Assembly: GCF_020966775.1 (NCBI RefSeq)
Contig: NZ_JAJKFV010000010.1
Location: 1-64,000, forward strand
DNA from: Rhodopirellula halodulae
GTDB lineage: Bacteria > Planctomycetota > Planctomycetia > Pirellulales > Pirellulaceae
Length of the DNA stretch: 64,000 bases
Reading direction: 5' to 3'
Shown: positions 1 to 64,000 of the stretch, one piece after another
Position numbering within the stretch: position 1 is the first letter of the stretch
How the letters are laid out: every line of letters starts with the position of its first letter
The notes under the pieces: model-generated
The model's input: the letters and a program-made list of their open reading frames with translations, nothing else
Told to the model about the DNA's origin: nothing
Databases searched by the model: none
Translations under genes and position numbers: made by a program

Positions 1-23
1 GGCAACTTAGGCAGGTAAGACAG

Positions 24-102
24 GAGCCGTATACGGACCCGTACGTACGGTTCTGTGAGAGGGCTGAGTCAGCGGTCGCTCCGCTGGCTCACCCTACTCG
101 AT
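24..102 (+). ncRNA. Group II intron 3' end (domains V and VI), partial
   Basis: Bases 24-53 fold as a domain V hairpin. An 8-bp lower stem (24-31 with 46-53) opens with GAGCC, so the AGC catalytic triad is present. A two-base CG bulge lies on the 3' side (44-45), followed by a 4-bp upper stem and a GACC loop. Domain VI follows at about 61-94, with arms 61-75 and 81-94, and is followed by CTACTCGAT, which resembles the 3' boundary of bacterial introns; A96 is a possible branch-point. The rest of the intron and any reverse transcriptase/maturase lie left of the window. Exon junction near 102 is inferred. The intact bulge and stems suggest a recent or functional intron, but a truncated remnant cannot be excluded. 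Confidence 0.8.
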
Positions 103-103
103 T

Positions 104-344
104 GCCCGCTCGGGTCTGTTTTCCTTGGTTGAGGCAGCCCCGCGGAAATACTGAACTCTCTGATCCGCCACGTCGTAATCAAGAACCATTGGACGTTCCC
201 GTTGCCATTTGTTGCGAATCAGCTTGCTTCGCAATAGTTCCGCGCGATGGTGTCGTCCTCCGTTCTTGAGACCGCTCCGGACGCCTCCGCGTTGGCGGGC
301 ACCCACGTTTTGTTTCCATTTCTATCCTCGCCGTCATCTGTGTA
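104..344. other. Intergenic stretch between intron and first gene, no gene seen
   Basis: No protein-like reading frame was found on either strand. An ECF sigma gene is often found directly before an anti-sigma gene, so the frame that ends in TAATG at 343-347 was read specifically. It is broken by stops and does not resemble sigma region 4. The stretch may hold the 3' exon flank of the intron and the promoter of the next gene, but no convincing -35/-10 pair was identified. Confidence 0.4.
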
Positions 345-1583
345 ATGCAAGAAGATCTGCTCGGATATTTACTCGGCGCTCTCGAAGAAGACGAAATGCG
401 TCGGGTGGAGAAACTGCTGCGTGAAAGTGCGGAAGCTCGGCGAATGCTGGCCGAATTGGAACGCAAGCTTCGTCCGCTTCACGAAGACTTTGAGGTGATC
501 GAACCGCCGCCGTCGGATTTGGTTTCTCGGACGTTGGATTCACTGCCGCCGCTTCCGCCGATGCCGGGCGCGGAAGCTGCCGCTGAAGAGTCAATCGAGC
601 CCCAAGCACAAAATTCGAATGCAGCTTCGGCGGCGATCGAATCGGGTGCTTCGACACCATCGTTGACCCCAGTTTTAGAACGCGGCGATTCACTGAGTTG
701 GACGTGGCGCGACTGGGCGGGCTCGTTCACAGCGGCGTGCATTCTGTTGGCGATTGCGCTGCCCACGATGGTGGAAGGTCGCTTCATGGCTCGCAAACAA
801 GCGTGCCAGGACAACCTCCGGCAACTTGGCATGGCGATGACGCAGTACGTCAATCGCAACGCGGAAGCTCGCTTGCCGTCAGTGGAATCCGCGGGCTATC
901 AAGCTTTCGCGGGAATGTACATGCCTCGCTTGCATGCCGCTGGGCTGATGATGGATCCGACATCGACTCATTGCCCGTCCATTCAATCCAACGATTTTTG
1001 GCAGGCCAGCGGGTTGCGACCCATGGAGGACGACCAGATCGAAGTGGCCGATGAGAGTGTTGATCAAGCCACGTTGGTCACGCTGCGGATGTTGGACGAT
1101 GCGGCTCGCGAGCTGGAACGATTCAATCAAATGGGTGCGACGTCGGTGGCGGAAGAAACCGCATGGCAACGTGCGATCGCTCGTTTGCAATGGTTGCAAC
1201 AGACCGCTGGCGGGCACTACGCCTACACCCTCGGCGTTCGCGATGGCGAGCAATTCGCGTCACCACGTTTCCAAGGCCGCTCTTCGTTTGCCGTGATGAG
1301 CGATGCGGCGCTCCTGCGAGTCGTCGACATGGATTCGGACGAGGATCCTCTGCTGAACAAAGCCGCCTCCACGTCGGATGGTTTGATCAGTCACGGTGGT
1401 CGCGGGATCAACGTGCTCTACGAAGACGGACGCGTGCGTTTCATCCCGCGGGAATCGATGAACCAGTTGATCGATCATCCGCTGGTCAACCACGACGGAC
1501 GCCCGGAAGCCGGGGTGAACATCGACGACGCGTCACTCGCCCCAAGCTGGCAAGCTCCCTTCGTCCACGCCCGCCAGCGTTGA
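345..1583 (+). CDS. Membrane protein with anti-sigma-like N-terminus and DUF1559-like C-terminus
   Basis: The 412-aa product starts with a short helical segment (about residues 1-45, beginning MQEDLLGYLLGALEEDE) that resembles the cytoplasmic part of anti-sigma factors, although no HxxxCxxC zinc motif is present. A Pro/Ala/Glu-rich linker and one transmembrane helix (about 126-145) follow. Immediately after the helix comes ARKQACQDNLRQLGMAM, very like the start of DUF1559 pseudopilin-type proteins. Near the C-terminus is HGGRGINVLYEDG, a variant (X10) of the H-X9-DG signature. The parts suggest a membrane sensor whose outer domain is DUF1559-like and whose inner part could hold a sigma factor; this is inference. 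The ATG has no obvious Shine-Dalgarno and no sigma gene is visible upstream. The gene could simply be a planctomycete hypothetical. Confidence 0.75.
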   Translation: MQEDLLGYLLGALEEDEMRRVEKLLRESAEARRMLAELERKLRPLHEDFEVIEPPPSDLVSRTLDSLPPLPPMPGAEAAAEESIEPQAQNSNAASAAIESGASTPSLTPVLERGDSLSWTWRDWAGSFTAACILLAIALPTMVEGRFMARKQACQDNLRQLGMAMTQYVNRNAEARLPSVESAGYQAFAGMYMPRLHAAGLMMDPTSTHCPSIQSNDFWQASGLRPMEDDQIEVADESVDQATLVTLRMLDDAARELERFNQMGATSVAEETAWQRAIARLQWLQQTAGGHYAYTLGVRDGEQFASPRFQGRSSFAVMSDAALLRVVDMDSDEDPLLNKAASTSDGLISHGGRGINVLYEDGRVRFIPRESMNQLIDHPLVNHDGRPEAGVNIDDASLAPSWQAPFVHARQR

Positions 1584-1727
1584 AACGCTGCTTGGTTGGG
1601 TCACGATGACTCGCCAAAGCTAATCCAGCGAAGATTCACTGAATCTATCCGTCCAAGGCTGGAACTCCGGCTCACGCTACCGCATCCTAGAGAGCGGGGT
1701 AGAAATGAGCGGTTTGGTGGTGAGGAA

Positions 1728-4544
1728 ATGATGCAAAGCGGACGGAAATTTGCTTTTTGGCCGGTCCTCATTGGGATTTGGATCACCGGAAATACCTGCA
1801 TCGCTGAGATGCCTCGTCTGTGGTCGGATCGCAGTGGCAAATTCAGCGTGAAAGCAGAACTGATTCAATTAGAAAACGGCGAAGTCCGTCTGCAAAAAGA
1901 GGACGGTACCGTCATCGACGTGCCGCTGAACAGGCTTAGTCCGGCTGATCAGAGATATGTTGCGAGGCATAAGGATGAATTTTCGCAACGCGGTGATATG
2001 GGTGCAGGTCGATCGGAAGGCAGAAGATCATCACAGCGTTCCGCAAACGTCGCGGGGGTGATGGCAGGTGGGGTGGATGAAATCGCCAATTCCGTCGTCA
2101 TGATTTCGACGAACGATATGGTTGGCGCCTCCGGTTTTGGAAGCGGTTTCGTCATCGGACCGAACTTGATTGCCACCAATCATCATGTCGTCGAAGAGGC
2201 AATGCGAGCCGAAGTGCGCTATCGTGACGGAACAACCGCGAAAGTCGAAGGCTGTGTTGCAATGGACGAAGGACGCGATCTCGCAATCTTGAAAGTTGAA
2301 TCCATACCCTCTGGCATTCGCCCCCTGAAAAGCCGCCGCGATGCGAACACGCCGCTGGGAATGTCGGTCGTCGCTATCGGGCACCCGCAAGGTTTCAGTC
2401 ACACGATCAGCCAAGGCAATGTCAACGCTTTGCGTCGAACCGACGAATTGCCAATGACAGTCCGAAAGGATTTGGACGCCAATGAAAACACGACCTGGAT
2501 CCAAACGGATGCGGTGATCTCCAATGGCAGCAGTGGCGGACCCATCTTGGATTTGGACGGTGATGTGATCGGCATTGCGACTTGGATCATTCCTGGAGAG
2601 CAACTTGGATTTGCCGTCCACGTTTCGCATTTGGTGGAACTGATGGCACAAAGTCGTTCTACCCAAAGCCTGATCTTGTTTCCGCTGCATGCGCCAAGGG
2701 ATCACCCGATGATTCCGATGGAAGCCGAGGTGGCTGCAATCATGACTCAGATTTCTCGCAGGATCGAGGAAGTGTTGGTTCGTGATTTGGAAAAAACTGA
2801 TCTCGACGATTTGCATCCAGCCAAAGAGTTTGTGCCGCGTTTTCTCGAGCTGGCCGCATCCAAACCCAATACTCGAGCTGCTTTTCAAGCTCTATTCGCA
2901 GCATTGCAAATGGCGGCAACTGGGCCGGAGTCTGCGCAACCTCAGGTCGAGCGGATTATTCGGCAACTACGAAAAGACCATTTTGCTGAGGAGGGAATGA
3001 AGTATGTCGCTCTCAGTTTGGTGCCAGTTGATCATGACGCAGCCAGAGCATTCATGAAGGAATTGGTGCAGCGCGGTCAACGCGAAGATACAAAGACATG
3101 TTCGGCTTTGGCCCTGGCGATTCATTTGAAGAAGCATTCCAGTGAGCCGTTGAAGGATGCGGAAAGACAGCAAGTACTGCGTTTGCTGGAATTCGTCATC
3201 GGCAGTCGCACGCAAGCAAAAATCGAAGGTGAGTCACTGCTCGAGATTGCGAAGTCACTTCGCTATGCAGTTGAACATCTAACGATCGGCGTGACGCCTC
3301 CCGCGTTAGCAGCGAAAACGACAGAAGGCCAAACAATCAATCTGGATGCAAAGTCGGAGTCGGTGAAGTTGGTGGTGTTTTCAGCTTCGTGGTGTGGACC
3401 CAGCGAGCGTCTGTATCCACATCTACGTTATTACCGCCATCTGTATACCGAAGATCAACTTCAGATCATTGGTGTTTATGGGGATGACGCTCAAACAGTC
3501 CGTCAGCTTCAGCAAATTGGCAAAGTGAATTGGCCTTCCATCTCGCAACCGTCGTCTGATGGAATCTTCGAGTCGTGGCAGGTTCGATCCTTGCCGACGA
3601 TCTATTTGATAGATCACGAGGGTGTGATCCAGTTTGTATCCTTCGGCTATCCGGGGCGAACGTTGGATCAAGAAGTTTCGAAGTTGCTCAACGACTCCGC
3701 CAAAGCGAACATTGGGAAAGTCGCCGGAGGTCAGGCAATGCCACCGATCATCTTGTCGAACCCGGTTCCCAAGAAGGCAGAGTCGACCCCGTTAGATAAC
3801 CTAGACGCTGACAATGTCCCCACGCCCAAAGTTGTGTTGGCACCGAAGAATGACTCCTCCCGTAATTCGAATGTCGCCGGTCGTAGCTCGTCTCTGGAGG
3901 CTTCCAACAACGCGATCATGAGGCAGATCGAGCGAGCTACCGGGCCATACAACCCAAGTCTGGTTCATGATGCGAGATTGTTGGATCTTTCTGGCGTGCT
4001 CAACTGCGGACTGGCTTCGGGCAACGAAGGAATGCCATTGGACCATCTCAACGGGGTTCCTCGCGGCGAGGTTACGATGGCTGGTGTTCCATTTCAGATC
4101 CTGGATCAGTTTGTCCAGCTAAAAGGTCGGTTCCGACGTGAAGACTATCCCAAGTCAGTCAGCGTTACCGTCGATGAATCATTCGATTACCTGTTCATGC
4201 TCAACGGGTGCAAGCAGTGGCAAACGGAAGGCCAATCCTTCGTCGCTTCAGTGAGTTTCGTGTACGAAGACGGCAGCAAATCTCATTGCATGCTGAAATA
4301 CGGCGAGCACCTCACGGACAATTGGGTTAGAGGTACACCAAGAGATCTGTTGCATGCAGACGTGGCTTGGACCGGGACCAACGAGGCAATTCAGAAGAGG
4401 CCGGGTTGGACTTTAGCGTTGCACGTGATGCGTTTGAAAAACCCGCGTCCGGAAGCAAAGGTCAAGGAAGTCATCTATGAATCCAGCCTCGCCGGTGCGA
4501 TCGCTCCGTTCGTTGTCGCGATGACGGTAGCCGATTACAACTGA
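1728..4544 (+). CDS. SHD1 - Deg-type serine protease - thioredoxin-like - C-terminal beta domain fusion
   Basis: The 938-aa exported protein starts at the ATG-ATG pair at 1728, after GGTGAGGA; a signal peptide covers roughly residues 1-25. An SHD1-type segment follows (about 28-72, ending in [13 protein letters not shown]). Then comes a trypsin-like protease domain (about 100-310) with a recognisable triad: His153 in TNHHVV, Asp184 in GRDLAIL and Ser269 in NGSSGGP. After a helical region (about 320-520) there is a TlpA-like thioredoxin fold (about 530-660) with WCGPS at Cys556; the second Cys of the CxxC is Ser559, so dithiol exchange is unlikely. The last 140 residues look like an NPCBM-type carbohydrate or protein-binding beta domain. 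There is no PDZ domain, unlike classical HtrA. A periplasmic quality-control or binding role is inferred. The gene is convergent with rsmA and overlaps it by 10 bp. Confidence 0.85.
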
Positions 4545-5539
4545 TTCAATTCCGCTTGGCGGAGGGCTTCCACCAGCTCGGAGATTTGCTCGAGTGTGAG
4601 TTCTTCTGTTCGAGCGGTCTCGCCGTGGCCGAGTCGGCTGAGGATCTCGTCGATCGCGGGTTTGTCGAGACGCCCTTTCATGGCACTGATGGTCACGCTG
4701 CGCAGGAATTTGCGGCGATGGAAGAAAAGTGCTCGGACGGTTTGGTGAAAGTAGTTCAGGTCCGGGATCGCGCTTCGTCGTTCGTGATCCACGTCCAGGC
4801 GAACAATCGCGGATTCCACTTTGGGACGCGGCCAAAACACGCTCGGCGGAAGGATGCGAACGATCTCGGCTTTGCAAGTTGCTTGCACCCAAACACTCAA
4901 TGCGCCGTAGTCTTTGGAACCAGGCCCGGCGACCATGCGTTCGCCAAGCTCTTTTTGGATGGTGACCACGATCCGGTCGGGTGGAGGTGTTTGGTGCAGC
5001 AGGTTGCTGACGATCGGGGTGGCAACGTTGTAAGGCAAGTTTGCCACCAACATGAATTTGCTGTCATCCGGCAAACGCGACTTGGCGTCTCGGATTGATT
5101 CCATGATGTCGTCGCGGAACGTGCTTTTGTTTTTGAGTGCGTCGCCTTGGATCATCTTCACGTGCGGGAACGGAGCGAGTTCCTCGGACGCGAGTTGATA
5201 CAGATTCTGATCGATCTCGACGGTCAAGATCGCTCCGGCTTGTTGAGCCATGATCGACGTCAATGACCCAACGCCCGTTCCGATTTCTAGAACGATGTCA
5301 TGCGGACCGATGTCGGCCGAACGTGCGATGAGTTCAACCAAGTTCAAGTCGATCAAAAAGTTTTGACCGTACTTGGAGACGGGACGCAGCCCAGCCGCGG
5401 TCAAACGTTTGGAAAGGTACGTCGCGGTTTGCCGAGCCCCACGTGATGCCGGTTTAGGTGGGGCGGATTTCGCCGAAGCGGATTTGGTCGGCGGGCGAGT
5501 CGGAGCGACGGAAGGTTGGGGTTCGTTGTCGTCACTCAT
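4535..5539 (-). CDS. rsmA: 16S rRNA (adenine1518-N6/adenine1519-N6)-dimethyltransferase
   Basis: This KsgA/RsmA enzyme dimethylates two adjacent adenines in the helix 45 loop of 16S rRNA during late 30S assembly, using S-adenosylmethionine. The 334-aa product has a Lys/Pro/Ala-rich extension of about 50 residues, then KYGQNFLID, the SAM-binding glycine loop [11 protein letters not shown], the acidic end of strand 2 (TVEID) and the catalytic NLPYN motif. The start at 5539 was chosen because it forms an ATGA overlap with the ribE stop; another ATG lies 15 bases upstream inside ribE. Translational coupling to ribE is therefore likely. The tail converges with the protease fusion gene. Confidence 0.95.
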
Positions 5540-6204
5540 GAGTTCTGGTTCCACGGTGGCTGGCTGTCTTGAGATGCGTCAGTGTTCGAGGAGGTTGTGT
5601 TGCCAAATTGCAGCGTTCGCTGAACGTATTTGGCGAGTAGGTCCGTCTCCAGGTTGATCCGGTCGCCGACTTTGCGTCCGCCAAGAGTGGTGACTTCCAA
5701 TGTGTGCGGGATCAACGCGACGGTGAAGAAGTCTTTGCCGGCATCGACCACGGTCAAGCTGATTCCGTCAATCGCAATGCTTCCCTTGCCCACGATCTGT
5801 TGAGCGTAGGCGGGCGGGACCGAGAACTTCAAATTTGCCCATGGAGGGTCGTCGACTCGTTCGATCAGTTGGCCAATGCAATCGACGTGACCGGTGACAT
5901 AGTGGCCACCCATGCGATCGCCCACGGCAAGCGAACGTTCCAGGTTGACTCGCGATCCGGTTTTCAGCTCGCCCAGGTTCGTTCGGCTGAGCGTTTCTTC
6001 TCCGGCTTCGAACGCCAAGTCGTTGCCGTCAATTTCAACAATGGTCAAGCAACATCCGTTGATCGCGATGCTGTCGCCCAGCTTCACGTCACGGTCGGGA
6101 TCCGAGAAGCGAAAATTGGGGGCTGATATGACCAGTTTCCGGCCGGGGGGCTGCTCCTCAACGGAGGTGACTTGGCCGACGGATTCGACGAGACCGGTGA
6201 ACAT
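5536..6204 (-). CDS. ribE: Riboflavin synthase, alpha chain
   Basis: Catalyses the dismutation of two 6,7-dimethyl-8-ribityllumazines to riboflavin, the last step of the pathway. The 222-aa product begins with the invariant [12 protein letters not shown], which fixes the start at 6204 although the frame is open further upstream. Two lumazine-binding repeats can be followed: the first with [11 protein letters not shown] and the second with [13 protein letters not shown]. This is normal for the trimeric enzyme. The last 20 residues are a Ser/Asn/Gln-rich tail not usual for the family. It is the first gene of a pair with rsmA. The other riboflavin enzyme of the window, ribBA, is 52 kb away, so the pathway is not clustered. 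Confidence 0.95.
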
Positions 6205-7730
<1,526 letters not shown>

Positions 7731-7757
7731 TCGCCGAGTGATTGATTAGACGAAAAC

Positions 7758-7788
7758 GAAAGCGGAGTCCTAAGTGGCTTCGCTTTTT
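7758..7788 (+). terminator. Rho-independent terminator after eno
   Basis: GAAAGCGGAG pairs with the downstream GGCTTCGCTTT to form a stem of about ten base pairs, with a short loop around 7768-7775, followed by a T run at 7784-7789. It sits just after the eno stop and points in the same direction. Confidence 0.75.
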
Positions 7789-7840
7789 TGTTGCGCGGTT
7801 GGTGATTCGATTAGACGCTGAGTTGGAGGCGTCCGTGCGG

Positions 7841-8107
7841 TCACTGATCGTCCGAGTTTCCCGTCATGACGATTGCTTCGTCGACGATCAGAGTCGGGAT
7901 GCCGTCGCGAATTGGATACAGCCGATTGGCGGAGGAGTTGACCAGCCCGCCTTCGATGGGCGTCGTCACCCGCTCGTCCAAATGGTCGCGAGCCGACCCG
8001 GCGGCGATGGCTGCGTTGATCCGCTCAACCAGCTCGCCATCGGCCAAAGTGAGTTGTCCACCGTCTGCTGGGCAACGCAAGATAGGCAAAATATCCGGGG
8101 TGATCAT
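7841..8107 (-). CDS. Trm112 family protein (YcaR-like)
   Basis: The 88-aa product has the family's opening PDILPILRCPADGGQL and the closing segment YPIRDGIPTLIVDEA. Trm112-like proteins are small zinc-ribbon-type proteins that in eukaryotes and some bacteria stabilise methyltransferases; the bacterial partner here is unknown. Only one cysteine of the usual zinc-site pair is visible (RCPADGG), as is common in bacterial members. The gene is convergent with eno and divergent from the next gene. Confidence 0.85.
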   Translation of the reverse strand: MITPDILPILRCPADGGQLTLADGELVERINAAIAAGSARDHLDERVTTPIEGGLVNSSANRLYPIRDGIPTLIVDEAIVMTGNSDDQ

Positions 8108-8239
8108 GGCTGGCTTCTCGGGGTTTCAAAAGTTTGACTTCAACGGCGTCGAGCGCGTCTCCGAATTCTAACCTCGGCAAACTACTTTTCTTGGGGCGGC
8201 CCTGCCATGCCCGATCCCACCTGCAGACGAAGGATTGTC

Positions 8240-8998
8240 ATGCGGAATTCCAATCGGACGGTTTCGTTGTTTGTTGGCTTGTTGACGGTGGGGGCATCTT
8301 TGTCCTCGGTCAACGCTCTGGTTGCTCAGGACGGCGGCGAATTGCACGCGGATCCGGCCACCGGAATCGTTTATCGCAAACAGATCCGCCAAGTCCAACG
8401 GCCCGTTAGCGAAGTCCAAATGACGACGCGTTCCCAGACGGTCTACACGCCGAAGACCGTGGTGGAGACGAAGCCGGTGACGCGAACGTCGTTCGTTCCG
8501 GTGACCACCATGACGTTGCAACCGCGTTTGGAAGGCCGTTGGAATCCGTTTCGTCAGCCGACATTGGCCTACCGTCACGTGCCTGAAACTCGCTGGGAGG
8601 CACGTTCAGAGGTGCTGCACCAAACCGAGACACGGGTGAAGTGGGAGCCGGAAACCAAGTTGGTGCAGGTGCCCGAGCACAAGACACGGATGCAGAACGA
8701 CCAAATCGTCCAGTACGAGCCCGTTGGTCAGTTGGCTCCCAACGCTCCGACCACGTCGAACATCCGCCCCGAAATCGCGGCTCGTTTGCGTCCGGTCGAC
8801 TCCAACGCATCGATCCAGCCCATCACCACCGGAGCCGACCCTGCCACCGCTTCCCTCGCGACACGAGAACGCCCCCGTTCCTCGCTGCAATCGGGCCTGC
8901 GAGCCACCACCCTCGCTCCCACGAACCCCTCCATCTACGGCCCACCAGCCACCGGCACCTCAGTCGCCGGATTGCCCGTCATCAGCGTCTGGCGGTGA
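8240..8998 (+). CDS. Secreted planctomycete protein of unknown function
   Basis: The 252-aa product is not recognised. The ATG at 8240 is chosen because AAGGA lies just upstream and the residues that follow form a signal peptide (NRTVSLFVGLLTVGASL, probable cleavage near ALVAQ). The mature part, up to about residue 160, is made of evenly spaced Val/Thr/Arg/Glu strands (KTVVETKPVTRT, HVPETRWEAR, QTETRVKWEPETKLV). This suggests an extended beta structure. The last third is Pro/Thr/Ala-rich and probably disordered. A cell-envelope location is inferred. Confidence 0.7.
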   Translation: MRNSNRTVSLFVGLLTVGASLSSVNALVAQDGGELHADPATGIVYRKQIRQVQRPVSEVQMTTRSQTVYTPKTVVETKPVTRTSFVPVTTMTLQPRLEGRWNPFRQPTLAYRHVPETRWEARSEVLHQTETRVKWEPETKLVQVPEHKTRMQNDQIVQYEPVGQLAPNAPTTSNIRPEIAARLRPVDSNASIQPITTGADPATASLATRERPRSSLQSGLRATTLAPTNPSIYGPPATGTSVAGLPVISVWR

Positions 8999-9265
8999 GT
9001 GAATTCGTTAAGATTTGGCGAAGGTTAGAACGTTCAGTTTAGTCCTTCGTCGGACAGATGCTGCATAACTTAGCTGAGTAGCGCCCCAGCAGTCTGTGAT
9101 GGGGATTAAGTAGGCATTGATTTGATTGGGGGCCGGTCGGTAAGCGAAGAGGGAGGGTGCGGGGACTGGGTTAAATATGAGCGATAGGGGTGATCGGCCT
9201 GTGAGGGTCGAGTAAGGTGCAGGGGACGTTACTTCTTGTCGCCCTCCAATTGGTTTCGGCTGACC

Positions 9266-9943
9266 ATGAATCGATTCGTGACCGCAAGCTTGTTTGCTCT
9301 GACGTTCTTCGCCGCACGCGCGAACGGTGCACTAGTTATCCACGGTGTCCTGGATGGTGACCTACCCGGCGGTAATCCAAAGGCAATTCTTCTGTCTGCA
9401 ACAGCGGATGTCGCGGATCTGTCCATTTACGGGGTGGGGGCGTCAACCAACGGTGGAGGGACTAACGGAGAAGAATTTTCACTTTCAGGAACTGCCACAG
9501 CAGGGGACATTCTCGTGGTTGCTGGGAATAGTGCTAGTCAACAGTTCTTCTCAAGTTACTTTTCAAATACGCTTTTTCAGAATGGCTCTGCGATCATCAA
9601 CGGTGACGATGCTGTCGAATTGTTTGAGAATGGGATTGTGATTGATACCTACGGTGACCCCAATGTGGACGGTTCTGGGGAAACGTGGGAATACGAAGAC
9701 GGTTTTGCTGTCCGAGTTATGGGGACCGCCGGTGCCTTTGATCAGGCCAATTACACTTCAACAGCCGGAGGTCTGGATGGATTTGACGAGCAGATGCACA
9801 TTGATACGATCGGTAGCACCTTCGGGCTGACTGCTGTCGCTGTTCCGGAGCCGTCATCGGTAGCCTGTATTGGCGGACTGTTCATCGCTGCCGTCTTGAA
9901 GCGGAGAAGGGAGGTTCGGCTCGCACCAAACAAGATGGCTTGA
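9266..9943 (+). CDS. PEP-CTERM protein with lamin-tail-like domain
   Basis: The 225-aa product has an N-terminal signal peptide (MNRFVTASLFALTFFAARANG) and a C-terminal sorting tag: the VPEPS motif, a hydrophobic stretch (CIGGLFIAAVL) and a basic KRRR end. Such tags are recognised by an exosortase and the proteins are usually exported with exopolysaccharide. The middle (about 25-190) has VIHGVLDGDLPGGNPK and DDAVELFENGIVIDTYG, which resemble lamin-tail-like (LTD) beta domains. The ATG at 9266 is preferred over the earlier TTG because the signal peptide then begins correctly. No exosortase gene is in this window. Confidence 0.8.
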   Translation: MNRFVTASLFALTFFAARANGALVIHGVLDGDLPGGNPKAILLSATADVADLSIYGVGASTNGGGTNGEEFSLSGTATAGDILVVAGNSASQQFFSSYFSNTLFQNGSAIINGDDAVELFENGIVIDTYGDPNVDGSGETWEYEDGFAVRVMGTAGAFDQANYTSTAGGLDGFDEQMHIDTIGSTFGLTAVAVPEPSSVACIGGLFIAAVLKRRREVRLAPNKMA

Positions 9944-10238
9944 AACGCTGTTCGCCGGCACACTTTCGTGTTTCGTAATGTGAATCTGGCCGACTAGTTG
10001 CGCACTACATCCGTATGATCTTCGGCATTCGCTTCCGGTCGAACTTCCCAATGTTTGAAGCTTTGAGTTGTCGATTCTTCTTAGCTCACCTCGTGGTGTT
10101 AGCAGACACGCTACAGATTTCTGTTTGCGTCAAGAGTATGTCAGTCCGTCTGCAGAGCGTGAGCCGTTCACATTGACTCCGTCCTCTACACTCGGCAAAC
10201 GCCACTAGGGTGTCTGTCGAGCGATGTCGCAGGTGTTG
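9944..10238. other. Intergenic region, nothing recognised
   Basis: About 300 bases between the PEP-CTERM gene and the pseudogene fragment. No coding frame, RNA gene or terminator was recognised. It is part of a 1.2-kb low-coding stretch that also carries the duplicated fragment. Confidence 0.4.
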
Positions 10239-10600
10239 TTTGCGAACGCGAGTTGACTGGATGCTCGCGTTTGTCCGCCATGTCTGGTTGCACAGAATCT
10301 CGTGTGCTGTGAAGCAAGCCTACTCTATATCTGCTGCTTTGATTGGGTGGAGTCCAATGACTTCAACCATAGCTGAGCTAGATCCTTCGTGCTCGCACCG
10401 TTTGGTTCGTGCGGAGAGACGACATTGACTCGTTGGTAGTACTTGGCTGTGGCCTCGTTGAGACCGCATTTTTGTGCGATGCGGGATCGAACGATGTTGT
10501 CTTGCAGTTTGGTGATTCCGTTTCGGTCGCTGATCGTTTCTAGGAGTCGTGACTGGGCTTTGCTGAGTTGTCCGATGTCGGCGTACATGCAAGCGAGCAA
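10239..10600. repeat. Duplicated 3' segment, copy 1 (repeat A)
   Basis: This stretch matches 14475-14838 at roughly 80-85% by eye, with small indels. It covers the last ~90 codons of the DUF3857/transglutaminase gene and about 85 bases of its downstream flank, which begins TTTGCGAACGCGAG in both copies. The match stops abruptly near 10600 inside the coding part. The two copies are in the same orientation and 4.2 kb apart. Confidence 0.85.
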
Positions 10601-10612
10601 GGGACCAGTCAT
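10325..10612 (-). pseudogene. 3' fragment of a DUF3857/transglutaminase-TPR gene
   Basis: The minus-strand frame encodes about 90 residues that align with the C-terminus of the 1388-aa protein at 14557-18723. In the stretch from ACMYAD to QLWLKSL about 67 of 80 residues agree. The conserved core includes RIAQKCGLNEA and EPNGASTKDLAQLW. Everything upstream, including the transglutaminase domain and most TPRs, is absent, so this is a truncated remnant. Divergence of about 15% with an open frame suggests either a moderately old duplication or the relic of a second paralogue. Confidence 0.85.
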
Positions 10613-11141
10613 CGACTGCTCTTGCTGGGTTCCTAGCAGTAGTTATTTCTTGGCACTGCCCCGAGAACTTGCTCACCGAGCAAGAAGAGGTTGCACGAGA
10701 AATGTGTGCGTCTGAACCGCAAGCCAGATAACGCGGACCTCCCTGGAGACTGTCAACGCCTGGCCGAGGATAAAGACGCCCGCGAAACAGCAATGGGCGA
10801 TCACCGGCTTGTTGATCGAACTGTTGATCCGTGCGATTGCAGATTTTGGAGGACGTCGTTGTTTGCCTCGGAAACTACGCGAACGATTCGTTGTTTGAAC
10901 TGTTGACGCACCAGGCCGACTGTGTTGTTGATAGTTGTGTCTGGCAAAATGCAGTGACTACGAACGCCGCGTTTGGTGATTGGGGGATGTCTTGTTGGTG
11001 GGCGATGTGGAGGGCGTGAAGACTATGTGAATCACGACTATTCAGCCTTCTTCGATCTGGTGCGTGGACGCCACGCGTGGCAAGCTTGGCTGCAAGTCGA
11101 ATCCAGACCTTGCAGCCTTGCTCTGACATTGGTGTCGCGTG
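10613..11141. other. Low-coding region with possible decayed minus-strand gene
   Basis: No intact gene is visible. On the minus strand a run between about 10815 and 10970 (containing TINNTVGLVRQQFKQRIVR and NNDVLQNLQSHG) reads like protein but has no start and is interrupted. A second frame over 10680-10840 has a hydrophobic run (AGVFILGQALTV). Together they could be a frameshifted relic of a gene of unknown type. No transposase motif was recognised. Confidence 0.3.
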
Positions 11142-12251
11142 ATGTCGCGTCTTCGGCAAGTGGTGGGAACACTCATCCTTGCTTCGATCTGCATTCCCGT
11201 CTTTTTGCTTCATCGCTTTGCGTTGCGGTTGGATGTTTGGTTGTATCCGTCGCTTCGTGACGTGGCGATCTCCAAACCGCTGTTCATCGTTGGTCTGCCC
11301 CGCAGTGGAACCACGCTGCTGCATCGTTTGATGGCGACTCAGAGCGGCGTGTTCACGACGATGCCGCTTTGGGAATTGTTGCTCGCTCCGGCGGTTTGCG
11401 AGAAACACATGTTGCGGCGTCTTCGAAACGCGGATCGCCGGCTGGGGAGTCCTTTGTGGCGTTTGTACCAAGCCGTCGAACGCCGCCTCGTGGGTTCGTT
11501 CGAGAACGTCCACGCCACGACGCTGTTTTCTCCTGAAGAAGATTACCTCTCCTTGCTTCCATTCGGTGGATGCTTTCTCGATGTGATCCGAGCTCCACGC
11601 AGCGAGCGGGTTTGGAAGCTCGGGCATTTCTGCGAGCGACTGCAGCGGTCTCAGCAAATCGCTTTGCTTGATGTTTACACAGGCGTTTTGAAGCGGCATC
11701 TCTTCTTTCGCGGCCAACATCTTCGTCTGCTATCGAAGAACCCCAGCTTCACGTCGTGGATACCCGTGCTCACGGAAGCCTTTCCGGATGCGTGCATTGT
11801 GGGGCTGCGGAGAGTGCCTCACGAATCGGTCCCGTCGCAGCTCAGTTCCCTGCAATCAGGAATGAATTGGTTTGGGAACGACGTCACCGACGCTGACATC
11901 GTGGCTCGGTTCGTCGAATTGCTCGCAGCATATTGGCGGATGTTGGAGGAGTTCAAGTGCACGCTCCAACCCGAGCGATTCCAGCTCATCACCTACGAAC
12001 GATTGATTTCCGACAGCGAGTCGGTAGTGCGCGAACTGATGGAGCAATTCGGGTACGAAGTGACTGCCGCTGGCCTTCTCTCGTTGCAGCGGCAGTGTTC
12101 GGTGCAAAAGCGGTACAGCAGCCGCCATCGGTATCGATTGGAAACCTTTGGCCTTCATCCGGACCAGTTGGATCGCAGCTTTGGCCTGCATTCGAAGTCC
12201 CGGTGTCAGGCTCCCGCTTCTCCCGGCCGTCCAGAAACGCTTTCCTGTTGA
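11142..12251 (+). CDS. Membrane-anchored sulfotransferase family protein
   Basis: Sulfotransferases of this family move a sulfuryl group from PAPS to a carbohydrate or other acceptor. The 369-aa product has a hydrophobic N-terminal helix (about 6-24), then the 5'-phosphosulfate loop FIVGLPRSGTTLLHRL (residues 48-63) and later LRRVPHESVPSQLSSL, in the place of the 3'-phosphate-binding segment. TYERLISDSESVVREL near residue 290 is typical of Sulfotransfer_3 members. A GTG lies three bases before the chosen ATG. It starts a three-gene run with a glycosyltransferase 21 bases downstream and a deacetylase. This suggests synthesis of a sulfated glycan or glycolipid. Confidence 0.85.
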   Translation: MSRLRQVVGTLILASICIPVFLLHRFALRLDVWLYPSLRDVAISKPLFIVGLPRSGTTLLHRLMATQSGVFTTMPLWELLLAPAVCEKHMLRRLRNADRRLGSPLWRLYQAVERRLVGSFENVHATTLFSPEEDYLSLLPFGGCFLDVIRAPRSERVWKLGHFCERLQRSQQIALLDVYTGVLKRHLFFRGQHLRLLSKNPSFTSWIPVLTEAFPDACIVGLRRVPHESVPSQLSSLQSGMNWFGNDVTDADIVARFVELLAAYWRMLEEFKCTLQPERFQLITYERLISDSESVVRELMEQFGYEVTAAGLLSLQRQCSVQKRYSSRHRYRLETFGLHPDQLDRSFGLHSKSRCQAPASPGRPETLSC

Positions 12252-12272
12252 CACCAAATTGGATGTGACGCG

Positions 12273-13460
12273 ATGAAACTCAAAGGCCCGCGTGCGATTC
12301 CCGTCCAGCCCGCTCCACAATCCCTTTTGCCCAGTAGTCGATATCGACGATTGAGGGTGGCGATCGTCTCGGACGCGATCGCCGGCAGGAATGGTTTGGG
12401 GACGTACTACATGGATTTGATCGAGCATCTACGCGGCCACGTCGGATGCATCGAGTTACTTGGCCCAACCGCTGATCGAGACGCTCAGTTGGAACGTTTT
12501 TCGATTCCGATGCCTGGGGACAAGACTCAGCGGATGGTTTATCCGAATCGTTGTGAGCTACGGCGTCGATTGGACGACTTGCGTCCTAATTTGGTGATCG
12601 TGCCAACGCTTGGAGCTTTTTCGTACTTCGCGTTGCAGTACGCTCGTGAGAAACGAATCCCGGTGGCGATTGCTCATCACACCAACTTCGATCGTTTGTT
12701 GTCACTGTATTGGCCCCGGGTGATTTCGAAACCGCTGGGTTGGATGCTGCGGAAGGTCAATCGTTGGTTGATCACGCAGGCCGGAATGGTTGTGTCGCTC
12801 AATTCGGAGGCGTATCAAGACGCGGTGTCGCTCGGCGCCCGCAATGTTCGCATCATGGGGACACCGGTTGCCTGCGACTTTTTGCGGCATCCACAATCTC
12901 ACCGAAACGATCCAATTCGAAGAGTCATCTTCGTGGGGCGATTGGCGGCCGAAAAGGGAGTTGGCGAGGTTCTCGATGCCGCCGCGATTCATTCGAAGAT
13001 ACAGTTCGCCATCGCGGGTGATGGACCGGGCCGGGGCATGGTCTGCGACGCCGCAGAAAGACTGTCCAATGTGTCCTATCTTGGCTGGTTGAGCCGTGAC
13101 CGAGTTCGGGAAGAAATTGACCAGAACGATGTGCTGGTGCTTCCGTCGGCAATCGAAGCATTCGGGACGGTGGCGTTGGAGGCATTGGCACGGCGACGTT
13201 ACGTGTTGCTTCGGCGAGAATGCGGGATCGCAAAATGGCCGTCATTGGCGGCGGGGCTTTTCCATATCGAATCCAACGAAACCGTCGCCGATTCACTGGA
13301 TCGGATGTTGAATATGACATCGGTTGATCTCGAACGACAAGCTGAGCCGAGCTGGAGTGCGGTGCAGGATTTCAACCATCATACGCTTCGCAAATGGTTG
13401 AGCTTTTTGGCGGACGCAGCGATCGGCGAAGCACCCATGCAGCAGAGTGACGCAGCATGA
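12273..13460 (+). CDS. Glycosyltransferase family 4
   Basis: The 395-aa product has the two-Rossmann GT-B layout. The N-half contains a glycine loop after strand 1 (NGLGTYY, residues 40-46). The C-half has FVGRLAAEKG (220-229), the glycine-containing strand IAGDGPG and the retaining-enzyme motif E295-x7-E303 (EAFGTVALE). These features support a retaining GT4 enzyme that uses a nucleotide sugar. The substrate is unknown. AHHTNFD near 134 is reminiscent of mannosyltransferases acting on lipids. The stop overlaps the next gene's start (ATGA), so the two are probably translated together. Confidence 0.92.
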   Translation: MKLKGPRAIPVQPAPQSLLPSSRYRRLRVAIVSDAIAGRNGLGTYYMDLIEHLRGHVGCIELLGPTADRDAQLERFSIPMPGDKTQRMVYPNRCELRRRLDDLRPNLVIVPTLGAFSYFALQYAREKRIPVAIAHHTNFDRLLSLYWPRVISKPLGWMLRKVNRWLITQAGMVVSLNSEAYQDAVSLGARNVRIMGTPVACDFLRHPQSHRNDPIRRVIFVGRLAAEKGVGEVLDAAAIHSKIQFAIAGDGPGRGMVCDAAERLSNVSYLGWLSRDRVREEIDQNDVLVLPSAIEAFGTVALEALARRRYVLLRRECGIAKWPSLAAGLFHIESNETVADSLDRMLNMTSVDLERQAEPSWSAVQDFNHHTLRKWLSFLADAAIGEAPMQQSDAA

Positions 13461-14188
13461 GCGATCGTTCGCGACCACCCGCCCTGTTCTCCATTCACGA
13501 TGTGATGCCCGAGACAATCGATGCCGTTGGTGAGCTGATCTCTCTGTTTCATCGGCATGACGTGCGAAAAATCATGCTTCTGGTCGTTCCAGGACGCAAT
13601 TGGCGAGCGGCTGATTTGAGCCAGTTGCGTGTGTGGCAAAGCCAAGGCTGTGAATTGGCAGGTCATGGTTGGAGTCACCGCTGTCAATTCATCCGCGGTT
13701 GGAAGCACCGCCTGCATAGCACGTTGCTCTCGCGGAACGTTGCGGAGCACCTTAGCCTGAACGAGGACGGCGTCGTTCAGCTCATGAGCAAGTGCGCGGA
13801 CTGGTTTTTGGAGAACAGTTTCCCCCGGCCCTCGCTGTATGTTCCTCCTGCGTGGGCGATGGGACGGGTTCGTTCATCTCGGTTGCAGGCGATTCCGTTC
13901 ATCATGGTCGAGACGTTGAGCGAGGTGGTTTGCATCGACCAATCCACACGCGTGAGGCTTCCGTTGATCGGCTTTGAAGCAGACACCGCGTTTCGAGAAT
14001 GGTCGCTTCGATGCCTAAATCGCGGCAATGAACTCCTTGCTCGACTAGCGATGAAGCCATTGCGAGTCGCCATTCATCCTTTCGATCTTCGGTTTCGACT
14101 GGGAGGGCAACTTGAAGACAGCATTGCTTCGGGATGGCAGCCGATTGGCTACCAATCGATCATCGAGAGCATGACGCCGAAAGAATAG
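13457..14188 (+). CDS. Polysaccharide deacetylase-like protein (DUF2334-type)
   Basis: The 243-aa product shows FSIHDVMPETID near the N-terminus, with the metal-binding Asp of the NodB-like fold, and LAGHGWSHRCQF around residue 68, matching the HxxxH metal site. VPPAWAMG and AIHPFD supply later conserved strands. Members act as metal-dependent deacetylases on polysaccharides, or are of unknown substrate. It is coupled to the glycosyltransferase by an ATGA overlap at 13457. Together with the sulfotransferase, this gives sugar transfer, sulfation and deacetylation in one transcript. Confidence 0.85.
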   Translation: MSDRSRPPALFSIHDVMPETIDAVGELISLFHRHDVRKIMLLVVPGRNWRAADLSQLRVWQSQGCELAGHGWSHRCQFIRGWKHRLHSTLLSRNVAEHLSLNEDGVVQLMSKCADWFLENSFPRPSLYVPPAWAMGRVRSSRLQAIPFIMVETLSEVVCIDQSTRVRLPLIGFEADTAFREWSLRCLNRGNELLARLAMKPLRVAIHPFDLRFRLGGQLEDSIASGWQPIGYQSIIESMTPKE

Positions 14189-14278
14189 AGACTGGTCACT
14201 TCATGACATCTTTCGGGGGCACGGAGTGCTGCCCAGGGCGCTGAACTCAGAATGGAACCGAGTCATGACCAATCCGCT

Positions 14279-14455
14279 TTCTTCGCGGGAAGTTTCGATT
14301 TGGAGTGAATTCGGTCGGCTGGTTGATTCACTGACGCGCGCGATCTGATGGGTGTGGTTTCGGGCTCTTGTCTGTGCTGGTAGCGTTTGTCGGCCAAGAG
14401 TGGCCAACCTACGGTGGAGTGGATGCGTTGTTGCTGCGGTGAGCCAGGCGTTGCT
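14279..14455. repeat. 177-bp direct repeat flanking the DUF3857 gene, left copy (repeat B)
   Basis: This segment aligns without net gaps to 18809-18985 and most positions agree. The core GTTTGTCGGCCAAGAGTGG and the following CCAACCTACGG are identical in both. The core contains the short palindrome GGCCA-AGAG-TGGCC. Both copies lie outside coding sequence, one on each side of the 4.2-kb gene, in the same orientation. Confidence 0.85.
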
Positions 14456-14474
14456 CCCACGTTTCAGGGAACAC

Positions 14475-14838
14475 TTTGCGAACGCGAGTCGAGCTAGACG
14501 CTCGTGTTTGTCCGCCATGTCTGCTTGCGCGAGGTCTTGTGTGCCGTGGAGCAAGCCTACTCCACAATTGCTGCTTGGTTCGGGTCGGAGACCAATGACT
14601 TCAGCCAAAGTTGCGCTAGATCTTTGGTGCTTGCACCGTTTGGTTCGTTGGGAGAGGCGACGTTGACTCGTCGGTAGTATTTGGCTGCGGCTTCATTGAG
14701 ACCGCATTTTTGTGCGATGCGGCCCCGAACAAGGTTGTCATACAGTTTGGTGATCTCGTTTCGGTCGCCGATCGTTCGGAGAAGTCGCGAATGGGCATTG
14801 CTGAGTTGTCCGACGTCCGCGTACATGCAAGCGAGTGT
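14475..14838. repeat. Duplicated 3' segment, copy 2 (repeat A, inside the intact gene)
   Basis: Parent-like copy of the repeat at 10239-10600. It begins 80 bases downstream of the stop of the DUF3857 gene and extends into its last ~90 codons. It lies 20 bases from repeat B, but the first copy has no repeat B beside it. Confidence 0.85.
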
Positions 14839-17800
14839 GTGACCAACCGCTGAACGCTCTCGAATTGTGCCCGCGCGGAGGACTGCCGTTTCAGCTTCGG
14901 ATAGAAACTCGGACGACGTGCCAGCAAAGAGGCTTCGCCAGCAAAGCGACGAGCGGATGAAGCTATTTTGAAGATGTTCGTCGAACTTCTCTTGGACAAA
15001 CTCAATCGCGTGAGGAGCACCCCGGGTGATTTGCAACTGCGTGAGGTAGCCGTAGACGGAACGGACTGGGTCACGCAGAGCAAGTTGCCCGAGCGTGGCT
15101 TGCGATTCCTCCATCAAACCCAGCGACATCTCCGCCTTGTGTTTCGCGTAAAGCAGTTCCGGTGTTGTCGGGTAAGACTCCAGCAAACGTTCGGACAATT
15201 CCAGTGCTTGGCGATATTCGCCGTTGTGAATCAGGTATTTCAGACGTGAACGATCGATTTGGACTTGTTGAATTTTGGGGTAGCTCTCTCGGACTTGCAG
15301 AAGCTCATCAGCAAACACTTGATTGTCGTAATCGCGTGCGGCGAGCAGCAGTGCCGCGAGTCGCAGGTGTTCCGGATTTGAGGCGGTCGAGGCGAGCCAC
15401 GCCTGAGCGAACGGGCTTCCCGCAAACACATCGAACAGTCCAGCGGTACGACGTTCCGACTGATAGATCTGGTCGACCAGCATCCTGGCCCCATCCTCAT
15501 TGCCTTTGTCCAAAAGCTGCGCAGCTTTGGCACCGACATTCTTGGATTGAGAATCAGCCGCGAGAACGCGGTACTGGCCGTCCTCACGGACAACCAGTCG
15601 AATGATTGGCGGAATCGTGCGGGCCGCTTCTTCGACAAGTCGTGCCGTGACGATGTATCCACTCTCGTCGTTGCCTTCTGCTTCGAAGGTGTAAAGACTG
15701 AGCGTATCGACGCAAACTTCCATGTCTCCGTAGTTGCTCATGACCGCACTGCGGATCTCATGAACGAAAACGGGAAGGCTTTGGAGATCCTGCAGGATCG
15801 ATTGGGCATTGCTTTCTGCGGTGTAATGATCTCGCAATTCATCCAGATTTGGACCACTTCGAAAATAGGCTGCCAGTAGCCGTTGCACCGCTGAGATCGG
15901 ATCGGAGGGTTCGAGCAAAACTTCCTCGTGACGCTTCAGATGATTCATCATCGGTGAAACGCCAACGATTTCCGGATGAGTTCGGATAAACTCTTTCAGC
16001 AAGTCATATTCTCGTGTTGCACGGACTTGCGACAGGACGTTGGTTGCCACCAGTTTTTCATCGAATTGCATCGCTGCCTTTGCAATGGTGCGGTCACCTG
16101 CGGTGGCACCACGTTGCTTGATCTCCGCCGTGGCGAGGAAGATCCAAGGTTCAACCAATTGAGGGTAGGTTCGAGTGAGTTGTTTCAGTTTGCCAAGTTC
16201 ATCTTGGCGCATCAGCAGCGAGCAATAGTTGATGATGCCAAATTCAGACGGCAGTTTGGCGATGAGTTCTTGATAGAGTTTGGCGGCTCGCGACATCGCA
16301 TCTCGGTCTGTGTAGCGAGACAAATTCTCATCGTGCTCGAGCATCACTGCCAAGTTGTACATGCCGTCAATGAAATCTGGATCGATTTCAAGGGCTCGCC
16401 GAAAGTGCTTGATCGTGGTCTCGCGGTCTAAACCAGGCCTGAGATTTTCGCCCTGCAGGTTATGCATGTGGGTCCAGGCCATTTGCCAATGAGCGAGGGT
16501 CGACTCGGGGGCCCGGATTGTCATCTGTTGTGCAAGATCCCTGGCCTCCTCGACCAGACCCACTTTGAGCAACGTGTTGCTGAGCTCGCTGATGTTGTAC
16601 AGGTTGTCGGGTTCTTCACTGGCGATTTGGATCATTCTCCGAATGGCATCGACCTCGTTGCCATTCTCAAATTCCAGAAGCGGTTGATATTCAAACTCGA
16701 CCGGAATGAGCCATTCATCTGGCGAAAGATTTCCAGAAAGATCGAGGTAGTTTTCTCGAAACTCCTCAACTTGGTCTGCGGTGAGCATCGCGTCGCCGGT
16801 ATCGAGTTTGGTCCGAAGTACGACCACCTCGTCGGGGCGTTGTTCAAACTGCATTTCGAATCGCAGACTTCCCACATTCAACGTGTGGGACGGAGGCAAC
16901 GTGGCGACCGCGAAGCCGCGGGGTGGATTCAGCACCTGTTCTTTTTCATAGACGAATCGACTGAATTCGTAGGGGACGGTTCGTTCGGGTGAATCGGAGT
17001 CGTATGCGTCGGCATATTCGGGGCCGACCATTTCATAGGGCAAGTAGTTCAGCAAACTTCCCGCGTCCAACTGAAGGCTGACGCCGGAGTTGGTGCTTTC
17101 GTTGATGCCCCTCGATGTCACTTTGTATTGAAGGTGAAATACTGACGAATCGGGCGGCGACGGAACGTCGTACTGCAAATCGCTGAGCTTGGCGTCACCA
17201 AAAACTTCCTCGTATTGCGATTCCAAATCTTTGACGATTTGAGACTTTGACCGGCTCGCGTAGCTTGATCGACTGTAGCTGGCAAAGCTGCCCGTTGCGC
17301 GAGAAGTGCTTTCCAAGGTCGAGGGGCCATTGCAGGACAATTGAAAAACAAGATTCTGAGATCGAAGGTTGTCCGAAGACTGGCTCCGTGGAGTTCGCTG
17401 AAGCTGGGTTGTTTCGGGTGAAGCGATCAATGCCAATCTGCCCTGATCAGCAACCGGCAACTCACCAAAGGATGTGTATGGACTGGTCAGATCGATCCAC
17501 ACAGCGGCGAGTTGGTTTTGTGCGGGCAAATAGACAATGGCGTGATCGAACGAATTCAGACCGGGTGAATCGCGGGATACGTCCACAGAAGATGTCGCGT
17601 CCAGCAGTGCCACGTAGGCTTCAATGTTGAAGTGACGCAAGATCGCGACCATCAAAGTTGCTTGATCTTTGCAATCTCCGTAGCGACGTCGAAGCGTGTC
17701 AGTGGGAAGAGCAGGTTGAATGGAGGACCCACCAAATTCGACGCCGGTGTAGCGAACGGAGTCTACGATTTTATTCCAGGTTGCCTTCACCAAGTTGATT

Positions 17801-18723
17801 GGATCATTCGTAGAACCTTCACTCGACGCGGCACGCTGGATCTCATTTGCAAACAGTTCCACTTCGCTCGAGTTGATTTGTTGTTCGACCAGATCGTGAT
17901 AGTGTTGCGCGATGTCTGACCATGATTTCCCAGTGCTGTAGGTCACGTAGGAAATGGGAGGCTCACCGGTTGGCAAGTAGTCCCAAATCACCTCGATGGG
18001 TTCGGGGTTCGTTTGTTTCAAAGTCCAAACCCGTTCATCCCCTTCTTCTCGAATTTCGAGAGGAACGGAGGACCCGACGCAGTTCAAACGCAAGTCGATT
18101 GAAGAGTCGGCTCGGACTTCGTGATAAGAAACCAGGCAATCGGTGAAGCGTTCCCAAACCACATTTCCAATGATGCCCCAGGCACAAAAAGCAGTGTGCT
18201 GTCGGACGATGACTTCCGTCTCAATCACAGCACCCACAGAAACTGCGGGAAGGGGAGCCGTCAGCCGTTGATCGTCCATGAAGACACTGTCTTGATAGTT
18301 GTCAGCGGATGATTCCGTGATTGTTTGGGGGTCCAACTCGTGAACCGTGCCATCGCGAGTGATAACGCGGGCACGCATCGTTGGTTTGTCCTCAAGCCAA
18401 GGGTTCCAATCGACGCTCAGGCTGGCACGCGATTCAACATCGTCCCGCGACAAAATTCGGTAGACGCGTTTGGTGGTCTTGGTGACGCGATGGTCGGCGG
18501 AAATCTGAACGCGTTCGTCGTGCAGTAGGAACTCCGAAAAGCTTTCGTCATCGATGGGAACACTGGCCGCTCCCGCCAACACTGATTCTGCGGATGCTTC
18601 GAAGAAACCGCCGTCCCAAGGCAAGTCCACTTCGGGTTCTGCTGAGCGAGCCCTTTGAGTTGCTCCAAAGATGAAACCGACAAGGACGAGAATGTGCGAC
18701 AAATGCTGAACGTTAATTGGCAT
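14557..18723 (-). CDS. Secreted DUF3857 / transglutaminase-like / TPR protein
   Basis: The 1388-aa product begins with a signal peptide (about 1-28). A DUF3857-type beta domain covers roughly 60-250. A transglutaminase-like fold follows (about 290-420) with an apparent triad: Cys351 in RYGDCKDQ, His394 in FDHAIVYLP and Asp411 in WIDLTSPY. The rest, from about residue 690, is helical with tetratricopeptide-type repeats. Bacterial members of this architecture are exported, probably as peptidases or cross-linking enzymes; the substrate is unknown. The gene lies between 177-bp direct repeats, and its 3' end is duplicated 4.2 kb away. It is convergent with the sulfotransferase cluster and follows the rhomboid gene on the same strand. 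Confidence 0.88.
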   Translation of the reverse strand: MPINVQHLSHILVLVGFIFGATQRARSAEPEVDLPWDGGFFEASAESVLAGAASVPIDDESFSEFLLHDERVQISADHRVTKTTKRVYRILSRDDVESRASLSVDWNPWLEDKPTMRARVITRDGTVHELDPQTITESSADNYQDSVFMDDQRLTAPLPAVSVGAVIETEVIVRQHTAFCAWGIIGNVVWERFTDCLVSYHEVRADSSIDLRLNCVGSSVPLEIREEGDERVWTLKQTNPEPIEVIWDYLPTGEPPISYVTYSTGKSWSDIAQHYHDLVEQQINSSEVELFANEIQRAASSEGSTNDPINLVKATWNKIVDSVRYTGVEFGGSSIQPALPTDTLRRRYGDCKDQATLMVAILRHFNIEAYVALLDATSSVDVSRDSPGLNSFDHAIVYLPAQNQLAAVWIDLTSPYTSFGELPVADQGRLALIASPETTQLQRTPRSQSSDNLRSQNLVFQLSCNGPSTLESTSRATGSFASYSRSSYASRSKSQIVKDLESQYEEVFGDAKLSDLQYDVPSPPDSSVFHLQYKVTSRGINESTNSGVSLQLDAGSLLNYLPYEMVGPEYADAYDSDSPERTVPYEFSRFVYEKEQVLNPPRGFAVATLPPSHTLNVGSLRFEMQFEQRPDEVVVLRTKLDTGDAMLTADQVEEFRENYLDLSGNLSPDEWLIPVEFEYQPLLEFENGNEVDAIRRMIQIASEEPDNLYNISELSNTLLKVGLVEEARDLAQQMTIRAPESTLAHWQMAWTHMHNLQGENLRPGLDRETTIKHFRRALEIDPDFIDGMYNLAVMLEHDENLSRYTDRDAMSRAAKLYQELIAKLPSEFGIINYCSLLMRQDELGKLKQLTRTYPQLVEPWIFLATAEIKQRGATAGDRTIAKAAMQFDEKLVATNVLSQVRATREYDLLKEFIRTHPEIVGVSPMMNHLKRHEEVLLEPSDPISAVQRLLAAYFRSGPNLDELRDHYTAESNAQSILQDLQSLPVFVHEIRSAVMSNYGDMEVCVDTLSLYTFEAEGNDESGYIVTARLVEEAARTIPPIIRLVVREDGQYRVLAADSQSKNVGAKAAQLLDKGNEDGARMLVDQIYQSERRTAGLFDVFAGSPFAQAWLASTASNPEHLRLAALLLAARDYDNQVFADELLQVRESYPKIQQVQIDRSRLKYLIHNGEYRQALELSERLLESYPTTPELLYAKHKAEMSLGLMEESQATLGQLALRDPVRSVYGYLTQLQITRGAPHAIEFVQEKFDEHLQNSFIRSSLCWRSLFAGTSSEFLSEAETAVLRAGTIRERSAVGHTLACMYADVGQLSNAHSRLLRTIGDRNEITKLYDNLVRGRIAQKCGLNEAAAKYYRRVNVASPNEPNGASTKDLAQLWLKSLVSDPNQAAIVE

Positions 18724-18808
18724 TGAAGTCAGACGAAGAGGGCCAGGGGGGTTATGGAGCGGCCCAGTTTAACAGGCGTTACAGATTCAGATTGGTTTCT
18801 CGGGTTGA

Positions 18809-18985
18809 TTCTTCATGGAAGATTTTGACTTGGAGTGAATCCCGTCGGTTGGTTGGTGCACTGACGCGCGCGATCAGACGGATGTGTTTTGGGCTGATGT
18901 CTGTTCAGGTTGTGTTTGTCGGCCAAGAGTGGCCAACCTACGGCGGAATGGATGCGTTGTTGCTGCGGCGAGCGTGGCGTTGCTT
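18809..18985. repeat. 177-bp direct repeat flanking the DUF3857 gene, right copy (repeat B)
   Basis: Right-hand copy of the repeat at 14279-14455, in the same orientation, between the 5' end of the DUF3857 gene and the 3' end of the rhomboid gene. The GGCCAAGAGTGGCC palindrome is conserved. Because it lies 86 bases upstream of the DUF3857 start it could also hold that gene's promoter. Confidence 0.85.
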
Positions 18986-19003
18986 TGGTGGCGACGCCGC
19001 GTT

Positions 19004-20347
19004 TCACTTCGATGCGGTCTGGCACATCGTTAGAAGCTGATCTCGACGCGCGAGCGTTTTTTGTTGAGCTTCGGTGATCTTCTTGCCATCAATTTGGATT
19101 CGTTGCAGCGATGTCTTGGCGAGATCCGCGCGTCGCATGACTTTGAGTTGAATTTGAGCCAAACGCAGCCAAGCTTCGTGTGACATCTCCCCACCTCGAT
19201 CGGCGATGATCTGCAGCGGTCGGGTGGCGGCAACAAATTGCTTGGCTCCCGCGTACAGCTTTGCCAATTGAAACAACGTTTTGTCGGATAGCCCAACGGC
19301 AATGTCGAGTTGCTCAAGTCTTGCGAAGTGAGTGTTGGCCAGGTTCAAACTGTTGGATGCGATCGCTTGTCGTAGCAATAAAGATAGGCGGTTGAAGTCG
19401 GGGTTGGCCTGCGCGGCTTTCATCGCCGACTCGGCCTTCGCGGCAGACTGCTTGGCGTGGCGTTTCTTTGTAAACAGGCCGCCTTGTCCGGATGTTTCAC
19501 CGGCACGTGCCTGCCTGCGTTTTGCGTAAGTCGAATTGGCATCGATTTGCGAATGCTTGTTCGCCAGGGCGGCGGCAACGGGATCGTACTCCATTGCTTC
19601 GGCACGCTGGATCGCCTCGCGACGCTCGGGCGGGCAAAGCCAGTCGTATTCATGCAGCCATTCGTTGCGGGAAACGATGTCCCAGTTTTCGCAATCGACT
19701 CGTCCCGTCTGCAGCATCCAAAGTCCGATTGGGGCGCCGATGAACACGCCCATCAAGTGCAGAAGTCCCGAGGACACGGAAAGCCCAGAAAAAATCACCT
19801 CCGCAACTTCCAGCAACAGGAAGAACATGGCGAGTGTGAAAACCTTCACCTCGAAAGAGAGCAATCGAATGAAGAGTAGGAACATAAAGACGAAGACGCA
19901 TTCGATTTCGTTGTCAGGTGCCCAGATCAACGCGATGGCCATCAAACCAAAAACGGCCGATGATGCTCCCAAGGAAACACCGTCGCCCACCAAGACCACC
20001 ATCACTAATTGTTCGAGGATGCATTCTCCGACGGCGATTCCCATGTAGATCAGCAGGAACTTTCGCCAACCAACCTTCCCCTCGACGATCAATCCGAAGG
20101 CCCACAAGAAAAACATGTTGCCCAGCAGGTGCATCGGGCCGCCATGCAGAAACGGGCTAGTGAACCACTGAATGGGATTGATCGTCTCGTAAGACAACGC
20201 CAGGTTTTCAAGCGTCTCCATGTCCGCGGCTCCGCTGAGCAACGCCCACACACAGGCAACAAATGCGGCGACGTTTGCGACGATCAAGCCAACGGTGGCG
20301 ATGGGCCAGTGATAAAGCGGTGCGTCGGTGGAAACGGGAATGAACAA
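19004..20347 (-). CDS. Rhomboid family intramembrane serine protease with C-terminal helical tail
   Basis: The 447-aa product has six or seven membrane helices in the first ~230 residues. The rhomboid signatures are present: the HxxxN pair (HLLGN, His73 and Asn77), the catalytic Ser129 in GASSAVFG and the partner His197 in LLHLMGVFIGAPIG. Rhomboids cut membrane-anchored substrates within the bilayer. The remaining ~210 residues are soluble, rich in Ala/Lys/Gln and helical, and resemble TPR-type repeats. Such tails are common in planctomycete rhomboids and could bind partners. The start MFIPVSTDAPLYHWP is typical. Confidence 0.92.
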   Translation of the reverse strand: MFIPVSTDAPLYHWPIATVGLIVANVAAFVACVWALLSGAADMETLENLALSYETINPIQWFTSPFLHGGPMHLLGNMFFLWAFGLIVEGKVGWRKFLLIYMGIAVGECILEQLVMVVLVGDGVSLGASSAVFGLMAIALIWAPDNEIECVFVFMFLLFIRLLSFEVKVFTLAMFFLLLEVAEVIFSGLSVSSGLLHLMGVFIGAPIGLWMLQTGRVDCENWDIVSRNEWLHEYDWLCPPERREAIQRAEAMEYDPVAAALANKHSQIDANSTYAKRRQARAGETSGQGGLFTKKRHAKQSAAKAESAMKAAQANPDFNRLSLLLRQAIASNSLNLANTHFARLEQLDIAVGLSDKTLFQLAKLYAGAKQFVAATRPLQIIADRGGEMSHEAWLRLAQIQLKVMRRADLAKTSLQRIQIDGKKITEAQQKTLARRDQLLTMCQTASK

Positions 20348-20782
20348 TCAACCAAGCTCCAGGAATCAGAGGGTGAGGGCCGCCGGAAAGGCGTTTCGGC
20401 ATCACGAGAGCGTCTCGTAGTGTAACGAGATGGCTCACTAAGGTGGCGGGAAACCACCTGAGTTGGGGCGCGGTGTGGGATTGAATCGATGAGCGAATGA
20501 AAAATCCAATCCTGGTTGCGGCGGTGACTTAGGTAATGGAATTGACCGCTAGGTTCGACCAATCGTGTGAATGCACCACGCAACCAGGCATGACTTGCTG
20601 GCCCAATTCCACGATGCGAATAAATGAGTGGCAAAGCGAGGTTGGTGAGAAACATCGAGGTTTCAAATTGATCTAAGATGTCTCGATTCGCGGTTGGAAC
20701 AGCTCGGTTGTGGTGCACAGCTGGATGACCTATCGCGAGTGCCCGCCTGCAACTCCTCGCCTCGATCACGGTGCTATCTCTC
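20348..20782. promoter_or_regulatory. Divergent intergenic region, no gene seen
   Basis: These 435 bases separate the rhomboid gene (minus) from the MFS gene (plus) and must hold their promoters. Neither strand shows a protein-like frame. No hairpin with a T run and no RNA gene were recognised. Confidence 0.4.
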
Positions 20783-22318
20783 ATGCAAGACGCAGAGTCC
20801 GCTTCCAATTCCAAAGCTGGTTGGATTGTCTTCTCGTTGTCGTTGATGATGTTTCTGCAGTTCTTCGCGTGGGGAGCTTGGTTCGCCAGTCTTTCCGCGG
20901 CGATGGACATGAAGCTGCTCGGCGCGTTCATTGGGGGGGCGTACGAGGCGGCTCCCATCGCGGCCATCTTTGCTCCGCTGTTTCTTGGTCTGGTCGCCGA
21001 TCGTTTGTTCTCGTCGGAACGAGTGATGGGCGTGCTGATGCTGATCGGCGGTTGCATCATGTTGTCGCTGCCAGGCATCGCGGAGGAGGCATCGGTCTTT
21101 GCCAACGAGATGGCGGAAAACATGCGTGCCGACGGCGTCTATGACGCGGATGTGTTCGCCGAACGTCAGCAAGCTGAAAACACGTCCGGCAAGACTTTGG
21201 TTTGGATGATCCTGGCCTATTTGCTTTGCTACATGCCGACGTTAGGTTTGGGGAACACGATTGCCTTTTCGAACATCCCAAGCCAAAACGATTTCCCGAA
21301 GATTCGCGTTTGGGGAACGATCGGTTGGATTGTGGCTGGTCTGACCGTTGGCATTTTTGGTTGGTCTTCGTCGTACAACATTTTTTGGTTGGGGGCGGGA
21401 AGCTCGATTGCTCTCGGGGCACTGTGTTTCTTCTTGCCACACACGCCGCCACCGTTGAAGGGCAAACCCATGGACATCCGATCGTTGTTCATGGTCGATG
21501 CGTTTGCGTTGCTCAAGGATTTCAACTTCCTGGTCTTTGCCGTTTGTTCGACACTGATCTGCATTCCGCTGGCGTACTACTACGGAATGACCGCGCCGTA
21601 TCTGAACCAAACAGGGTTCTCGGAGCCCGCCGCGACGATGACGATCGGTCAGATGTCCGAGATCATTTTCATGTTGTTGATCCCGTTCTTCTTCCGCCGC
21701 CTCGGCGTGAAGGTGATGATCTTGGTTGGGATGGCGTGTTGGGTTTTGCGGTACGCGTTGTTCGCTTACGGGGCACCGGATCAAGTCACTTGGATGCTGC
21801 TGTTGGCGGTTGCACTGCACGGTATTTGCTATGACTTTTTCTTTGTCACCGGGTTCATGTACACCGATCAGAAGGCTCCCGTCGCGATTCGGGGGCAAGC
21901 ACAAGGTTTGTTGGTGTTTTTGACCCAGGGCGTCGGGATGTTCTTCGGCTACCGGATCATGGCGGGCGGCAGTCTGTTCGGCTTCATCCCGTTGGATTTG
22001 ACGTTTGGGTCGTACGGTGAGCAGGTCAAGTCAACCGCGTACACCGAGGCCTTGGGCCAGGCTCGAGGCGAAAGCGAAACGGTGTCATTCCTGGAATCAT
22101 TCACCAAAATGTTCTCTCGGTCCTTGCCGGAAGGTTTGGATGCGGGGCTGTTGGCTGACGCGATGATGCAGTGGAAGAACTTTTGGCTCTCGCCCGCGAT
22201 CATGGCAGCGATCATTTTCGTAGTCTTTGCCGTGACGTTTTGGGATCGCACGGAAAAGGAACCGGATGCGGCCGAGGCTGCTGCGGCGGAACCAACACCG
22301 ACCGATCCAGCGGTTTGA
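20783..22318 (+). CDS. MFS transporter, nucleoside:H+ symporter-like
   Basis: The 511-aa product has about twelve hydrophobic segments. FLQFFAWGAWFASL in the first helix and the pair LIGGCIMLSLPG / PTLGLGNTIAFSNI recall the NupG/XapB nucleoside-proton symporter family. A loop of about 50 residues rich in Glu/Asn/Ala follows helix 3, and the C-terminal tail is acidic and Ala/Pro-rich. The ATG at 20783 is preferred; a GTG lies 12 bases upstream. Uptake of nucleosides or a related solute is inferred from family resemblance only. Confidence 0.82.
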   Translation: MQDAESASNSKAGWIVFSLSLMMFLQFFAWGAWFASLSAAMDMKLLGAFIGGAYEAAPIAAIFAPLFLGLVADRLFSSERVMGVLMLIGGCIMLSLPGIAEEASVFANEMAENMRADGVYDADVFAERQQAENTSGKTLVWMILAYLLCYMPTLGLGNTIAFSNIPSQNDFPKIRVWGTIGWIVAGLTVGIFGWSSSYNIFWLGAGSSIALGALCFFLPHTPPPLKGKPMDIRSLFMVDAFALLKDFNFLVFAVCSTLICIPLAYYYGMTAPYLNQTGFSEPAATMTIGQMSEIIFMLLIPFFFRRLGVKVMILVGMACWVLRYALFAYGAPDQVTWMLLLAVALHGICYDFFFVTGFMYTDQKAPVAIRGQAQGLLVFLTQGVGMFFGYRIMAGGSLFGFIPLDLTFGSYGEQVKSTAYTEALGQARGESETVSFLESFTKMFSRSLPEGLDAGLLADAMMQWKNFWLSPAIMAAIIFVVFAVTFWDRTEKEPDAAEAAAAEPTPTDPAV

Positions 22319-22527
22319 GCGTTCAACGCGGAAGCCGCGGTTGCGATATGATGAGACGCTGTCCCCAGGACACACGTCCTCGGCGAGCGATCCTTTTCGG
22401 TGGCTCTTTCGCCGGGTGATCTTCCGAAGGACGCTTTGACGTTGGTGAGCGGTGGTGGTTCGCCGTTGGACCCGACGCCAGACTCGCTTTCATCGAACCC
22501 CATGTCTCGGCCATCACGGGCTCCGTT

Positions 22528-25500
22528 GTGTCGCTACCTTTTCGCCTTGGTTTTGAATCGCCCAGCTACTTGTGGCTGTTGCTGGCGTTGCCGCTGCTTT
22601 GGGCCTTGGGTTGGTCCAGTTTGCGGGTGCTGGGAGCTTGGCGGCGGGTGATCGCGTTGGCGGTGCGGACCGTGGTTTGGACCGCGGTGGTCGCCGCTCT
22701 TGCTGGTGTGCAGTTGGTCTGGACCAGCGATCGTGTCACGGTGATGTACGTTCTAGATCAGAGCGAAAGCATTCCATCGGCCAAACGCACGGCGATGCTG
22801 GATTACGTCATCGAATCCGTTCGTCGACATCGCAATGCCACGCGAGGCGACCGAGCCGGGATCATCGTCTTCGGCCGCGATGCGATGATCGAGATTCCGC
22901 CATACGATGACGATGTGCCGCCAATTCGACGTTTGGAAAGTTTGTTGGATCGCACCGACGCGACCAACATGGAAACGGCGCTGAATTTGGCTCAGGCGTC
23001 GATGCCTGAGGACACGGCTCGCCGCATCGTGATCGTCACCGACGGCAATGAGAACATTGGCGAAGCCAGACGGATTGGCAGCCGGATTGTTGATGCCGGC
23101 ATTGGCATCGATGTGGTTCCGGTTCAGAAGCAAGCGGGCGGCGAGGTGTTGGTCGAGAAGATCGATTTGCCGTCGAATATCCGCAAAGGACAACCGTTCG
23201 AGGCTCGGATTGTCGTCGATCGACAAGGTGCCACCGAGGTGGCATCCGAACAGCCTGTTTCGGGACGATTGAGAGTCAAGCAAAAGGTGGCTGGACAAGA
23301 ATCGTTGTTGCTGGAGCAAACGGTCGAGCTGCAACCGGGCAAGAACGTTTTCCCGCTTCAGCACAGCATCGAGCAACCCGCTGCCTACACCTACGAAGCT
23401 GAGTTCATCGCAGATGACGAAGCGTCCGATGGACTGACGCAAAACAACCAAGCCACCGGCTACACCTACGTGCGAGGCAAGGGGCGTGTGTTGCTGATCC
23501 ACGGACCGGAGGATCTTGGTGACTTTGAGTTGTTGCTGTCCACCTTGCGAAACGCCAACATTGAAGTCACGCCGATGGCAACCACGGCGTTGTTTGGTTC
23601 GCTGGCGGAGTTGCAGCCTTACGATGCCGTGATCTTGGCCGGTGTGGCTCGCGTTTCCGGTGAGACGACGCAGACGATCACTTCTTTCAGCGACGAGCAG
23701 ATCGAGATGCTCGTCCGCAACACGCAGCAACTCGGCGCCGGGTTGTTGATGATTGGCGGACCCGAGGCACTGGGGGCTGGCGGCTGGACGGGGACGGAGC
23801 TTGAAAAGGCAATGCCCGTCGACTTTCAGATCAAGAACACCAAGGTGCAGGGCGTCGGTGCGCTGGCTTTGATCATGCACGCCAGTGAGATGGCGCAAGG
23901 TAATTATTGGCAGAAGCAAATCTCCATCGCGGCCATCGAACAGCTCGGCGGAGCGGACTACGCCGGCGTCGTCCACTGGACCATGAACGGTGACAAATGG
24001 TTGTGGGGCGGGTCCAAAGGCATGCTGGAAGTCGGACCCAATCGACGTGCCATGTTGGCCGCGGTCGGACGCATGACGCCCGGTGACATGCCCGAGTTCG
24101 ATCCTGCGATGCGAATGGCCGTGACTGGGTTGGTGCGAACGGATGCTTCGGTCAAACACTTGATCATCATCAGTGACGGTGACCCGGGGGCACCGACGAA
24201 CAGCGTCATTCAAGCCTTCAAAGACAACAGCATCACGATCAGCACGGTGGCGGTGGAATCGCATGGTTTGTCCGACAGCCGTCGTCTGCAGGACATCGCT
24301 CGTGCAACCGGTGGCAAGTACTACGCGGTGAAGTCCGGTCGTGCGTTGCCGGGCATTTTCCAGCGAGAAGCACGTCGGGTGACACGCCCGTTGATCTATG
24401 AACCGCCGGGGGGCGTCATTCCACAGATCACCTTCCCTCACCCTGTGGTGGATGGCATCGAATCGCTGCCGCGGATTTCTGGGTTCGTGATGACTCAGGT
24501 GAAAGACAGTCCGCTGGTGCAGGTCGTCGCACAATCGCCAAAGCCCAGCACTCCGGAAAACGCGACGGTCTTGGCGACGTGGACGTACGGTTTGGGGCGT
24601 GCCGCGGTGTTGACCACCGACGCGGGTTCGCGCTGGACCAAAGCGTGGGCGGGGTGGCCCGGCTATGAGAAGTTCCATTCTCAGTTGGTGCGTTGGTTGA
24701 TGCGACCAACCGGCGACACCGGGCAGTTTTCTTTGGCGACTCAGGTCCGCGACGACAAAGTGGACGTGATAGTGACCGCACTGGCGGAAGACGATTCGTT
24801 TCTGAACTTCCTGGAGATCGGCGGTTCGGTGTTGGACCCGGATCTGCAACCGCTGTTGCTGGAAATGGAGCAAACCGCACCGGGACGTTACGAAGGTTCG
24901 TTCCCCATCGATCGAGCCGGGACCTACTTCGTCAACGTGATTCCAGGCGAGGGAAAAGCACCGTTGTCTGCAGGGGTGACAGTTCCGTACAGCGAAGAAT
25001 TCCGCTATCGCGAAACCAACGGAACGTTGATTGCGCAGTTGGCGTCGCTGCGTCCCGACGGAGGCTCGGAGGGCGAGGTGACGGAACCGCTCGAAGCCGA
25101 GTTGACAGACGCGTTGTTGGCTCGCGATACCTTTCGTGGCGGTCTTCCGCCGGCGCGACGGATCCGTGACGCTTGGCCGTGGTTCGTGTTAGCCGCGTGC
25201 GTGTTGTTCTTCACGGATGTGTTGGTGCGCCGGGTGGCAATCCGATTCGGATTTTTGAAGGTCTGGTGGAAACGCATCGCTGGCGAGCCTCAGCCTGAAC
25301 CGACCGCGATCACGCGATTGGATCAATTGAAGCAATCCAAGGAAGACGCCACCAAACAACGTCGAGGCAATTCGCGATTCGAACCGGAGTCGCTGGACAT
25401 GGGTGGTTCTCAATCGGCGGACATCGAAGGGTTGGATCGGTCGTCGGACCAACCGGGCCAGACCGGTTCGTCTTCAACCCAACTCGGTTCATCGTCATCA

Positions 25501-25569
25501 TCGTCGGACGGAGGCCAAAGTTACACCGAGCGTTTGTTGGAAGCCAAGCGACGAGCCAAGAAGCAATGA
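22528..25569 (+). CDS. VWA-domain membrane protein (BatA-like, large)
   Basis: The 1013-aa product starts at a GTG, as no ATG is available in frame. Two N-terminal helices (about 12-32 and 40-62) precede a von Willebrand A domain with an intact MIDAS start, DQSES (Asp77, Ser79, Ser81), and a later TDGNEN. The middle (about 320-640) includes a class I glutamine-amidotransferase-like sheet (AGLLMIGGPEALGAGGW) and a second VWA-like block (HLIIISDGDPG). A single membrane helix lies near 890, followed by a Lys/Ser/Gln-rich cytosolic tail. Such proteins resemble aerotolerance (Bat) operon proteins, but no MoxR ATPase is adjacent. The stop overlaps the next gene. Confidence 0.85.
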   Translation: MSLPFRLGFESPSYLWLLLALPLLWALGWSSLRVLGAWRRVIALAVRTVVWTAVVAALAGVQLVWTSDRVTVMYVLDQSESIPSAKRTAMLDYVIESVRRHRNATRGDRAGIIVFGRDAMIEIPPYDDDVPPIRRLESLLDRTDATNMETALNLAQASMPEDTARRIVIVTDGNENIGEARRIGSRIVDAGIGIDVVPVQKQAGGEVLVEKIDLPSNIRKGQPFEARIVVDRQGATEVASEQPVSGRLRVKQKVAGQESLLLEQTVELQPGKNVFPLQHSIEQPAAYTYEAEFIADDEASDGLTQNNQATGYTYVRGKGRVLLIHGPEDLGDFELLLSTLRNANIEVTPMATTALFGSLAELQPYDAVILAGVARVSGETTQTITSFSDEQIEMLVRNTQQLGAGLLMIGGPEALGAGGWTGTELEKAMPVDFQIKNTKVQGVGALALIMHASEMAQGNYWQKQISIAAIEQLGGADYAGVVHWTMNGDKWLWGGSKGMLEVGPNRRAMLAAVGRMTPGDMPEFDPAMRMAVTGLVRTDASVKHLIIISDGDPGAPTNSVIQAFKDNSITISTVAVESHGLSDSRRLQDIARATGGKYYAVKSGRALPGIFQREARRVTRPLIYEPPGGVIPQITFPHPVVDGIESLPRISGFVMTQVKDSPLVQVVAQSPKPSTPENATVLATWTYGLGRAAVLTTDAGSRWTKAWAGWPGYEKFHSQLVRWLMRPTGDTGQFSLATQVRDDKVDVIVTALAEDDSFLNFLEIGGSVLDPDLQPLLLEMEQTAPGRYEGSFPIDRAGTYFVNVIPGEGKAPLSAGVTVPYSEEFRYRETNGTLIAQLASLRPDGGSEGEVTEPLEAELTDALLARDTFRGGLPPARRIRDAWPWFVLAACVLFFTDVLVRRVAIRFGFLKVWWKRIAGEPQPEPTAITRLDQLKQSKEDATKQRRGNSRFEPESLDMGGSQSADIEGLDRSSDQPGQTGSSSTQLGSSSSSSDGGQSYTERLLEAKRRAKKQ

Positions 25570-25772
25570 TGATGTTCGTCTTCAGTGGCTTCGCATCGTT
25601 GCTGATCGCTTTGGAGCTTTTCCTAGGCGTCGCGATGCTTGGTTGGTCCGCGGACAAGATGATTGTTGAGCGGGAGAAAACACCGGGGCCGTATTGGTTT
25701 GCGATTGCCCTGCACACGTTAGTCGGGATCGGACTGCCCGTGCTGTTCGTGATCTACGGCGACCAACTATGA
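25566..25772 (+). CDS. Small membrane protein of unknown function
   Basis: The 68-aa product consists of two hydrophobic helices (about 3-28 and 44-63) joined by a charged loop (DKMIVEREKTPG). The ATG run at 25566 overlaps the stop of the VWA gene, so the two are coupled and the small protein may accompany the VWA protein in the membrane. No family was recognised. Confidence 0.7.
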   Translation: MMMFVFSGFASLLIALELFLGVAMLGWSADKMIVEREKTPGPYWFAIALHTLVGIGLPVLFVIYGDQL

Positions 25773-25776
25773 CGTT

Positions 25777-26199
25777 TCAGGTCGCGGAGGTGGATGCCAC
25801 GGAATCATCTGCGTCGCGTTGTCCAAGCCAAAACCACCGGACGGTGGCGTAGAGCACCACGGCGGTCACGGTACCCGCCATGTCAGCCAAGAAATCCATG
25901 GGGTCCGAGTGCCGGCCTCGAACGAATGACTGAGTCAGTTCATCCACACAGGCGTAGACCAAGCACATGGCGACGATGAGCGGAAACCTTCGCCAAACTC
26001 GCGGCGAATTGGTGCAATAGCACAGCAGCATCGCCAAACCGAAGAAGGCCGTGAAGTGCATCACTTTGTCGTTCAACTTTGGCATCGCCGACGGCAATTT
26101 GGGCAGATGCGTGCCGACAAAAATGGCGATCCAATACGACGCCAAACAGAGCACTCCCAAGCGGATGCCAAGCAGGCGAAGTTTGGTGACCGGTTGCAT
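25777..26199 (-). CDS. VanZ-like family protein
   Basis: The 140-aa membrane protein has four predicted helices. The family hallmarks are the KxxHF segment (NDKVMHFTAFFGLA) after helix 1 and the downstream DELTQSFVRGRHSDPMDF, including the conserved D/E-x-x-Q and R-x-x-D-x-x-D patterns. VanZ proteins confer low-level teicoplanin resistance in enterococci; in other bacteria the function is unknown. The gene is convergent with the VWA pair with almost no spacer. Confidence 0.85.
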   Translation of the reverse strand: MQPVTKLRLLGIRLGVLCLASYWIAIFVGTHLPKLPSAMPKLNDKVMHFTAFFGLAMLLCYCTNSPRVWRRFPLIVAMCLVYACVDELTQSFVRGRHSDPMDFLADMAGTVTAVVLYATVRWFWLGQRDADDSVASTSAT

Positions 26200-26307
26200 C
26201 AGCAGTGCTCTCGCGAGGACAATGTGGCGAAGACAATTCGTTCAACAAAGGTCTCTATCGTGCTTCCGCAACTGACTCCTTCGATCAATCCGGCTTCGTT
26301 TTCCGCG

Positions 26308-27063
26308 ATGCGAGCTTTCCTGGTGATGCTCGTGCTTGCACTTGCCCCATCTTCCGCATTTTCTCAGGCCGGGAAAGACTCAACCTCGGCCGAAACTGAA
26401 AAAACGACCGGCGAAAAATCGGAGAAAGGAGAGCAGGATTGGCGCCCGATGGCGGAAAAATGGGAGCCTGCACGCTTTGGCGGTGATGGCGAAATCGCAG
26501 AAGAAGATCCGAAGAAGAATTCTTCTGATCCCAAGAAAACGATGGAGAACTCGAAGTTGTTCCGACTCGGGATGGGGGATCCTCTGACCGGCATCCGCTG
26601 GACGGGCGACTTTCCGAAAGAGAACTACGAAATGAAATTTCAGGCTCGACGCACCGACGGTTTTGACTTCTTCGCTGCGGTGACCTTTCCCGTCGGCGAT
26701 GAGCACTGCAGCTTTGTCCTCGGTGGATGGGGCGGTGGCGTGGTGGGAATCAGCAGCATTGATGGCAACGACGCGTCCAGCAACGAAACCACCAGCTACA
26801 AAGATTTCAAAAACGACCAGTGGTACACCGTGAAGGTGCGAGTCGACGAGAAACAGGTCCTGACCTGGATCGACGGAGCCGAGTGGGCCAACGTCAATCG
26901 CGACGAGCACACGTTCGACATTCGAATTGAGATGGATCCCTGCTTGCCAGTTGGCATCGCGAATTTTCAGTGCGAAAGCGAAATTCGCGGGCTCCAGATT
27001 CGAACGTTGAAGAACGGAGCGGCAACAGAGGCTAACGCCACCGAATCGGCGGGCACTCGATGA
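26308..27063 (+). CDS. Secreted DUF1080/LamG-like protein
   Basis: The 251-aa product starts at the ATG at 26308, which gives a clean signal peptide (RAFLVMLVLALAPSSAFSQ). A charged linker rich in Lys/Glu follows. Residues ~90-240 form a concanavalin-like beta sandwich with TGIRWTGDFPKENYEMKFQ, WYTVKVRVDEKQV and ADW-like wording in DGAEWANV. This is the pattern of DUF1080 (3-keto-glucoside hydrolase-like) domains of planctomycetes. Binding or hydrolysis of a sugar outside the membrane is possible but unproven. The stop overlaps tadA by four bases (ATGA). Confidence 0.75.
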   Translation: MRAFLVMLVLALAPSSAFSQAGKDSTSAETEKTTGEKSEKGEQDWRPMAEKWEPARFGGDGEIAEEDPKKNSSDPKKTMENSKLFRLGMGDPLTGIRWTGDFPKENYEMKFQARRTDGFDFFAAVTFPVGDEHCSFVLGGWGGGVVGISSIDGNDASSNETTSYKDFKNDQWYTVKVRVDEKQVLTWIDGAEWANVNRDEHTFDIRIEMDPCLPVGIANFQCESEIRGLQIRTLKNGAATEANATESAGTR

Positions 27064-27539
27064 GTTTGGATCCGTTGGACATCGACCGGCATTGGATGCA
27101 GCGCGCCATTGAGATGGCTCAGTCGGCGGCGCTCGAAGACGAAGTTCCGGTCGGTGCAATCATCGTCCGGAATGGTTCGGCAATTGCCGCCGCCGCGAAT
27201 CAGCGGGAAGCATTGCACGACCCCACCGCCCACGCTGAGATGATCGCCATCACCCAGGCGGCGGCCTCCATCGAAAACTGGCGACTGGAAAACACCACGC
27301 TTTATGTGACGTTGGAGCCTTGTTTGATGTGTGCGGGAGCAATCTTGCAAGCCCGCGTTCCGCGAGTGGTGTTTGGTGCCAGCGACCCGAAGGCCGGTGC
27401 GGTGGTCAGTCTGTTCGAGGTCCTCACCGACCGGCGTTTGAATCACCGCTGCGAAATCTCGCACGGGATCATGGCTGAACAGTGCGGGCATTTATTAACA
27501 GAGTTCTTCGCCGGCAAGCGAGCGCTCGGGAAAAAGTAG
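27060..27539 (+). CDS. tadA: tRNA-specific adenosine deaminase
   Basis: TadA converts A34 to inosine in the anticodon of tRNA-Arg(ACG). The 159-aa product has the zinc-deaminase core: HAEMIAI with the ligand His and the proton-shuttling Glu, then EPCLMCAGAIL with the two Cys ligands. The family's GAIIVRNG opening and FGASDPKAGAV segment are also present. The ATG lies in the ATGA overlap with the preceding secreted-protein gene, so it is probably translated from that transcript. Confidence 0.96.
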   Translation: MSLDPLDIDRHWMQRAIEMAQSAALEDEVPVGAIIVRNGSAIAAAANQREALHDPTAHAEMIAITQAAASIENWRLENTTLYVTLEPCLMCAGAILQARVPRVVFGASDPKAGAVVSLFEVLTDRRLNHRCEISHGIMAEQCGHLLTEFFAGKRALGKK

Positions 27540-27739
27540 GGGAAGAACTGAAATGAAATCGACGCTAAAATGCCTTGCGTTCTTAGACAGCCCGATTCGG
27601 ACTGGCCCATCCGCCGAATGATTGACGCGATTCGCGAGGCTCGCGATCCGTCGCCCTCTGTCTTCACTTACCCTCCTGTGGGCTCCCGCCTGACAACACA
27701 ATGAACCTGAATTTCATTTCCCGCCCGACCTATTCTTCC

Positions 27740-29077
27740 ATGAAACCACGACCCACCTTTTCAATCGCGTTGCTTCTTGCCTGCTCAATGCTGGTCGGAT
27801 GTTCCCGGTCCAACAACCAAGCTGACAAACCGGATGCGGAAAATCCCGAGGTTCAAGAAACAGTCGTTCAGGTCGCTCCCAAAGCGACGCCTGATAACCC
27901 GGAAGACGTGGCTGCGTTGGAAGAAGCCGGTTTCATTCTGACCAAAAATGACGCTGGGAATGTCGTGGAGTTCTCGATTGCCAATCAAAAGGGCGGGATC
28001 GCCGAGGCATTGCCGCACCTGAAGGGTGTGCCCAATACGACCAAGGCAACATTCAACGGCCCCGGCATCGATGATGCTGGGATGGAAAACCTGACATCTC
28101 TGGAAAAGATTCGGTACCTCTATCTGACCGACACGGCGATCACCAACAAAACCCTCGAAACGGTTGGCGAACTGAGCTCACTCGAAGCCCTGTTCTTGCG
28201 GCGCACGGGTGTGACCGACGAAGGTTTGGAATTGTTGACTGGGCTGACGAAGCTGCGTGCAATGGATTTGCGCAACAGCAACATTGGTGACGCGGGGATG
28301 GACTCCCTCGCGAAGATTCAAACGCTCGCCGATGTGCAATTGGAAAAGTCCAAGGTGACCGACGAAGGATTGGTCAAGCTCGCACCACTGCCACTGAAGT
28401 CGATCAACTTCAACTACTGCACCACCATCAATGGTCCCACCATGAAGATGCTGGGGCAGACGCCCACACTGCAGCAATTGCAGGGCGACTACTCCAAAAT
28501 CAACGATGCCTCGATGGCGGAACTGAAAGGTTTGAAGAATCTCACGCGTCTTCGAATTCGCGGTTGCGATGTGACCGGAGAAGGCATCCAGCACATCGCG
28601 AACAATCTGTCGCTGAATCGATTCGAGTTGCGAGATTCCTCGGTGGACGACAAAGGTTTGGAAGTGATTTCCAACCTGCCCAAGGTGACCTACGTGGATA
28701 TCTCGGAGTGCCGCTTGGCCTCGCCCGAAGGTATCGCTCAGCTTGGTAAGTTGACCGGTCTGGAAACACTAGGATTGTGGGAAACGAAGACCAATGACGA
28801 ATCGGTCGCAGCTTTTGGTGATTTGGTCAATCTGAAAGACTTGAATTTGAAGTCGACTTCCATCACGGACGAATCGTTGCCCACGCTGATGAAAATGACC
28901 AAGCTGACCACGCTCAACGTGGCGGGGACTCAACTCGGCGATTCGAGCTTCTTGGAACTGGCAAAGCTTCCCAACCTGAAGAGCATGAACGTTGCGAACA
29001 CCAGCATTGGTTTCGATGTGATCGATGAATTGGCTGAGAACTATCCCAACCTTCAAGTGATTGAGTTCGAAAACTGA
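27740..29077 (+). CDS. Leucine-rich-repeat lipoprotein
   Basis: The start at 27740 gives a lipoprotein signal with lipobox LVGC (Cys21). After a Asn/Asp-rich linker the protein (445 aa) carries about twelve leucine-rich repeats of 23-25 residues, with the pattern T-D-E-G-L-x-x-L-x-x-L-x-x-L (for example VTDEGLELLTGLTKLRAM), resembling RNI/AMN1-type repeats. Such proteins are abundant in planctomycetes and probably mediate protein contacts on the membrane surface. The stop shares an A with the start of the DinB gene (TGATG), so the two are translationally coupled. Confidence 0.88.
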   Translation: MKPRPTFSIALLLACSMLVGCSRSNNQADKPDAENPEVQETVVQVAPKATPDNPEDVAALEEAGFILTKNDAGNVVEFSIANQKGGIAEALPHLKGVPNTTKATFNGPGIDDAGMENLTSLEKIRYLYLTDTAITNKTLETVGELSSLEALFLRRTGVTDEGLELLTGLTKLRAMDLRNSNIGDAGMDSLAKIQTLADVQLEKSKVTDEGLVKLAPLPLKSINFNYCTTINGPTMKMLGQTPTLQQLQGDYSKINDASMAELKGLKNLTRLRIRGCDVTGEGIQHIANNLSLNRFELRDSSVDDKGLEVISNLPKVTYVDISECRLASPEGIAQLGKLTGLETLGLWETKTNDESVAAFGDLVNLKDLNLKSTSITDESLPTLMKMTKLTTLNVAGTQLGDSSFLELAKLPNLKSMNVANTSIGFDVIDELAENYPNLQVIEFEN

Positions 29078-29649
29078 TGCCATCCAGTCTTGCATCCAAT
29101 CGTTCACGCAGTCGTCGTCCCAGCGAGACGGATTTATCGTTGGAATACCATCGTGATTTGGCTGGTCGCCTTTCCGGTGATTGTGTTTTCCAAGTGATGG
29201 AAGACCAGTTGCACTGGATGTGTGAACTGGCCAGCAGTCTATCGGTGGATCAAACGGACAAGGTGCATCCGCCGTACGGATGGACCATCCGTCAAGTGAT
29301 CGGTCACTGTGCCGACGCCGAGCGAATTTGGGGCGATCGCATGCTGCGTTTGGCGGCGGGCGATCCGAATGACCAATTGGCGTGGGATGAAAACGCCTAC
29401 GCCGACGCGAGGTTTGGGCTGGGGAACATGCGAGACTTGATCTCCGAGCTGGGTTATTGTCGACAAGCCAACATCACGCTCCTTCGCCGCATCAATCCCA
29501 CCGCGTGGAACAATGTCGGAAGCGTCGATGGGAATCGAATTTCGGTGCGAGGAATCGCCTGGGTCGCTGCGGGGCACTTGCAGCATCACTTCGAAATCAT
29601 CGAAAAGCGATGTGACATTCAGGTGTCTCGAAAGCCTGCGATGACATGA
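29077..29649 (+). CDS. DinB family protein
   Basis: The 190-aa product is a DinB/YfiT-type four-helix protein. It has TIRQVIGHCADAERIWGDRML (first metal His, about residue 77) and AAGHLQHHFEIIEKR near the C-terminus (the later His pair). Members are metal-binding and often act as thiol-dependent transferases or hydrolases; the substrate here is unknown. The first ~25 residues are Ser/Arg-rich. It sits between an LRR lipoprotein and a K+ channel with overlaps on both sides (TGATG and ATGA). Confidence 0.85.
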   Translation: MPSSLASNRSRSRRPSETDLSLEYHRDLAGRLSGDCVFQVMEDQLHWMCELASSLSVDQTDKVHPPYGWTIRQVIGHCADAERIWGDRMLRLAAGDPNDQLAWDENAYADARFGLGNMRDLISELGYCRQANITLLRRINPTAWNNVGSVDGNRISVRGIAWVAAGHLQHHFEIIEKRCDIQVSRKPAMT

Positions 29650-30596
29650 GTTCGGCGGCCGAGAAAGTGTTACGGCGTCGATTGATTCAACGTCCCGCGG
29701 ATCCTGGTTTTCGCCAGACGCTGTACGACGTGATCTTCGAAGCGGACACTCCACTCGGTCGTGGATTCGATATCGGATTGCTGGTCGCGATCATCACTAG
29801 CATTGTCTTGGTGGCACTGGAAACGGTGCCCGAATACGAATTGCAACTGGACAACGAGTCGGGCCAGCCCGCCAGTTCTTTGGCCAAAGCGTTCTGGGTG
29901 GCCGAATGGGCGCTGACCATTCTTTTCACCATTGAGTATGGGCTTCGGCTCTACTGCGTCCGCCATCCGCTGAAGTACGCGTTCAGTTTTTGGGGAGTGG
30001 TCGATTTGCTCAGTATCTTGCCGGGATACCTGACTCTGTACGTGGAGTATTCGGCGAAGTCATTCGTGATTCTGCGAAGCATTCGTCTGCTGCGAGTCTT
30101 TCGCGTGCTGAAGCTGTGGCGAATGATGAGCCAAGCCGACGAGCTGGCGGATGCCGTTTGGAAGTCTCGCGAAAAGATCATTGTCTTTTTGGCGGTGGTG
30201 CTGGTCGCGGTGACCATCAGTGGCACGCTGATGTACCAAATTGAAACGGTGTTGATGGGGAAGTATCACGAAAGTGACTTCACCTCGATTCCGCAAGCGA
30301 TGTACTGGGCCATCGTGACCATGACCACGGTCGGTTATGGCGATGTGGTACCGCACACGACGATCGGAAAGATCATTTCGGCGGTGCTGATCTTGCTGGG
30401 TTACTCGTTGATCATTGTCCCAACCGGCTTTGTCAGTGCGGAGCTGTCCGGCAGGGGGCAAACGGCGACCGAGCATCACCGTTGTGCTCAATGCGGGCTC
30501 ATGCGTCATCGTGAAACGGCCGACTATTGCGATCGTTGCGGCCATCGTTTGGATGAAGCCTTGCCCACGCAAGACAACGCCGAACTCTTGCAATGA
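29646..30596 (+). CDS. Voltage-gated-type potassium channel with C-terminal zinc ribbon
   Basis: The 316-aa product has six membrane segments. S4 carries regularly spaced arginines (RSIRLLRVFRVLKLWR), and the pore loop has the selectivity filter TMTTVGYGD, so it should conduct K+. After S6 there is a short tail with CAQCGL and a second CDRCG 18 residues later, a four-Cys zinc ribbon. This is unusual for a Kv-type channel, where one expects a coiled coil or a nucleotide-binding domain. The start overlaps the DinB stop. Regulation of gating by metal or redox through the ribbon is inference. Confidence 0.9.
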   Translation: MSSAAEKVLRRRLIQRPADPGFRQTLYDVIFEADTPLGRGFDIGLLVAIITSIVLVALETVPEYELQLDNESGQPASSLAKAFWVAEWALTILFTIEYGLRLYCVRHPLKYAFSFWGVVDLLSILPGYLTLYVEYSAKSFVILRSIRLLRVFRVLKLWRMMSQADELADAVWKSREKIIVFLAVVLVAVTISGTLMYQIETVLMGKYHESDFTSIPQAMYWAIVTMTTVGYGDVVPHTTIGKIISAVLILLGYSLIIVPTGFVSAELSGRGQTATEHHRCAQCGLMRHRETADYCDRCGHRLDEALPTQDNAELLQ

Positions 30597-30672
30597 ATCG
30601 AAACAGCGACCAAGACGCTGAGACGAACGCGGTTGCCGCTTGGTCGTCGCCTTGTACCAAGCGTTTGCCGGT

Positions 30673-30783
30673 TCAGGCTGCTTGCACAGCAGGTAGCAAC
30701 AATCCCATCAAGACACCGATGATGGCGATCACGACCAAAAGTTCTACCAAAGTAAAACCACCTCTTCGTCTGAAACGACGCAT
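30673..30783 (-). CDS. 36-residue type IV prepilin-like ORF (truncated DUF1559 leader)
   Basis: The frame reads a complete class III leader and N-terminal helix: a basic start (MRRFRRRGG), the cleavage/methylation context [15 protein letters not shown] with Glu5 of the mature form, and the run LLLPAVQAA. The stop follows at exactly the point where DUF1559 proteins normally continue with an REAARR-type segment. No DUF1559 C-terminal half is found in any frame downstream. A good Shine-Dalgarno (GAGGGAGAG) lies upstream. It is either a pseudogene that kept its leader or a genuine micro-pilin. It is convergent with the K+ channel gene. Confidence 0.75.
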
Positions 30784-31019
30784 GAGACATCTCTCCCTCA
30801 TATGAGTTGAATGATGTGGTGTCGGGAGAATTCCCGATCAATCCAGAGGGTCTCCTGAGGTTGATTGCCTCGCTGTTTGCCTGATTGGCCAATCGAATGC
30901 CCGGAGAAAGCTCATTCGCAATGGAGCGAATCCGGACGGCGGCTTCAGTAAGAATTTTGAGGTTTTGATGGCGTGAGCGAAATTTTCGCGAAACTTTCGA
31001 GTTGAAAGCGTTCTCCCTC
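30784..31019. other. Upstream region of the prepilin ORF, no gene seen
   Basis: These 236 bases hold the likely promoter of the prepilin ORF and the 3' flank of the TPR gene. A short palindrome-like GGGAGAATTCCC occurs near 30823. No coding frame is convincing. Confidence 0.35.
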
Positions 31020-31814
31020 TTATTGGGGTGTCGCTTTTCGGTTTCGATCGTTGTTCAAATGCGTCGCGTAGACGCGTGCGATGTCGGCCATGTAGTGGTT
31101 CAGCGGTGCCTGGGCAGCGAGTTGCATGTGGCGTTCGGCTTTGGGTTGATCGCCTTCTGCATCCGCAATCAAGCCGAGATACAAATCAGCGTAAAAGCGA
31201 GCCGATTGCTGGCTGGCGCCAGGGGGCAATGCTTTCACGGCCTCTTCGATTCCCGAGTCATCGCCGCCAGGCAGACGAGCCAGAATCTCCGACATGGGAA
31301 TGCGACGGTCCCCGGGGGCGGGCAATAGTAACTTTCTCGCGGAATCGATCCCGTTGGCTTTGGCTTCACAAAGAAAATGCCAAGCCGCGTTCTCGACATC
31401 GTTCGGATTCACTTTGCGATGTGCCTCGAACAATTCGCGGCCATCTTCAAAGCGTTCGACAAAGAACAACGCGATGCCGTATTGCCATAGGTATGGCCGG
31501 ACGGATGGTCGCTCTTGGATGGCTTGTTCGTAGTGTTTGACGGAGTCTTTGGCACGGCCTGCACGAAGCAAGGCATCGGCCAACGCGACGGATCGATTGG
31601 CCAAACCAGGCTCGGTCGGACGCAGATTGATCTGAGCGATCTCGATGGCACGTCGATGTCGCTGCGCATGTCCGTCATCCGAGTTCTGTGCCCACGCCCA
31701 CGGCGTGTTGCTCGTTGAAAGGATGAGGAATGCCCCGGCAAAGACGAACGGAGCGGGCAGTTGGTGTCGAGACATGCTGGCCCAAGTCGTGGGAGAAACT
31801 TTGGTAGTGATCAT
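31020..31814 (-). CDS. Exported TPR protein of unknown function
   Basis: The protein has a hydrophobic export segment (FVFAGAFLILSTS) and then helical repeats that look like TPRs (SVALADALLRAGRAKDSV, ALFFVERFEDGRELFEAHRK, LGLIADAEGDQPKAERHMQ). The start is uncertain: ATGs occur at 31871, 31814 and 31775; 31814 (264 aa) is given as a compromise, and 31775 gives a shorter, more standard signal peptide. No enzymatic domain is seen. The divergent neighbour is a predicted outer-membrane lipoprotein. Confidence 0.7.
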   Translation of the reverse strand: MITTKVSPTTWASMSRHQLPAPFVFAGAFLILSTSNTPWAWAQNSDDGHAQRHRRAIEIAQINLRPTEPGLANRSVALADALLRAGRAKDSVKHYEQAIQERPSVRPYLWQYGIALFFVERFEDGRELFEAHRKVNPNDVENAAWHFLCEAKANGIDSARKLLLPAPGDRRIPMSEILARLPGGDDSGIEEAVKALPPGASQQSARFYADLYLGLIADAEGDQPKAERHMQLAAQAPLNHYMADIARVYATHLNNDRNRKATPQ

Positions 31815-31973
31815 CGATGTAGCATCCGCAAAGTAAACCGGAGGCAAAGTCACTTCATTGGAAGAAAGCAATCCGCGTGAATCAAGCTTGTGGTCTTCTG
31901 GGTGAGTTTGCTACCGCCGGGAAGGAGAAACCGTTGGTCTGTTTGTTGTTCTCGTGTTCGCTCGCGTTTGCTC

Positions 31974-32660
31974 GTGAAACTCAAGTCCTTTCCTGTTGCT
32001 TGCGTGCTCGCCTTCGGTGCCTGTTTGGCATCGTGCGGATGTCGTTTGCCGACGGGGCTGACGCGATCACGTTGGGCGATGGAGCATCCCGAGTACGCGA
32101 AAAAGTATGCGGATGGAGCACCAAAGTCGGATCCGCTTGGGAAGGTGAAACAAGCGAGCGATGCAAGGTTCTTGGCCGATGCGAAGGGCACTTACGTTTC
32201 AGCCGGTGCGGCTTATCGATCCAACACCGGCGCAGGCGGATCACTGGAAGTCGGCAGTGAATCGTATCTCACATCTTACATGACCCAGCGGATGTCCCTC
32301 GCCGCGACGGCGGGATGGGATCAGGCTTCCTTGGGCGTGGACACGGGACTTCGTTTGCAAACGCCCACGCGACTGGCGCCGTTTGTTGGGGTTGGCGGCT
32401 ACGTCGGGATGAACTGGGAAACCGTCGAGGCGGATGACGACGGCATCGATAACGACGAAGACGGACACACGGACGAATTCGGCGAAGAAGACACCGAATA
32501 TGATCTGGCGCTCGCTTCAATCTATCCCGAACTGGGCGCCCATTTTTGGTGGACACCCCAAGTGCGTTTGACGGGATTCGGTCGCTACTGGGTTACCACG
32601 AACGGGCGTGATTCCGATGCGTGGATCGTCGGTGGCGGTTTGGCAATTTTCCGCGACTGA
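31974..32660 (+). CDS. Putative outer-membrane beta-barrel lipoprotein
   Basis: Starting from the GTG at 31974 the product is 228 aa with a lipoprotein signal and lipobox LASC (Cys21). The rest has alternating amphipathic strands ending in aromatic residues (TYVSAGAAYRS, FVGVGGYVGMNWETV, AWIVGGGLAIFRD). The final Phe-Arg-Asp resembles a barrel end. An acidic loop near residue 150 (DDDGIDNDEDGHTDEFGEED) recalls calcium-binding D-x-D-x-D loops. Function unknown. The assigned start rests on the signal sequence, since longer in-frame starts lack one. Confidence 0.65.
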   Translation: MKLKSFPVACVLAFGACLASCGCRLPTGLTRSRWAMEHPEYAKKYADGAPKSDPLGKVKQASDARFLADAKGTYVSAGAAYRSNTGAGGSLEVGSESYLTSYMTQRMSLAATAGWDQASLGVDTGLRLQTPTRLAPFVGVGGYVGMNWETVEADDDGIDNDEDGHTDEFGEEDTEYDLALASIYPELGAHFWWTPQVRLTGFGRYWVTTNGRDSDAWIVGGGLAIFRD

Positions 32661-32693
32661 ATTTTGGCGGCTCAAAGGTCGTTCGAGACGAAA

Positions 32694-34196
32694 TCAGTCC
32701 GTGGGTTGATCCCACAATCGATAGGGATCGTCCCATGATTGCATTTGGTGTAGCAGCAACGCTTCCATCTCTTTTCTTTTCTCCGCGAAGGCTTCGTTCT
32801 CCGCCAAATCAGTCTCCCATTCTGATTCACGGTGATGTTCGGGAAGGTACTCCAGCGGATTGGCCGCCAGATTGAACAACTGCGTTTCGCGGACGGAACC
32901 GTCGAGAACGTCGTACTTGATCAGTTTCCAATCGCCCTGTTTGACGCATCGCATTCCCGGTTTCGTCCCGCCGCAGTAAATACCAAACAAGACATCACGC
33001 AGAGTTTCTTGCTTGCCCTCAATCACGGGTCGAAGTGATCGACCTTCCAAGGTGGACGGTGCCTCAATGCCAGCCAAATCCACCAACGTCGGCAGCAAGT
33101 CCATCAGGTAGAGATTTCCGAGGGCTCGCTTGCCCGTTGGGATCGATGGTCCGGACAAGACAAATGGGACACGCCAAGTGTGTTCGTAGAGATTCTGTTT
33201 GCCTTGCAACCCATGGCGTCCAATCGCCATTCCATGGTCGGAGGTGTAAACAACATAGGTGTTTTGTAGTTCACCCATTTCTTCCAGTCGATTCAGAACC
33301 TTCCCGATTTGGATGTCGATGTTTTCACTGCAAGCGAATTCTCGACCGAGTTCATTGCGAATGGTGCGTTCGTCGCGACGCTCCCAAACGCCGCTGACGG
33401 CCACTTCGTCACGAAGATTCGGATGCCCGTGGTGAAACGGATGAGCGTCCAAGTGGTTTGGTGGAAGCGGAGGCTGCTTCGAATTTGCTGGTGGCAGTGA
33501 GTTCTTTTCCTTGTGGTTGATGGCGCCGTACTTGGCCAGTAGTTCCGGAGTTCCATCCCGTGTGTCGTGCGGATGCGAGAATCCGAAATAGATCAGGAAG
33601 GGATCGCGATCGGCTGCGGATTCACGCTGATTCAGATAATCCAGCACTTGTTTTCCGTGCCATGCACTGCCCGTTTCTTCGGTGCCGCCGCGTTTTGTCG
33701 CGTCGCGAACGACGGTGAATTGCTTGTTGGCGTCGGGGTAACTGTTTCCTTTCTTGCAGGTTCGCATTGTGTCGTAGCCAGCACGATTGAAGACGGCTGC
33801 CATCGAAAACTCGGGCAAATTCGCGGGAGCGAGTTCCGTGTCCGGGTAACGCACGCTCTTGTTTTGTTTCTTTGGATTTTTGGGCCGACGTTGCGGGATA
33901 TGCCACACGGATCGCCCGGTCATGATCATGTGGCGAGATGGCGTGCAAACGGCACCAGACCATGCTCCCATGTGGTGGGCTCCATCGAACACCATGCCCG
34001 ATGCGGCCAGGCGATCAATGTTGGGTGTGTCCAGCGGCGAGTCCGGGTTGTAGATTCTCAGGTCCAGCGGCGATTGGTCATCAACAACAATGACCAGAAA
34101 GTTAGGACGCTTCGACGGCGTATCGGTCGCTTTCGCGAAAGAGGACGCCAGCAGCGAAGTGGCGAGCAATCCAAGTAGGAGTTTGCGTGAAAGCAT
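32694..34196 (-). CDS. Sulfatase (formylglycine type)
   Basis: The 500-aa exported enzyme (signal peptide about 1-22) belongs to the arylsulfatase superfamily. VIVVDDQ supplies the metal-binding aspartates. VCTPSRHMIMTGR carries the C-x-P-x-R motif whose cysteine is oxidised to formylglycine. HPHDTRDGTPE, TSDHGMAIGRHG and LEGRSLRPVI follow as expected. It probably removes sulfate esters from an algal or marine polysaccharide; the substrate cannot be read from the sequence. A second sulfatase lies 63 bases upstream on the same strand, so they may share a transcript. Confidence 0.93.
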   Translation of the reverse strand: MLSRKLLLGLLATSLLASSFAKATDTPSKRPNFLVIVVDDQSPLDLRIYNPDSPLDTPNIDRLAASGMVFDGAHHMGAWSGAVCTPSRHMIMTGRSVWHIPQRRPKNPKKQNKSVRYPDTELAPANLPEFSMAAVFNRAGYDTMRTCKKGNSYPDANKQFTVVRDATKRGGTEETGSAWHGKQVLDYLNQRESAADRDPFLIYFGFSHPHDTRDGTPELLAKYGAINHKEKNSLPPANSKQPPLPPNHLDAHPFHHGHPNLRDEVAVSGVWERRDERTIRNELGREFACSENIDIQIGKVLNRLEEMGELQNTYVVYTSDHGMAIGRHGLQGKQNLYEHTWRVPFVLSGPSIPTGKRALGNLYLMDLLPTLVDLAGIEAPSTLEGRSLRPVIEGKQETLRDVLFGIYCGGTKPGMRCVKQGDWKLIKYDVLDGSVRETQLFNLAANPLEYLPEHHRESEWETDLAENEAFAEKRKEMEALLLHQMQSWDDPYRLWDQPTD

Positions 34197-34259
34197 TGAA
34201 TGGATTCCGTGAGGTGGGATGACGGATGGTGGGGAGTCAAGGTTGAGACGAGGCTTTGT

Positions 34260-35927
34260 TCAGTGCACGCCTTCGTCGTATTCCGCGGGGGTGATCCAGG
34301 TCAGGTCGTTCCAGTGCCCCGTGTCGTTGGGCTGAGTCTCGCCCGGCGTGGAACGTCCGCGGAGAACGATTTCAGTCAATGAATGCTGAAGTTGTTCGAC
34401 CAAGGAAGCGTTCTCGGCAAGGACATTGTTCGATTCGGATAGATCGCGGCCCAAATGATAGAGCTCGCCCGGTTGGTCGCTTGCCGGTTTATCGCGTGCC
34501 CGGGGAGCGATCCATTTCCAATCGCCTTTTGTGATCGCGAATTCGCCTTTGATACCATGATTCACCAGCGGAACACGAACGTGTTGGTGCTCGGCGTCCG
34601 TCAAAATTTTCGCGAAGCTTTGGCTGTCTTCGCCCGCATTGTCTGGAATGGTTGCGCCCACTAACTCGGCGACGGTCGCGAGCAAATCGACTTGTCCCAC
34701 CAAGGCATCGCTGACTCGACCGGGGCGATCAACTCCAGCGGGCCAACGCACTAGCATGGGCACCCGGTGTCCACCTTCGTAGATGTCTCGCTTGCCACCA
34801 CGCAGTGGACCGTTGCTGTGATGTCCGAATTCTTCAATGCGTTGTTTCCATGATTTTTCAGGCCCGTTGTCACTGGTTAGGACGACCACCGTGTTTTCAC
34901 TCAGGCCATGTTGGTCGAGAAACGCAAGCAGCCGCCCCACGTGATGATCCGTTTCGGTCATGAACTCGCCATAGCCACCACATTCGCCTTGTCCCCAAAA
35001 CTCCGGCAAAGGACACACGGGATAATGGGGCGAAGTGAGCGGCAAATAAAGAAAGAACGGCTGTTGAGTCTCGTTCGGTTCGTTTGCGGTCACGTCTGAG
35101 CTAACGTTGCCGATCCAATCCATCGCTTCATCGGTGAATCGAGTCAGACACTGGTTATCGACAAAGTCTTCCGCGACTTCGATCGTGGTGTTTCTGAACT
35201 TTTGGCGGGCTTGTTGTTGCGTTTCCAAATACGGCGGACGGATGCGATAGTCGACGTGCCGCTTGTTGGGCTTTTTGCCACTCCACATGGTCGGCGGAAC
35301 CTTCGCGTGTCGACCGTCAAACCAAGCGAGCACACCGTAGTTCAACGATGCGGGTATACCAAAGAAATGGTCGAACCCTTTGTCGAGCGGCATGTCGCGA
35401 ATGGGTTGCGTCCAGTCACGATCGTTTGGCGGGCCGGGGAATTGCATCCCCAAGTGCCATTTGCCAACCATCCCGGTGCGATAACCCTGGTCACGAAGCA
35501 GGCTGGCCAAGGTCATTCGCCCGTCTTCGATCAAGCATTCACCTTCGGCCACCATCACACCGCGTTTGAGTCGTGTTCGCCAACTGTAGCGTCCGGTCAG
35601 TAGGCCATACCGTGAGGGCGTGCAAACCGCATCGCTGCTGTGCGCGTTGGTGAAGGCAATGCCTTCCTTGGCCAAACGGTCCATATTGGGAGTGGCGAAT
35701 TTTGCATCGGGATTGAAGCATCCCACGTCGCCGAAGCCTTGGTCGTCGGTGTAGATGACGACAATGTTGGGACGCTGCAGTTTCGGCTTTTTGCCCGGTT
35801 CGGACGCACCACATGATCCAACGCCGATGGTTCCAAACAGCAGTCCGAGCAGCACTGTAAAAGCGTACCGAAGTGGACTTCGGCAGCGGCCGAAACGTGA
35901 CGGGAGGCGGGGGGCAATAAACGACAT
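34260..35927 (-). CDS. Arylsulfatase-type sulfatase
   Basis: The 555-aa product has a long hydrophobic N-terminus (FTVLLGLLFGTIGVGSCGA, possibly a lipoprotein signal). Then comes NIVVIYTDDQGFGDVGCFNP with the paired metal-binding Asp, and VCTPSRYGLLTGRYSWR with the formylglycine motif. GYRTGMVGKWHLG and LTSDNGPEKSW are typical of arylsulfatase A/B-like enzymes of planctomycetes. It is probably secreted and desulfates a polysaccharide or small aryl ester. It precedes the other sulfatase on the same strand. Confidence 0.94.
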   Translation of the reverse strand: MSFIAPRLPSRFGRCRSPLRYAFTVLLGLLFGTIGVGSCGASEPGKKPKLQRPNIVVIYTDDQGFGDVGCFNPDAKFATPNMDRLAKEGIAFTNAHSSDAVCTPSRYGLLTGRYSWRTRLKRGVMVAEGECLIEDGRMTLASLLRDQGYRTGMVGKWHLGMQFPGPPNDRDWTQPIRDMPLDKGFDHFFGIPASLNYGVLAWFDGRHAKVPPTMWSGKKPNKRHVDYRIRPPYLETQQQARQKFRNTTIEVAEDFVDNQCLTRFTDEAMDWIGNVSSDVTANEPNETQQPFFLYLPLTSPHYPVCPLPEFWGQGECGGYGEFMTETDHHVGRLLAFLDQHGLSENTVVVLTSDNGPEKSWKQRIEEFGHHSNGPLRGGKRDIYEGGHRVPMLVRWPAGVDRPGRVSDALVGQVDLLATVAELVGATIPDNAGEDSQSFAKILTDAEHQHVRVPLVNHGIKGEFAITKGDWKWIAPRARDKPASDQPGELYHLGRDLSESNNVLAENASLVEQLQHSLTEIVLRGRSTPGETQPNDTGHWNDLTWITPAEYDEGVH

Positions 35928-36031
35928 GCGAGATCATCGGTGAGACAGCGGAATGGACGCGGCGGGACGAACGTAGGATTGTATTCCAATCCAATCGCTC
36001 CAACGCGGCATGTCGCAAATTCATCCGTTGA

Positions 36032-38095
36032 TCAAGGCGTTTGAGGCTGAAGCCGTTCCGCGCGTTGAAAGTATCGGTCCGCTTCGGCTTGATTGCCCAA
36101 GGCACCATGCATCGCACCCATGTTGTAGGTGGCACTCAGATGGTTGGGAACTTGCTCAAGTACTTTCTCAAAGTATTCGATGGCGATCTTGGGTTGTTCC
36201 TGGTTGGCAGCGATCACGCCTAGGTTGTGCAAAGCACTGACGTCATCGGGCGATTCATGCAAGATGGCTTTCCAAGCAAGTGTCGATTCCTGCCAACGCT
36301 GATCGGACATCAGCACTCGGGCGAGGTTGGTTTTGTATTCCAGTCGCTCGGGATCCAATTGAATGGCTGTTTGGAATAGCTCGATAGCCTCGTCCACTCG
36401 GCCTTGGGCGGATCGCAGGGTCGCCAAATTGGCGTACGAGTTGGCGTGATTGGGATCGATCTCGATGGCTTGTTGAAGCGAAGCCTCAGACGATTCCAAG
36501 TCGCCCATCATTCCCTGAGTGGCACCCAATCCATTGAAGGCTTCAGCGAGGTTCGGATTGACCTCGGTGGCTTCTTGGTACAACGCGAGGGCTTCTTCCA
36601 AATCGCCCAGGTTCTGACGTGCTTGAGCCAAGTTGATCAGCGAGTCGGCAAAGTTGGGTTTGATCTCGATTGATCGGCGGAGGTGCGTTTCCGCTTCCAA
36701 GTAGTCTCCTCGACGATTTAGCAGAGCACCCAAGTTATTATGGGCGAGAAATGAATTTGGGTTCTTGTCCAAGGTGTCTCGCCAAAGAATCTCCAGCCCG
36801 CTGTAGATCGTGGATTGGCTGAAGGTGGTCGTGGCCAATAGCAACACTGCGCCAACAGAGACCATGATGGGAAGGAAACGGCCGATGCCAAAGGCCTCTT
36901 CATCGTCGTCGTCGTCACGCTGCAACCAAGTCGCGACCACGGAAACGATCAGTGCGATCAGCGGAACACTGGCCATGTAAGCAAAGTGGTCCGCGACAAA
37001 CGAGAAACGCATGGGGTAGACGTCGAAGAATCCTAGTGCAGGAAATAGCGTTCCGGCGTACAGGAACACAGCGGCGGCGGGGCCACGTCCCAACCGATCT
37101 CGATAGGCAAACAACGCGATCATGACCGCGAACGCCGCAATCGGAAAAGCATTCTGCCACCAAATGCTGGAGTCAATTTCCCAGCGAGGATAGGTGAAGA
37201 TCAGCTCAGCAGGCCAAACGATTTTGCCGGCGTAGAACCACAGTGCGCGTCCCGCGATGAGAACTCGTTCCCAGGGGCTAAGTTCCCAATCAATGCCGCT
37301 GGCCCCGACCTGATTTTTCTCTAACCAAACGGTCAACAATCCAAGACTGATTCCGATCACAAAGAACGGAATCAGAGGCAGGATATCGCTTCGCCGGATG
37401 GTTCCTCGCTTCCACCAAATCATGACCAGCAATGCGGCGGGAAGCGTCGACGCGACGGTCTTGCTGAACAATGCCGCGACGAAGCAAAACGATGCCAAGA
37501 CATACCATCGCCGCGAACGATTCAAACCATCGGACTCTACCCGTGTGAAATCGCGAAAGTTCAACCAGCAAAGAATCGTCAGCAGGCTAAAAAGTCCAGA
37601 CAGAACATTTTTGCGTTCGGTGATCCAAGCGACCGACTCAACATGCATGGGATGGACCGCGAACAGCAACGCTGCAACGTAAGCTCCGGGAATCGATAAC
37701 TTCGACAACAATCGCCACAGCAACAATGCACTGACGCAATGAACGATGATGTTGACCAAGTGGTAACCCATGGGGTTCAAACCCCAGAGATGGTTTTCGA
37801 TCCAAAACGTGCTGTGGACGATCGGGTAGTACTGCGGCGTCGCCGAGGGATTGGTCCAAATAGCGACCAGACCATCCAATGAATTCAACGTTGGGTTCTC
37901 GGTGACGTAGTCATCGTCGTCCCAGATGAATCCGCCTTGGATCGCGGGCAGGTAGGCCAGCATGGTGATCGCGATGAGTGCCAACCCGAGCAAGACTGAG
38001 TGCAAACGTTTGGTTGGTGCCGATTCCGTTTGTTGCGTTTCAGCGTTGCCGTCGGTGTCGCTGTCAGTGGTTGGCTGTGCCGAGGTTTCGCTCAT
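36032..38095 (-). CDS. TMTC-like membrane protein with C-terminal TPR repeats
   Basis: The 687-aa product has a Ser/Thr/Glu-rich start, then about ten membrane helices to residue ~410, then around eight TPRs (LAHNNLGALLNRRGDYLEAE, YANLATLRSAQGRVDEAIELF and others). The first outer loop has FIWDDDDYVTEN, matching the acidic motif of GT-C protein-mannosyltransferase-like proteins of the TMTC type. A glycosyl transfer role at the membrane is possible but unproven. The start lies in an ATGA overlap with the second Mn/Fe permease gene, so it is the last gene of the long operon, although no functional link to metal transport is obvious. Confidence 0.85.
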   Translation of the reverse strand: MSETSAQPTTDSDTDGNAETQQTESAPTKRLHSVLLGLALIAITMLAYLPAIQGGFIWDDDDYVTENPTLNSLDGLVAIWTNPSATPQYYPIVHSTFWIENHLWGLNPMGYHLVNIIVHCVSALLLWRLLSKLSIPGAYVAALLFAVHPMHVESVAWITERKNVLSGLFSLLTILCWLNFRDFTRVESDGLNRSRRWYVLASFCFVAALFSKTVASTLPAALLVMIWWKRGTIRRSDILPLIPFFVIGISLGLLTVWLEKNQVGASGIDWELSPWERVLIAGRALWFYAGKIVWPAELIFTYPRWEIDSSIWWQNAFPIAAFAVMIALFAYRDRLGRGPAAAVFLYAGTLFPALGFFDVYPMRFSFVADHFAYMASVPLIALIVSVVATWLQRDDDDDEEAFGIGRFLPIMVSVGAVLLLATTTFSQSTIYSGLEILWRDTLDKNPNSFLAHNNLGALLNRRGDYLEAETHLRRSIEIKPNFADSLINLAQARQNLGDLEEALALYQEATEVNPNLAEAFNGLGATQGMMGDLESSEASLQQAIEIDPNHANSYANLATLRSAQGRVDEAIELFQTAIQLDPERLEYKTNLARVLMSDQRWQESTLAWKAILHESPDDVSALHNLGVIAANQEQPKIAIEYFEKVLEQVPNHLSATYNMGAMHGALGNQAEADRYFQRAERLQPQTP

Positions 38096-39510
38096 GGTTG
38101 CGGGTCATTGGCCGAAGGAATGGGGCTTCCGTGAGGGTCTTTGTCCGGAGAATCCGTTTGGACGTCCAGTCGATCTTGCAATTGCCGGTCGGTGAAGTGC
38201 TCCAAGCGGTGGGCTTGTTGGTGAATTCGATCGCCTTCCAAATCGACGCGCGTGACCAAGTATTGTTCCCAAAGTCGGTGGGATCGAACCAGCGATTCGG
38301 CTTCGGACCGACCGAGTTCGGTGAGCGTCGGGACGAGGGTGGCTGATTCGTTGTCGCGACCGTCCATCACTCGCCGACGCCAAACATGGAATTTCAGCGC
38401 AAGCGAAATCGCGAATCGTTTGGTCAACAAGATGTCAGCCATCCAAGCGTTCAGGTCCTCACGCATTGCCATGGATTCCGCGAGCGGGCGTTCTTCCGTG
38501 GACCGTTCTTCCATTCGATAGAGCAGGGCCAGAACATCGTCCGTCAAAATGGTCCAACGTAGCCATTGCTTGCGAGTCCACTGTGGGATCAAGCCTCGCT
38601 TGGGCGAGAACAGGACGGCCAACGTGAAGGCGGCTCCCGTGGCAACCGCCATCATTCCGGCGGTGGTTGTGCTGCGGAAGCCAAACCAGGTGGGAACTTC
38701 TACCGCAGCGATGTGACCGGCCCAAGCGGAGACCGCGCCGATCACGCACGCCAATCCAATCATCATTCCCAAGCGGTCGGTGAGCAGGTAAGCCGTCGCG
38801 GCGGGGACCACCAGCATCGCAACCACCAGGATGTTGCCAACGCTTTCGAAGCAAGCCACCGCGGTGACGGCGACCAACGTCATCAAGACGTAGTGGATGA
38901 CCTTCGCCGAAAAACCGCTGGAGGTGGCGAGTTCCGCGTCGAAGGTTGCCATCTTGAGTTCTTTGAAGAACAACAACACGAACGCCGCGTTGATCAGCGT
39001 CACGATGGATAGCACGACGACCACGCGTGGAACCCGCACCGAAGCCAAACCGGGCAGCGAAATCGTCCATCGGTCAAGCGGCGTCGATTCAATGGCGCCG
39101 TAGAGCACGCAGCCTGGATCCAGGTCCACGCGATCCGCGGCAAGCACGATCATGATCAATCCCGCGGCAAAGAGCGTCGTGAACACCACTCCCATCGAGG
39201 CGCCTTCGTCAACTTCACCCCGAACGTGAATCCAATCGGACAACAACGCTGTGAGCACGCCGACGATTACCGCGCCCAAGAACATCCATCCACTGCTGCG
39301 AGTGCCCGAGATCAAAAATGCGGCTGCCAGGCCGGGCAACACAGCGTGGCTGATGGCATCGCCCAGCAAACTCATTCGGCGCAAGACCAGGAAGCAACCC
39401 AGCAGCGAAGAAGAGACTGCGCAGAGCATGCCGGCCACAACGATCCAGCCATCCAGTTGCCAGCTCCAATCCACCGACCAGTCGAATCCGCTTTGTGCCG
39501 GAGGAATCAT
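38092..39510 (-). CDS. Metal (Mn/Fe/Zn) ABC transporter permease with C-terminal DtxR-like domain
   Basis: The first ~285 residues of this 472-aa protein are a ZnuB/MntB-type permease with 8-9 helices; LGCFLVLRRMSLLGDAISHAVLPG is the family signature. The following ~180 residues are soluble. They contain TLTELGRSEAESLVRSHRLWEQYL and HQQAHRLEHF, which matches the dimerisation and metal-binding region of DtxR/MntR repressors (HxxAC-xxEH in DtxR, with His in place of Cys here). The fused domain suggests metal sensing on the cytosolic face. Coupled at both ends by ATGA overlaps to the other permease and to the TMTC-like gene. Confidence 0.9.
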   Translation of the reverse strand: MIPPAQSGFDWSVDWSWQLDGWIVVAGMLCAVSSSLLGCFLVLRRMSLLGDAISHAVLPGLAAAFLISGTRSSGWMFLGAVIVGVLTALLSDWIHVRGEVDEGASMGVVFTTLFAAGLIMIVLAADRVDLDPGCVLYGAIESTPLDRWTISLPGLASVRVPRVVVVLSIVTLINAAFVLLFFKELKMATFDAELATSSGFSAKVIHYVLMTLVAVTAVACFESVGNILVVAMLVVPAATAYLLTDRLGMMIGLACVIGAVSAWAGHIAAVEVPTWFGFRSTTTAGMMAVATGAAFTLAVLFSPKRGLIPQWTRKQWLRWTILTDDVLALLYRMEERSTEERPLAESMAMREDLNAWMADILLTKRFAISLALKFHVWRRRVMDGRDNESATLVPTLTELGRSEAESLVRSHRLWEQYLVTRVDLEGDRIHQQAHRLEHFTDRQLQDRLDVQTDSPDKDPHGSPIPSANDPQP

Positions 39511-40841
39511 GAGGGGACTCCTTCGGCAGACTTTGCATGAGGGTCCGTTGGCATCCGGCGTTCGCCAAGTTCCGCGTTCAGCAGCGACTCCAACTCCGCA
39601 ACCGTTTCTGGATCCAAGACGTGTTCAATCGCATCCGCGTCCCGGTCCACCCGTTGAGGAGCGATGTCGGCGTGGTGGATCAAGTAGAGTTCCCACAATC
39701 GGTGTCGCCGGGTCAAACGTCTGGCTTCGGTTTCACCGCGTTCCGTCAATGCGAACTCCATCTTGGTGATGTTTTCGCTGATCCAACCGTCCTTGGACGC
39801 ATGTTCCAAAATGCGTCGCAAGCGTTTCTTGGACCAACTGCGAGCTTGCAGCAATTCTTCCCAGGAAACAGCCAGCCTCTGTGGATCATTCTCAAACAGT
39901 TCATACAATTCGCGCAGAAGGTGTTGGCGATCGATGCTGGCGTTGAGCGATTGACGTCGCCAGATCCGAATCAGTAAGCCGCGCCGTGCGCCGACAAAGA
40001 AGCTGACTAGAAAACCAAGCCCCGTGGCCAGCACGATCATCGCTCCGCTGGGCAATCGCGGCAGCATGGCGCTGGCGGCGGCTCCCACCAGACACCCCGT
40101 CATGCCGATCAGTGACGAAAGCACGATCATCCAAATCAGCCGGTCCGTCCAAAAACGAGCCGAGGCGGCGGGAATGACCAGCAACGCGATGACGAGCACC
40201 AATCCAACCGCCTGCAGTCCCACGATCGTGATCACCACCACGACGGTCATCAATCCGGCGTCCAGCAAGACCACGGGATAGCCGCGCGATCCCGCGAAAG
40301 CTTCATCGAAGCACAGCAGTTTGAATTCTTTGAACAAACCCAAGCAGATCACCACGCACAACAACGATGCGCCGCCGATCAACCAAGCATCGCTGGAGAC
40401 CATCGAGGCCGTTTTGCCGTAGATGAACGATTCCAAGCCGGCTTTGTTGCCGTTTTTCATCTGTTGGGCGATGCCCAGCAATTCCAAACCCAACCCAAAG
40501 AAAACGCTGAGGACGATTCCGAGTGCTGCGTCCTCTTTGATCCGAGTGCCACGCCGAATGATCAGGATGGAAGCGATACCAAACAGCCCTGAAATCGTGG
40601 CGCCCAACAACAGGACCGGCAACGATCGACCGTTGCCTCCCATTGCCGTCACCCACAAGAAAGCGATTGCGATCCCGGGCAGTGCCGCGTGCGCGAGGGC
40701 GTCTCCGACCAGGGCACGTCGACGCAGCAACGTGAAGCACCCCACCAAGCCAGCGGCGAACCCAAGCATCGCGGCGCCCAGGATCACCACGCGAGTGTTG
40801 TGATCCTGCAGGCTGATCACACGCCACAGTTGCTCGCCCAT
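39507..40841 (-). CDS. Metal ABC transporter permease with winged-helix and DtxR-like domain
   Basis: The 444-aa product has the permease part at about 1-290, with LVGCFTLLRRRALVGDALAHAALPG as signature. The soluble tail (about 300-444) begins with a winged-helix-like segment (SWEELLQARSWSKKRLRRIL) and continues with FALTERGETEARRLTRRHRLWELYL, then DADAIEHVLD, as in DtxR domain 2. The Cys of the DtxR metal site is absent, but the EH pair is kept. Together with the next permease it would form the heterodimeric membrane channel. TGATG coupling to the ATPase upstream and ATGA to the second permease. Confidence 0.9.
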   Translation of the reverse strand: MGEQLWRVISLQDHNTRVVILGAAMLGFAAGLVGCFTLLRRRALVGDALAHAALPGIAIAFLWVTAMGGNGRSLPVLLLGATISGLFGIASILIIRRGTRIKEDAALGIVLSVFFGLGLELLGIAQQMKNGNKAGLESFIYGKTASMVSSDAWLIGGASLLCVVICLGLFKEFKLLCFDEAFAGSRGYPVVLLDAGLMTVVVVITIVGLQAVGLVLVIALLVIPAASARFWTDRLIWMIVLSSLIGMTGCLVGAAASAMLPRLPSGAMIVLATGLGFLVSFFVGARRGLLIRIWRRQSLNASIDRQHLLRELYELFENDPQRLAVSWEELLQARSWSKKRLRRILEHASKDGWISENITKMEFALTERGETEARRLTRRHRLWELYLIHHADIAPQRVDRDADAIEHVLDPETVAELESLLNAELGERRMPTDPHAKSAEGVPS

Positions 40842-41698
40842 CAGATCGAACGTTCCCGCCGACGCATCGCTTCGGTGGCCTCGTCCAGCAACGTCAAGCG
40901 GCCACCATAGGTTTTTTGCAGGTTTTCACTGGTGAACACGTCTTCCGTTTTGCCGGCAGCAACGACTCTCATGTTCAGAAGCACGACGTAGTCGAAGTAG
41001 TCCGGCACGGATTGCAAATCGTGATGGATGACCACCGCCGTTTTTCCATCGGCCCGCATCTGACGAAGCAAGTCGATGATGGCTGCTTCCGTTGCCGCAT
41101 CCACCGCGGCCAGAGGTTCGTCCATCAAATACAGGTCCGCGTCTTGGACGAGCGCGCGCGCCAGGAATGTGCGTTGTTGCTGTCCGCCAGAAAGCTGGCT
41201 GATCTGTCGGTTGGCCAAATCAGCAATGCCGACCCGTGCCAGCGCATCGCGTGCGATGTCGCGATGTTTCTTTCGCACCGGCATGCACCAACCCAAACGG
41301 CGATACAGTCCCATCGTCACCACATCGAGAGCATCGACAGGGAAGTCCCAATCAACACTTTCACGTTGCGGGACGTAACCAACACGTCCGCGTGATTTGG
41401 CGTAGGGCTCGCCAAAGACTTCGACACGACCGGACGCTCGTGGGATCAAGTCCATGACGGCTTTGAGCAGGGTGCTTTTGCCCGCGCCATTGGGTCCGAC
41501 AATGCCCACCAAATTTCCGGCGGGGATTTCCAACTCCACGTCCCAAATCACCGGTTTACGGTGATAGGCAACGGTTAGATCATCCACCTTCAACGCGATG
41601 GAATCCGGCTGCGTTTGGGCTGCGGAACGATTGTCCGAGATGGGGGCGTCTGCAATTAGTTCGTCTGCGGCGGGACCGGAGGGGGTGACGGAGTTCAT
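40841..41698 (-). CDS. Metal ABC transporter ATP-binding protein
   Basis: The 285-aa ATPase has Walker A GPNGAGKST, the Q-loop in YVPQRESVDWDFP, which is typical of Mn/Zn/Fe (ZnuC/MntA/TroB) ATPases, the signature LSGGQQQR, Walker B LYLMDEP and the H-loop VIHHDLQ. About 30 residues before the nucleotide-binding domain are an extension without known role. It powers import of a divalent metal through the two permeases encoded next. The binding-protein gene lies 29 bases upstream. Confidence 0.95.
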   Translation of the reverse strand: MNSVTPSGPAADELIADAPISDNRSAAQTQPDSIALKVDDLTVAYHRKPVIWDVELEIPAGNLVGIVGPNGAGKSTLLKAVMDLIPRASGRVEVFGEPYAKSRGRVGYVPQRESVDWDFPVDALDVVTMGLYRRLGWCMPVRKKHRDIARDALARVGIADLANRQISQLSGGQQQRTFLARALVQDADLYLMDEPLAAVDAATEAAIIDLLRQMRADGKTAVVIHHDLQSVPDYFDYVVLLNMRVVAAGKTEDVFTSENLQKTYGGRLTLLDEATEAMRRRERSI

Positions 41699-41727
41699 GG
41701 AAGAGATGGATGAGTCAGTGAACCGGG

Positions 41728-42771
41728 TCAGTCGTTGTTCGACGTGGAATGTGTCGACGCTTCCATGCTGAGTTTGCCACGCAGGCCCCGCTCGGGAGCC
41801 TCACCGCCCAAGGCACGGGTGATCGTGGTCACATTGTGATCAATCATGCCTGGATAGGTACCTTCGTAAGTGTCTGCATCGCCCGCGGAATCCGAAAACA
41901 GCTCGCCCCCGATGACGACTTCGTGCCCACGAGATTTGGCGCCCGCGATCAAGGCTTGGATGCTTTTGCCGTTGACGCTGGTTTCGACGAAGACGGCGGG
42001 GACCTTTTTCTCAATGATCAAATCCACCAACTGATTGATGCGCTGCAGACCCGCTTCGGAGTCCGTTGAGATTCCCTGCACTCCCATGACTTCGATGTCA
42101 TAGGCTCGGCCCAAGTATCCAAACGCGTCATGTGACGTGATCAGGATGCGTTGTTCTTCCGGGATCGTGGCGAGCGTCGCTTTTGCGTCCTTTGCCAGTT
42201 GCTCAAGGTCCGCTTGATACTGTTTCGCGTTTTGCTGGAACTCGGTTTTCTGGGCGGGCAGTTCCTTCGAAAGCACTTGAGCGACTTCGTCGGCGGTGGT
42301 CGCCCAAAGCTCGACGTCGAACCAAACATGCGGGTCAGGGTGGCCGGTTTGCTCCGTGCCGGACAGAAGCTTGCTTGAATCCACTCCATCGGTGATCGCG
42401 TGAACCGGTTTGGGGGCACCCAGCGATCCATCGCCGACCTTCGCCAAGGTGTCCGTCATCTTCCCTTCGAGCATCAAACCCGAATAGAACACCACGTCGG
42501 CATCGACAATCAGCCTCACATCGTCCGTAACGACTTTGTACAAGTGCGGGTCCACGCCGGGGCCTAGCAAGACTTGAACTTCGATGTTGTCGCCACCAAC
42601 GGCTTTCACCACGTCCCCGACCATGGTGGTGGTGGCCAAGACTCTCAGCTTGCCCGTTTTGGGAGCTGGCTTGGGTTGAGTGCAGCCGATGACCGGCAAC
42701 AAAGCTATGACGACGCCTAAGTGGCCGATCCACGAGGCTGAAAAACGAAACGATGTTTGGGTTGGTGTCAT
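41728..42771 (-). CDS. Metal ABC transporter substrate-binding lipoprotein (TroA/MntC type)
   Basis: The ATG at 42771 overlaps the NUDIX stop (ATGA) and gives a lipoprotein signal with lipobox VIGC (Cys30); mature product about 318 aa. Metal ligands of cluster A-I proteins are visible: His in PGVDPHLYK, His in PDPHVWFD, Glu in VFVETSV and Asp in GMIDHNV. The His-rich loop that marks zinc-specific ZnuA proteins is missing, so Mn2+ or Fe2+ is more likely than Zn2+. The linker helix between lobes is present, so the domain is complete. Confidence 0.93.
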   Translation of the reverse strand: MTPTQTSFRFSASWIGHLGVVIALLPVIGCTQPKPAPKTGKLRVLATTTMVGDVVKAVGGDNIEVQVLLGPGVDPHLYKVVTDDVRLIVDADVVFYSGLMLEGKMTDTLAKVGDGSLGAPKPVHAITDGVDSSKLLSGTEQTGHPDPHVWFDVELWATTADEVAQVLSKELPAQKTEFQQNAKQYQADLEQLAKDAKATLATIPEEQRILITSHDAFGYLGRAYDIEVMGVQGISTDSEAGLQRINQLVDLIIEKKVPAVFVETSVNGKSIQALIAGAKSRGHEVVIGGELFSDSAGDADTYEGTYPGMIDHNVTTITRALGGEAPERGLRGKLSMEASTHSTSNND

Positions 42772-43580
42772 GAATGGTTGGATTTGCGCTCGCGAAGCCA
42801 CTGTTCGACGGCGATGCGGTTGGATGGAAACGCCATGTTGTTGAGTTCACGTTTGGTGGGAACACACCATCGGTAATCGCTCAGTTCGGTCGGTTCGAGT
42901 TCGACTGAGTCCTCGTTTTCCACTTGGCAAACAAAGAACAGATCCACGACGTCGGCGGTGACGCCTTGGTAGGTGTAGTGATTGGGTCCCGTGGTCAGAA
43001 GCCGCATGCTCGCAATGGTCAACTGAGTTTCTTCGGTGACCTCGCGACGCAGTGCGTCCTCGATCGATTCTCCTCGATCAACGAATCCTCCCGGAAGTCC
43101 CCACTGGCCTCTTCCTGGATCACGAGCCCGCCGTACCAGCAGCAATTCTTGGTCCTGGTTGACGATCAAACCTCCGACCGCCGCGACGGGACCGAAGAAA
43201 AAAGCGAACCCGCATTGCTCACAGCGAAACGGAATCGTTCCCGGAGACTGATTGGGTGCCTGACAAGAAGGACAGAATCGAAAAGCGTCTTCGATTGCTT
43301 CTTCGGATGCGGGACGAGGTGTGGATCGAGAACGAACACCTTTCGCGGTCGATTTGCGAACGGATTTTTTAGCGGCCTTTCGTGATGTGGTCGATTTGCG
43401 TGCGTGCGGGGAAACCGAGGATTGCTTCGCGGATTTTTTGGCTGACTTTTTGGTGGACTTTTTTCCGCTCTTCTTGACCGACTTTCGCTGGGACTTGGTT
43501 TTGGTTTGGGTGTTGGCGGACGCCTTGCGAGACTTCTTGGAAGACTTGCGAACGGTGGAGACGCTCGATTTCTTTTTCAT
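42768..43580 (-). CDS. NUDIX hydrolase with histone-H1-like N-terminal tail and zinc ribbon
   Basis: The first ~90 residues of the 270-aa product are Lys/Ser/Thr/Ala repeats (KKSGKKSTKKSAKKS), like histone H1-type tails. A four-Cys ribbon follows (CPSCQAP ... CEQCGF), then the NUDIX domain with GLPGGFVDRGESIEDALRRE plus VTEET, a full Nudix box. The ribbon-NUDIX part resembles NudC/NADH-pyrophosphatase-like proteins, so cleavage of a nucleoside-diphosphate derivative is likely. The tail would allow nucleic acid binding. The ATG at 43580 shares a base with the preceding stop (TGATG); a GTG lies 3 bases before. Confidence 0.85.
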   Translation of the reverse strand: MKKKSSVSTVRKSSKKSRKASANTQTKTKSQRKSVKKSGKKSTKKSAKKSAKQSSVSPHARKSTTSRKAAKKSVRKSTAKGVRSRSTPRPASEEAIEDAFRFCPSCQAPNQSPGTIPFRCEQCGFAFFFGPVAAVGGLIVNQDQELLLVRRARDPGRGQWGLPGGFVDRGESIEDALRREVTEETQLTIASMRLLTTGPNHYTYQGVTADVVDLFFVCQVENEDSVELEPTELSDYRWCVPTKRELNNMAFPSNRIAVEQWLRERKSNHS

Positions 43581-44980
43581 CACTGGTCCTCGCTTTCCGA
43601 CGCCGTGTCACTCGAAGTGGGCTCTTCGTTCATGGAGAAAGCCGTGATGGATTCGGTGTGGTAGTGAGCGGCTCGCAAAACGCCGGCCCCGCTCAGTCGC
43701 GAACCCAACGTGCGAAGCTCGTCTACCGAATGGATCACGCCCATGCCAAAGGATTCGATCACGTCGTCCTCCAATTGGCAGTGGACCAAGACATGACCGT
43801 CGGCGATCAATTGGTTCCATTGCCGTGCCAGTGGCGTCTCCGCATCCCAGGACCGGAAGGCGGTGTCTTGATCGAGCGAGGCTTCATTGCCGGGTTGGTC
43901 GTCAGAATCATCTTCGTTGCTTTCAATGCCCGTGATCCCCTGCCCCAACTCTCGCGACCAAACGGGATCCGGTGCGGCGGCCACTTCGGACCAGAGCACG
44001 ATTGTTCCGCCGGGGGTCACGTGACGTCCGGCCGCGATGGCAGCGCGTGCCAAGTTCACCCAAGTCTGCGAGGCCGCGTCACCGTCCAATGCGGCAACGA
44101 CCAAATCGGCCGTGGGGACGGTTTCACTGATGCTGGATTGGTCTTGATTGGGTGATTCGGCCGCGTCCCATGATTCCGCGTCGGCTGTTTCGCCACTGGC
44201 GTATAGGTTGGTCAATTCGTGTCGCAATGCGTCCGGCGTTCCGGCAACCAAACGCCCCAGTTCGCCAGCAGCATCGGCCGATGCCAACATCATGACTTGA
44301 ACGCCAAGCAACCAAGCGGCTTCAGATGGTTCCGTGGTCTTGCCCGTTTGATAGCGATGCTGGGTCGCCGCGTCAGCAAACAGCGGGAAGATCCCCGTCG
44401 GGTCAATGTTGTTAATCGCGTCGCGAGCCCGCGCGGACAAGATCGGCAAAGTGAAATCGGCGTCGACCAAGTCTTTGGCAATGTAGACCGCTTCGGCGTT
44501 CTCATCCGCCACGATGTACCGCAAACTTTCACGACGGTGTGGTTGATGCCGAACGACCTCGACGTTCAACGGCTTCAGTGTGTCGGTGTTGTTGGCGACA
44601 CCATCGAGTTCGTCTTCCAATTCTTTCGCGAACGCTTCGCTGGCTTCGCTCCACAGCACCACGCTGACTCGACCCGCATTGGCTCGCCCCAGTAAGTTCA
44701 GCACCCCTCTTAGAACGTCGTTCAAACGCGGGACGTTGGGATCCACCGCCAACGCCACGTGATCCCCTGGAACGATCGCTTCCACGATCGTCGGAAAGTC
44801 AGCCGGAGTCTGCAGCATCGTTGTGGCCAGCTGCGCGATCGCTTCTGGGGAATCGTTAACGGGCTGCGACCGGGCGGAAAACGAGCCTGCCACCGCGGCG
44901 GGACGCAATTCCCACAATTCACCTTCCACCGCTCCGCGATACTGTTGGGCCGAAACGACAGGCAGAGAAACACGCTTCAT
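43580..44980 (-). CDS. LarA-like (DUF2088) protein
   Basis: The 466-aa product contains IVPGDHVALAVDPNVPRLNDVLRGVL (about 68-95), matching the start of DUF2088/LarA, the apoprotein of nickel-pincer lactate racemase. The next strand VSVVLWSEASEAF replaces the usual AxGxHR segment, and RHQPH occurs later. The catalytic histidine and lysine pattern of LarA is not clear, so racemase activity is uncertain. No larB/larC/larE genes are nearby. It is the first gene of the operon that continues with the NUDIX and metal-transport genes. Large acidic insertions (about 270-285 and 345-370) are unusual. Confidence 0.65.
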   Translation of the reverse strand: MKRVSLPVVSAQQYRGAVEGELWELRPAAVAGSFSARSQPVNDSPEAIAQLATTMLQTPADFPTIVEAIVPGDHVALAVDPNVPRLNDVLRGVLNLLGRANAGRVSVVLWSEASEAFAKELEDELDGVANNTDTLKPLNVEVVRHQPHRRESLRYIVADENAEAVYIAKDLVDADFTLPILSARARDAINNIDPTGIFPLFADAATQHRYQTGKTTEPSEAAWLLGVQVMMLASADAAGELGRLVAGTPDALRHELTNLYASGETADAESWDAAESPNQDQSSISETVPTADLVVAALDGDAASQTWVNLARAAIAAGRHVTPGGTIVLWSEVAAAPDPVWSRELGQGITGIESNEDDSDDQPGNEASLDQDTAFRSWDAETPLARQWNQLIADGHVLVHCQLEDDVIESFGMGVIHSVDELRTLGSRLSGAGVLRAAHYHTESITAFSMNEEPTSSDTASESEDQ

Positions 44981-45391
44981 AAGACAAATGGTTTAGGATG
45001 ATTGGTGGCGATGATGGTTCGGCGAATTGGCGGGATCAGTTGGGGTTTCAATCCAACGTGCGACAACTTCGACCAGGTGGCGACGGCTTTCGTGGATCGA
45101 TTGACGCGCTGGTGATCGTTCAATCCGAGATGCAAACACGCTGCATCGGCAAGGCCGCGAAAACTGTTGGGACGGAAGCAGCACCGGATTGCGGAGGTCA
45201 CTGGTACCGATTGGCGTGCATTTCCATCCTGTTTTTGCCCAAGCAGCGCCCAAAGCACCCTCGGGACGATCTGACCGAATGACGTTATGGTATCGAATCG
45301 CGGTTGATTGGGTGACCCCAGCCGGCTCCGTTGGGGGCAGCCTCGCCCAATTCGCGACAGGCGGCTCTTCTTCTCCATTCTGGGTTTTCCA
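44981..45391. promoter_or_regulatory. Divergent intergenic region before the metal-transport operon
   Basis: These 411 bases separate the start of the seven-gene minus-strand operon from a plus-strand gene. They must hold both promoters. No inverted repeat clearly resembling a DtxR, MntR or Fur box was identified by eye, and no coding frame looks protein-like. Confidence 0.4.
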
Positions 45392-45970
45392 ATGACGCAA
45401 ATTCTCGCTGAACAGCCTTTGGTGCTTTCGATCCTGTTGGGGGTTTTGGCCATCGGTTTGATCTATGGATGGCTGCAAACGGGCATGAAGTCCTTGGCGA
45501 TCACGGGTTTGGTTTGTGCCGCGCTGATCCCAGTGGCTTGGGTGATCGCCAGAAATTGGGTGACAGACGAAGAACGAATTGAGCAGCTCATCTACGACGT
45601 TGCCAAAGCGGTGGAAGAAGAACGCTACGACGAAGTCCTGGAGCTAATCGGGGCTGACCAAACCAAGTCCCAAGCGGGGGCCGAATTGCCACGCTACGAA
45701 TTTGACGAAGCCAAGGTGGGCAATATCCGATCAATCCAAATGGTCGAAGGTGCGTCACCACCACAGGCCAACGTGGACATGTTGGTGAAGGTCGTTGTGA
45801 GCGAGAAGCGAGGATCGATCAAGAACGTGTCGGTACCGCGACGATTGATGTTGACCTTTGAAAAGAGCGGCGACCCCAACGCGAAACATGGCGGATGGTT
45901 GGTGATCAAGTACGCACACATGCCGCCCGTTGGGAAACCTGACGCTTACTCCACGGGAAGCTTCCAGTGA
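45392..45970 (+). CDS. Small two-helix membrane protein of unknown function
   Basis: The 192-aa product has two hydrophobic helices near the N-terminus (about 11-28 and 33-51), then a soluble domain with EERIEQLIYDVAKAVEEERYDE and alternating strands (NVDMLVKVVVSEK, VPRRLMLTFEKSG, HGGWLVIKYAHM) like an NTF2/DUF4878-type cone. This domain type is a guess from the helix-then-strand layout. The start at 45392 was chosen because the helices begin right after it. Its stop overlaps the tmk start (GTGA). Confidence 0.65.
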   Translation: MTQILAEQPLVLSILLGVLAIGLIYGWLQTGMKSLAITGLVCAALIPVAWVIARNWVTDEERIEQLIYDVAKAVEEERYDEVLELIGADQTKSQAGAELPRYEFDEAKVGNIRSIQMVEGASPPQANVDMLVKVVVSEKRGSIKNVSVPRRLMLTFEKSGDPNAKHGGWLVIKYAHMPPVGKPDAYSTGSFQ

Positions 45971-46620
45971 GCCAGTTCGCACAACCAATGCCGTCACCTT
46001 TGAACGAGCAGCACACTTATCCCGGAAAATTGATCACGCTGGACGGGATCGATGGCGTGGGAAAAACATCGCAGATCGAGATTCTTGCCGAGCGTCTTCG
46101 ATCGGAAGGTCACGAAGTGATGTGCGTGCGTGACCCGGGATCCACTGAACTGGGGACTCGTTTGCGAGCGATGTTGCTGGACAGCGATTTGGAAATGCAT
46201 CGACGCACCGAGGCGATGCTGTTCATGGCCAGCCGCTGCGAGATGATCGAATCCACCTTGCGTCCGGCACTTGCCGACGGGGTCATCGTCATCAGCGATC
46301 GATTTTTGCTCGCCAACGTGGTGTACCAGAGTGTTGGCGGGGACGTGAAGTCGGAACTTCTCTGGCAGATGGGGCGTTTGGCTTGTGGAGGCGTGCAACC
46401 TGACACCACATTGTTGTTGGACTTGCCCGCCGAAATTTCAATGCAACGCGTCGGTGGCGAAAAGGACCGCATGGAATCTCGCGGCATGGATTACATGGCA
46501 AAGGTACGGCAAGCCTTCCTGCGGGAGCTATCCAATGCCGGTGGCCAAACGTACGTCATCGATGCATCGGGAACGATTGAAGAGGTCGCCGCCTCCATCG
46601 CCAACATTGATTTGTTGTGA
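45967..46620 (+). CDS. tmk: Thymidylate kinase
   Basis: Phosphorylates dTMP to dTDP for DNA synthesis. The 217-aa product has P-loop DGIDGVGKTSQ, the DR-type motif (RDPGSTELGTRLR) for dTMP binding, the segment ISDRFLLANVVYQSVGG and the lid region GGEKDRMESRG. The start is a GTG in a GTGA overlap with the upstream gene; an ATG seven codons later (45988) is a possible alternative. The usual LID sequence of E. coli-type enzymes is shortened. It is coupled to the membrane-protein gene upstream. Confidence 0.95.
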   Translation: MSQFAQPMPSPLNEQHTYPGKLITLDGIDGVGKTSQIEILAERLRSEGHEVMCVRDPGSTELGTRLRAMLLDSDLEMHRRTEAMLFMASRCEMIESTLRPALADGVIVISDRFLLANVVYQSVGGDVKSELLWQMGRLACGGVQPDTTLLLDLPAEISMQRVGGEKDRMESRGMDYMAKVRQAFLRELSNAGGQTYVIDASGTIEEVAASIANIDLL

Positions 46621-46724
46621 GTCGATTGGAACTGTGTCGTTAATGGCTGAATACCGATTTTTTCCGTCTGGTTCGATCGTCAAGTGACTAACATCGACTC
46701 ACATCGTCGCGAAGGGGCAATGTC

Positions 46725-47681
46725 TCATTCCGGGAAGGTGTATTCTGGGTTGGCTGGATCAAAATCCAAGTCGGTCAGTTTGGGATTCAAAACCAAATCG
46801 TGGTACTCGTAGGATTCGATCAACGGTGGTGCATCACCTTCGGTTTCCGGCCAGCCGAAACTGCGGAAGCTGACAATCAGTTGACGCTCCTCATCGATCA
46901 CCACTTCCGCCAGCGAGAAATCATCGGGTTGGTCGGATGGCGATGCCCGCTGAATTTGCAGCAGCGTCAACGGTTTGCCGTCAAACTTGTGTCTCGGAGT
47001 TCGGATCACGCGAACGTCGGGATTATCGATGTCGCGCGAGCCGCGTTCGATCAATTTTTCAACCAAATTGGTCAGACCAATTTCGGTGATCGGATAACGC
47101 TGACCACGCATCGCCAAAAAGTTGGTCGGATCCAATTTCGCAGTCATCATGCTGCCGATGAATCCCGCTTCGCGGACCAACATCTGTCCGTCGTTTTGGT
47201 CTTCAATCCAAATCACCTCGCGCCCCTTGGCTGATTCCGGTGTTTCGAAACGCAAGTAGGCTCGCAGGCCTTGTCCGGTCTCGCCGCCCACATGCCGTGT
47301 TTGGATCTTCATGAACATTTCGGACGGTTCTTGCAGCACCCCGCTTCGATCCTGTTCGTGCTTGATCATGCGAGTCGTGTAGCCGTCGACGTGTTCGATC
47401 AAGTGTTGCAGCGATCCTTCCGCCAATTTCAACACTTCCGCCATCGCCACTTCTTGTGACTCATTTTCGGCGTTGGAGGAAGCCTCACCGCCGGAATTCG
47501 CCACCGAACCGATCGAAGTGGGCGCGACCGCGGTGGTGTTTGGCTTGCCCGGCCCGCGAAGAAACCATCCGACCGCGATTCCCAAAACGAAGCAAACGGC
47601 AGCGATGCCGAATGTACGCGGGTTTCGTGTCGATCCGCTATCGAGTGAATCGGTTTCGGTGGTGGGTGTCTCGGAGGTCAT
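46725..47681 (-). CDS. DUF1571 family membrane-anchored protein
   Basis: The 318-aa product has one membrane helix (FGIAAVCFVLGIAVGWFL, about 24-41) and a linker. Then comes a DUF1571-like domain with HVDGYTTRMIKHEQDRSG, MFMKIQTRHV, AKGREVIWIEDQNDGQMLVREAG and YPITEIGLTNLVEKL. DUF1571 is common in Planctomycetes, is related in layout to LolA-like lipoprotein-binding folds, and has no known function. It is the downstream gene of the 578-aa secreted-protein gene on the same strand, but a terminator separates them. Confidence 0.82.
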   Translation of the reverse strand: MTSETPTTETDSLDSGSTRNPRTFGIAAVCFVLGIAVGWFLRGPGKPNTTAVAPTSIGSVANSGGEASSNAENESQEVAMAEVLKLAEGSLQHLIEHVDGYTTRMIKHEQDRSGVLQEPSEMFMKIQTRHVGGETGQGLRAYLRFETPESAKGREVIWIEDQNDGQMLVREAGFIGSMMTAKLDPTNFLAMRGQRYPITEIGLTNLVEKLIERGSRDIDNPDVRVIRTPRHKFDGKPLTLLQIQRASPSDQPDDFSLAEVVIDEERQLIVSFRSFGWPETEGDAPPLIESYEYHDLVLNPKLTDLDFDPANPEYTFPE

Positions 47682-47706
47682 GACGTCGATCGATCGAAGA
47701 GGAGCA

Positions 47707-47755
47707 AGAAAAAACCTCCTTGAATCAGCCTGTCGCAGGATGACCCAAGGAGGTT
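47707..47755 (-). terminator. Rho-independent terminator after the 578-aa gene
   Basis: AACCTCCTTG (47713-47722, plus strand) pairs with CAAGGAGGTT (47746-47755), a perfect 10-bp stem with a 23-base loop. On the minus strand it is followed by TTTTTT, so it terminates transcription coming from the gene that ends at 47812. Confidence 0.85.
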
Positions 47756-47811
47756 GGAATTGGTTGCCGATTCAAGCCCGAAACGTGTCGGAGCTTGAAA
47801 TCGGACTCAGA

Positions 47812-49548
47812 TCAGAAGCCTTGGTTTATCTTGGCTTGCTGGGCTTGGCGTGCTGCGGCTCCGATGGCTTGCAGCATTCCGTCGCCAACGATGATCCGGC
47901 TGACCTGGCCGTTTTCGATGGCTTCTGAAACGATTCGCAACTCGCCCGCGTCGTCGGCACGCGAAAGGGCATCGATCATGGCCGCGATGGCGTCGTTGTT
48001 TTCAATCGATTGAGCGAATTGAAGGATCGGCATCAGGTTGACCTGCATTTGCATCAGCGTGCTGCCCGAAGGAGCGACTGGCGAACCTTCCGAGTCGATC
48101 ATCTGTTTCATCAGCGGAACGCTGGCGTCGCCCAAAGCAACGTACAGGGACTTTGGACCGGTGCCGATGTGCACGCGAACTTGATCACCGAAGATCTTTT
48201 GAACTTCGTCTTCGCTGGCGGGCACGTCGGCGGAAATCAGGTGCATGTTGACGCCTTTGTAGTTGTCAACGTCGAACTCGAAGTTCGGTGCATCGCCGTG
48301 ACCCTGGACCTTGGCAGCAATGTCTTTGACGATGCTGGCGGCTTCTCCACCGTCCGATACAAACGATCCCAAAGCGAACTGAAGTTTGTTGGCATCGGTC
48401 AGCAACAATGCACCGAAGTCCGACTTGCCTTCCTTCGCGGAATCCATGATCAATTCCACCACGCGACGAATCATGTCCGTGGCTTCGGCACGCTCTTCTT
48501 CGCTGAGCTTGTCGGTTTGGCTCAGGGCCGATTTGACCATTTGCAGAGCGCCGTCGATGCTGGTTTGAGCTTGCTCCAAAGCTTCGGGGCCGATCGAGCC
48601 TGCGAAGTGAACGTAGCCGGCGGCGTCTTCACGAATGACGCTGCTGTAAGCCGATGGAATTGGCTTTTGGCCTTCGTAGATACGAGCCAATTTGGTTCCG
48701 GCAACGGCGGTGAACTCGGTTTCCAACAGGATGCGGCGATTGGTGGAATCGATGTCGATACCGATCATCAATTCTTCAGTTTGGTCGATGACCTGTTCCA
48801 GTTGCTCGATCGATTGTGCGGCGTATTCCAGCGAAGCGTCATCCGCGTTGGGTTGTTGCTTCATGGCTTGGTCGAACCCTTGACGGATTTGACCAATCAG
48901 AGCGGCACGCATGCCCGGTGGCACTTGTTGAACGGCCAAGCGAACGCCGATGTCGAAATCGGCTCCCATCTCACCGATGATGGCGGATGGGTCCGCGGGA
49001 GCACGGTCCAACACGCTGCGGTTGCGAGCCAGAACGGCCCAGTTCCCAACTTGGCGAATGAACACGGTGTTGGCTCCGATGGCGATCACCATCGTGCCGT
49101 CGTCCAATTCGTCCGCGGGCCCAACTTGAGCTTCCATGCGTTTCAGCACGGTTTTCACGTTTGCCGTTGGCAACATCGCGATCGGTTCGGGGGCACCGTC
49201 GATCAATGGCACGACCACGCCAATCGGTTGATTGGTGTCGATGCCTTGTGTGAACGTGCCTGCCATCATGGCGAACATGCCGCCGAGTTGAGGCTGCCCA
49301 ATGGCACCGCTGAAGTAATTCAGATCGCGGGTCAGTTGATCAATGCTGCCCAGCGTGACAACAACGACGGGATCGGTGGTTTGTCCAGCGACAGCACTGC
49401 CGCCACCGGGTGTCAATTTTTCTTGAGCGGTCACCGATTGCAGCGGTGCGGCCATACCGGCCAAGGCGACCAACGCGGCCAAGCCAAACGTGGCCAATCG
49501 AGAAACGCCCTGGCGGGCGGGTTGGAAACGGGCGTACGACAATCTCAC
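47812..49548 (-). CDS. Large secreted protein of unknown function (planctomycete type)
   Basis: The 578-aa product starts with a signal peptide (about 15-41, ending near VTAQE). The mature part repeats a DUF3352-like or SRCR-free pattern: DPVVVVTLGSIDQLTRDL, ELDDGTMVIAIGANTVFIRQVGNWAVLARN, QPIGVVVPLIDG. These are alternating strands and helices of an exported binding-type fold. Several Met/Gln-rich helices occur in the second half (about 340-470). The family is not identified. It is followed by a strong terminator and appears to be a single-gene unit. Confidence 0.75.
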   Translation of the reverse strand: MRLSYARFQPARQGVSRLATFGLAALVALAGMAAPLQSVTAQEKLTPGGGSAVAGQTTDPVVVVTLGSIDQLTRDLNYFSGAIGQPQLGGMFAMMAGTFTQGIDTNQPIGVVVPLIDGAPEPIAMLPTANVKTVLKRMEAQVGPADELDDGTMVIAIGANTVFIRQVGNWAVLARNRSVLDRAPADPSAIIGEMGADFDIGVRLAVQQVPPGMRAALIGQIRQGFDQAMKQQPNADDASLEYAAQSIEQLEQVIDQTEELMIGIDIDSTNRRILLETEFTAVAGTKLARIYEGQKPIPSAYSSVIREDAAGYVHFAGSIGPEALEQAQTSIDGALQMVKSALSQTDKLSEEERAEATDMIRRVVELIMDSAKEGKSDFGALLLTDANKLQFALGSFVSDGGEAASIVKDIAAKVQGHGDAPNFEFDVDNYKGVNMHLISADVPASEDEVQKIFGDQVRVHIGTGPKSLYVALGDASVPLMKQMIDSEGSPVAPSGSTLMQMQVNLMPILQFAQSIENNDAIAAMIDALSRADDAGELRIVSEAIENGQVSRIIVGDGMLQAIGAAARQAQQAKINQGF

Positions 49549-49731
49549 GGGTGCGTCCTTTGGTCGGATCCAAATGGAAATTGATAGGCAAGAGCTTCAA
49601 CTGTAGGGCTGTGTTCACTTTGGAACAGGGCGCCTACGAGAAAAGGTACCCGTGCCCATTCGTCGAAGTTTCAGCAATGTTGGCAATTTAGGTGAGATTC
49701 TTCGCTGAAGTTTGACCGGCAGAAAAGAGAC

Positions 49732-50745
49732 TCAATCGGTTTCGCCAGTTTCCTCGTCTTCGCTGTCTTCACATTCTTCCTGGATTTCGCGTTCCAAGCG
49801 GGCGATGGCGAGCCGTATCAGGCGAGTTTCCCGACGGGCGACCGTCAGCTCCGCCTGCAAGCGTTCCAGTTGTCGATTCTTGTCGGTTTTGAAAAGACGC
49901 GTGGCGACGCCCAGAATCACCAGGGCCCGGAACCCTTTCAGTGCCGTGCCTCGAAGTCGATAGGCTCGGGCAAGTTTCGCGAGCTGTGGAATTTTCGCGA
50001 GTTTGGCCAGACGCGTTCCACGAACCGCCTGCAACGATCGCAAAAATGAAAAGAACGGAAGCAGGATGATCGCCAAGTCGACCCAATTGTGGCGAATGTA
50101 CTGCAGTTTCTTTTCAGCGATCGAAACCATCAAGATGAATTCGGCCGCAAACGCGAACCAGATGACTCCCGTGCCCACGTGCAAAGCAATCCGAAGCCAT
50201 TGGTATCGGGCGACTTGGTCTCGCAAGAAAAACTCAGTGACCAAGACCGGCAGGATCAGCAATGCGATGCCAATCATGGGAACGCTGAAGTGCTGAGCCA
50301 AGCGGCGACGCAACCGTTTGTTGGTGCGTTGCCATGACATCCCCGGCAACCACAGTTGGCCGTGCATTTCGTAGCTGCGAGCACACATCCGCAGCGACGG
50401 ACAGATGCAAAACATCAGCGTGTAAAAATGGAACCAACGCATCGACTTGGTTTTTGGCCGGATGATCCAGTGATAGATCGACTCGAGAAGAACGATCGGC
50501 CACACGACCAACATCGTCACAATCGCGGCCTGTTCGAACCACATCCCCAAGTACGTCGAGTCGACCGGGATGACGTATTCATCCACATGAGCTTGCGTGG
50601 TCGTTTCGCGAAGGTTGGGGACATCGACCCACATCACGATCAGGATCGCTTGAGCGACCAAGAACATCACCGACATCGCGAACATCCACGGCGCGGTCAG
50701 TCGCGCAATTTGCAGGTGGATGGGTGCGAGCTTATGTGCGGTCAT
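49732..50745 (-). CDS. Voltage-sensor-like membrane protein without a pore
   Basis: The ATG at 50745 overlaps the stop of the DUF4129 gene (ATGA). The 337-aa product has about six hydrophobic segments. The later ones resemble S1-S4 of ion channels: WVDLAIILLPFFSFL, followed by the basic stretch RGTRLAKLAKIPQLAKLARAYR. This recalls an S4-S5 linker-like helix, but no selectivity filter follows. The C-terminal ~60 residues are a charged coiled coil ending in acidic residues (ECEDSEDEETGE). Function unknown. In planctomycetes such proteins are often listed as ion-channel-like. Confidence 0.75.
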   Translation of the reverse strand: MTAHKLAPIHLQIARLTAPWMFAMSVMFLVAQAILIVMWVDVPNLRETTTQAHVDEYVIPVDSTYLGMWFEQAAIVTMLVVWPIVLLESIYHWIIRPKTKSMRWFHFYTLMFCICPSLRMCARSYEMHGQLWLPGMSWQRTNKRLRRRLAQHFSVPMIGIALLILPVLVTEFFLRDQVARYQWLRIALHVGTGVIWFAFAAEFILMVSIAEKKLQYIRHNWVDLAIILLPFFSFLRSLQAVRGTRLAKLAKIPQLAKLARAYRLRGTALKGFRALVILGVATRLFKTDKNRQLERLQAELTVARRETRLIRLAIARLEREIQEECEDSEDEETGETD

Positions 50746-52820
50746 GAAGTGCGATTGCCACCGGCCAAGACTTGCCAAACTGAACTGGCGGCTTGGACAT
50801 CGTCGCGGCCGGCCGAAGCACGACCATAAACGATTCGGTTGTAAGCATCGACAACCCGCACCGCGGATTGGGACAGGGTTGGGAATTGTTTCGCGACGCG
50901 GCGAACGAACTCGGAGGGGGTTTCATCCGGGGCACGTTCGACGCCTTGTTCTCGGCACCACGCTTCCAGTGCCTGAAACGTGACAACAACGACCCGCTGC
51001 GAATCCGCCTCACCAATCGGGTTGCGAAACGATGCAAAGGGACGCGGAGGTGTGGTTGGTTGCAGCTTCGTTTTGGCGGGAGAGGTCTCTTCTTTGGGCG
51101 TCTCTTCCTCGCCGAAAAGGCTGTCCCACCAATGCATGATCGCGTCCAAGTTGTTGTAGACGAAATAGGCGATGAACAAGAACAACCCGAGCAGGATGAT
51201 CCACTTCAAAAAGTTGCCGATGAGACCGAGAACGCCACCGAGTGACGGTGAACGACTCGGAGGAGGACGCGTTCGCGCCGAAAGAGGTTGATCTTTGGGC
51301 GGTTGTGAAGATTGGCTGGACGACTGGTCGGGCTGATTCGCGTCTTCACGTTCGCGGTTGTCGGTCTCCTGCTTCGCTTGAGATGGCGGTTGGGATTGGG
51401 GATCTGAGTCTGACGCGGACTCATTCTCGTTCGCACTCGAATCCGAGTCGGAGGAATCATCCGTCGATGAATTGGATGACTCTTGCGGTTGAGATTGTGA
51501 TGGATCGCTCGACGAGTTTTGTTTGCTTGATGAGTCTTGTTTACCCGATGGATTGTTCTGAGATTCGTTTTTGCCGGATGCCTGATTCTGCGATTGATTT
51601 TGGTTCGAAGGGGATTGTTTGGACTGGCTCGACGATTGCTTTCCCTCCGGCGACTTCGAGTTCGAAGGATTGGACGACGATTCGTTCTTCTGACCGCCAG
51701 CGGATTGCTCGCTGCCCGGTTCTTGTCCCTTGCCCTGTTGTTTTCCACCGGGATCACTTCCCGCGGGGCCGTCTTCGCGATTGCCTTGTTGGCCACCCGG
51801 TTGGCCGCCAGGTTCGGTTTGGTTGCCGGGGGAACCTTCGGGGCGAATATCTGATGACTGGGCATCGTTTTCGTCGCTTAGTTCCGCGCCTTCATTCCCC
51901 CATCCATATTCGCTCGCCGAAAGCGGTTCGCGATTGTTCAGGAATTCAGGAACGCGAAGGGAGGCAACAGCTTTCCCAGGAAGAGGAGCGATGTAGGCGA
52001 TCAACAGGATCAAACCAATGATGCAAATGCCGCCGGCCAACCAGGCAACCGTGGCATCCAGCGGCATTTCCGTTCTGCGTTGTCGTAGGTAGCGTCGCAG
52101 GTTCAGGAACGAGGTGACGACCAGCAGCGACAGAGCGGAGAAGAGATAGAGCGTCAGCAGGATGCGGGCCAGATTCCAGGATGAGGAGGGACCGCCCAAG
52201 AAGAACTGTCCGATTCCAAACAACGGCAGGGCACCGAACGCCAACCACAACACCGTGCGTCCAGGTTGATGGCCTTCTCTGCGTTTTCGTTTTGTATGTT
52301 TGTCGTTTGACGACGCGACGTCAGGTTCACCATCAGACGTTGCAACGTTGGGTGTCTTTGGCGAGGTGCCTTGCAACGAAGAATCGGAAGATCGCTTTTT
52401 GCGATGCAGACGAAGAAATGACAGTCCGCTGTCGACCAGGCCTTGCCCGCTGCTATCGACCGAGTCGTCGATGATGGTGCAATCGTGAACGATGCGATCC
52501 GCGAGGTAGCTGATCAGCACCGTGATGGCGACGGCAAAGATGGGGTTGCCCACGTAGGTGATCAACACATAGACCGTCGCAACCCCGAGTGCCAACGCAT
52601 AGGCATTGGCGTATTGTCGGTTGTGTTCGATGGTGATGCGGGCCACCGCGGTGGCGCCCATCGTGTACATCAACATCGTCCAAAGCAGGGCACCGCTGTA
52701 GTGCCCCGAGTAAAGCACGAGGCACAGAAAGCTCGCCAAACTAAACAGCATCACAAAGATCAGCAACGGCGCGATGCCGATCGCGGCGTAGTCGGCAGCG
52801 GTGTGATGCGGTCGGCTCAA
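50742..52820 (-). CDS. DUF4129-domain membrane protein with low-complexity linker
   Basis: The 692-aa product starts with several membrane helices (about 10-110 and 190-275) and ends in a DUF4129 domain (VTFQALEAWCREQGVERAPDETP and VVDAYNRIVYGR). Between them, roughly residues 300-520, is a Ser/Asn/Gln/Gly/Pro-rich segment (for example SSQSKQSPSNQNQSQNQ) that is certainly disordered. DUF4129 proteins are often found near transglutaminases and MoxR ATPases; none is adjacent here. It lies between the GYF_2 gene and the voltage-sensor-like gene, with which it is coupled by ATGA. Confidence 0.85.
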   Translation of the reverse strand: MSRPHHTAADYAAIGIAPLLIFVMLFSLASFLCLVLYSGHYSGALLWTMLMYTMGATAVARITIEHNRQYANAYALALGVATVYVLITYVGNPIFAVAITVLISYLADRIVHDCTIIDDSVDSSGQGLVDSGLSFLRLHRKKRSSDSSLQGTSPKTPNVATSDGEPDVASSNDKHTKRKRREGHQPGRTVLWLAFGALPLFGIGQFFLGGPSSSWNLARILLTLYLFSALSLLVVTSFLNLRRYLRQRRTEMPLDATVAWLAGGICIIGLILLIAYIAPLPGKAVASLRVPEFLNNREPLSASEYGWGNEGAELSDENDAQSSDIRPEGSPGNQTEPGGQPGGQQGNREDGPAGSDPGGKQQGKGQEPGSEQSAGGQKNESSSNPSNSKSPEGKQSSSQSKQSPSNQNQSQNQASGKNESQNNPSGKQDSSSKQNSSSDPSQSQPQESSNSSTDDSSDSDSSANENESASDSDPQSQPPSQAKQETDNREREDANQPDQSSSQSSQPPKDQPLSARTRPPPSRSPSLGGVLGLIGNFLKWIILLGLFLFIAYFVYNNLDAIMHWWDSLFGEEETPKEETSPAKTKLQPTTPPRPFASFRNPIGEADSQRVVVVTFQALEAWCREQGVERAPDETPSEFVRRVAKQFPTLSQSAVRVVDAYNRIVYGRASAGRDDVQAASSVWQVLAGGNRTS

Positions 52821-52834
52821 AGGGACGCCGTTTT

Positions 52835-53080
52835 CTAACTCGCTTGCCCGTGCGCGGCGTCACCGGCGTCGTCAGGATGGGATTGTTTCCATCGCCGCAT
52901 GGCAGGTTCAATCGTACTCATTGGAACCCATCTCTGCCGAGTCTTTGTGCTCTGCACCAGTGTTTCCGGAGTGATTTTCCCTCGATCGATGCGAACCAAC
53001 ATTTCGGGTTCACTGATCGGGCCAATTCGCTTTGTCGTATGAAACCATCCGTGGCTCATGTAATACCATTGGGCACTCAT
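52835..53080 (-). CDS. GYF_2 (DUF4339) domain protein
   Basis: The 81-aa product has the GYF_2 pattern: WYYMSHGWFHTTKRIGPIS near the N-terminus and RGKITPETLVQSTKTRQRWVPM. The ATG at 53080 is preceded by GGAGGTG at a good distance, one of the few clear ribosome sites here. GYF_2 domains bind proline-rich peptides and often sit beside membrane domains; here it is a stand-alone gene 14 bases before the DUF4129 gene, so the two products may interact. Confidence 0.88.
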   Translation of the reverse strand: MSAQWYYMSHGWFHTTKRIGPISEPEMLVRIDRGKITPETLVQSTKTRQRWVPMSTIEPAMRRWKQSHPDDAGDAAHGQAS

Positions 53081-53386
53081 ATGCACCTCCACCTTTGTTT
53101 GGGGACACCTTTCAGCTTAGTGCTTTTGTCAGAGTGATTACAGCAAAATCCGGGGTGATTCTTACGCGTGAAGGGTGGTTCAAACGCCCTCACCACTGCG
53201 ATGAATGTGCGTTGTTTGCCAACGAAAATCGTCTTGTGACAAAGCCACGAGAATCAGTACCGTGAGCTTGGACGGATCAGGTGAGGTCTCGTCAAATCAT
53301 TGCCGAGCCACCCGCTCTTTGGGGTGGTTGTTTTCACAAAAGCTGGTTTTCACGTGATAGGGCAAGACGGAAAAAACGTGGGGCAA

Positions 53387-56300
53387 ATGCCAATTGCGAA
53401 TCGAGTCTCTCGCGAAATCTTGGGTCGCTTGCGGACTGGGGCGATGGTCCTTTGTCTGTTGGGGTGGATGGGCTTTTCGTCTGCCCTTGCTGAAACACAC
53501 GAGAAAATTGTGGTTCTCACCCGTCAGGGGGTGACGTGGTGCGAGCTCGACGATTCGGTGATTCGTTTTCGACTGCAAGGCGAGATCGACGACTCGCCTC
53601 AAGGCACCGACGCGAGCACTGCAAACGAGTCCGCCGTTGGGCACACCGGCCGATTGGACGTGCGTTCGGTTCGCGAAAATAAATTGGTTGGACAAGTCGC
53701 TTTGTCGCCGGAGACCGTTTCCGAATCGATCACGATTGATCAACCCGGCATCTATGACATTCAAATGCGTGTGACTCGCGACCGAGGCACTTGGCAACGT
53801 TGGTTGAGACTGGACGCGTTGTCGGATTCCAACGCAACTCAGGTCGTGCGTAGTTGGACCTTGGTTGTGTTTCCGAACAAGACATCTGAAGTCGAGGATC
53901 ACCCCGCCCAGCAAGCTTCCGCCGGCGACATGCGATCGATGGTCCGGTTGGACGCCGCGACTCTGCGTCAGTGGGCGGACTCAATTGATCCCAGCTCGAT
54001 CGAGGAAGACCGCTCGCTGTTGCATTGGAGTTGGCGAGGTGACGCGGGCAATTTGTCGGTGCCTACCCTGAAGTGGCAAAAGCGATGGAATGCGGTCCAA
54101 CGAGAAATCAATTCTTTGCGAGCTCTTGGATTTCAGCATTTCGTTTTGCCAATCGTCGAGCCGGGTTCCGAAACGAAGATCGAGTCAGCCCGGGCGGATA
54201 ACATCGCTGCCGGTGCCGACAGCCAATCCGTTGTGAAGGCGGATGGTGATTCGCCCTATCGCCCCGAGCGGATGTTGGATGCATCGACGAGCGAGAATTC
54301 CATGTTGGTGCGAATGGCAGCGGCGGAGATCGTGCGTGCCGGCGGCCAAGTGTGGTTGCAGCCACCGCGATTGCCGTGCGGTGCATTGGCAGACGAATTG
54401 GTCCCACGCTGGAATGCGTTTTGGGGTCAAGGGAGTGCCGCCGGGTTCGTTCTTCGCTGGCAATGCGACACGATTCGATGTCGGCAATGCGGATTCGCTC
54501 ACGGGACCGATGCGTTGCGTCCGATCGTTGCGAGTTTGGGGCAACAACGGATGGTCTTGATTGAGGGGGCCGCCGACGAATCGTTCTCATCGACCGATTC
54601 GAATTCGAAAGCAGTGGCCTTACATGAGCAACTCCAGCAGCTTCGTCGAGACGACACCATGCCCGAAGCGGAAAACGTTTGGGTGGTGAGCGATCTTCGC
54701 CGGGAAGCTTGGCCACGGTTGAGTTCGTCCATGACAACCGCCTCGCATTCGGCTGGGCGAACAGGCAACGGAATCTGGCTTGGCATCCGCAAGGATGATC
54801 TGGTGGACGCGAAGGGCGGCGACGCTGCGAACATTCAGACGGTGGAACCGCCGCAGTCCGACTCCATTGATGATCAATGGTTGTCGCTTTGGGACAACAT
54901 CCAAATTTCGCGTGAAGGTGCGGCGGATTCCCCGGTCATCGTGGACACCGAGATGTTGAGCACCGACTGCGGTCGGACCGCGGCCCAGCTTTGGAATCGA
55001 TGGTCCGGCCCAATGAAGGATGTGCCGGCCAAAGTTAGTGCGACCTCGCAAACGAACCTTGATGGATTGGTGACGGTGTCGCGGCACGTACCCTCGCATT
55101 CCTTGTTGTTGGTCAACCGATCCCCGTGGGCGATGAAGGTGACTCTTGCGACGACCGAATCCACACGTTGGGTTGGCAAGGCATCGGCAGAAGAGGATAC
55201 ATTGAACTGGATCGTTCCAGAGCAAACTTCGCTCGGTGCAACGCTCGAGATCCCGCCACGTCAGATGGTGGTTTGTCGTACCGAAGGTCAATTGCCGCAA
55301 CAACTGGCATGGACCGGATACGTCAATGATCCAGCGAAGATGATGCCGTTGATCACCGAGCAAGTGACAATGGTGGTGGAGCATGTGGGGTTGTTGAGCG
55401 AACTCAATCGATTGCCCCGTCCATCGCTGTTGGGAACTCGTCCGAATGGCGCCCGCGGCGACGCGCCCGGAAGTTCCTCATCGGAGACCCCGATGAAGTC
55501 GTCGATCGATCGATGGAATCCGGGGCGAGTGATCCAGGCCAGCACGACTTTGTTGAGAAGCCCCAAACCCAAGAGCCGTGTGTGGGCCTTGCTACCGCCG
55601 GAATCGCTGCTGAGCAACGGTGGCTTTGAACAAGAAAACTTGGTCGACCAAGTCGAGTCCACTTCCGGGCGAGTGAGCATTCCAAACTGGATGCACGCAC
55701 AGCATCCGGCGGACGCGGTTCGTTTGGATCCACGTGCGGCCTATCGCGGGCAACGCAGCGTTCGTTTGGCAGGACGCGATGCGTCCGGCACGCAAGCTTG
55801 GTTGATCAGCAAGAACATTCAATCGCCGGTTGCCGGCCGCATCGCGGTCTCCATGGCGGTTCGCGGATTGCGTCCGAACCCATCGCCGACGGACGAGCCT
55901 CGGGTGAAGGGCATGCCACTTCAAGCCAATCCAGCGTCGCGTGTTCCTTCGCGAGGTGATGCATGGCCGGTCGGTGGCAAACCATCCAGTGCCGCGGCTG
56001 CTTCCAAATCATCACAGAATGATCCGTCGACAACGCTGGTGATGCGAGTGGCGGTCGAAGGTTCGTTGGGCGGCCAGCCCTATCGCTATTCGAAAGAGAT
56101 CAACGTTCCCACCGACGGGAAATGGCAGGACACCAATGTGGTGCTCGAGTGGTTGGATGTGAACGTCGCGAAGGCGGAAGACTTGCGAATCACGATCGAC
56201 AACCTTTCGGACGGAACGATTTGGGTGGACGAAGTCTACGTCACCGATTGGTTTGCGAGTCGGTCCGAGCGAGCCGAAATTCAAAGCCTGGCTTACCTCG

Positions 56301-56755
56301 CCGTTCAAGGCTTGCAACGCAATGACGTGAAAGCTCCCGCCAAACTCCTGAATCATTTTTGGGCCAAGCAACTGCTGCAATTCGCGAAACAGCGATCGGT
56401 TGATTCACGACGTGCCGAGAACGCACATCCGGCCAAGCCCGCGTTTGGTGGAGAGGAAGTCACCGAGGCGTCGTTGGCGTCGGATGCCGCGACGGCGTTG
56501 TCGGAAGTCTCGACCGCGGTCAGTGGTTCGATCGCTCGCAACCCGCTGTCTGGCAAACCATTGGCGAGTGGATGGACCAATTCTTGGTCCATGCCCGGCA
56601 CCATTCCGGCCGCGCCGACCGCGGCTGTCCAGGAAGGGGGATTACAAACCCCAGCACAAACATCTTCCACGCCGGCTGGGGTGGATCCGCCCATGCAACG
56701 TCCCGGCGTAACCGACAGAATTCGCAACTGGTTACCGCAGCCATTAAGATTTTGA
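53387..56755 (+). CDS. Large secreted protein, glycoside-hydrolase-like architecture
   Basis: The 1122-aa product starts at 53387, which gives an export signal (GAMVLCLLGWMGFSSALA); longer starts are possible. Residues ~200-480 contain beta/alpha units that resemble a TIM-barrel glycoside hydrolase (LGFQHFVLPIVEPG, RAGGQVWLQPPR, AGFVLRWQCDTIRCRQCGF, MVLIEGAADE). Around 610-680 is a fold with LLLVNRSPWAMKVTL, as in GH C-terminal beta domains. From about 760 a carbohydrate-binding-like domain begins (LLSNGGFEQENL, RSVRLAGRDASGTQAW). The catalytic residues could not be located, so hydrolase activity is unproven. Confidence 0.7.
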   Translation: MPIANRVSREILGRLRTGAMVLCLLGWMGFSSALAETHEKIVVLTRQGVTWCELDDSVIRFRLQGEIDDSPQGTDASTANESAVGHTGRLDVRSVRENKLVGQVALSPETVSESITIDQPGIYDIQMRVTRDRGTWQRWLRLDALSDSNATQVVRSWTLVVFPNKTSEVEDHPAQQASAGDMRSMVRLDAATLRQWADSIDPSSIEEDRSLLHWSWRGDAGNLSVPTLKWQKRWNAVQREINSLRALGFQHFVLPIVEPGSETKIESARADNIAAGADSQSVVKADGDSPYRPERMLDASTSENSMLVRMAAAEIVRAGGQVWLQPPRLPCGALADELVPRWNAFWGQGSAAGFVLRWQCDTIRCRQCGFAHGTDALRPIVASLGQQRMVLIEGAADESFSSTDSNSKAVALHEQLQQLRRDDTMPEAENVWVVSDLRREAWPRLSSSMTTASHSAGRTGNGIWLGIRKDDLVDAKGGDAANIQTVEPPQSDSIDDQWLSLWDNIQISREGAADSPVIVDTEMLSTDCGRTAAQLWNRWSGPMKDVPAKVSATSQTNLDGLVTVSRHVPSHSLLLVNRSPWAMKVTLATTESTRWVGKASAEEDTLNWIVPEQTSLGATLEIPPRQMVVCRTEGQLPQQLAWTGYVNDPAKMMPLITEQVTMVVEHVGLLSELNRLPRPSLLGTRPNGARGDAPGSSSSETPMKSSIDRWNPGRVIQASTTLLRSPKPKSRVWALLPPESLLSNGGFEQENLVDQVESTSGRVSIPNWMHAQHPADAVRLDPRAAYRGQRSVRLAGRDASGTQAWLISKNIQSPVAGRIAVSMAVRGLRPNPSPTDEPRVKGMPLQANPASRVPSRGDAWPVGGKPSSAAAASKSSQNDPSTTLVMRVAVEGSLGGQPYRYSKEINVPTDGKWQDTNVVLEWLDVNVAKAEDLRITIDNLSDGTIWVDEVYVTDWFASRSERAEIQSLAYLAVQGLQRNDVKAPAKLLNHFWAKQLLQFAKQRSVDSRRAENAHPAKPAFGGEEVTEASLASDAATALSEVSTAVSGSIARNPLSGKPLASGWTNSWSMPGTIPAAPTAAVQEGGLQTPAQTSSTPAGVDPPMQRPGVTDRIRNWLPQPLRF

Positions 56756-56796
56756 GTCCTGATTGATTCGACGTTTCCCATTCCAAGGAACCGCTT

Positions 56797-57858
56797 ATGT
56801 CTCATTCGCCAACCCATCGCCCACCGCTCGCGCAAGCGGGTGCGGAGACTCGGTCCAAGGTTCCATTCTGGGGAAAGCTTCTGCTGGGAGTTTTGTCGTT
56901 GGCGTTGGTGATTGGCGGCGGAGTGAGCAGTTGGGCTTGGCATAAATCGAGGCAGGTGCCGGACTTCTATCAGCGAGCCTTGGATCAATCCGATCAAGCC
57001 ATGCAGGTGGCTCGCAATCAGTGGCAACATGATGTGGAACAGTTGCAGTCGGACCTGTCCCGGCGAGGCTCTTGGAATGCATCGTTCAACGAAGAAGAAA
57101 TCAACGCATGGTTGTCGGACCAATTGCCGGAACGCTTCGATCGATTGCTGCGTCGCGGCGTGCGAGAACCCGCGATCGCGATCGAGGACGGACAGATTCT
57201 CGCGGCGGTACGCTATAAGTCATCACGCTGGGACACGGTCGTGTCGTGCCGGTTGTCGGTGCAGATGACCGAGGAGCCCAACTTGCTGGCGATTCACCTG
57301 TCAGATTTGAAGGCGGGGGCGTTGCCGTTGCCCTTGGAACCATTTGTGCGTCGCATCAGCAAAGAAGCCGCACTGGGTGACCTCGACATTCGTTGGGACT
57401 TCACCGATGACGGGCCGATTGCGTTGGTTCATATTCCACCGGAGGACCCGCACTATGCTTTCCAACCGTTGGTGATCGAATTGGTGAGTTTGACAGCGGG
57501 GCGATTGCGATTGGCCGGGCATGCGGGCCAATTGGCTCAGAATCATTACGCACCACGAGGCCCGGTTCATCGATTTGTTTCATTTCAAAGACAATCGGAA
57601 ACGGACGATGTCAACTCCGACGTTCCTTCGCAGCATCCGGCAACTTCACGAGCGAGATCGCAAAGCGAAAGCAACGACGCCGCTGGTGAATCGTCACGAA
57701 CGTCGCTGCGTGGACGTCGCGCCGACGCGCAGAGTCATGGCACCAAATCAACGCCCGATTCGTCCGCGGGCAATCGCTGGATCGTGAGGAAGCCATCGCA
57801 CGCGACACCGGCTGTGTACCGGGAGGCATCGGAAGACGCCTTCGCCGATTTCCAGTGA
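56797..57858 (+). CDS. Membrane-anchored protein of unknown function (YpmS-like layout)
   Basis: The 353-aa product has one helix (KLLLGVLSLALVIGGG, about 28-48) and a soluble domain with FNEEEINAWLSDQLPERF, then AIEDGQILAAVRYKSSRW and ALPLPLEPFVRRIS. This order of a short helix motif and strand repeats is reminiscent of DUF2140/YpmS-type proteins. The last ~90 residues are Ser/Arg/Asp-rich and probably disordered. It lies 41 bases downstream of the large secreted gene, so it may be co-transcribed. Its 3' end overlaps the antiparallel gene ending at 57735. Confidence 0.75.
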   Translation: MSHSPTHRPPLAQAGAETRSKVPFWGKLLLGVLSLALVIGGGVSSWAWHKSRQVPDFYQRALDQSDQAMQVARNQWQHDVEQLQSDLSRRGSWNASFNEEEINAWLSDQLPERFDRLLRRGVREPAIAIEDGQILAAVRYKSSRWDTVVSCRLSVQMTEEPNLLAIHLSDLKAGALPLPLEPFVRRISKEAALGDLDIRWDFTDDGPIALVHIPPEDPHYAFQPLVIELVSLTAGRLRLAGHAGQLAQNHYAPRGPVHRFVSFQRQSETDDVNSDVPSQHPATSRARSQSESNDAAGESSRTSLRGRRADAQSHGTKSTPDSSAGNRWIVRKPSHATPAVYREASEDAFADFQ

Positions 57859-58328
57859 CCTGTTTGAAAGGTCAGTCGCAGATTGACGATGACAGCATCC
57901 TTGTCCGGCCCGTGTGAGGCTTCGCGTGATCGCATCCTGACGACAGTCTGCAACGCGACTTGCTCGTTGGGATCGCAGTCAGGCGAGAGGGTCTCCATCG
58001 CGTGCAAACCCTCCGCGATTCGCGAAACGTGGCCTCGGTTGCGTGAGATCGGGCCTTCGTACTCCAAGTAGGCCGCGCGGTGATCCAGCAACCGGTGAAA
58101 CGGAATGGTTTGCTCGCGATGCCATTCAATGACCGGGGTCGCGAATGTTCGCAGTCTTTCAGCGACGGTTGTGGGAGCACGTTGGTCAGCGATCGACGTT
58201 GCAGCAACGATTTCGAACATCCAGTCCAGATGGTCGCCGTCGCGAACGTTGGTCGCGGTGGGCACTTGATGATGCAGCACAACGCATCGCAGCCAGCGAC
58301 CCGACCTAGATTTCGCGGGACCGTTCAC
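57735..58328 (-). CDS. Conserved hypothetical, coupled to ribBA
   Basis: The 197-aa product has CVVLHHQVPTA followed by HLDWMFEIV, and then RAAYLEYEGPISRNRGHVSRIAEG. The combination HLDWM / YLEYEGP / RG-V resembles a small planctomycete protein family that recalls the DNA-ligase-D-type phosphoesterase pattern (HxDhhhE). The similarity is by eye. It starts 10 bases after the ribBA stop on the same strand. The final ~45 residues overlap 124 bases of the opposite gene and look poorly structured, so the true end may differ. Confidence 0.6.
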   Translation of the reverse strand: MNGPAKSRSGRWLRCVVLHHQVPTATNVRDGDHLDWMFEIVAATSIADQRAPTTVAERLRTFATPVIEWHREQTIPFHRLLDHRAAYLEYEGPISRNRGHVSRIAEGLHAMETLSPDCDPNEQVALQTVVRMRSREASHGPDKDAVIVNLRLTFQTGHWKSAKASSDASRYTAGVACDGFLTIQRLPADESGVDLVP

Positions 58329-58338
58329 GAGTGCGTGA

Positions 58339-59559
58339 TCACGACATGGGTGGCAACTGGTGCCCCATTTTTTCGCGTTTGGTTTCCAAGTAACGAACGT
58401 TGTGTTCGTTGGTGGGAGGCACGATTGGAACTTGGTCGACCACTTGAAGGTCGAACCCGCGAAGGTTGAAGGCTTGGGTTTTCTTTGGATTGTTGGTGAG
58501 CAAGCGGACTTCGTTGAGTCCCAGGTCTTTCAGGATTTGCAAGCCAACGCCGTAATCACGCATGTCAGCTTTGAAACCCAGCGCATGGTTGGCTTCCACC
58601 GTGTCCATGCCGTTGTCTTGCAAGCCGTAGGCACGGATCTTTTGGGCCAATCCAATGCCGCGGCCTTCCTGCGGCAGATAGACCAACGCACCTCGTCCTT
58701 CGCGGCTGATCATGTCCAACGCCATGTGCAGTTGGTCGCCGCAATCGCAACGCAGAGATTGGATCAAGTCACCGGTGAAGCAACTGCTGTGCATGCGAAC
58801 CAAGGGAGCCGGTCCCGGTTGCGAAAGGTCACCAAAAACAATCGCGATGGGTTCTTGCGATTCGTAGTTGACTTCGTAAACGATGATCTCGAAGTCGCCA
58901 TACTTCGTGGGCAACGCGGAGGTGGCAGCGCGGCTGACCAACTTTTCGCTGACGCGTCGGTGAGCGATCAGGCTTTCGATGCTGATGATTTTCAGATCGT
59001 GTTTCTTGGCCAGTTCGGCCAAATCGTCGCGAGAAGCTCGGTCACCCGAATCGTTCAACACTTCGCAAAGGACACCAACGGGTGCCAGACCCGCCATGCG
59101 AGCCAAGTCGATGGCGGCTTCCGTGTGACCAGCACGACGTAGCACTCCACCCTCTTTGGCCAAAAGTGGATAGACGTGTCCCGGCCGCACGAAATCCTCG
59201 GCCGAGGCGTCCGCGACGGTCAGTCGGCGGATGGTTTCGCTGCGCTCGGACGCCGTGATTCCCGTTTTGGCGTTAGCGATGTCGATGGGGGTCATGAAAG
59301 CGGTCTGCAGCGGAGCGTTGTTGTCCGTGACAACGGGCGAAAGCTCCAGACGCTTGCAGGCCTCGGGCAGGACCGAAACGCACAACTGTCCTCGACCACT
59401 GAGGATGAAATTGATCAGTTCCGGCGTGGCTTTTTCGCCGGCGCAAATGAAGTCCCCCTCGTTTTCGCGATCTTCCGCGTCAATCACGATGACAACTTCG
59501 CCTCGGGCGATCGCTTCGACGGCTTCGGGAATCGTGTTCAGTTCGATGGGCGATGACAT
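58339..59559 (-). CDS. ribBA: Bifunctional 3,4-dihydroxy-2-butanone-4-phosphate synthase / GTP cyclohydrolase II
   Basis: This enzyme supplies both branches of riboflavin synthesis, forming the four-carbon unit from ribulose 5-phosphate and opening GTP. The 406-aa product begins at 59559 (MSSPIELNTIPEAVEAI). The first half has DAEDRENEGDF, the substrate-loop region and RRAGHTEAAIDL. The second half has the zinc cysteines SSCFTGDLIQSLRCDCG, LPQEGRGIGL and TNNPKK. Both active sites appear complete. A small hypothetical gene follows after 10 bases. The last enzyme of the pathway, ribE, is at 5536. Confidence 0.97.
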   Translation of the reverse strand: MSSPIELNTIPEAVEAIARGEVVIVIDAEDRENEGDFICAGEKATPELINFILSGRGQLCVSVLPEACKRLELSPVVTDNNAPLQTAFMTPIDIANAKTGITASERSETIRRLTVADASAEDFVRPGHVYPLLAKEGGVLRRAGHTEAAIDLARMAGLAPVGVLCEVLNDSGDRASRDDLAELAKKHDLKIISIESLIAHRRVSEKLVSRAATSALPTKYGDFEIIVYEVNYESQEPIAIVFGDLSQPGPAPLVRMHSSCFTGDLIQSLRCDCGDQLHMALDMISREGRGALVYLPQEGRGIGLAQKIRAYGLQDNGMDTVEANHALGFKADMRDYGVGLQILKDLGLNEVRLLTNNPKKTQAFNLRGFDLQVVDQVPIVPPTNEHNVRYLETKREKMGHQLPPMS

Positions 59560-59691
59560 GCGTGCACTTGCGGTCGCGGGAGGGATGACGAGGGGGGACG
59601 GATTGGCTTGGGGGCAATTTTCAAATGACCCAAGCGTGGACCGGTCCGTATTATACGGGGGATACAAAACTCGCCTACGGACCCAACCAGA

Positions 59692-60816
59692 ATGCCGACA
59701 AGCTCCGATCGTTTCTCAAACACCACCGCCGTTGAGTGGGGGTGGAGCGAGAAAACCGTGATTCCCAACGTCAATCAACTCCATGTGATGGTCTGGTTGC
59801 TGTTGAGCATCGCAGTCGCCGGAGTGGTGGTCGGGCAAGACGATGTGGCGGCAGGGCAGAGCGACGTCGCGACGGGGCAGACGAGTAGTACGACTGGGCA
59901 AAATGACCAGCCGCGGCAAACCGAGCCCGCGGCACCGCTCGAAAGCGATCCCAAAACGAAGTTGCAGGTGCGTCAATTTCTGGATCAACGCTACAGCGAT
60001 GCCGAGGGCAAAGCAGGACTGCTGGACGTGCACGTGCCGCTGGCCGGTCCCAATGAGATATCGGTTGATGATTCCGGTGAATTCACGGTCCATGGCGCGT
60101 TGCGTCCGGTCGTGTTGGTGATTCATGGCGGCGGTTGGGCCTTGGGCGACAAATGGACGCTGCGATCGTACTGCGACCGTTTGGCGGAGCTTGGGTTTGT
60201 CGTTGCCAACATGAATTATCGATTGGCACCGCAGCACCAATTTCCCTGCCAAGTGGACGATGTGCGAGACGCATTGCTGTACATCGCCGGGCACGCGGAA
60301 GCCTGGAAAGCCGATTTGAATCGCGTGGGTTTGTTTGGCTACTCGGCGGGAGGCCACTTGTCCAGCTTGGTTGGCGTCTTGGGCAACGAGGATCGATCGG
60401 TGCAGATGTTGGCCAGCCAATGGCCCGAATCGGATCCTCGCTGGGATCAGTTGCCGAAGGTTGCCGCGGTCTGTGCGGGAGGCCCTCCCTGCGATTTTCG
60501 CGGCGTGCCCGAAGACAATGCGGGACTGAGCTACTTTCTTGGTGGAACGCCGCGTGAAGTCCCGGACAATTACCTGGGGGCCTCGCCCACGGCCCATGTG
60601 TCACCCGGAGATCCGCCCACGCAGTTGATCCATGGCGAGAAAGACTTGTTGGTGCCCATCGTCAACAGTGAGAAGTTCGCCGAAGCGTTGCGTGCCGCCG
60701 GGGTGACGGTGTCTCTGACCGTGATCGAGAACCAAGGTCACATGATGACTTTGTTTGACCCGCTGACGAAACGGTCGGTGAAAGAGTTCTTTCTGGGCCA
60801 GTTGATGAAGCCCTGA
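59692..60816 (+). CDS. Exported alpha/beta hydrolase (esterase-lipase type)
   Basis: The 374-aa product has the HSL/BD-FAE esterase layout: the oxyanion motif HGGGWALGDKW, nucleophile GYSAGGH (Ser), Asp in HGEKDLLVP and His in NQGHMMTLF. The start is uncertain: from 59692 there are 32 residues before the hydrophobic signal (VWLLLSIAVAGVVV), whereas a start at 59788 gives a standard signal peptide. A short Gln/Thr/Ser repeat (AAGQSDVATGQTSSTTGQ) follows the signal. A periplasmic carbohydrate or acetyl esterase is possible. Confidence 0.87.
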   Translation: MPTSSDRFSNTTAVEWGWSEKTVIPNVNQLHVMVWLLLSIAVAGVVVGQDDVAAGQSDVATGQTSSTTGQNDQPRQTEPAAPLESDPKTKLQVRQFLDQRYSDAEGKAGLLDVHVPLAGPNEISVDDSGEFTVHGALRPVVLVIHGGGWALGDKWTLRSYCDRLAELGFVVANMNYRLAPQHQFPCQVDDVRDALLYIAGHAEAWKADLNRVGLFGYSAGGHLSSLVGVLGNEDRSVQMLASQWPESDPRWDQLPKVAAVCAGGPPCDFRGVPEDNAGLSYFLGGTPREVPDNYLGASPTAHVSPGDPPTQLIHGEKDLLVPIVNSEKFAEALRAAGVTVSLTVIENQGHMMTLFDPLTKRSVKEFFLGQLMKP

Positions 60817-60849
60817 TGTCAGTGTCTGTGGTTGCCGGCGGGCTGACGG

Positions 60850-61761
60850 TTACGACAGAACGGCCAACGCCACGGCGAGGGTGAGCAACCCGGCCCCGGA
60901 CAAACGCATCACCAACAGTTTGGACGTCAGATCCGCTTCGCTGCCGCCCCAGATCCGTGCCGCGGTGTAGGCGAGCAAGACGCCCCAAAGTCCTCGCAGG
61001 GAATACACGACGTTGAGACGTGCGGCGTCGCCGAAGACGGATACCGCCAAAGTGATGCAGAAAGCCTGCAGAGCCAACAGAACCACGGCGGGCAACATCA
61101 GTTTCCAGTTGCCTCGAGTTGGGATCCGTCTCCATCGAACCCACGGTAAAGCGAGCAAGGTCAACGCCGCGACCATGGCGAAAACGGCAGGCAGAAAACG
61201 CGTGCTTCCCCAAGCGGGCGACCAACGTTGCACCAGAGTGTCAAACGTTGCGTAGCAAGTCGCCGCGGTCAACGCCAACGCAATGGTCACGCCGATGCGT
61301 TTGGGATGATGCTGGCCGGTCCACTGAATCAACGCGATGCCCATGGACGCCAACAGTGCCGCGCCCCAAATCGCGGGTGGAATGCCATCGGACGACGACA
61401 ACGCCAAAATGCAGGTGACGAACACGACCTTCACGCCGAACACGGGCGTCGCAATCGAGACGTCGCCGACCTCCACCGCGGTGAACGTGAAGATCAGCCC
61501 GAGCATGAACAGGACGGCAACAATCAACGGTTGCCAGATCAAAGACCAATTGATGGAAGACGTCGGAGCGGAGCTTTCGAAGAGCACCCCGTCAAACAGA
61601 TAAAGCAGCCCCATCAATCCGGACGTGCCCAGATTCACGAAAAATAACAGCGTGATCTGATCCACTCCCTCCGGACGCACGCTGGATTGGCTGACTCGTT
61701 TGACGAATAGCAAGCCACAGACAAACAGCAGGCTAGCTAGGAGCGGAAGTAGGAGATGCAT
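60850..61761 (-). CDS. DMT superfamily transporter (EamA-like)
   Basis: The 303-aa product has ten predicted helices in two halves. Features include TFTAVEVGDVSIATPVFGVKVVFV in the first repeat and AARLNVVYSLRGLWGVLLAY in the second, as in EamA/DMT proteins. The substrate is unknown; relatives export amino acids, metabolites or sugars. It is convergent with the hydrolase gene with a 33-base spacer and divergent from the kinase gene. Confidence 0.85.
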   Translation of the reverse strand: MHLLLPLLASLLFVCGLLFVKRVSQSSVRPEGVDQITLLFFVNLGTSGLMGLLYLFDGVLFESSAPTSSINWSLIWQPLIVAVLFMLGLIFTFTAVEVGDVSIATPVFGVKVVFVTCILALSSSDGIPPAIWGAALLASMGIALIQWTGQHHPKRIGVTIALALTAATCYATFDTLVQRWSPAWGSTRFLPAVFAMVAALTLLALPWVRWRRIPTRGNWKLMLPAVVLLALQAFCITLAVSVFGDAARLNVVYSLRGLWGVLLAYTAARIWGGSEADLTSKLLVMRLSGAGLLTLAVALAVLS

Positions 61762-62108
61762 GCGGCTGACGATAACAATCGCCGCGTTATTGCGATAGTT
61801 GAAGCGCGGCGTGCCTGATTTGGCTTCGTTGATGGCTTCATTTTTCGGTCAGACCTTGCTTTGTTTCTAACCTGCAATCAAATGTAGTGGGGGGGGCAAA
61901 CCGCCCTTGTGATTCGCGGCGCGGCCCGTCACATCGGCTTCGACGAGCATGGCACCAAATCTGCGGCATTGAAGATGCGTGTTTGGTCGTCGGTGCTGAG
62001 TCTTGGTTGGGCCGGTCAACCGTCACCGCCACATTTTGAACGAGCATTGTTTGGCACCGTTTCGACCAATCGGAGGACAATTCGCGGCAGCCTTTTTCGT
62101 GAAAATTG
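61762..62108. promoter_or_regulatory. Divergent intergenic region before the kinase gene, no gene seen
   Basis: These 347 bases contain an eight-G run near 61892 and no convincing reading frame or RNA gene. They must hold the promoters of the EamA-like (minus) and kinase (plus) genes. Confidence 0.4.
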
Positions 62109-63611
62109 ATGAATCCCAATGTAGATCCCAAGACGGAAGAGCAACTCACTCGCGATGAAGCGAGCCTGGATTCGCGCGCGACCGCGTCCGATGACTCTTC
62201 GTTTTTGTTGAGTTCAATCGACACGCCGAAGATCTGGTTCGTGCAAAAAAATCGCGGGCACCTCGGTGGATACGAGTTGCTTCGCGAGATCGGCCGTGGC
62301 GGGTTTGGAATCGTATACCTGGCGCGAGATCAAAAACTGAATCGCGAAGTTGCGATCAAGATTGCTCGTCCAGAGATCGTCAGCGACCCCATCGCGATTC
62401 GACGTTTTCAGGACGAAGCTCGCGCGGCCGCCAGTTTGGAACACCCGGGAATCATCTCGATCTACGACTGCGGTGAGCAGGACGATCTGCACTACTACGT
62501 GATGCCTTACTTGGATGGCGAGCATCTGGGCAGTTGGCTGGAGAGACAGGAGGGGCCGTTGCCGGAGGCCGAGGCGGCGGAGTGGATGATCCAAATTGCA
62601 TCGGCGGTGCAGTTTGGCCACGACGCGGGCATTGTTCACCGAGACTTGAAGCCGCAGAACATCTTCATGCAGCAAACCAGTGCCGGCGGAAAGATGAAGC
62701 CGGTGGTGTTGGATTTTGGTTTGTGTGCGAGCCCTGATTCGACGGTCGCCACCACCACGATGATCGCAGGAACGCCCAAGTACATCGCACCTGAGCAAGC
62801 GATGTTTGGGAATCGCAAAATCACGCCGATGAGTGATGTGTATTCGCTGGGCGTGATTCTTTATCAGATGTTGACGGGCAAGACGCCGCTGGCACCGGAA
62901 AGCTTTGCCGAAGCGGTGTTGATGCTGCACCATTCCAACATTGATAGCCCCAAGAAACATCAGGCTGGATTGTCAGATGCGATGGAAGCCATCGTGCTGA
63001 AATGTTTGCGACGTGATCCGGACTTGCGATACGAATCCGTCAACGCGCTCGCGGAGGACTTGCAGCGTTTGCTGGACGGGCGGCCGGTGGAGGCGCGTCG
63101 TCCCAGCGTGATCGAATGGTTTGGGTACGAACTGTATCACGGGGCCTTGGAAAAGGTCTTCGGCTGGGCCGTGATAGGGATCAACCTGCTGATCTGGGGA
63201 TGGGCGGGCGTCGGTGGCTTGCTCATTTGGGGACGTTATCCCAATGAACAACAACTGGTGGAAACGATCCCCGAGTTCCTTTTGTTTGTGGTGGTGATCG
63301 TGATGCCGCTGCATTTGATCGGCGGCTACTCCGGTTGGATGATGATCCAACGCACGTTGAAGTACCGGTGGCTGGCCTTCATGGGCGTGCTGTCGCTGAT
63401 TTGGTCCGTGGTTCAAGCGTCCAATTTGTTCAGCGACCAATCCACGTTGAGTATCTATGAAGGGCGCGTGGTCGCCTCCACCCTGGTGTTCCTTGTGATC
63501 GCGCCTTGTTTCTTCTTCCAAGGATGCATGTTGCTGGCGGGAGCTTGGACTGCATGGCGTCGCCGTCGTGCTCTGGTGAAGGAACAAACGGCAGCGGCGA
63601 CTAGCGTTTGA
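62109..63611 (+). CDS. Membrane Ser/Thr protein kinase (PknB-like)
   Basis: The 500-aa product carries a complete Hanks-type kinase domain: glycine loop GRGGFGIVYLA (62-72), the ATP-binding Lys84 in VAIK, HRDLKPQN (177-184), DFG (202-204) and the GTPKYIAPEQ activation segment. After the kinase, from about residue 355, four membrane helices follow (for example FLLFVVVIVMPLHLIGGY). The C-terminus is Arg-rich and cytosolic. This is the common planctomycete layout without an extracellular sensor. The ATG at 62109 is preceded by an in-frame TTG. The stop overlaps an antiparallel partial gene by 11 bases. Confidence 0.93.
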   Translation: MNPNVDPKTEEQLTRDEASLDSRATASDDSSFLLSSIDTPKIWFVQKNRGHLGGYELLREIGRGGFGIVYLARDQKLNREVAIKIARPEIVSDPIAIRRFQDEARAAASLEHPGIISIYDCGEQDDLHYYVMPYLDGEHLGSWLERQEGPLPEAEAAEWMIQIASAVQFGHDAGIVHRDLKPQNIFMQQTSAGGKMKPVVLDFGLCASPDSTVATTTMIAGTPKYIAPEQAMFGNRKITPMSDVYSLGVILYQMLTGKTPLAPESFAEAVLMLHHSNIDSPKKHQAGLSDAMEAIVLKCLRRDPDLRYESVNALAEDLQRLLDGRPVEARRPSVIEWFGYELYHGALEKVFGWAVIGINLLIWGWAGVGGLLIWGRYPNEQQLVETIPEFLLFVVVIVMPLHLIGGYSGWMMIQRTLKYRWLAFMGVLSLIWSVVQASNLFSDQSTLSIYEGRVVASTLVFLVIAPCFFFQGCMLLAGAWTAWRRRRALVKEQTAAATSV

Positions 63612-64000
63612 TTTCGAACGGGAGTTCGTTTTGGCCGTACTTTTTGCCGTGGACGTCTTCCATCGTCAAACGCAAACGATAGGACCCGGGTCCCAAGGAA
63701 TCCGGCAGGTACATCTGATAGGCGATGAAGTAGTCCCGCAGCTTGTTCTTCGAAATCTGCTTGTCCACCGGAAGTGATTGGCTCGCCACACGTTGTCCTG
63801 ATTCATCGAGCAAGTCGTAGCTGCCTTGGAGCATTGTTTCGAAGCCTGACGTGCCGTCCGATTGAGCTTTCTTGGAAACGAAGTTCTCAATTTCACAGTA
63901 CAAGATGACTTGTTGGCCAGGCGTGAATTGGCGTTTGGGAAAGGGCTTGATCTGACCATAGGCTTCGATCTCGGTGCAAAACTCAAGCGACCGAACCTCG
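63601..64000 (-). CDS. Partial protein of unknown function, cut by window edge
   Basis: The frame runs open from the right edge to 63601 (about 132 codons; the true start is outside). It contains EVRSLEFCTEIEAYGQIKP, TPGQQVILYCEIENF, MLQGSYDLLDESGQRVASQ and GSYRLRLTMEDVHGKKYG. The last is the pattern of a beta-sandwich domain such as those near the end of exported planctomycete proteins. No family is assigned. It converges with the kinase gene. Confidence 0.75.
   Translation of the reverse strand, partial: EVRSLEFCTEIEAYGQIKPFPKRQFTPGQQVILYCEIENFVSKKAQSDGTSGFETMLQGSYDLLDESGQRVASQSLPVDKQISKNKLRDYFIAYQMYLPDSLGPGSYRLRLTMEDVHGKKYGQNELPFEIKR

Follow-up and report, generated by a model that had tools for sequence, protein, structure and literature searches.

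The locus described here raises the question of what a DtxR-like domain does when it forms the end of a metal importer's permeases. The window, that is the whole 64,000-nucleotide stretch of Rhodopirellula halodulae DNA that was analysed, contains seven open reading frames between positions 36032 and 44980, all on the minus strand (Table 1). Stop and start overlap by 1 or 4 bases at every junction except that between binding protein and ATPase, which is a 29-base gap (41699-41727); the ORF coordinates thus agree with the earlier note on this DNA, which had claimed seven minus-strand genes with this single non-overlapping junction. The listed GTG start of the binding-protein gene is further upstream; if ATG 42771 is used instead, there is a 4-base overlap with the NUDIX stop.

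Table 1 Features of the importer locus in the window
Feature	Position	Strand	Remarks
LarA-like protein, 466 aa	43583..44980	-	distant homologues match Lar_N; linkage only within genus
NUDIX hydrolase, lysine-rich N-terminal extension	42771..43580	-	PF00293, 88.2 bits
TroA-type metal-binding lipoprotein (component A)	41731..42771	-	PF01297, 257.6 bits
ABC ATPase (component B)	40844..41698	-	PF00005, 104.6 bits
Permease C, 443-444 aa, PsaC-like membrane domain and DtxR-like tail	39513..40841	-	PF00950 and PF02742
C-tail winged-helix part, residues 306-364	39750..39926	-	first metal-ligand position H307; no match to PF01325
C-tail metal-binding/dimerisation part, residues 365-435	39537..39749	-	H380, E384, D399, D403, E406, H407
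Permease D, 471-472 aa, PsaC-like membrane domain and DtxR-like tail	38098..39510	-	PF00950 and PF02742
D-tail winged-helix part, residues 323-395	38326..38544	-	sequence eroded; first ligand D325
D-tail metal-binding/dimerisation part, residues 396-466	38113..38325	-	H411, E415, H430, H434, E437, H438
TMTC-like membrane protein with TPR repeats	36035..38095	-	TPR families

Judged by sequence, components A, B, C and D are a Tro/Ytg-type ABC importer with a predicted role in divalent metal transport. As in Tro/Ytg/Psa-type systems, one cluster holds ABC-3 permeases (150.5 and 196.6 bits for this domain), a ZnuA/TroA-type binding protein and an ABC ATPase. The best PDB match of component A was TroA (1toa, 242 bits; next protein 160), with which its motif residues H76, H148, H214 and D294 align. 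The 285-residue ATPase matched ABC_tran and general P-loop families only; its best NCBIfam models were Mn and Mn/Fe importer ATPases, with scores under their cut-offs. The membrane domains of both permeases resemble PsaC of the Streptococcus pneumoniae PsaBC transporter (28-31% identity, TM-score on target 0.77-0.90), but the matched PsaC chains comprise 258-290 residues, and the similarity extends over no more than the membrane portion of either permease. The designation of a 'Mn/Fe-type' importer is too narrow, since the proximity of component A to TroA, with identical H, H, H and D motif residues, makes zinc a possible substrate as well. A plasmid search with permease C returned 1207 records, every one below 60% identity.

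The conserved unit is the importer only, to which the LarA-like, NUDIX and TMTC-like genes have been added in part of one genus. Of 12 congeners, 4 showed the complete seven-gene order, and none of the loci fetched from other genera did. The TMTC-like gene adjoins the importer in 5 of the 12 congeners, the NUDIX gene is linked to it only within part of the genus, and relatives of the LarA-like protein, present in 36 of 40 genomes (own counted), mostly lie apart from the transporter. A metal-homeostasis module of all seven genes, as suggested earlier, was rejected because the linkage is confined to the genus. The name 'LarA-like' stands as a statement of distant kinship only: Lar_N scored above cut-off in two of three distant homologues (two other genera) and just under it in the third, but for the window protein itself nothing significant was returned from Pfam, NCBIfam (E 0.01 / 0.001) or PDB profiles, apart from a single sub-cut-off chance match (E 0.16).

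Both permeases end in the metal-binding/dimerisation domain of DtxR/MntR, as the earlier note had proposed. Fe_dep_repr_C (PF02742; curated cut-off 27 bits) scored 76.7 bits in permease D (38116-38322, residues 397-465) and 56.6 bits in permease C (39576-39746, residues 366-422). Within the own genome, PF02742 matched (E <= 0.001) both tails and one free-standing gene on a different contig, and because the tails recur across many related loci, these matches are not due to chance. The domain is shared with E. coli-type MntR (PRK11050), but the tails score far under the MntR cut-offs (at best 26 bits for C and 44 for D) and have no DNA-binding domain (PF01325) recognised by Pfam. The structure prediction that the note had called for agreed with the profiles and added a winged-helix fold in front of the metal-binding region, which the note had missed. 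The models reached a mean pLDDT of 90.9 (D, mc5c706113023) and 90.6 (C, m23e17eeec215), and in Foldseek the membrane part of each matched PsaC (7kyp). The D-tail matched IdeR (7b1y) and DR2539 (8pvt); for the C-tail, matches to two-domain DtxR-family structures were weaker (E 0.007, for MntR, to 0.05), and residues 381-440 of this model are less certain (pLDDT 62-83). In the models, helices 307-339 of D and 289-318 of C bear the first ligand position, the former beginning just past the last membrane helix, and the winged-helix fold is retained in both tails despite sequence drift. The D-tail carries a DPHG motif at 458-461. Free tails arising by internal initiation were rejected, as no Shine-Dalgarno-like site occurs in residues 286-330 (C) or 301-345 (D).

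Across related loci, the metal ligands were largely kept at positions which we take to be H79, E83, H98, E105 and H106 in DtxR numbering. Equivalents of all five were found in 75 of 75 non-redundant D-tails, 73 of which have D at the first ligand position, and among 80 C-tails H79 was kept in 75, E83 in 76, E105 in 75 and H106 in 73, with D at position 98 in all 80; as the tailed sets were picked by a metal-domain hit, these counts are conditional on that domain. Together with PF02742, these ligands give the tails the metal-binding/dimerisation part of DtxR/MntR regulators. Degenerate ligands occur in seven of the fetched C-tails, a point against the in-place sensing proposed below. Near-copies were thinned from 91 to 80 (C), 84 to 75 (D), 42 to 34 (short free regulators) and 37 to 34 (long free regulators); at a separate stage, L127, L141, L142 and L147 were also excluded as near-copies. 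Alignment A2 lacks L107, L136 and L150, and A3 lacks L146 and three of the degenerate C-tails (L112, L116, L125).

The N-terminal winged-helix domain of these regulators was retained in the tails as a fold but not as a conserved sequence. PF01325 matched 1 of 54 D-tails and 0 of 61 C-tails (1 of 115 tailed permeases scanned, with all 17 verrucomicrobial C-only tails among the misses) versus 68 of 68 free regulators, a control chosen with the helix-1 pattern and hence biased to intact wings, from which tailed-permease fragments and the membrane-anchored L178/L201 (one gene) and L204 were left out. For pairs with a metal-domain identity of 0.50-0.65, the median identity of the wing half was 0.24 in D and 0.28 in C versus 0.54 and 0.40 in the two kinds of free regulator. 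In four close species, pN for wing/metal was 0.165/0.051 in D, 0.076/0.026 in C and 0.035/0.083 in free MntR, and in a second four-species set 0.390/0.142, 0.130/0.070 and 0.120/0.174; dN/dS in the first set (0.140/0.047, 0.044/0.021 and 0.019/0.070) is a less safe measure than these raw contrasts because dS is near saturation. Wing length spans 43-92 residues in D and 43-88 in C versus 54-55 in free short MntR. The recognition-helix region is unconserved in D-tails; C-tails keep an arginine (70/80) and a tryptophan (75/80) there. These two residues and the wing fold kept in the models are observations that run counter to in-place sensing.

Tails on both permeases are a recurrent arrangement and new relative to the known fusions; our literature searches returned no publication that deals with such double tailing or with permease-DtxR fusions of planctomycetes. 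In many verrucomicrobial systems only C is tailed, and in five loci only D is. Five distant planctomycete genomes encode one permease with an 83-92-residue tail in which the wing half is present and the metal half absent, two further ones have lost the metal ligands in both tails, and the 84-residue tail of D in L056, a locus from the taxonomic order to which the window belongs, also looks wing-only. The five wing-only tails and two degenerate pairs in this phylum sample contradict all-or-none loss of the tail; they further imply that the metal half can be lost, that tails do not generally pair through it, and that the wing must serve some purpose of its own. In a tree of randomly sampled sequences (22 C, 22 D, 7 of 8 S and, among free regulators, 14 short and 16 long), for which L107_D, L137_Ms and nine C rows that were degenerate or broken had been excluded in advance, C, D and S grouped apart from the free regulators with a support of 99/99.9. 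The sequences thus favour a single fusion origin, which falls short of proof because a grouping of D with the long free regulators was not rejected (p 0.196).

Transcriptional control appears to be encoded separately in many of these genomes. The own genome encodes a true MntR (PRK11050, 176.9 bits; cut-off 153), and of the 58 double-tailed loci whose upstream region is visible, 26 have an adjoining free DtxR/MntR gene, L141, L142, L145 and L147 among these 26 being near-identical. A TAGC-N4-GCTA box precedes the operon at 19 of 92 loci versus 32 of 2360 random chunks, and 14 double-tailed loci have a putative MntR-like box. At the window's operon, an MntR operator was rejected: TTGTAGC-N4-GCTACAA was unmatched at up to 3 mismatches and the genus form GTTAGC-N4-GCTAAC at up to 2, and TAGC-N4-GCTA with 1 mismatch occurred at chance level only. 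Upstream of the first gene, the alignment shows a conserved block but, by eye, no such palindrome. Genomes G014, G022 and G024 gave no DtxR-domain match beyond the tailed permease, which, like the missing box in the window, means that a tail could still be a regulator in some genomes.

The evidence is best fitted by a role in flux control, and we tentatively propose, at somewhat less than even chances, that the tails are in-place metal sensors that limit import by substrate-dependent transinhibition. Permeases C and D each end in a cytoplasmic pair of DtxR-family domains. At high cytoplasmic metal, the metal would bridge helix 1 of the tail to its second domain, and the bridged tail would restrain the permeases and slow further import. 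Where both tails are complete, those of C and D may pair via their dimerisation surfaces, and a separate MntR-type repressor would handle transcription in many related operons. The sequences and models establish the domain content, the predicted fold, the kept ligands and eroded DNA-binding half of the fetched loci, and the co-occurrence with free DtxR/MntR genes and a putative box; that the tails bind metal in vivo, pair with each other and inhibit transport is inferred. The wing-only and degenerate planctomycete tails lower the odds of this reading and of its generalisation given below, and raise those of a role in assembly.

In this alternative, which we regard as unlikely but still a serious contender, the tail receives metal from the channel exit or helps to assemble permease and ATPase and exerts no feedback control. 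The predicted position of the tail directly behind the last membrane helix would suit such a role, and a wing fold devoid of DNA-binding conservation, along with the five wing-only genomes, suggests that the wing makes contacts. However, contacts alone leave the ligands invariant in the D-tails unexplained, and the systems tailed on C only or D only imply that two tails are not required for assembly.

The chief rival to in-place sensing, which we also judge unlikely, is release of a repressor, in which the tail of C, and maybe that of D as well, would be cleaved off the permease and, responding to metal, would repress the operon. Its precedent is Chlamydia, where the permease-DtxR fusion YtgCR releases by cleavage an iron-dependent repressor, YtgR, that represses its own operon (PMC7755916, PMC6504234, PMC5599777); a review reports such fusions in 11 phyla. 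The earlier note had recognised a sensor-bearing permease, and the fusion is indeed present, but this known precedent was absent from it. C. trachomatis YtgABCD/YtgCR shares with the window a DtxR-like domain at the C-terminus of an ABC-3-type permease and a second permease D in the operon, but in the operon as described its repressor domain, working and cleaved, is on YtgC, whereas in the window C and D each carry a tail, Pfam recognises no DNA-binding half in them, and a free MntR is encoded elsewhere in the genome. A recognisable DtxR DNA-binding domain, absent from 61/61 C- and 53/54 D-tails, may not define the YtgCR family. Repressor release would be consistent with the winged-helix fold in the models, the wing that one permease retains in five distant genomes, the missing box in the window and the three genomes without a further DtxR domain. 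Against it stand the near-complete lack of PF01325, the unconserved recognition helix of D, a constraint pattern opposite to that of free MntR, and the free regulators and boxes that flank many tailed operons; moreover, tails reduced to the wing cannot work as ordinary dimeric DtxR repressors, as they have no dimerisation half.

It is improbable that the tails pair with free MntR and hold it at the membrane or release it according to transport state, as MalK does with MalT: the fetched loci keep the dimerisation/metal half and have lost the DNA-binding half, and many genomes offer a free partner, but a well supported branch separates free regulators from tails, wing-only tails occur, and G014, G022 and G024 lack a partner.

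On the model of Chlamydia, permease-DtxR fusions have been interpreted as potential latent repressors. The kept metal half, the eroded DNA half and the free MntR of many relatives argue that many of them sense metal at the transporter. We therefore raise, with some reserve, the broader possibility that in many fusions outside Chlamydia a repressor family was turned into a transport-limiting sensor on one or both subunits of Tro-type importers, having lost DNA recognition and mostly kept metal binding in the fetched relatives, so that the importer limits itself and free MntR controls transcription. If correct, control of a metal importer would act via its membrane subunits, and a transcription factor would plainly have become part of a transporter.

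The principle proposed for in-place sensing, cytoplasmic substrate-sensing domains that restrain an importer, would be shared with MetNI and ModABC, whose sensor domains, according to a review (PMC10710835), have other folds and are on the ATPases MetN and ModC, whereas the sensor-like domains of the window are on the permeases and its ATPase matched no regulatory domain. The text of the review names neither DtxR nor YtgC. This placement on the ATPase, and the fact that YtgCR, the closest studied relative, is a cleaved repressor, both weigh against a sensing role. Treponema TroABCD-TroR (PMC2628430) is like the window in that component A is closest to TroA and a DtxR-like regulator is encoded with the transporter; TroR is, however, a separate gene, whereas the DtxR-like domains of the window are permease parts. 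A spirochaete locus (L110) has two tails as well as a separate DtxR-like gene downstream.

The seven minus-strand genes of the operon, with the junctions described in the earlier note, were confirmed in the window sequence. The conserved unit comprises four of them, encoding a TroA-like binding protein (A), an ABC ATPase (B) and two ABC-3 permeases (C and D). The best solved relative of the binding protein is TroA (242 bits; next protein 160), whose motif residues H, H, H, D are also present in the window protein, so that the substrate may be Mn, Fe or Zn. The membrane domain of each permease bears a GDA-x-x-H motif, and both models match PsaC. The full seven-gene order occurs in 4 of 12 congeners (L034, L036, L037, L038; G007 and G012 could not be judged in this count, as their contigs end there). 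It was not found in any locus fetched from other genera, many of which have the A-B-C-D core. Relatives of the LarA-like gene are present in 36 of 40 genomes, mostly away from the importer. As the seven-gene linkage is limited to the genus and LarA-like relatives are usually unlinked, the metal theme that had been proposed to join the LarA-like and NUDIX proteins is unsupported. The first 90 or so residues of the NUDIX protein are lysine/serine-rich and histone-like. Two genes that appear sulfatase-like by eye come after the operon, as do their homologues in close congeners. At L065 and L067 (G018, G025), and also in G057, a tailed permease D lies apart from A-B-C, with C and D at separate loci.

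Coordinates of the operon, the tailed permeases and related features
Feature	Sequence	Position	Strand
Seven-gene operon	window	36032-44980	minus
Permease C	window	39513..40841	minus
Permease D	window	38098..39510	minus
Histone-like N-terminus of NUDIX protein	window	43310-43580	minus
Two sulfatase-like genes	window	32694-35927	minus
First tail helix, model	permease D	residues 307-339	
First tail helix, model	permease C	residues 289-318	
Free MntR locus (L181)	own genome	C11:469000-477000	
DtxR-FeoA protein (same gene as in L178)	L201	4709-5731	
DtxR-FeoA protein	L204	489-1538	

Each permease extends about 150 residues past its membrane domain. Of the DtxR family, Pfam recognised the metal-binding/dimerisation domain alone (76.7 bits in D, 56.6 bits in C), and in the predicted models (mean pLDDT 90.9 for D and 90.6 for C) a winged-helix fold, here termed the wing, precedes this metal domain. 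The D-tail model matched IdeR and DR2539 (about 144 columns, TM-score on target about 0.8, E about 5e-5). The C-tail model matched MntR more weakly (about 121 columns, TM-score on target 0.72-0.77, E 0.007-0.05), its end being less certain (pLDDT 62-83, residues 381-440). The proposal that both permeases end in a DtxR-like metal-binding/dimerisation part was thus borne out by profile and predicted fold. The first tail helix bears the first metal-ligand position (D325 in D, H307 in C), and only a short turn parts it from the last membrane helix in both models, so that helix 1 of the sensor would be anchored directly to the permease.

Alignments were built from related loci and near-copies were removed, leaving 75 D-tails and 80 C-tails. 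In the D-tails, the equivalents of DtxR H79, E83, H98, E105 and H106 were invariant (75/75), the first ligand was D in 73 of 75, and no degenerate tail occurred in the aligned set. In the C-tails, H79 was kept in 75, E83 in 76, E105 in 75 and H106 in 73 of 80; all 80 had D at position 98 and 61 had H at the first position, and seven tails had degenerate ligands (L052, L053, L054, L077, L112, L116, L125). The wing half showed the opposite pattern of conservation. The DNA-binding domain PF01325 matched 1/54 D proteins, 0/61 C proteins and 68/68 free-standing regulators. Among pairs with metal domains 50-65% identical, median wing identity was 24% in D, 28% in C and 32% in 17 verrucomicrobial C-only tails, compared to 54% and 40% in two kinds of free regulators. 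Across four close species, dN/dS of the wing versus the metal half was 0.140 versus 0.047 in D, 0.044 versus 0.021 in C and 0.019 versus 0.070 in the free MntR. In length, the wings span 43-92 residues for D and 43-88 for C; those of free short MntR have 54-55. The C wing is not entirely free to drift, since an arginine (70/80) and a tryptophan (75/80) are kept in this region. In a tree of the metal domain, the sampled C, D and single-permease tails split from all sampled free regulators (support 99/99.9), and the C-tails formed one group (100/100). With so short a domain, and with a grouping that joins D to the long free regulators not rejected (p = 0.196), these sequences favour, though do not prove, a single old fusion as the origin of the tails.

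Loci with both tails are titled Planctomycetota, Spirochaetes, Latescibacterota and others, these being metagenome bins whose titles may err. Verrucomicrobia-titled loci mostly carry the tail on C alone, five loci carry it on D alone, and a single tailed permease occurs in some genomes belonging to the family and order of the window. In single-permease importers (L058-L064, L068), the tail is longer, with about 75 residues beyond the DtxR-like domains, to which Pfam gave no name in the two proteins scanned; in G014 and G024 this tail is the sole DtxR-domain match of the genome. Double-tailed loci with 700 or more bases ahead of the binding-protein gene number 58, and in 26 of these a separate DtxR/MntR gene adjoins the operon (21 upstream, 5 directly downstream); at L086 and L107 such a gene lies just beyond the adjacency rule. 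An inverted repeat, TTGTAGC-N4-GCTACAA, is recurrent in divergent mntR/importer regions; the word TGCTACAA occurs in 8 of 17 such regions (highest count 3-5 in 20 shuffles), and the core TAGC-N4-GCTA precedes the operon at 19 of 92 loci (14 double-tailed), compared to 32 of 2360 random 500-base chunks. The free MntR of the window genus truly belongs to the E. coli type (176.9 bits against a cut-off of 153), and in most congeners copies of GTTAGC-N4-GCTAAC precede its gene (L181 in the own genome; L182-L195). This MntR-like box, which differs from the form in the relatives, was not found in the window; exact TTAGC-N4-GCTAA occurs at only three places in the own genome, one being the free MntR locus. 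Two proteins of 340-349 residues (L201/L178 and L204) combine a hydrophobic N-terminal stretch with DtxR metal-binding and FeoA domains and are apparently membrane-anchored.

The tails of the window and of most fetched relatives are equipped with the parts for metal sensing, their DNA-reading part is largely gone, and many relatives have a free regulator. A tail sensor that would hold back the importer at high cytoplasmic metal is the reading with the best support; metal binding in the cell, pairing of the tails and slowed import are what we infer here. The idea of direct flux control in the earlier note stands as the better of the two main readings, but permease-DtxR fusion as such is already known. 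In MetN and ModC, according to PMC10710835, regulatory domains restrain the importer from the ATPase, whereas here restraint would, by analogy, come from the permeases; neither DtxR nor YtgC is mentioned in that paper. The chief alternative is the route known from Chlamydia, in which the tail would be cut from the permease and repress its own operon. As described in PMC5599777, PMC7755916 and PMC6504234, YtgR is released from YtgC by cleavage and acts as repressor of its operon, and permease-DtxR fusions are reported from 11 phyla; YtgCR was compared with the tails by published description. Repression is the stronger reading in G014, G022 and G024, where the only DtxR-domain match is the tailed permease. 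Wing-only and degenerate tails in seven genomes count against paired sensors as a general rule, and an ordinary dimeric repressor does not fit them either. The phylum was sampled evenly: of 59 genomes (own included), 20 had a permease whose match covered all or most of its tail, and seven of the 20, with partial matches, were inspected. In G050, G058, G065, G070 and G087, one permease tail is 83-92 residues long and comprises the wing half only, its partner being complete with ligands and DPHG motif; in G051 and G071, the ligands are lost in both tails. Retention of the metal half is therefore not universal, and, judging from the wing-only tails, the wing must have some use on its own. What is new is that both permeases are tailed and that the DNA-binding half of the tails is eroded, and this variant is open to direct test. 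The wing-only tails (L224-L228, from G065, G087, G058, G050 and G070) bear an FGW or similar motif.
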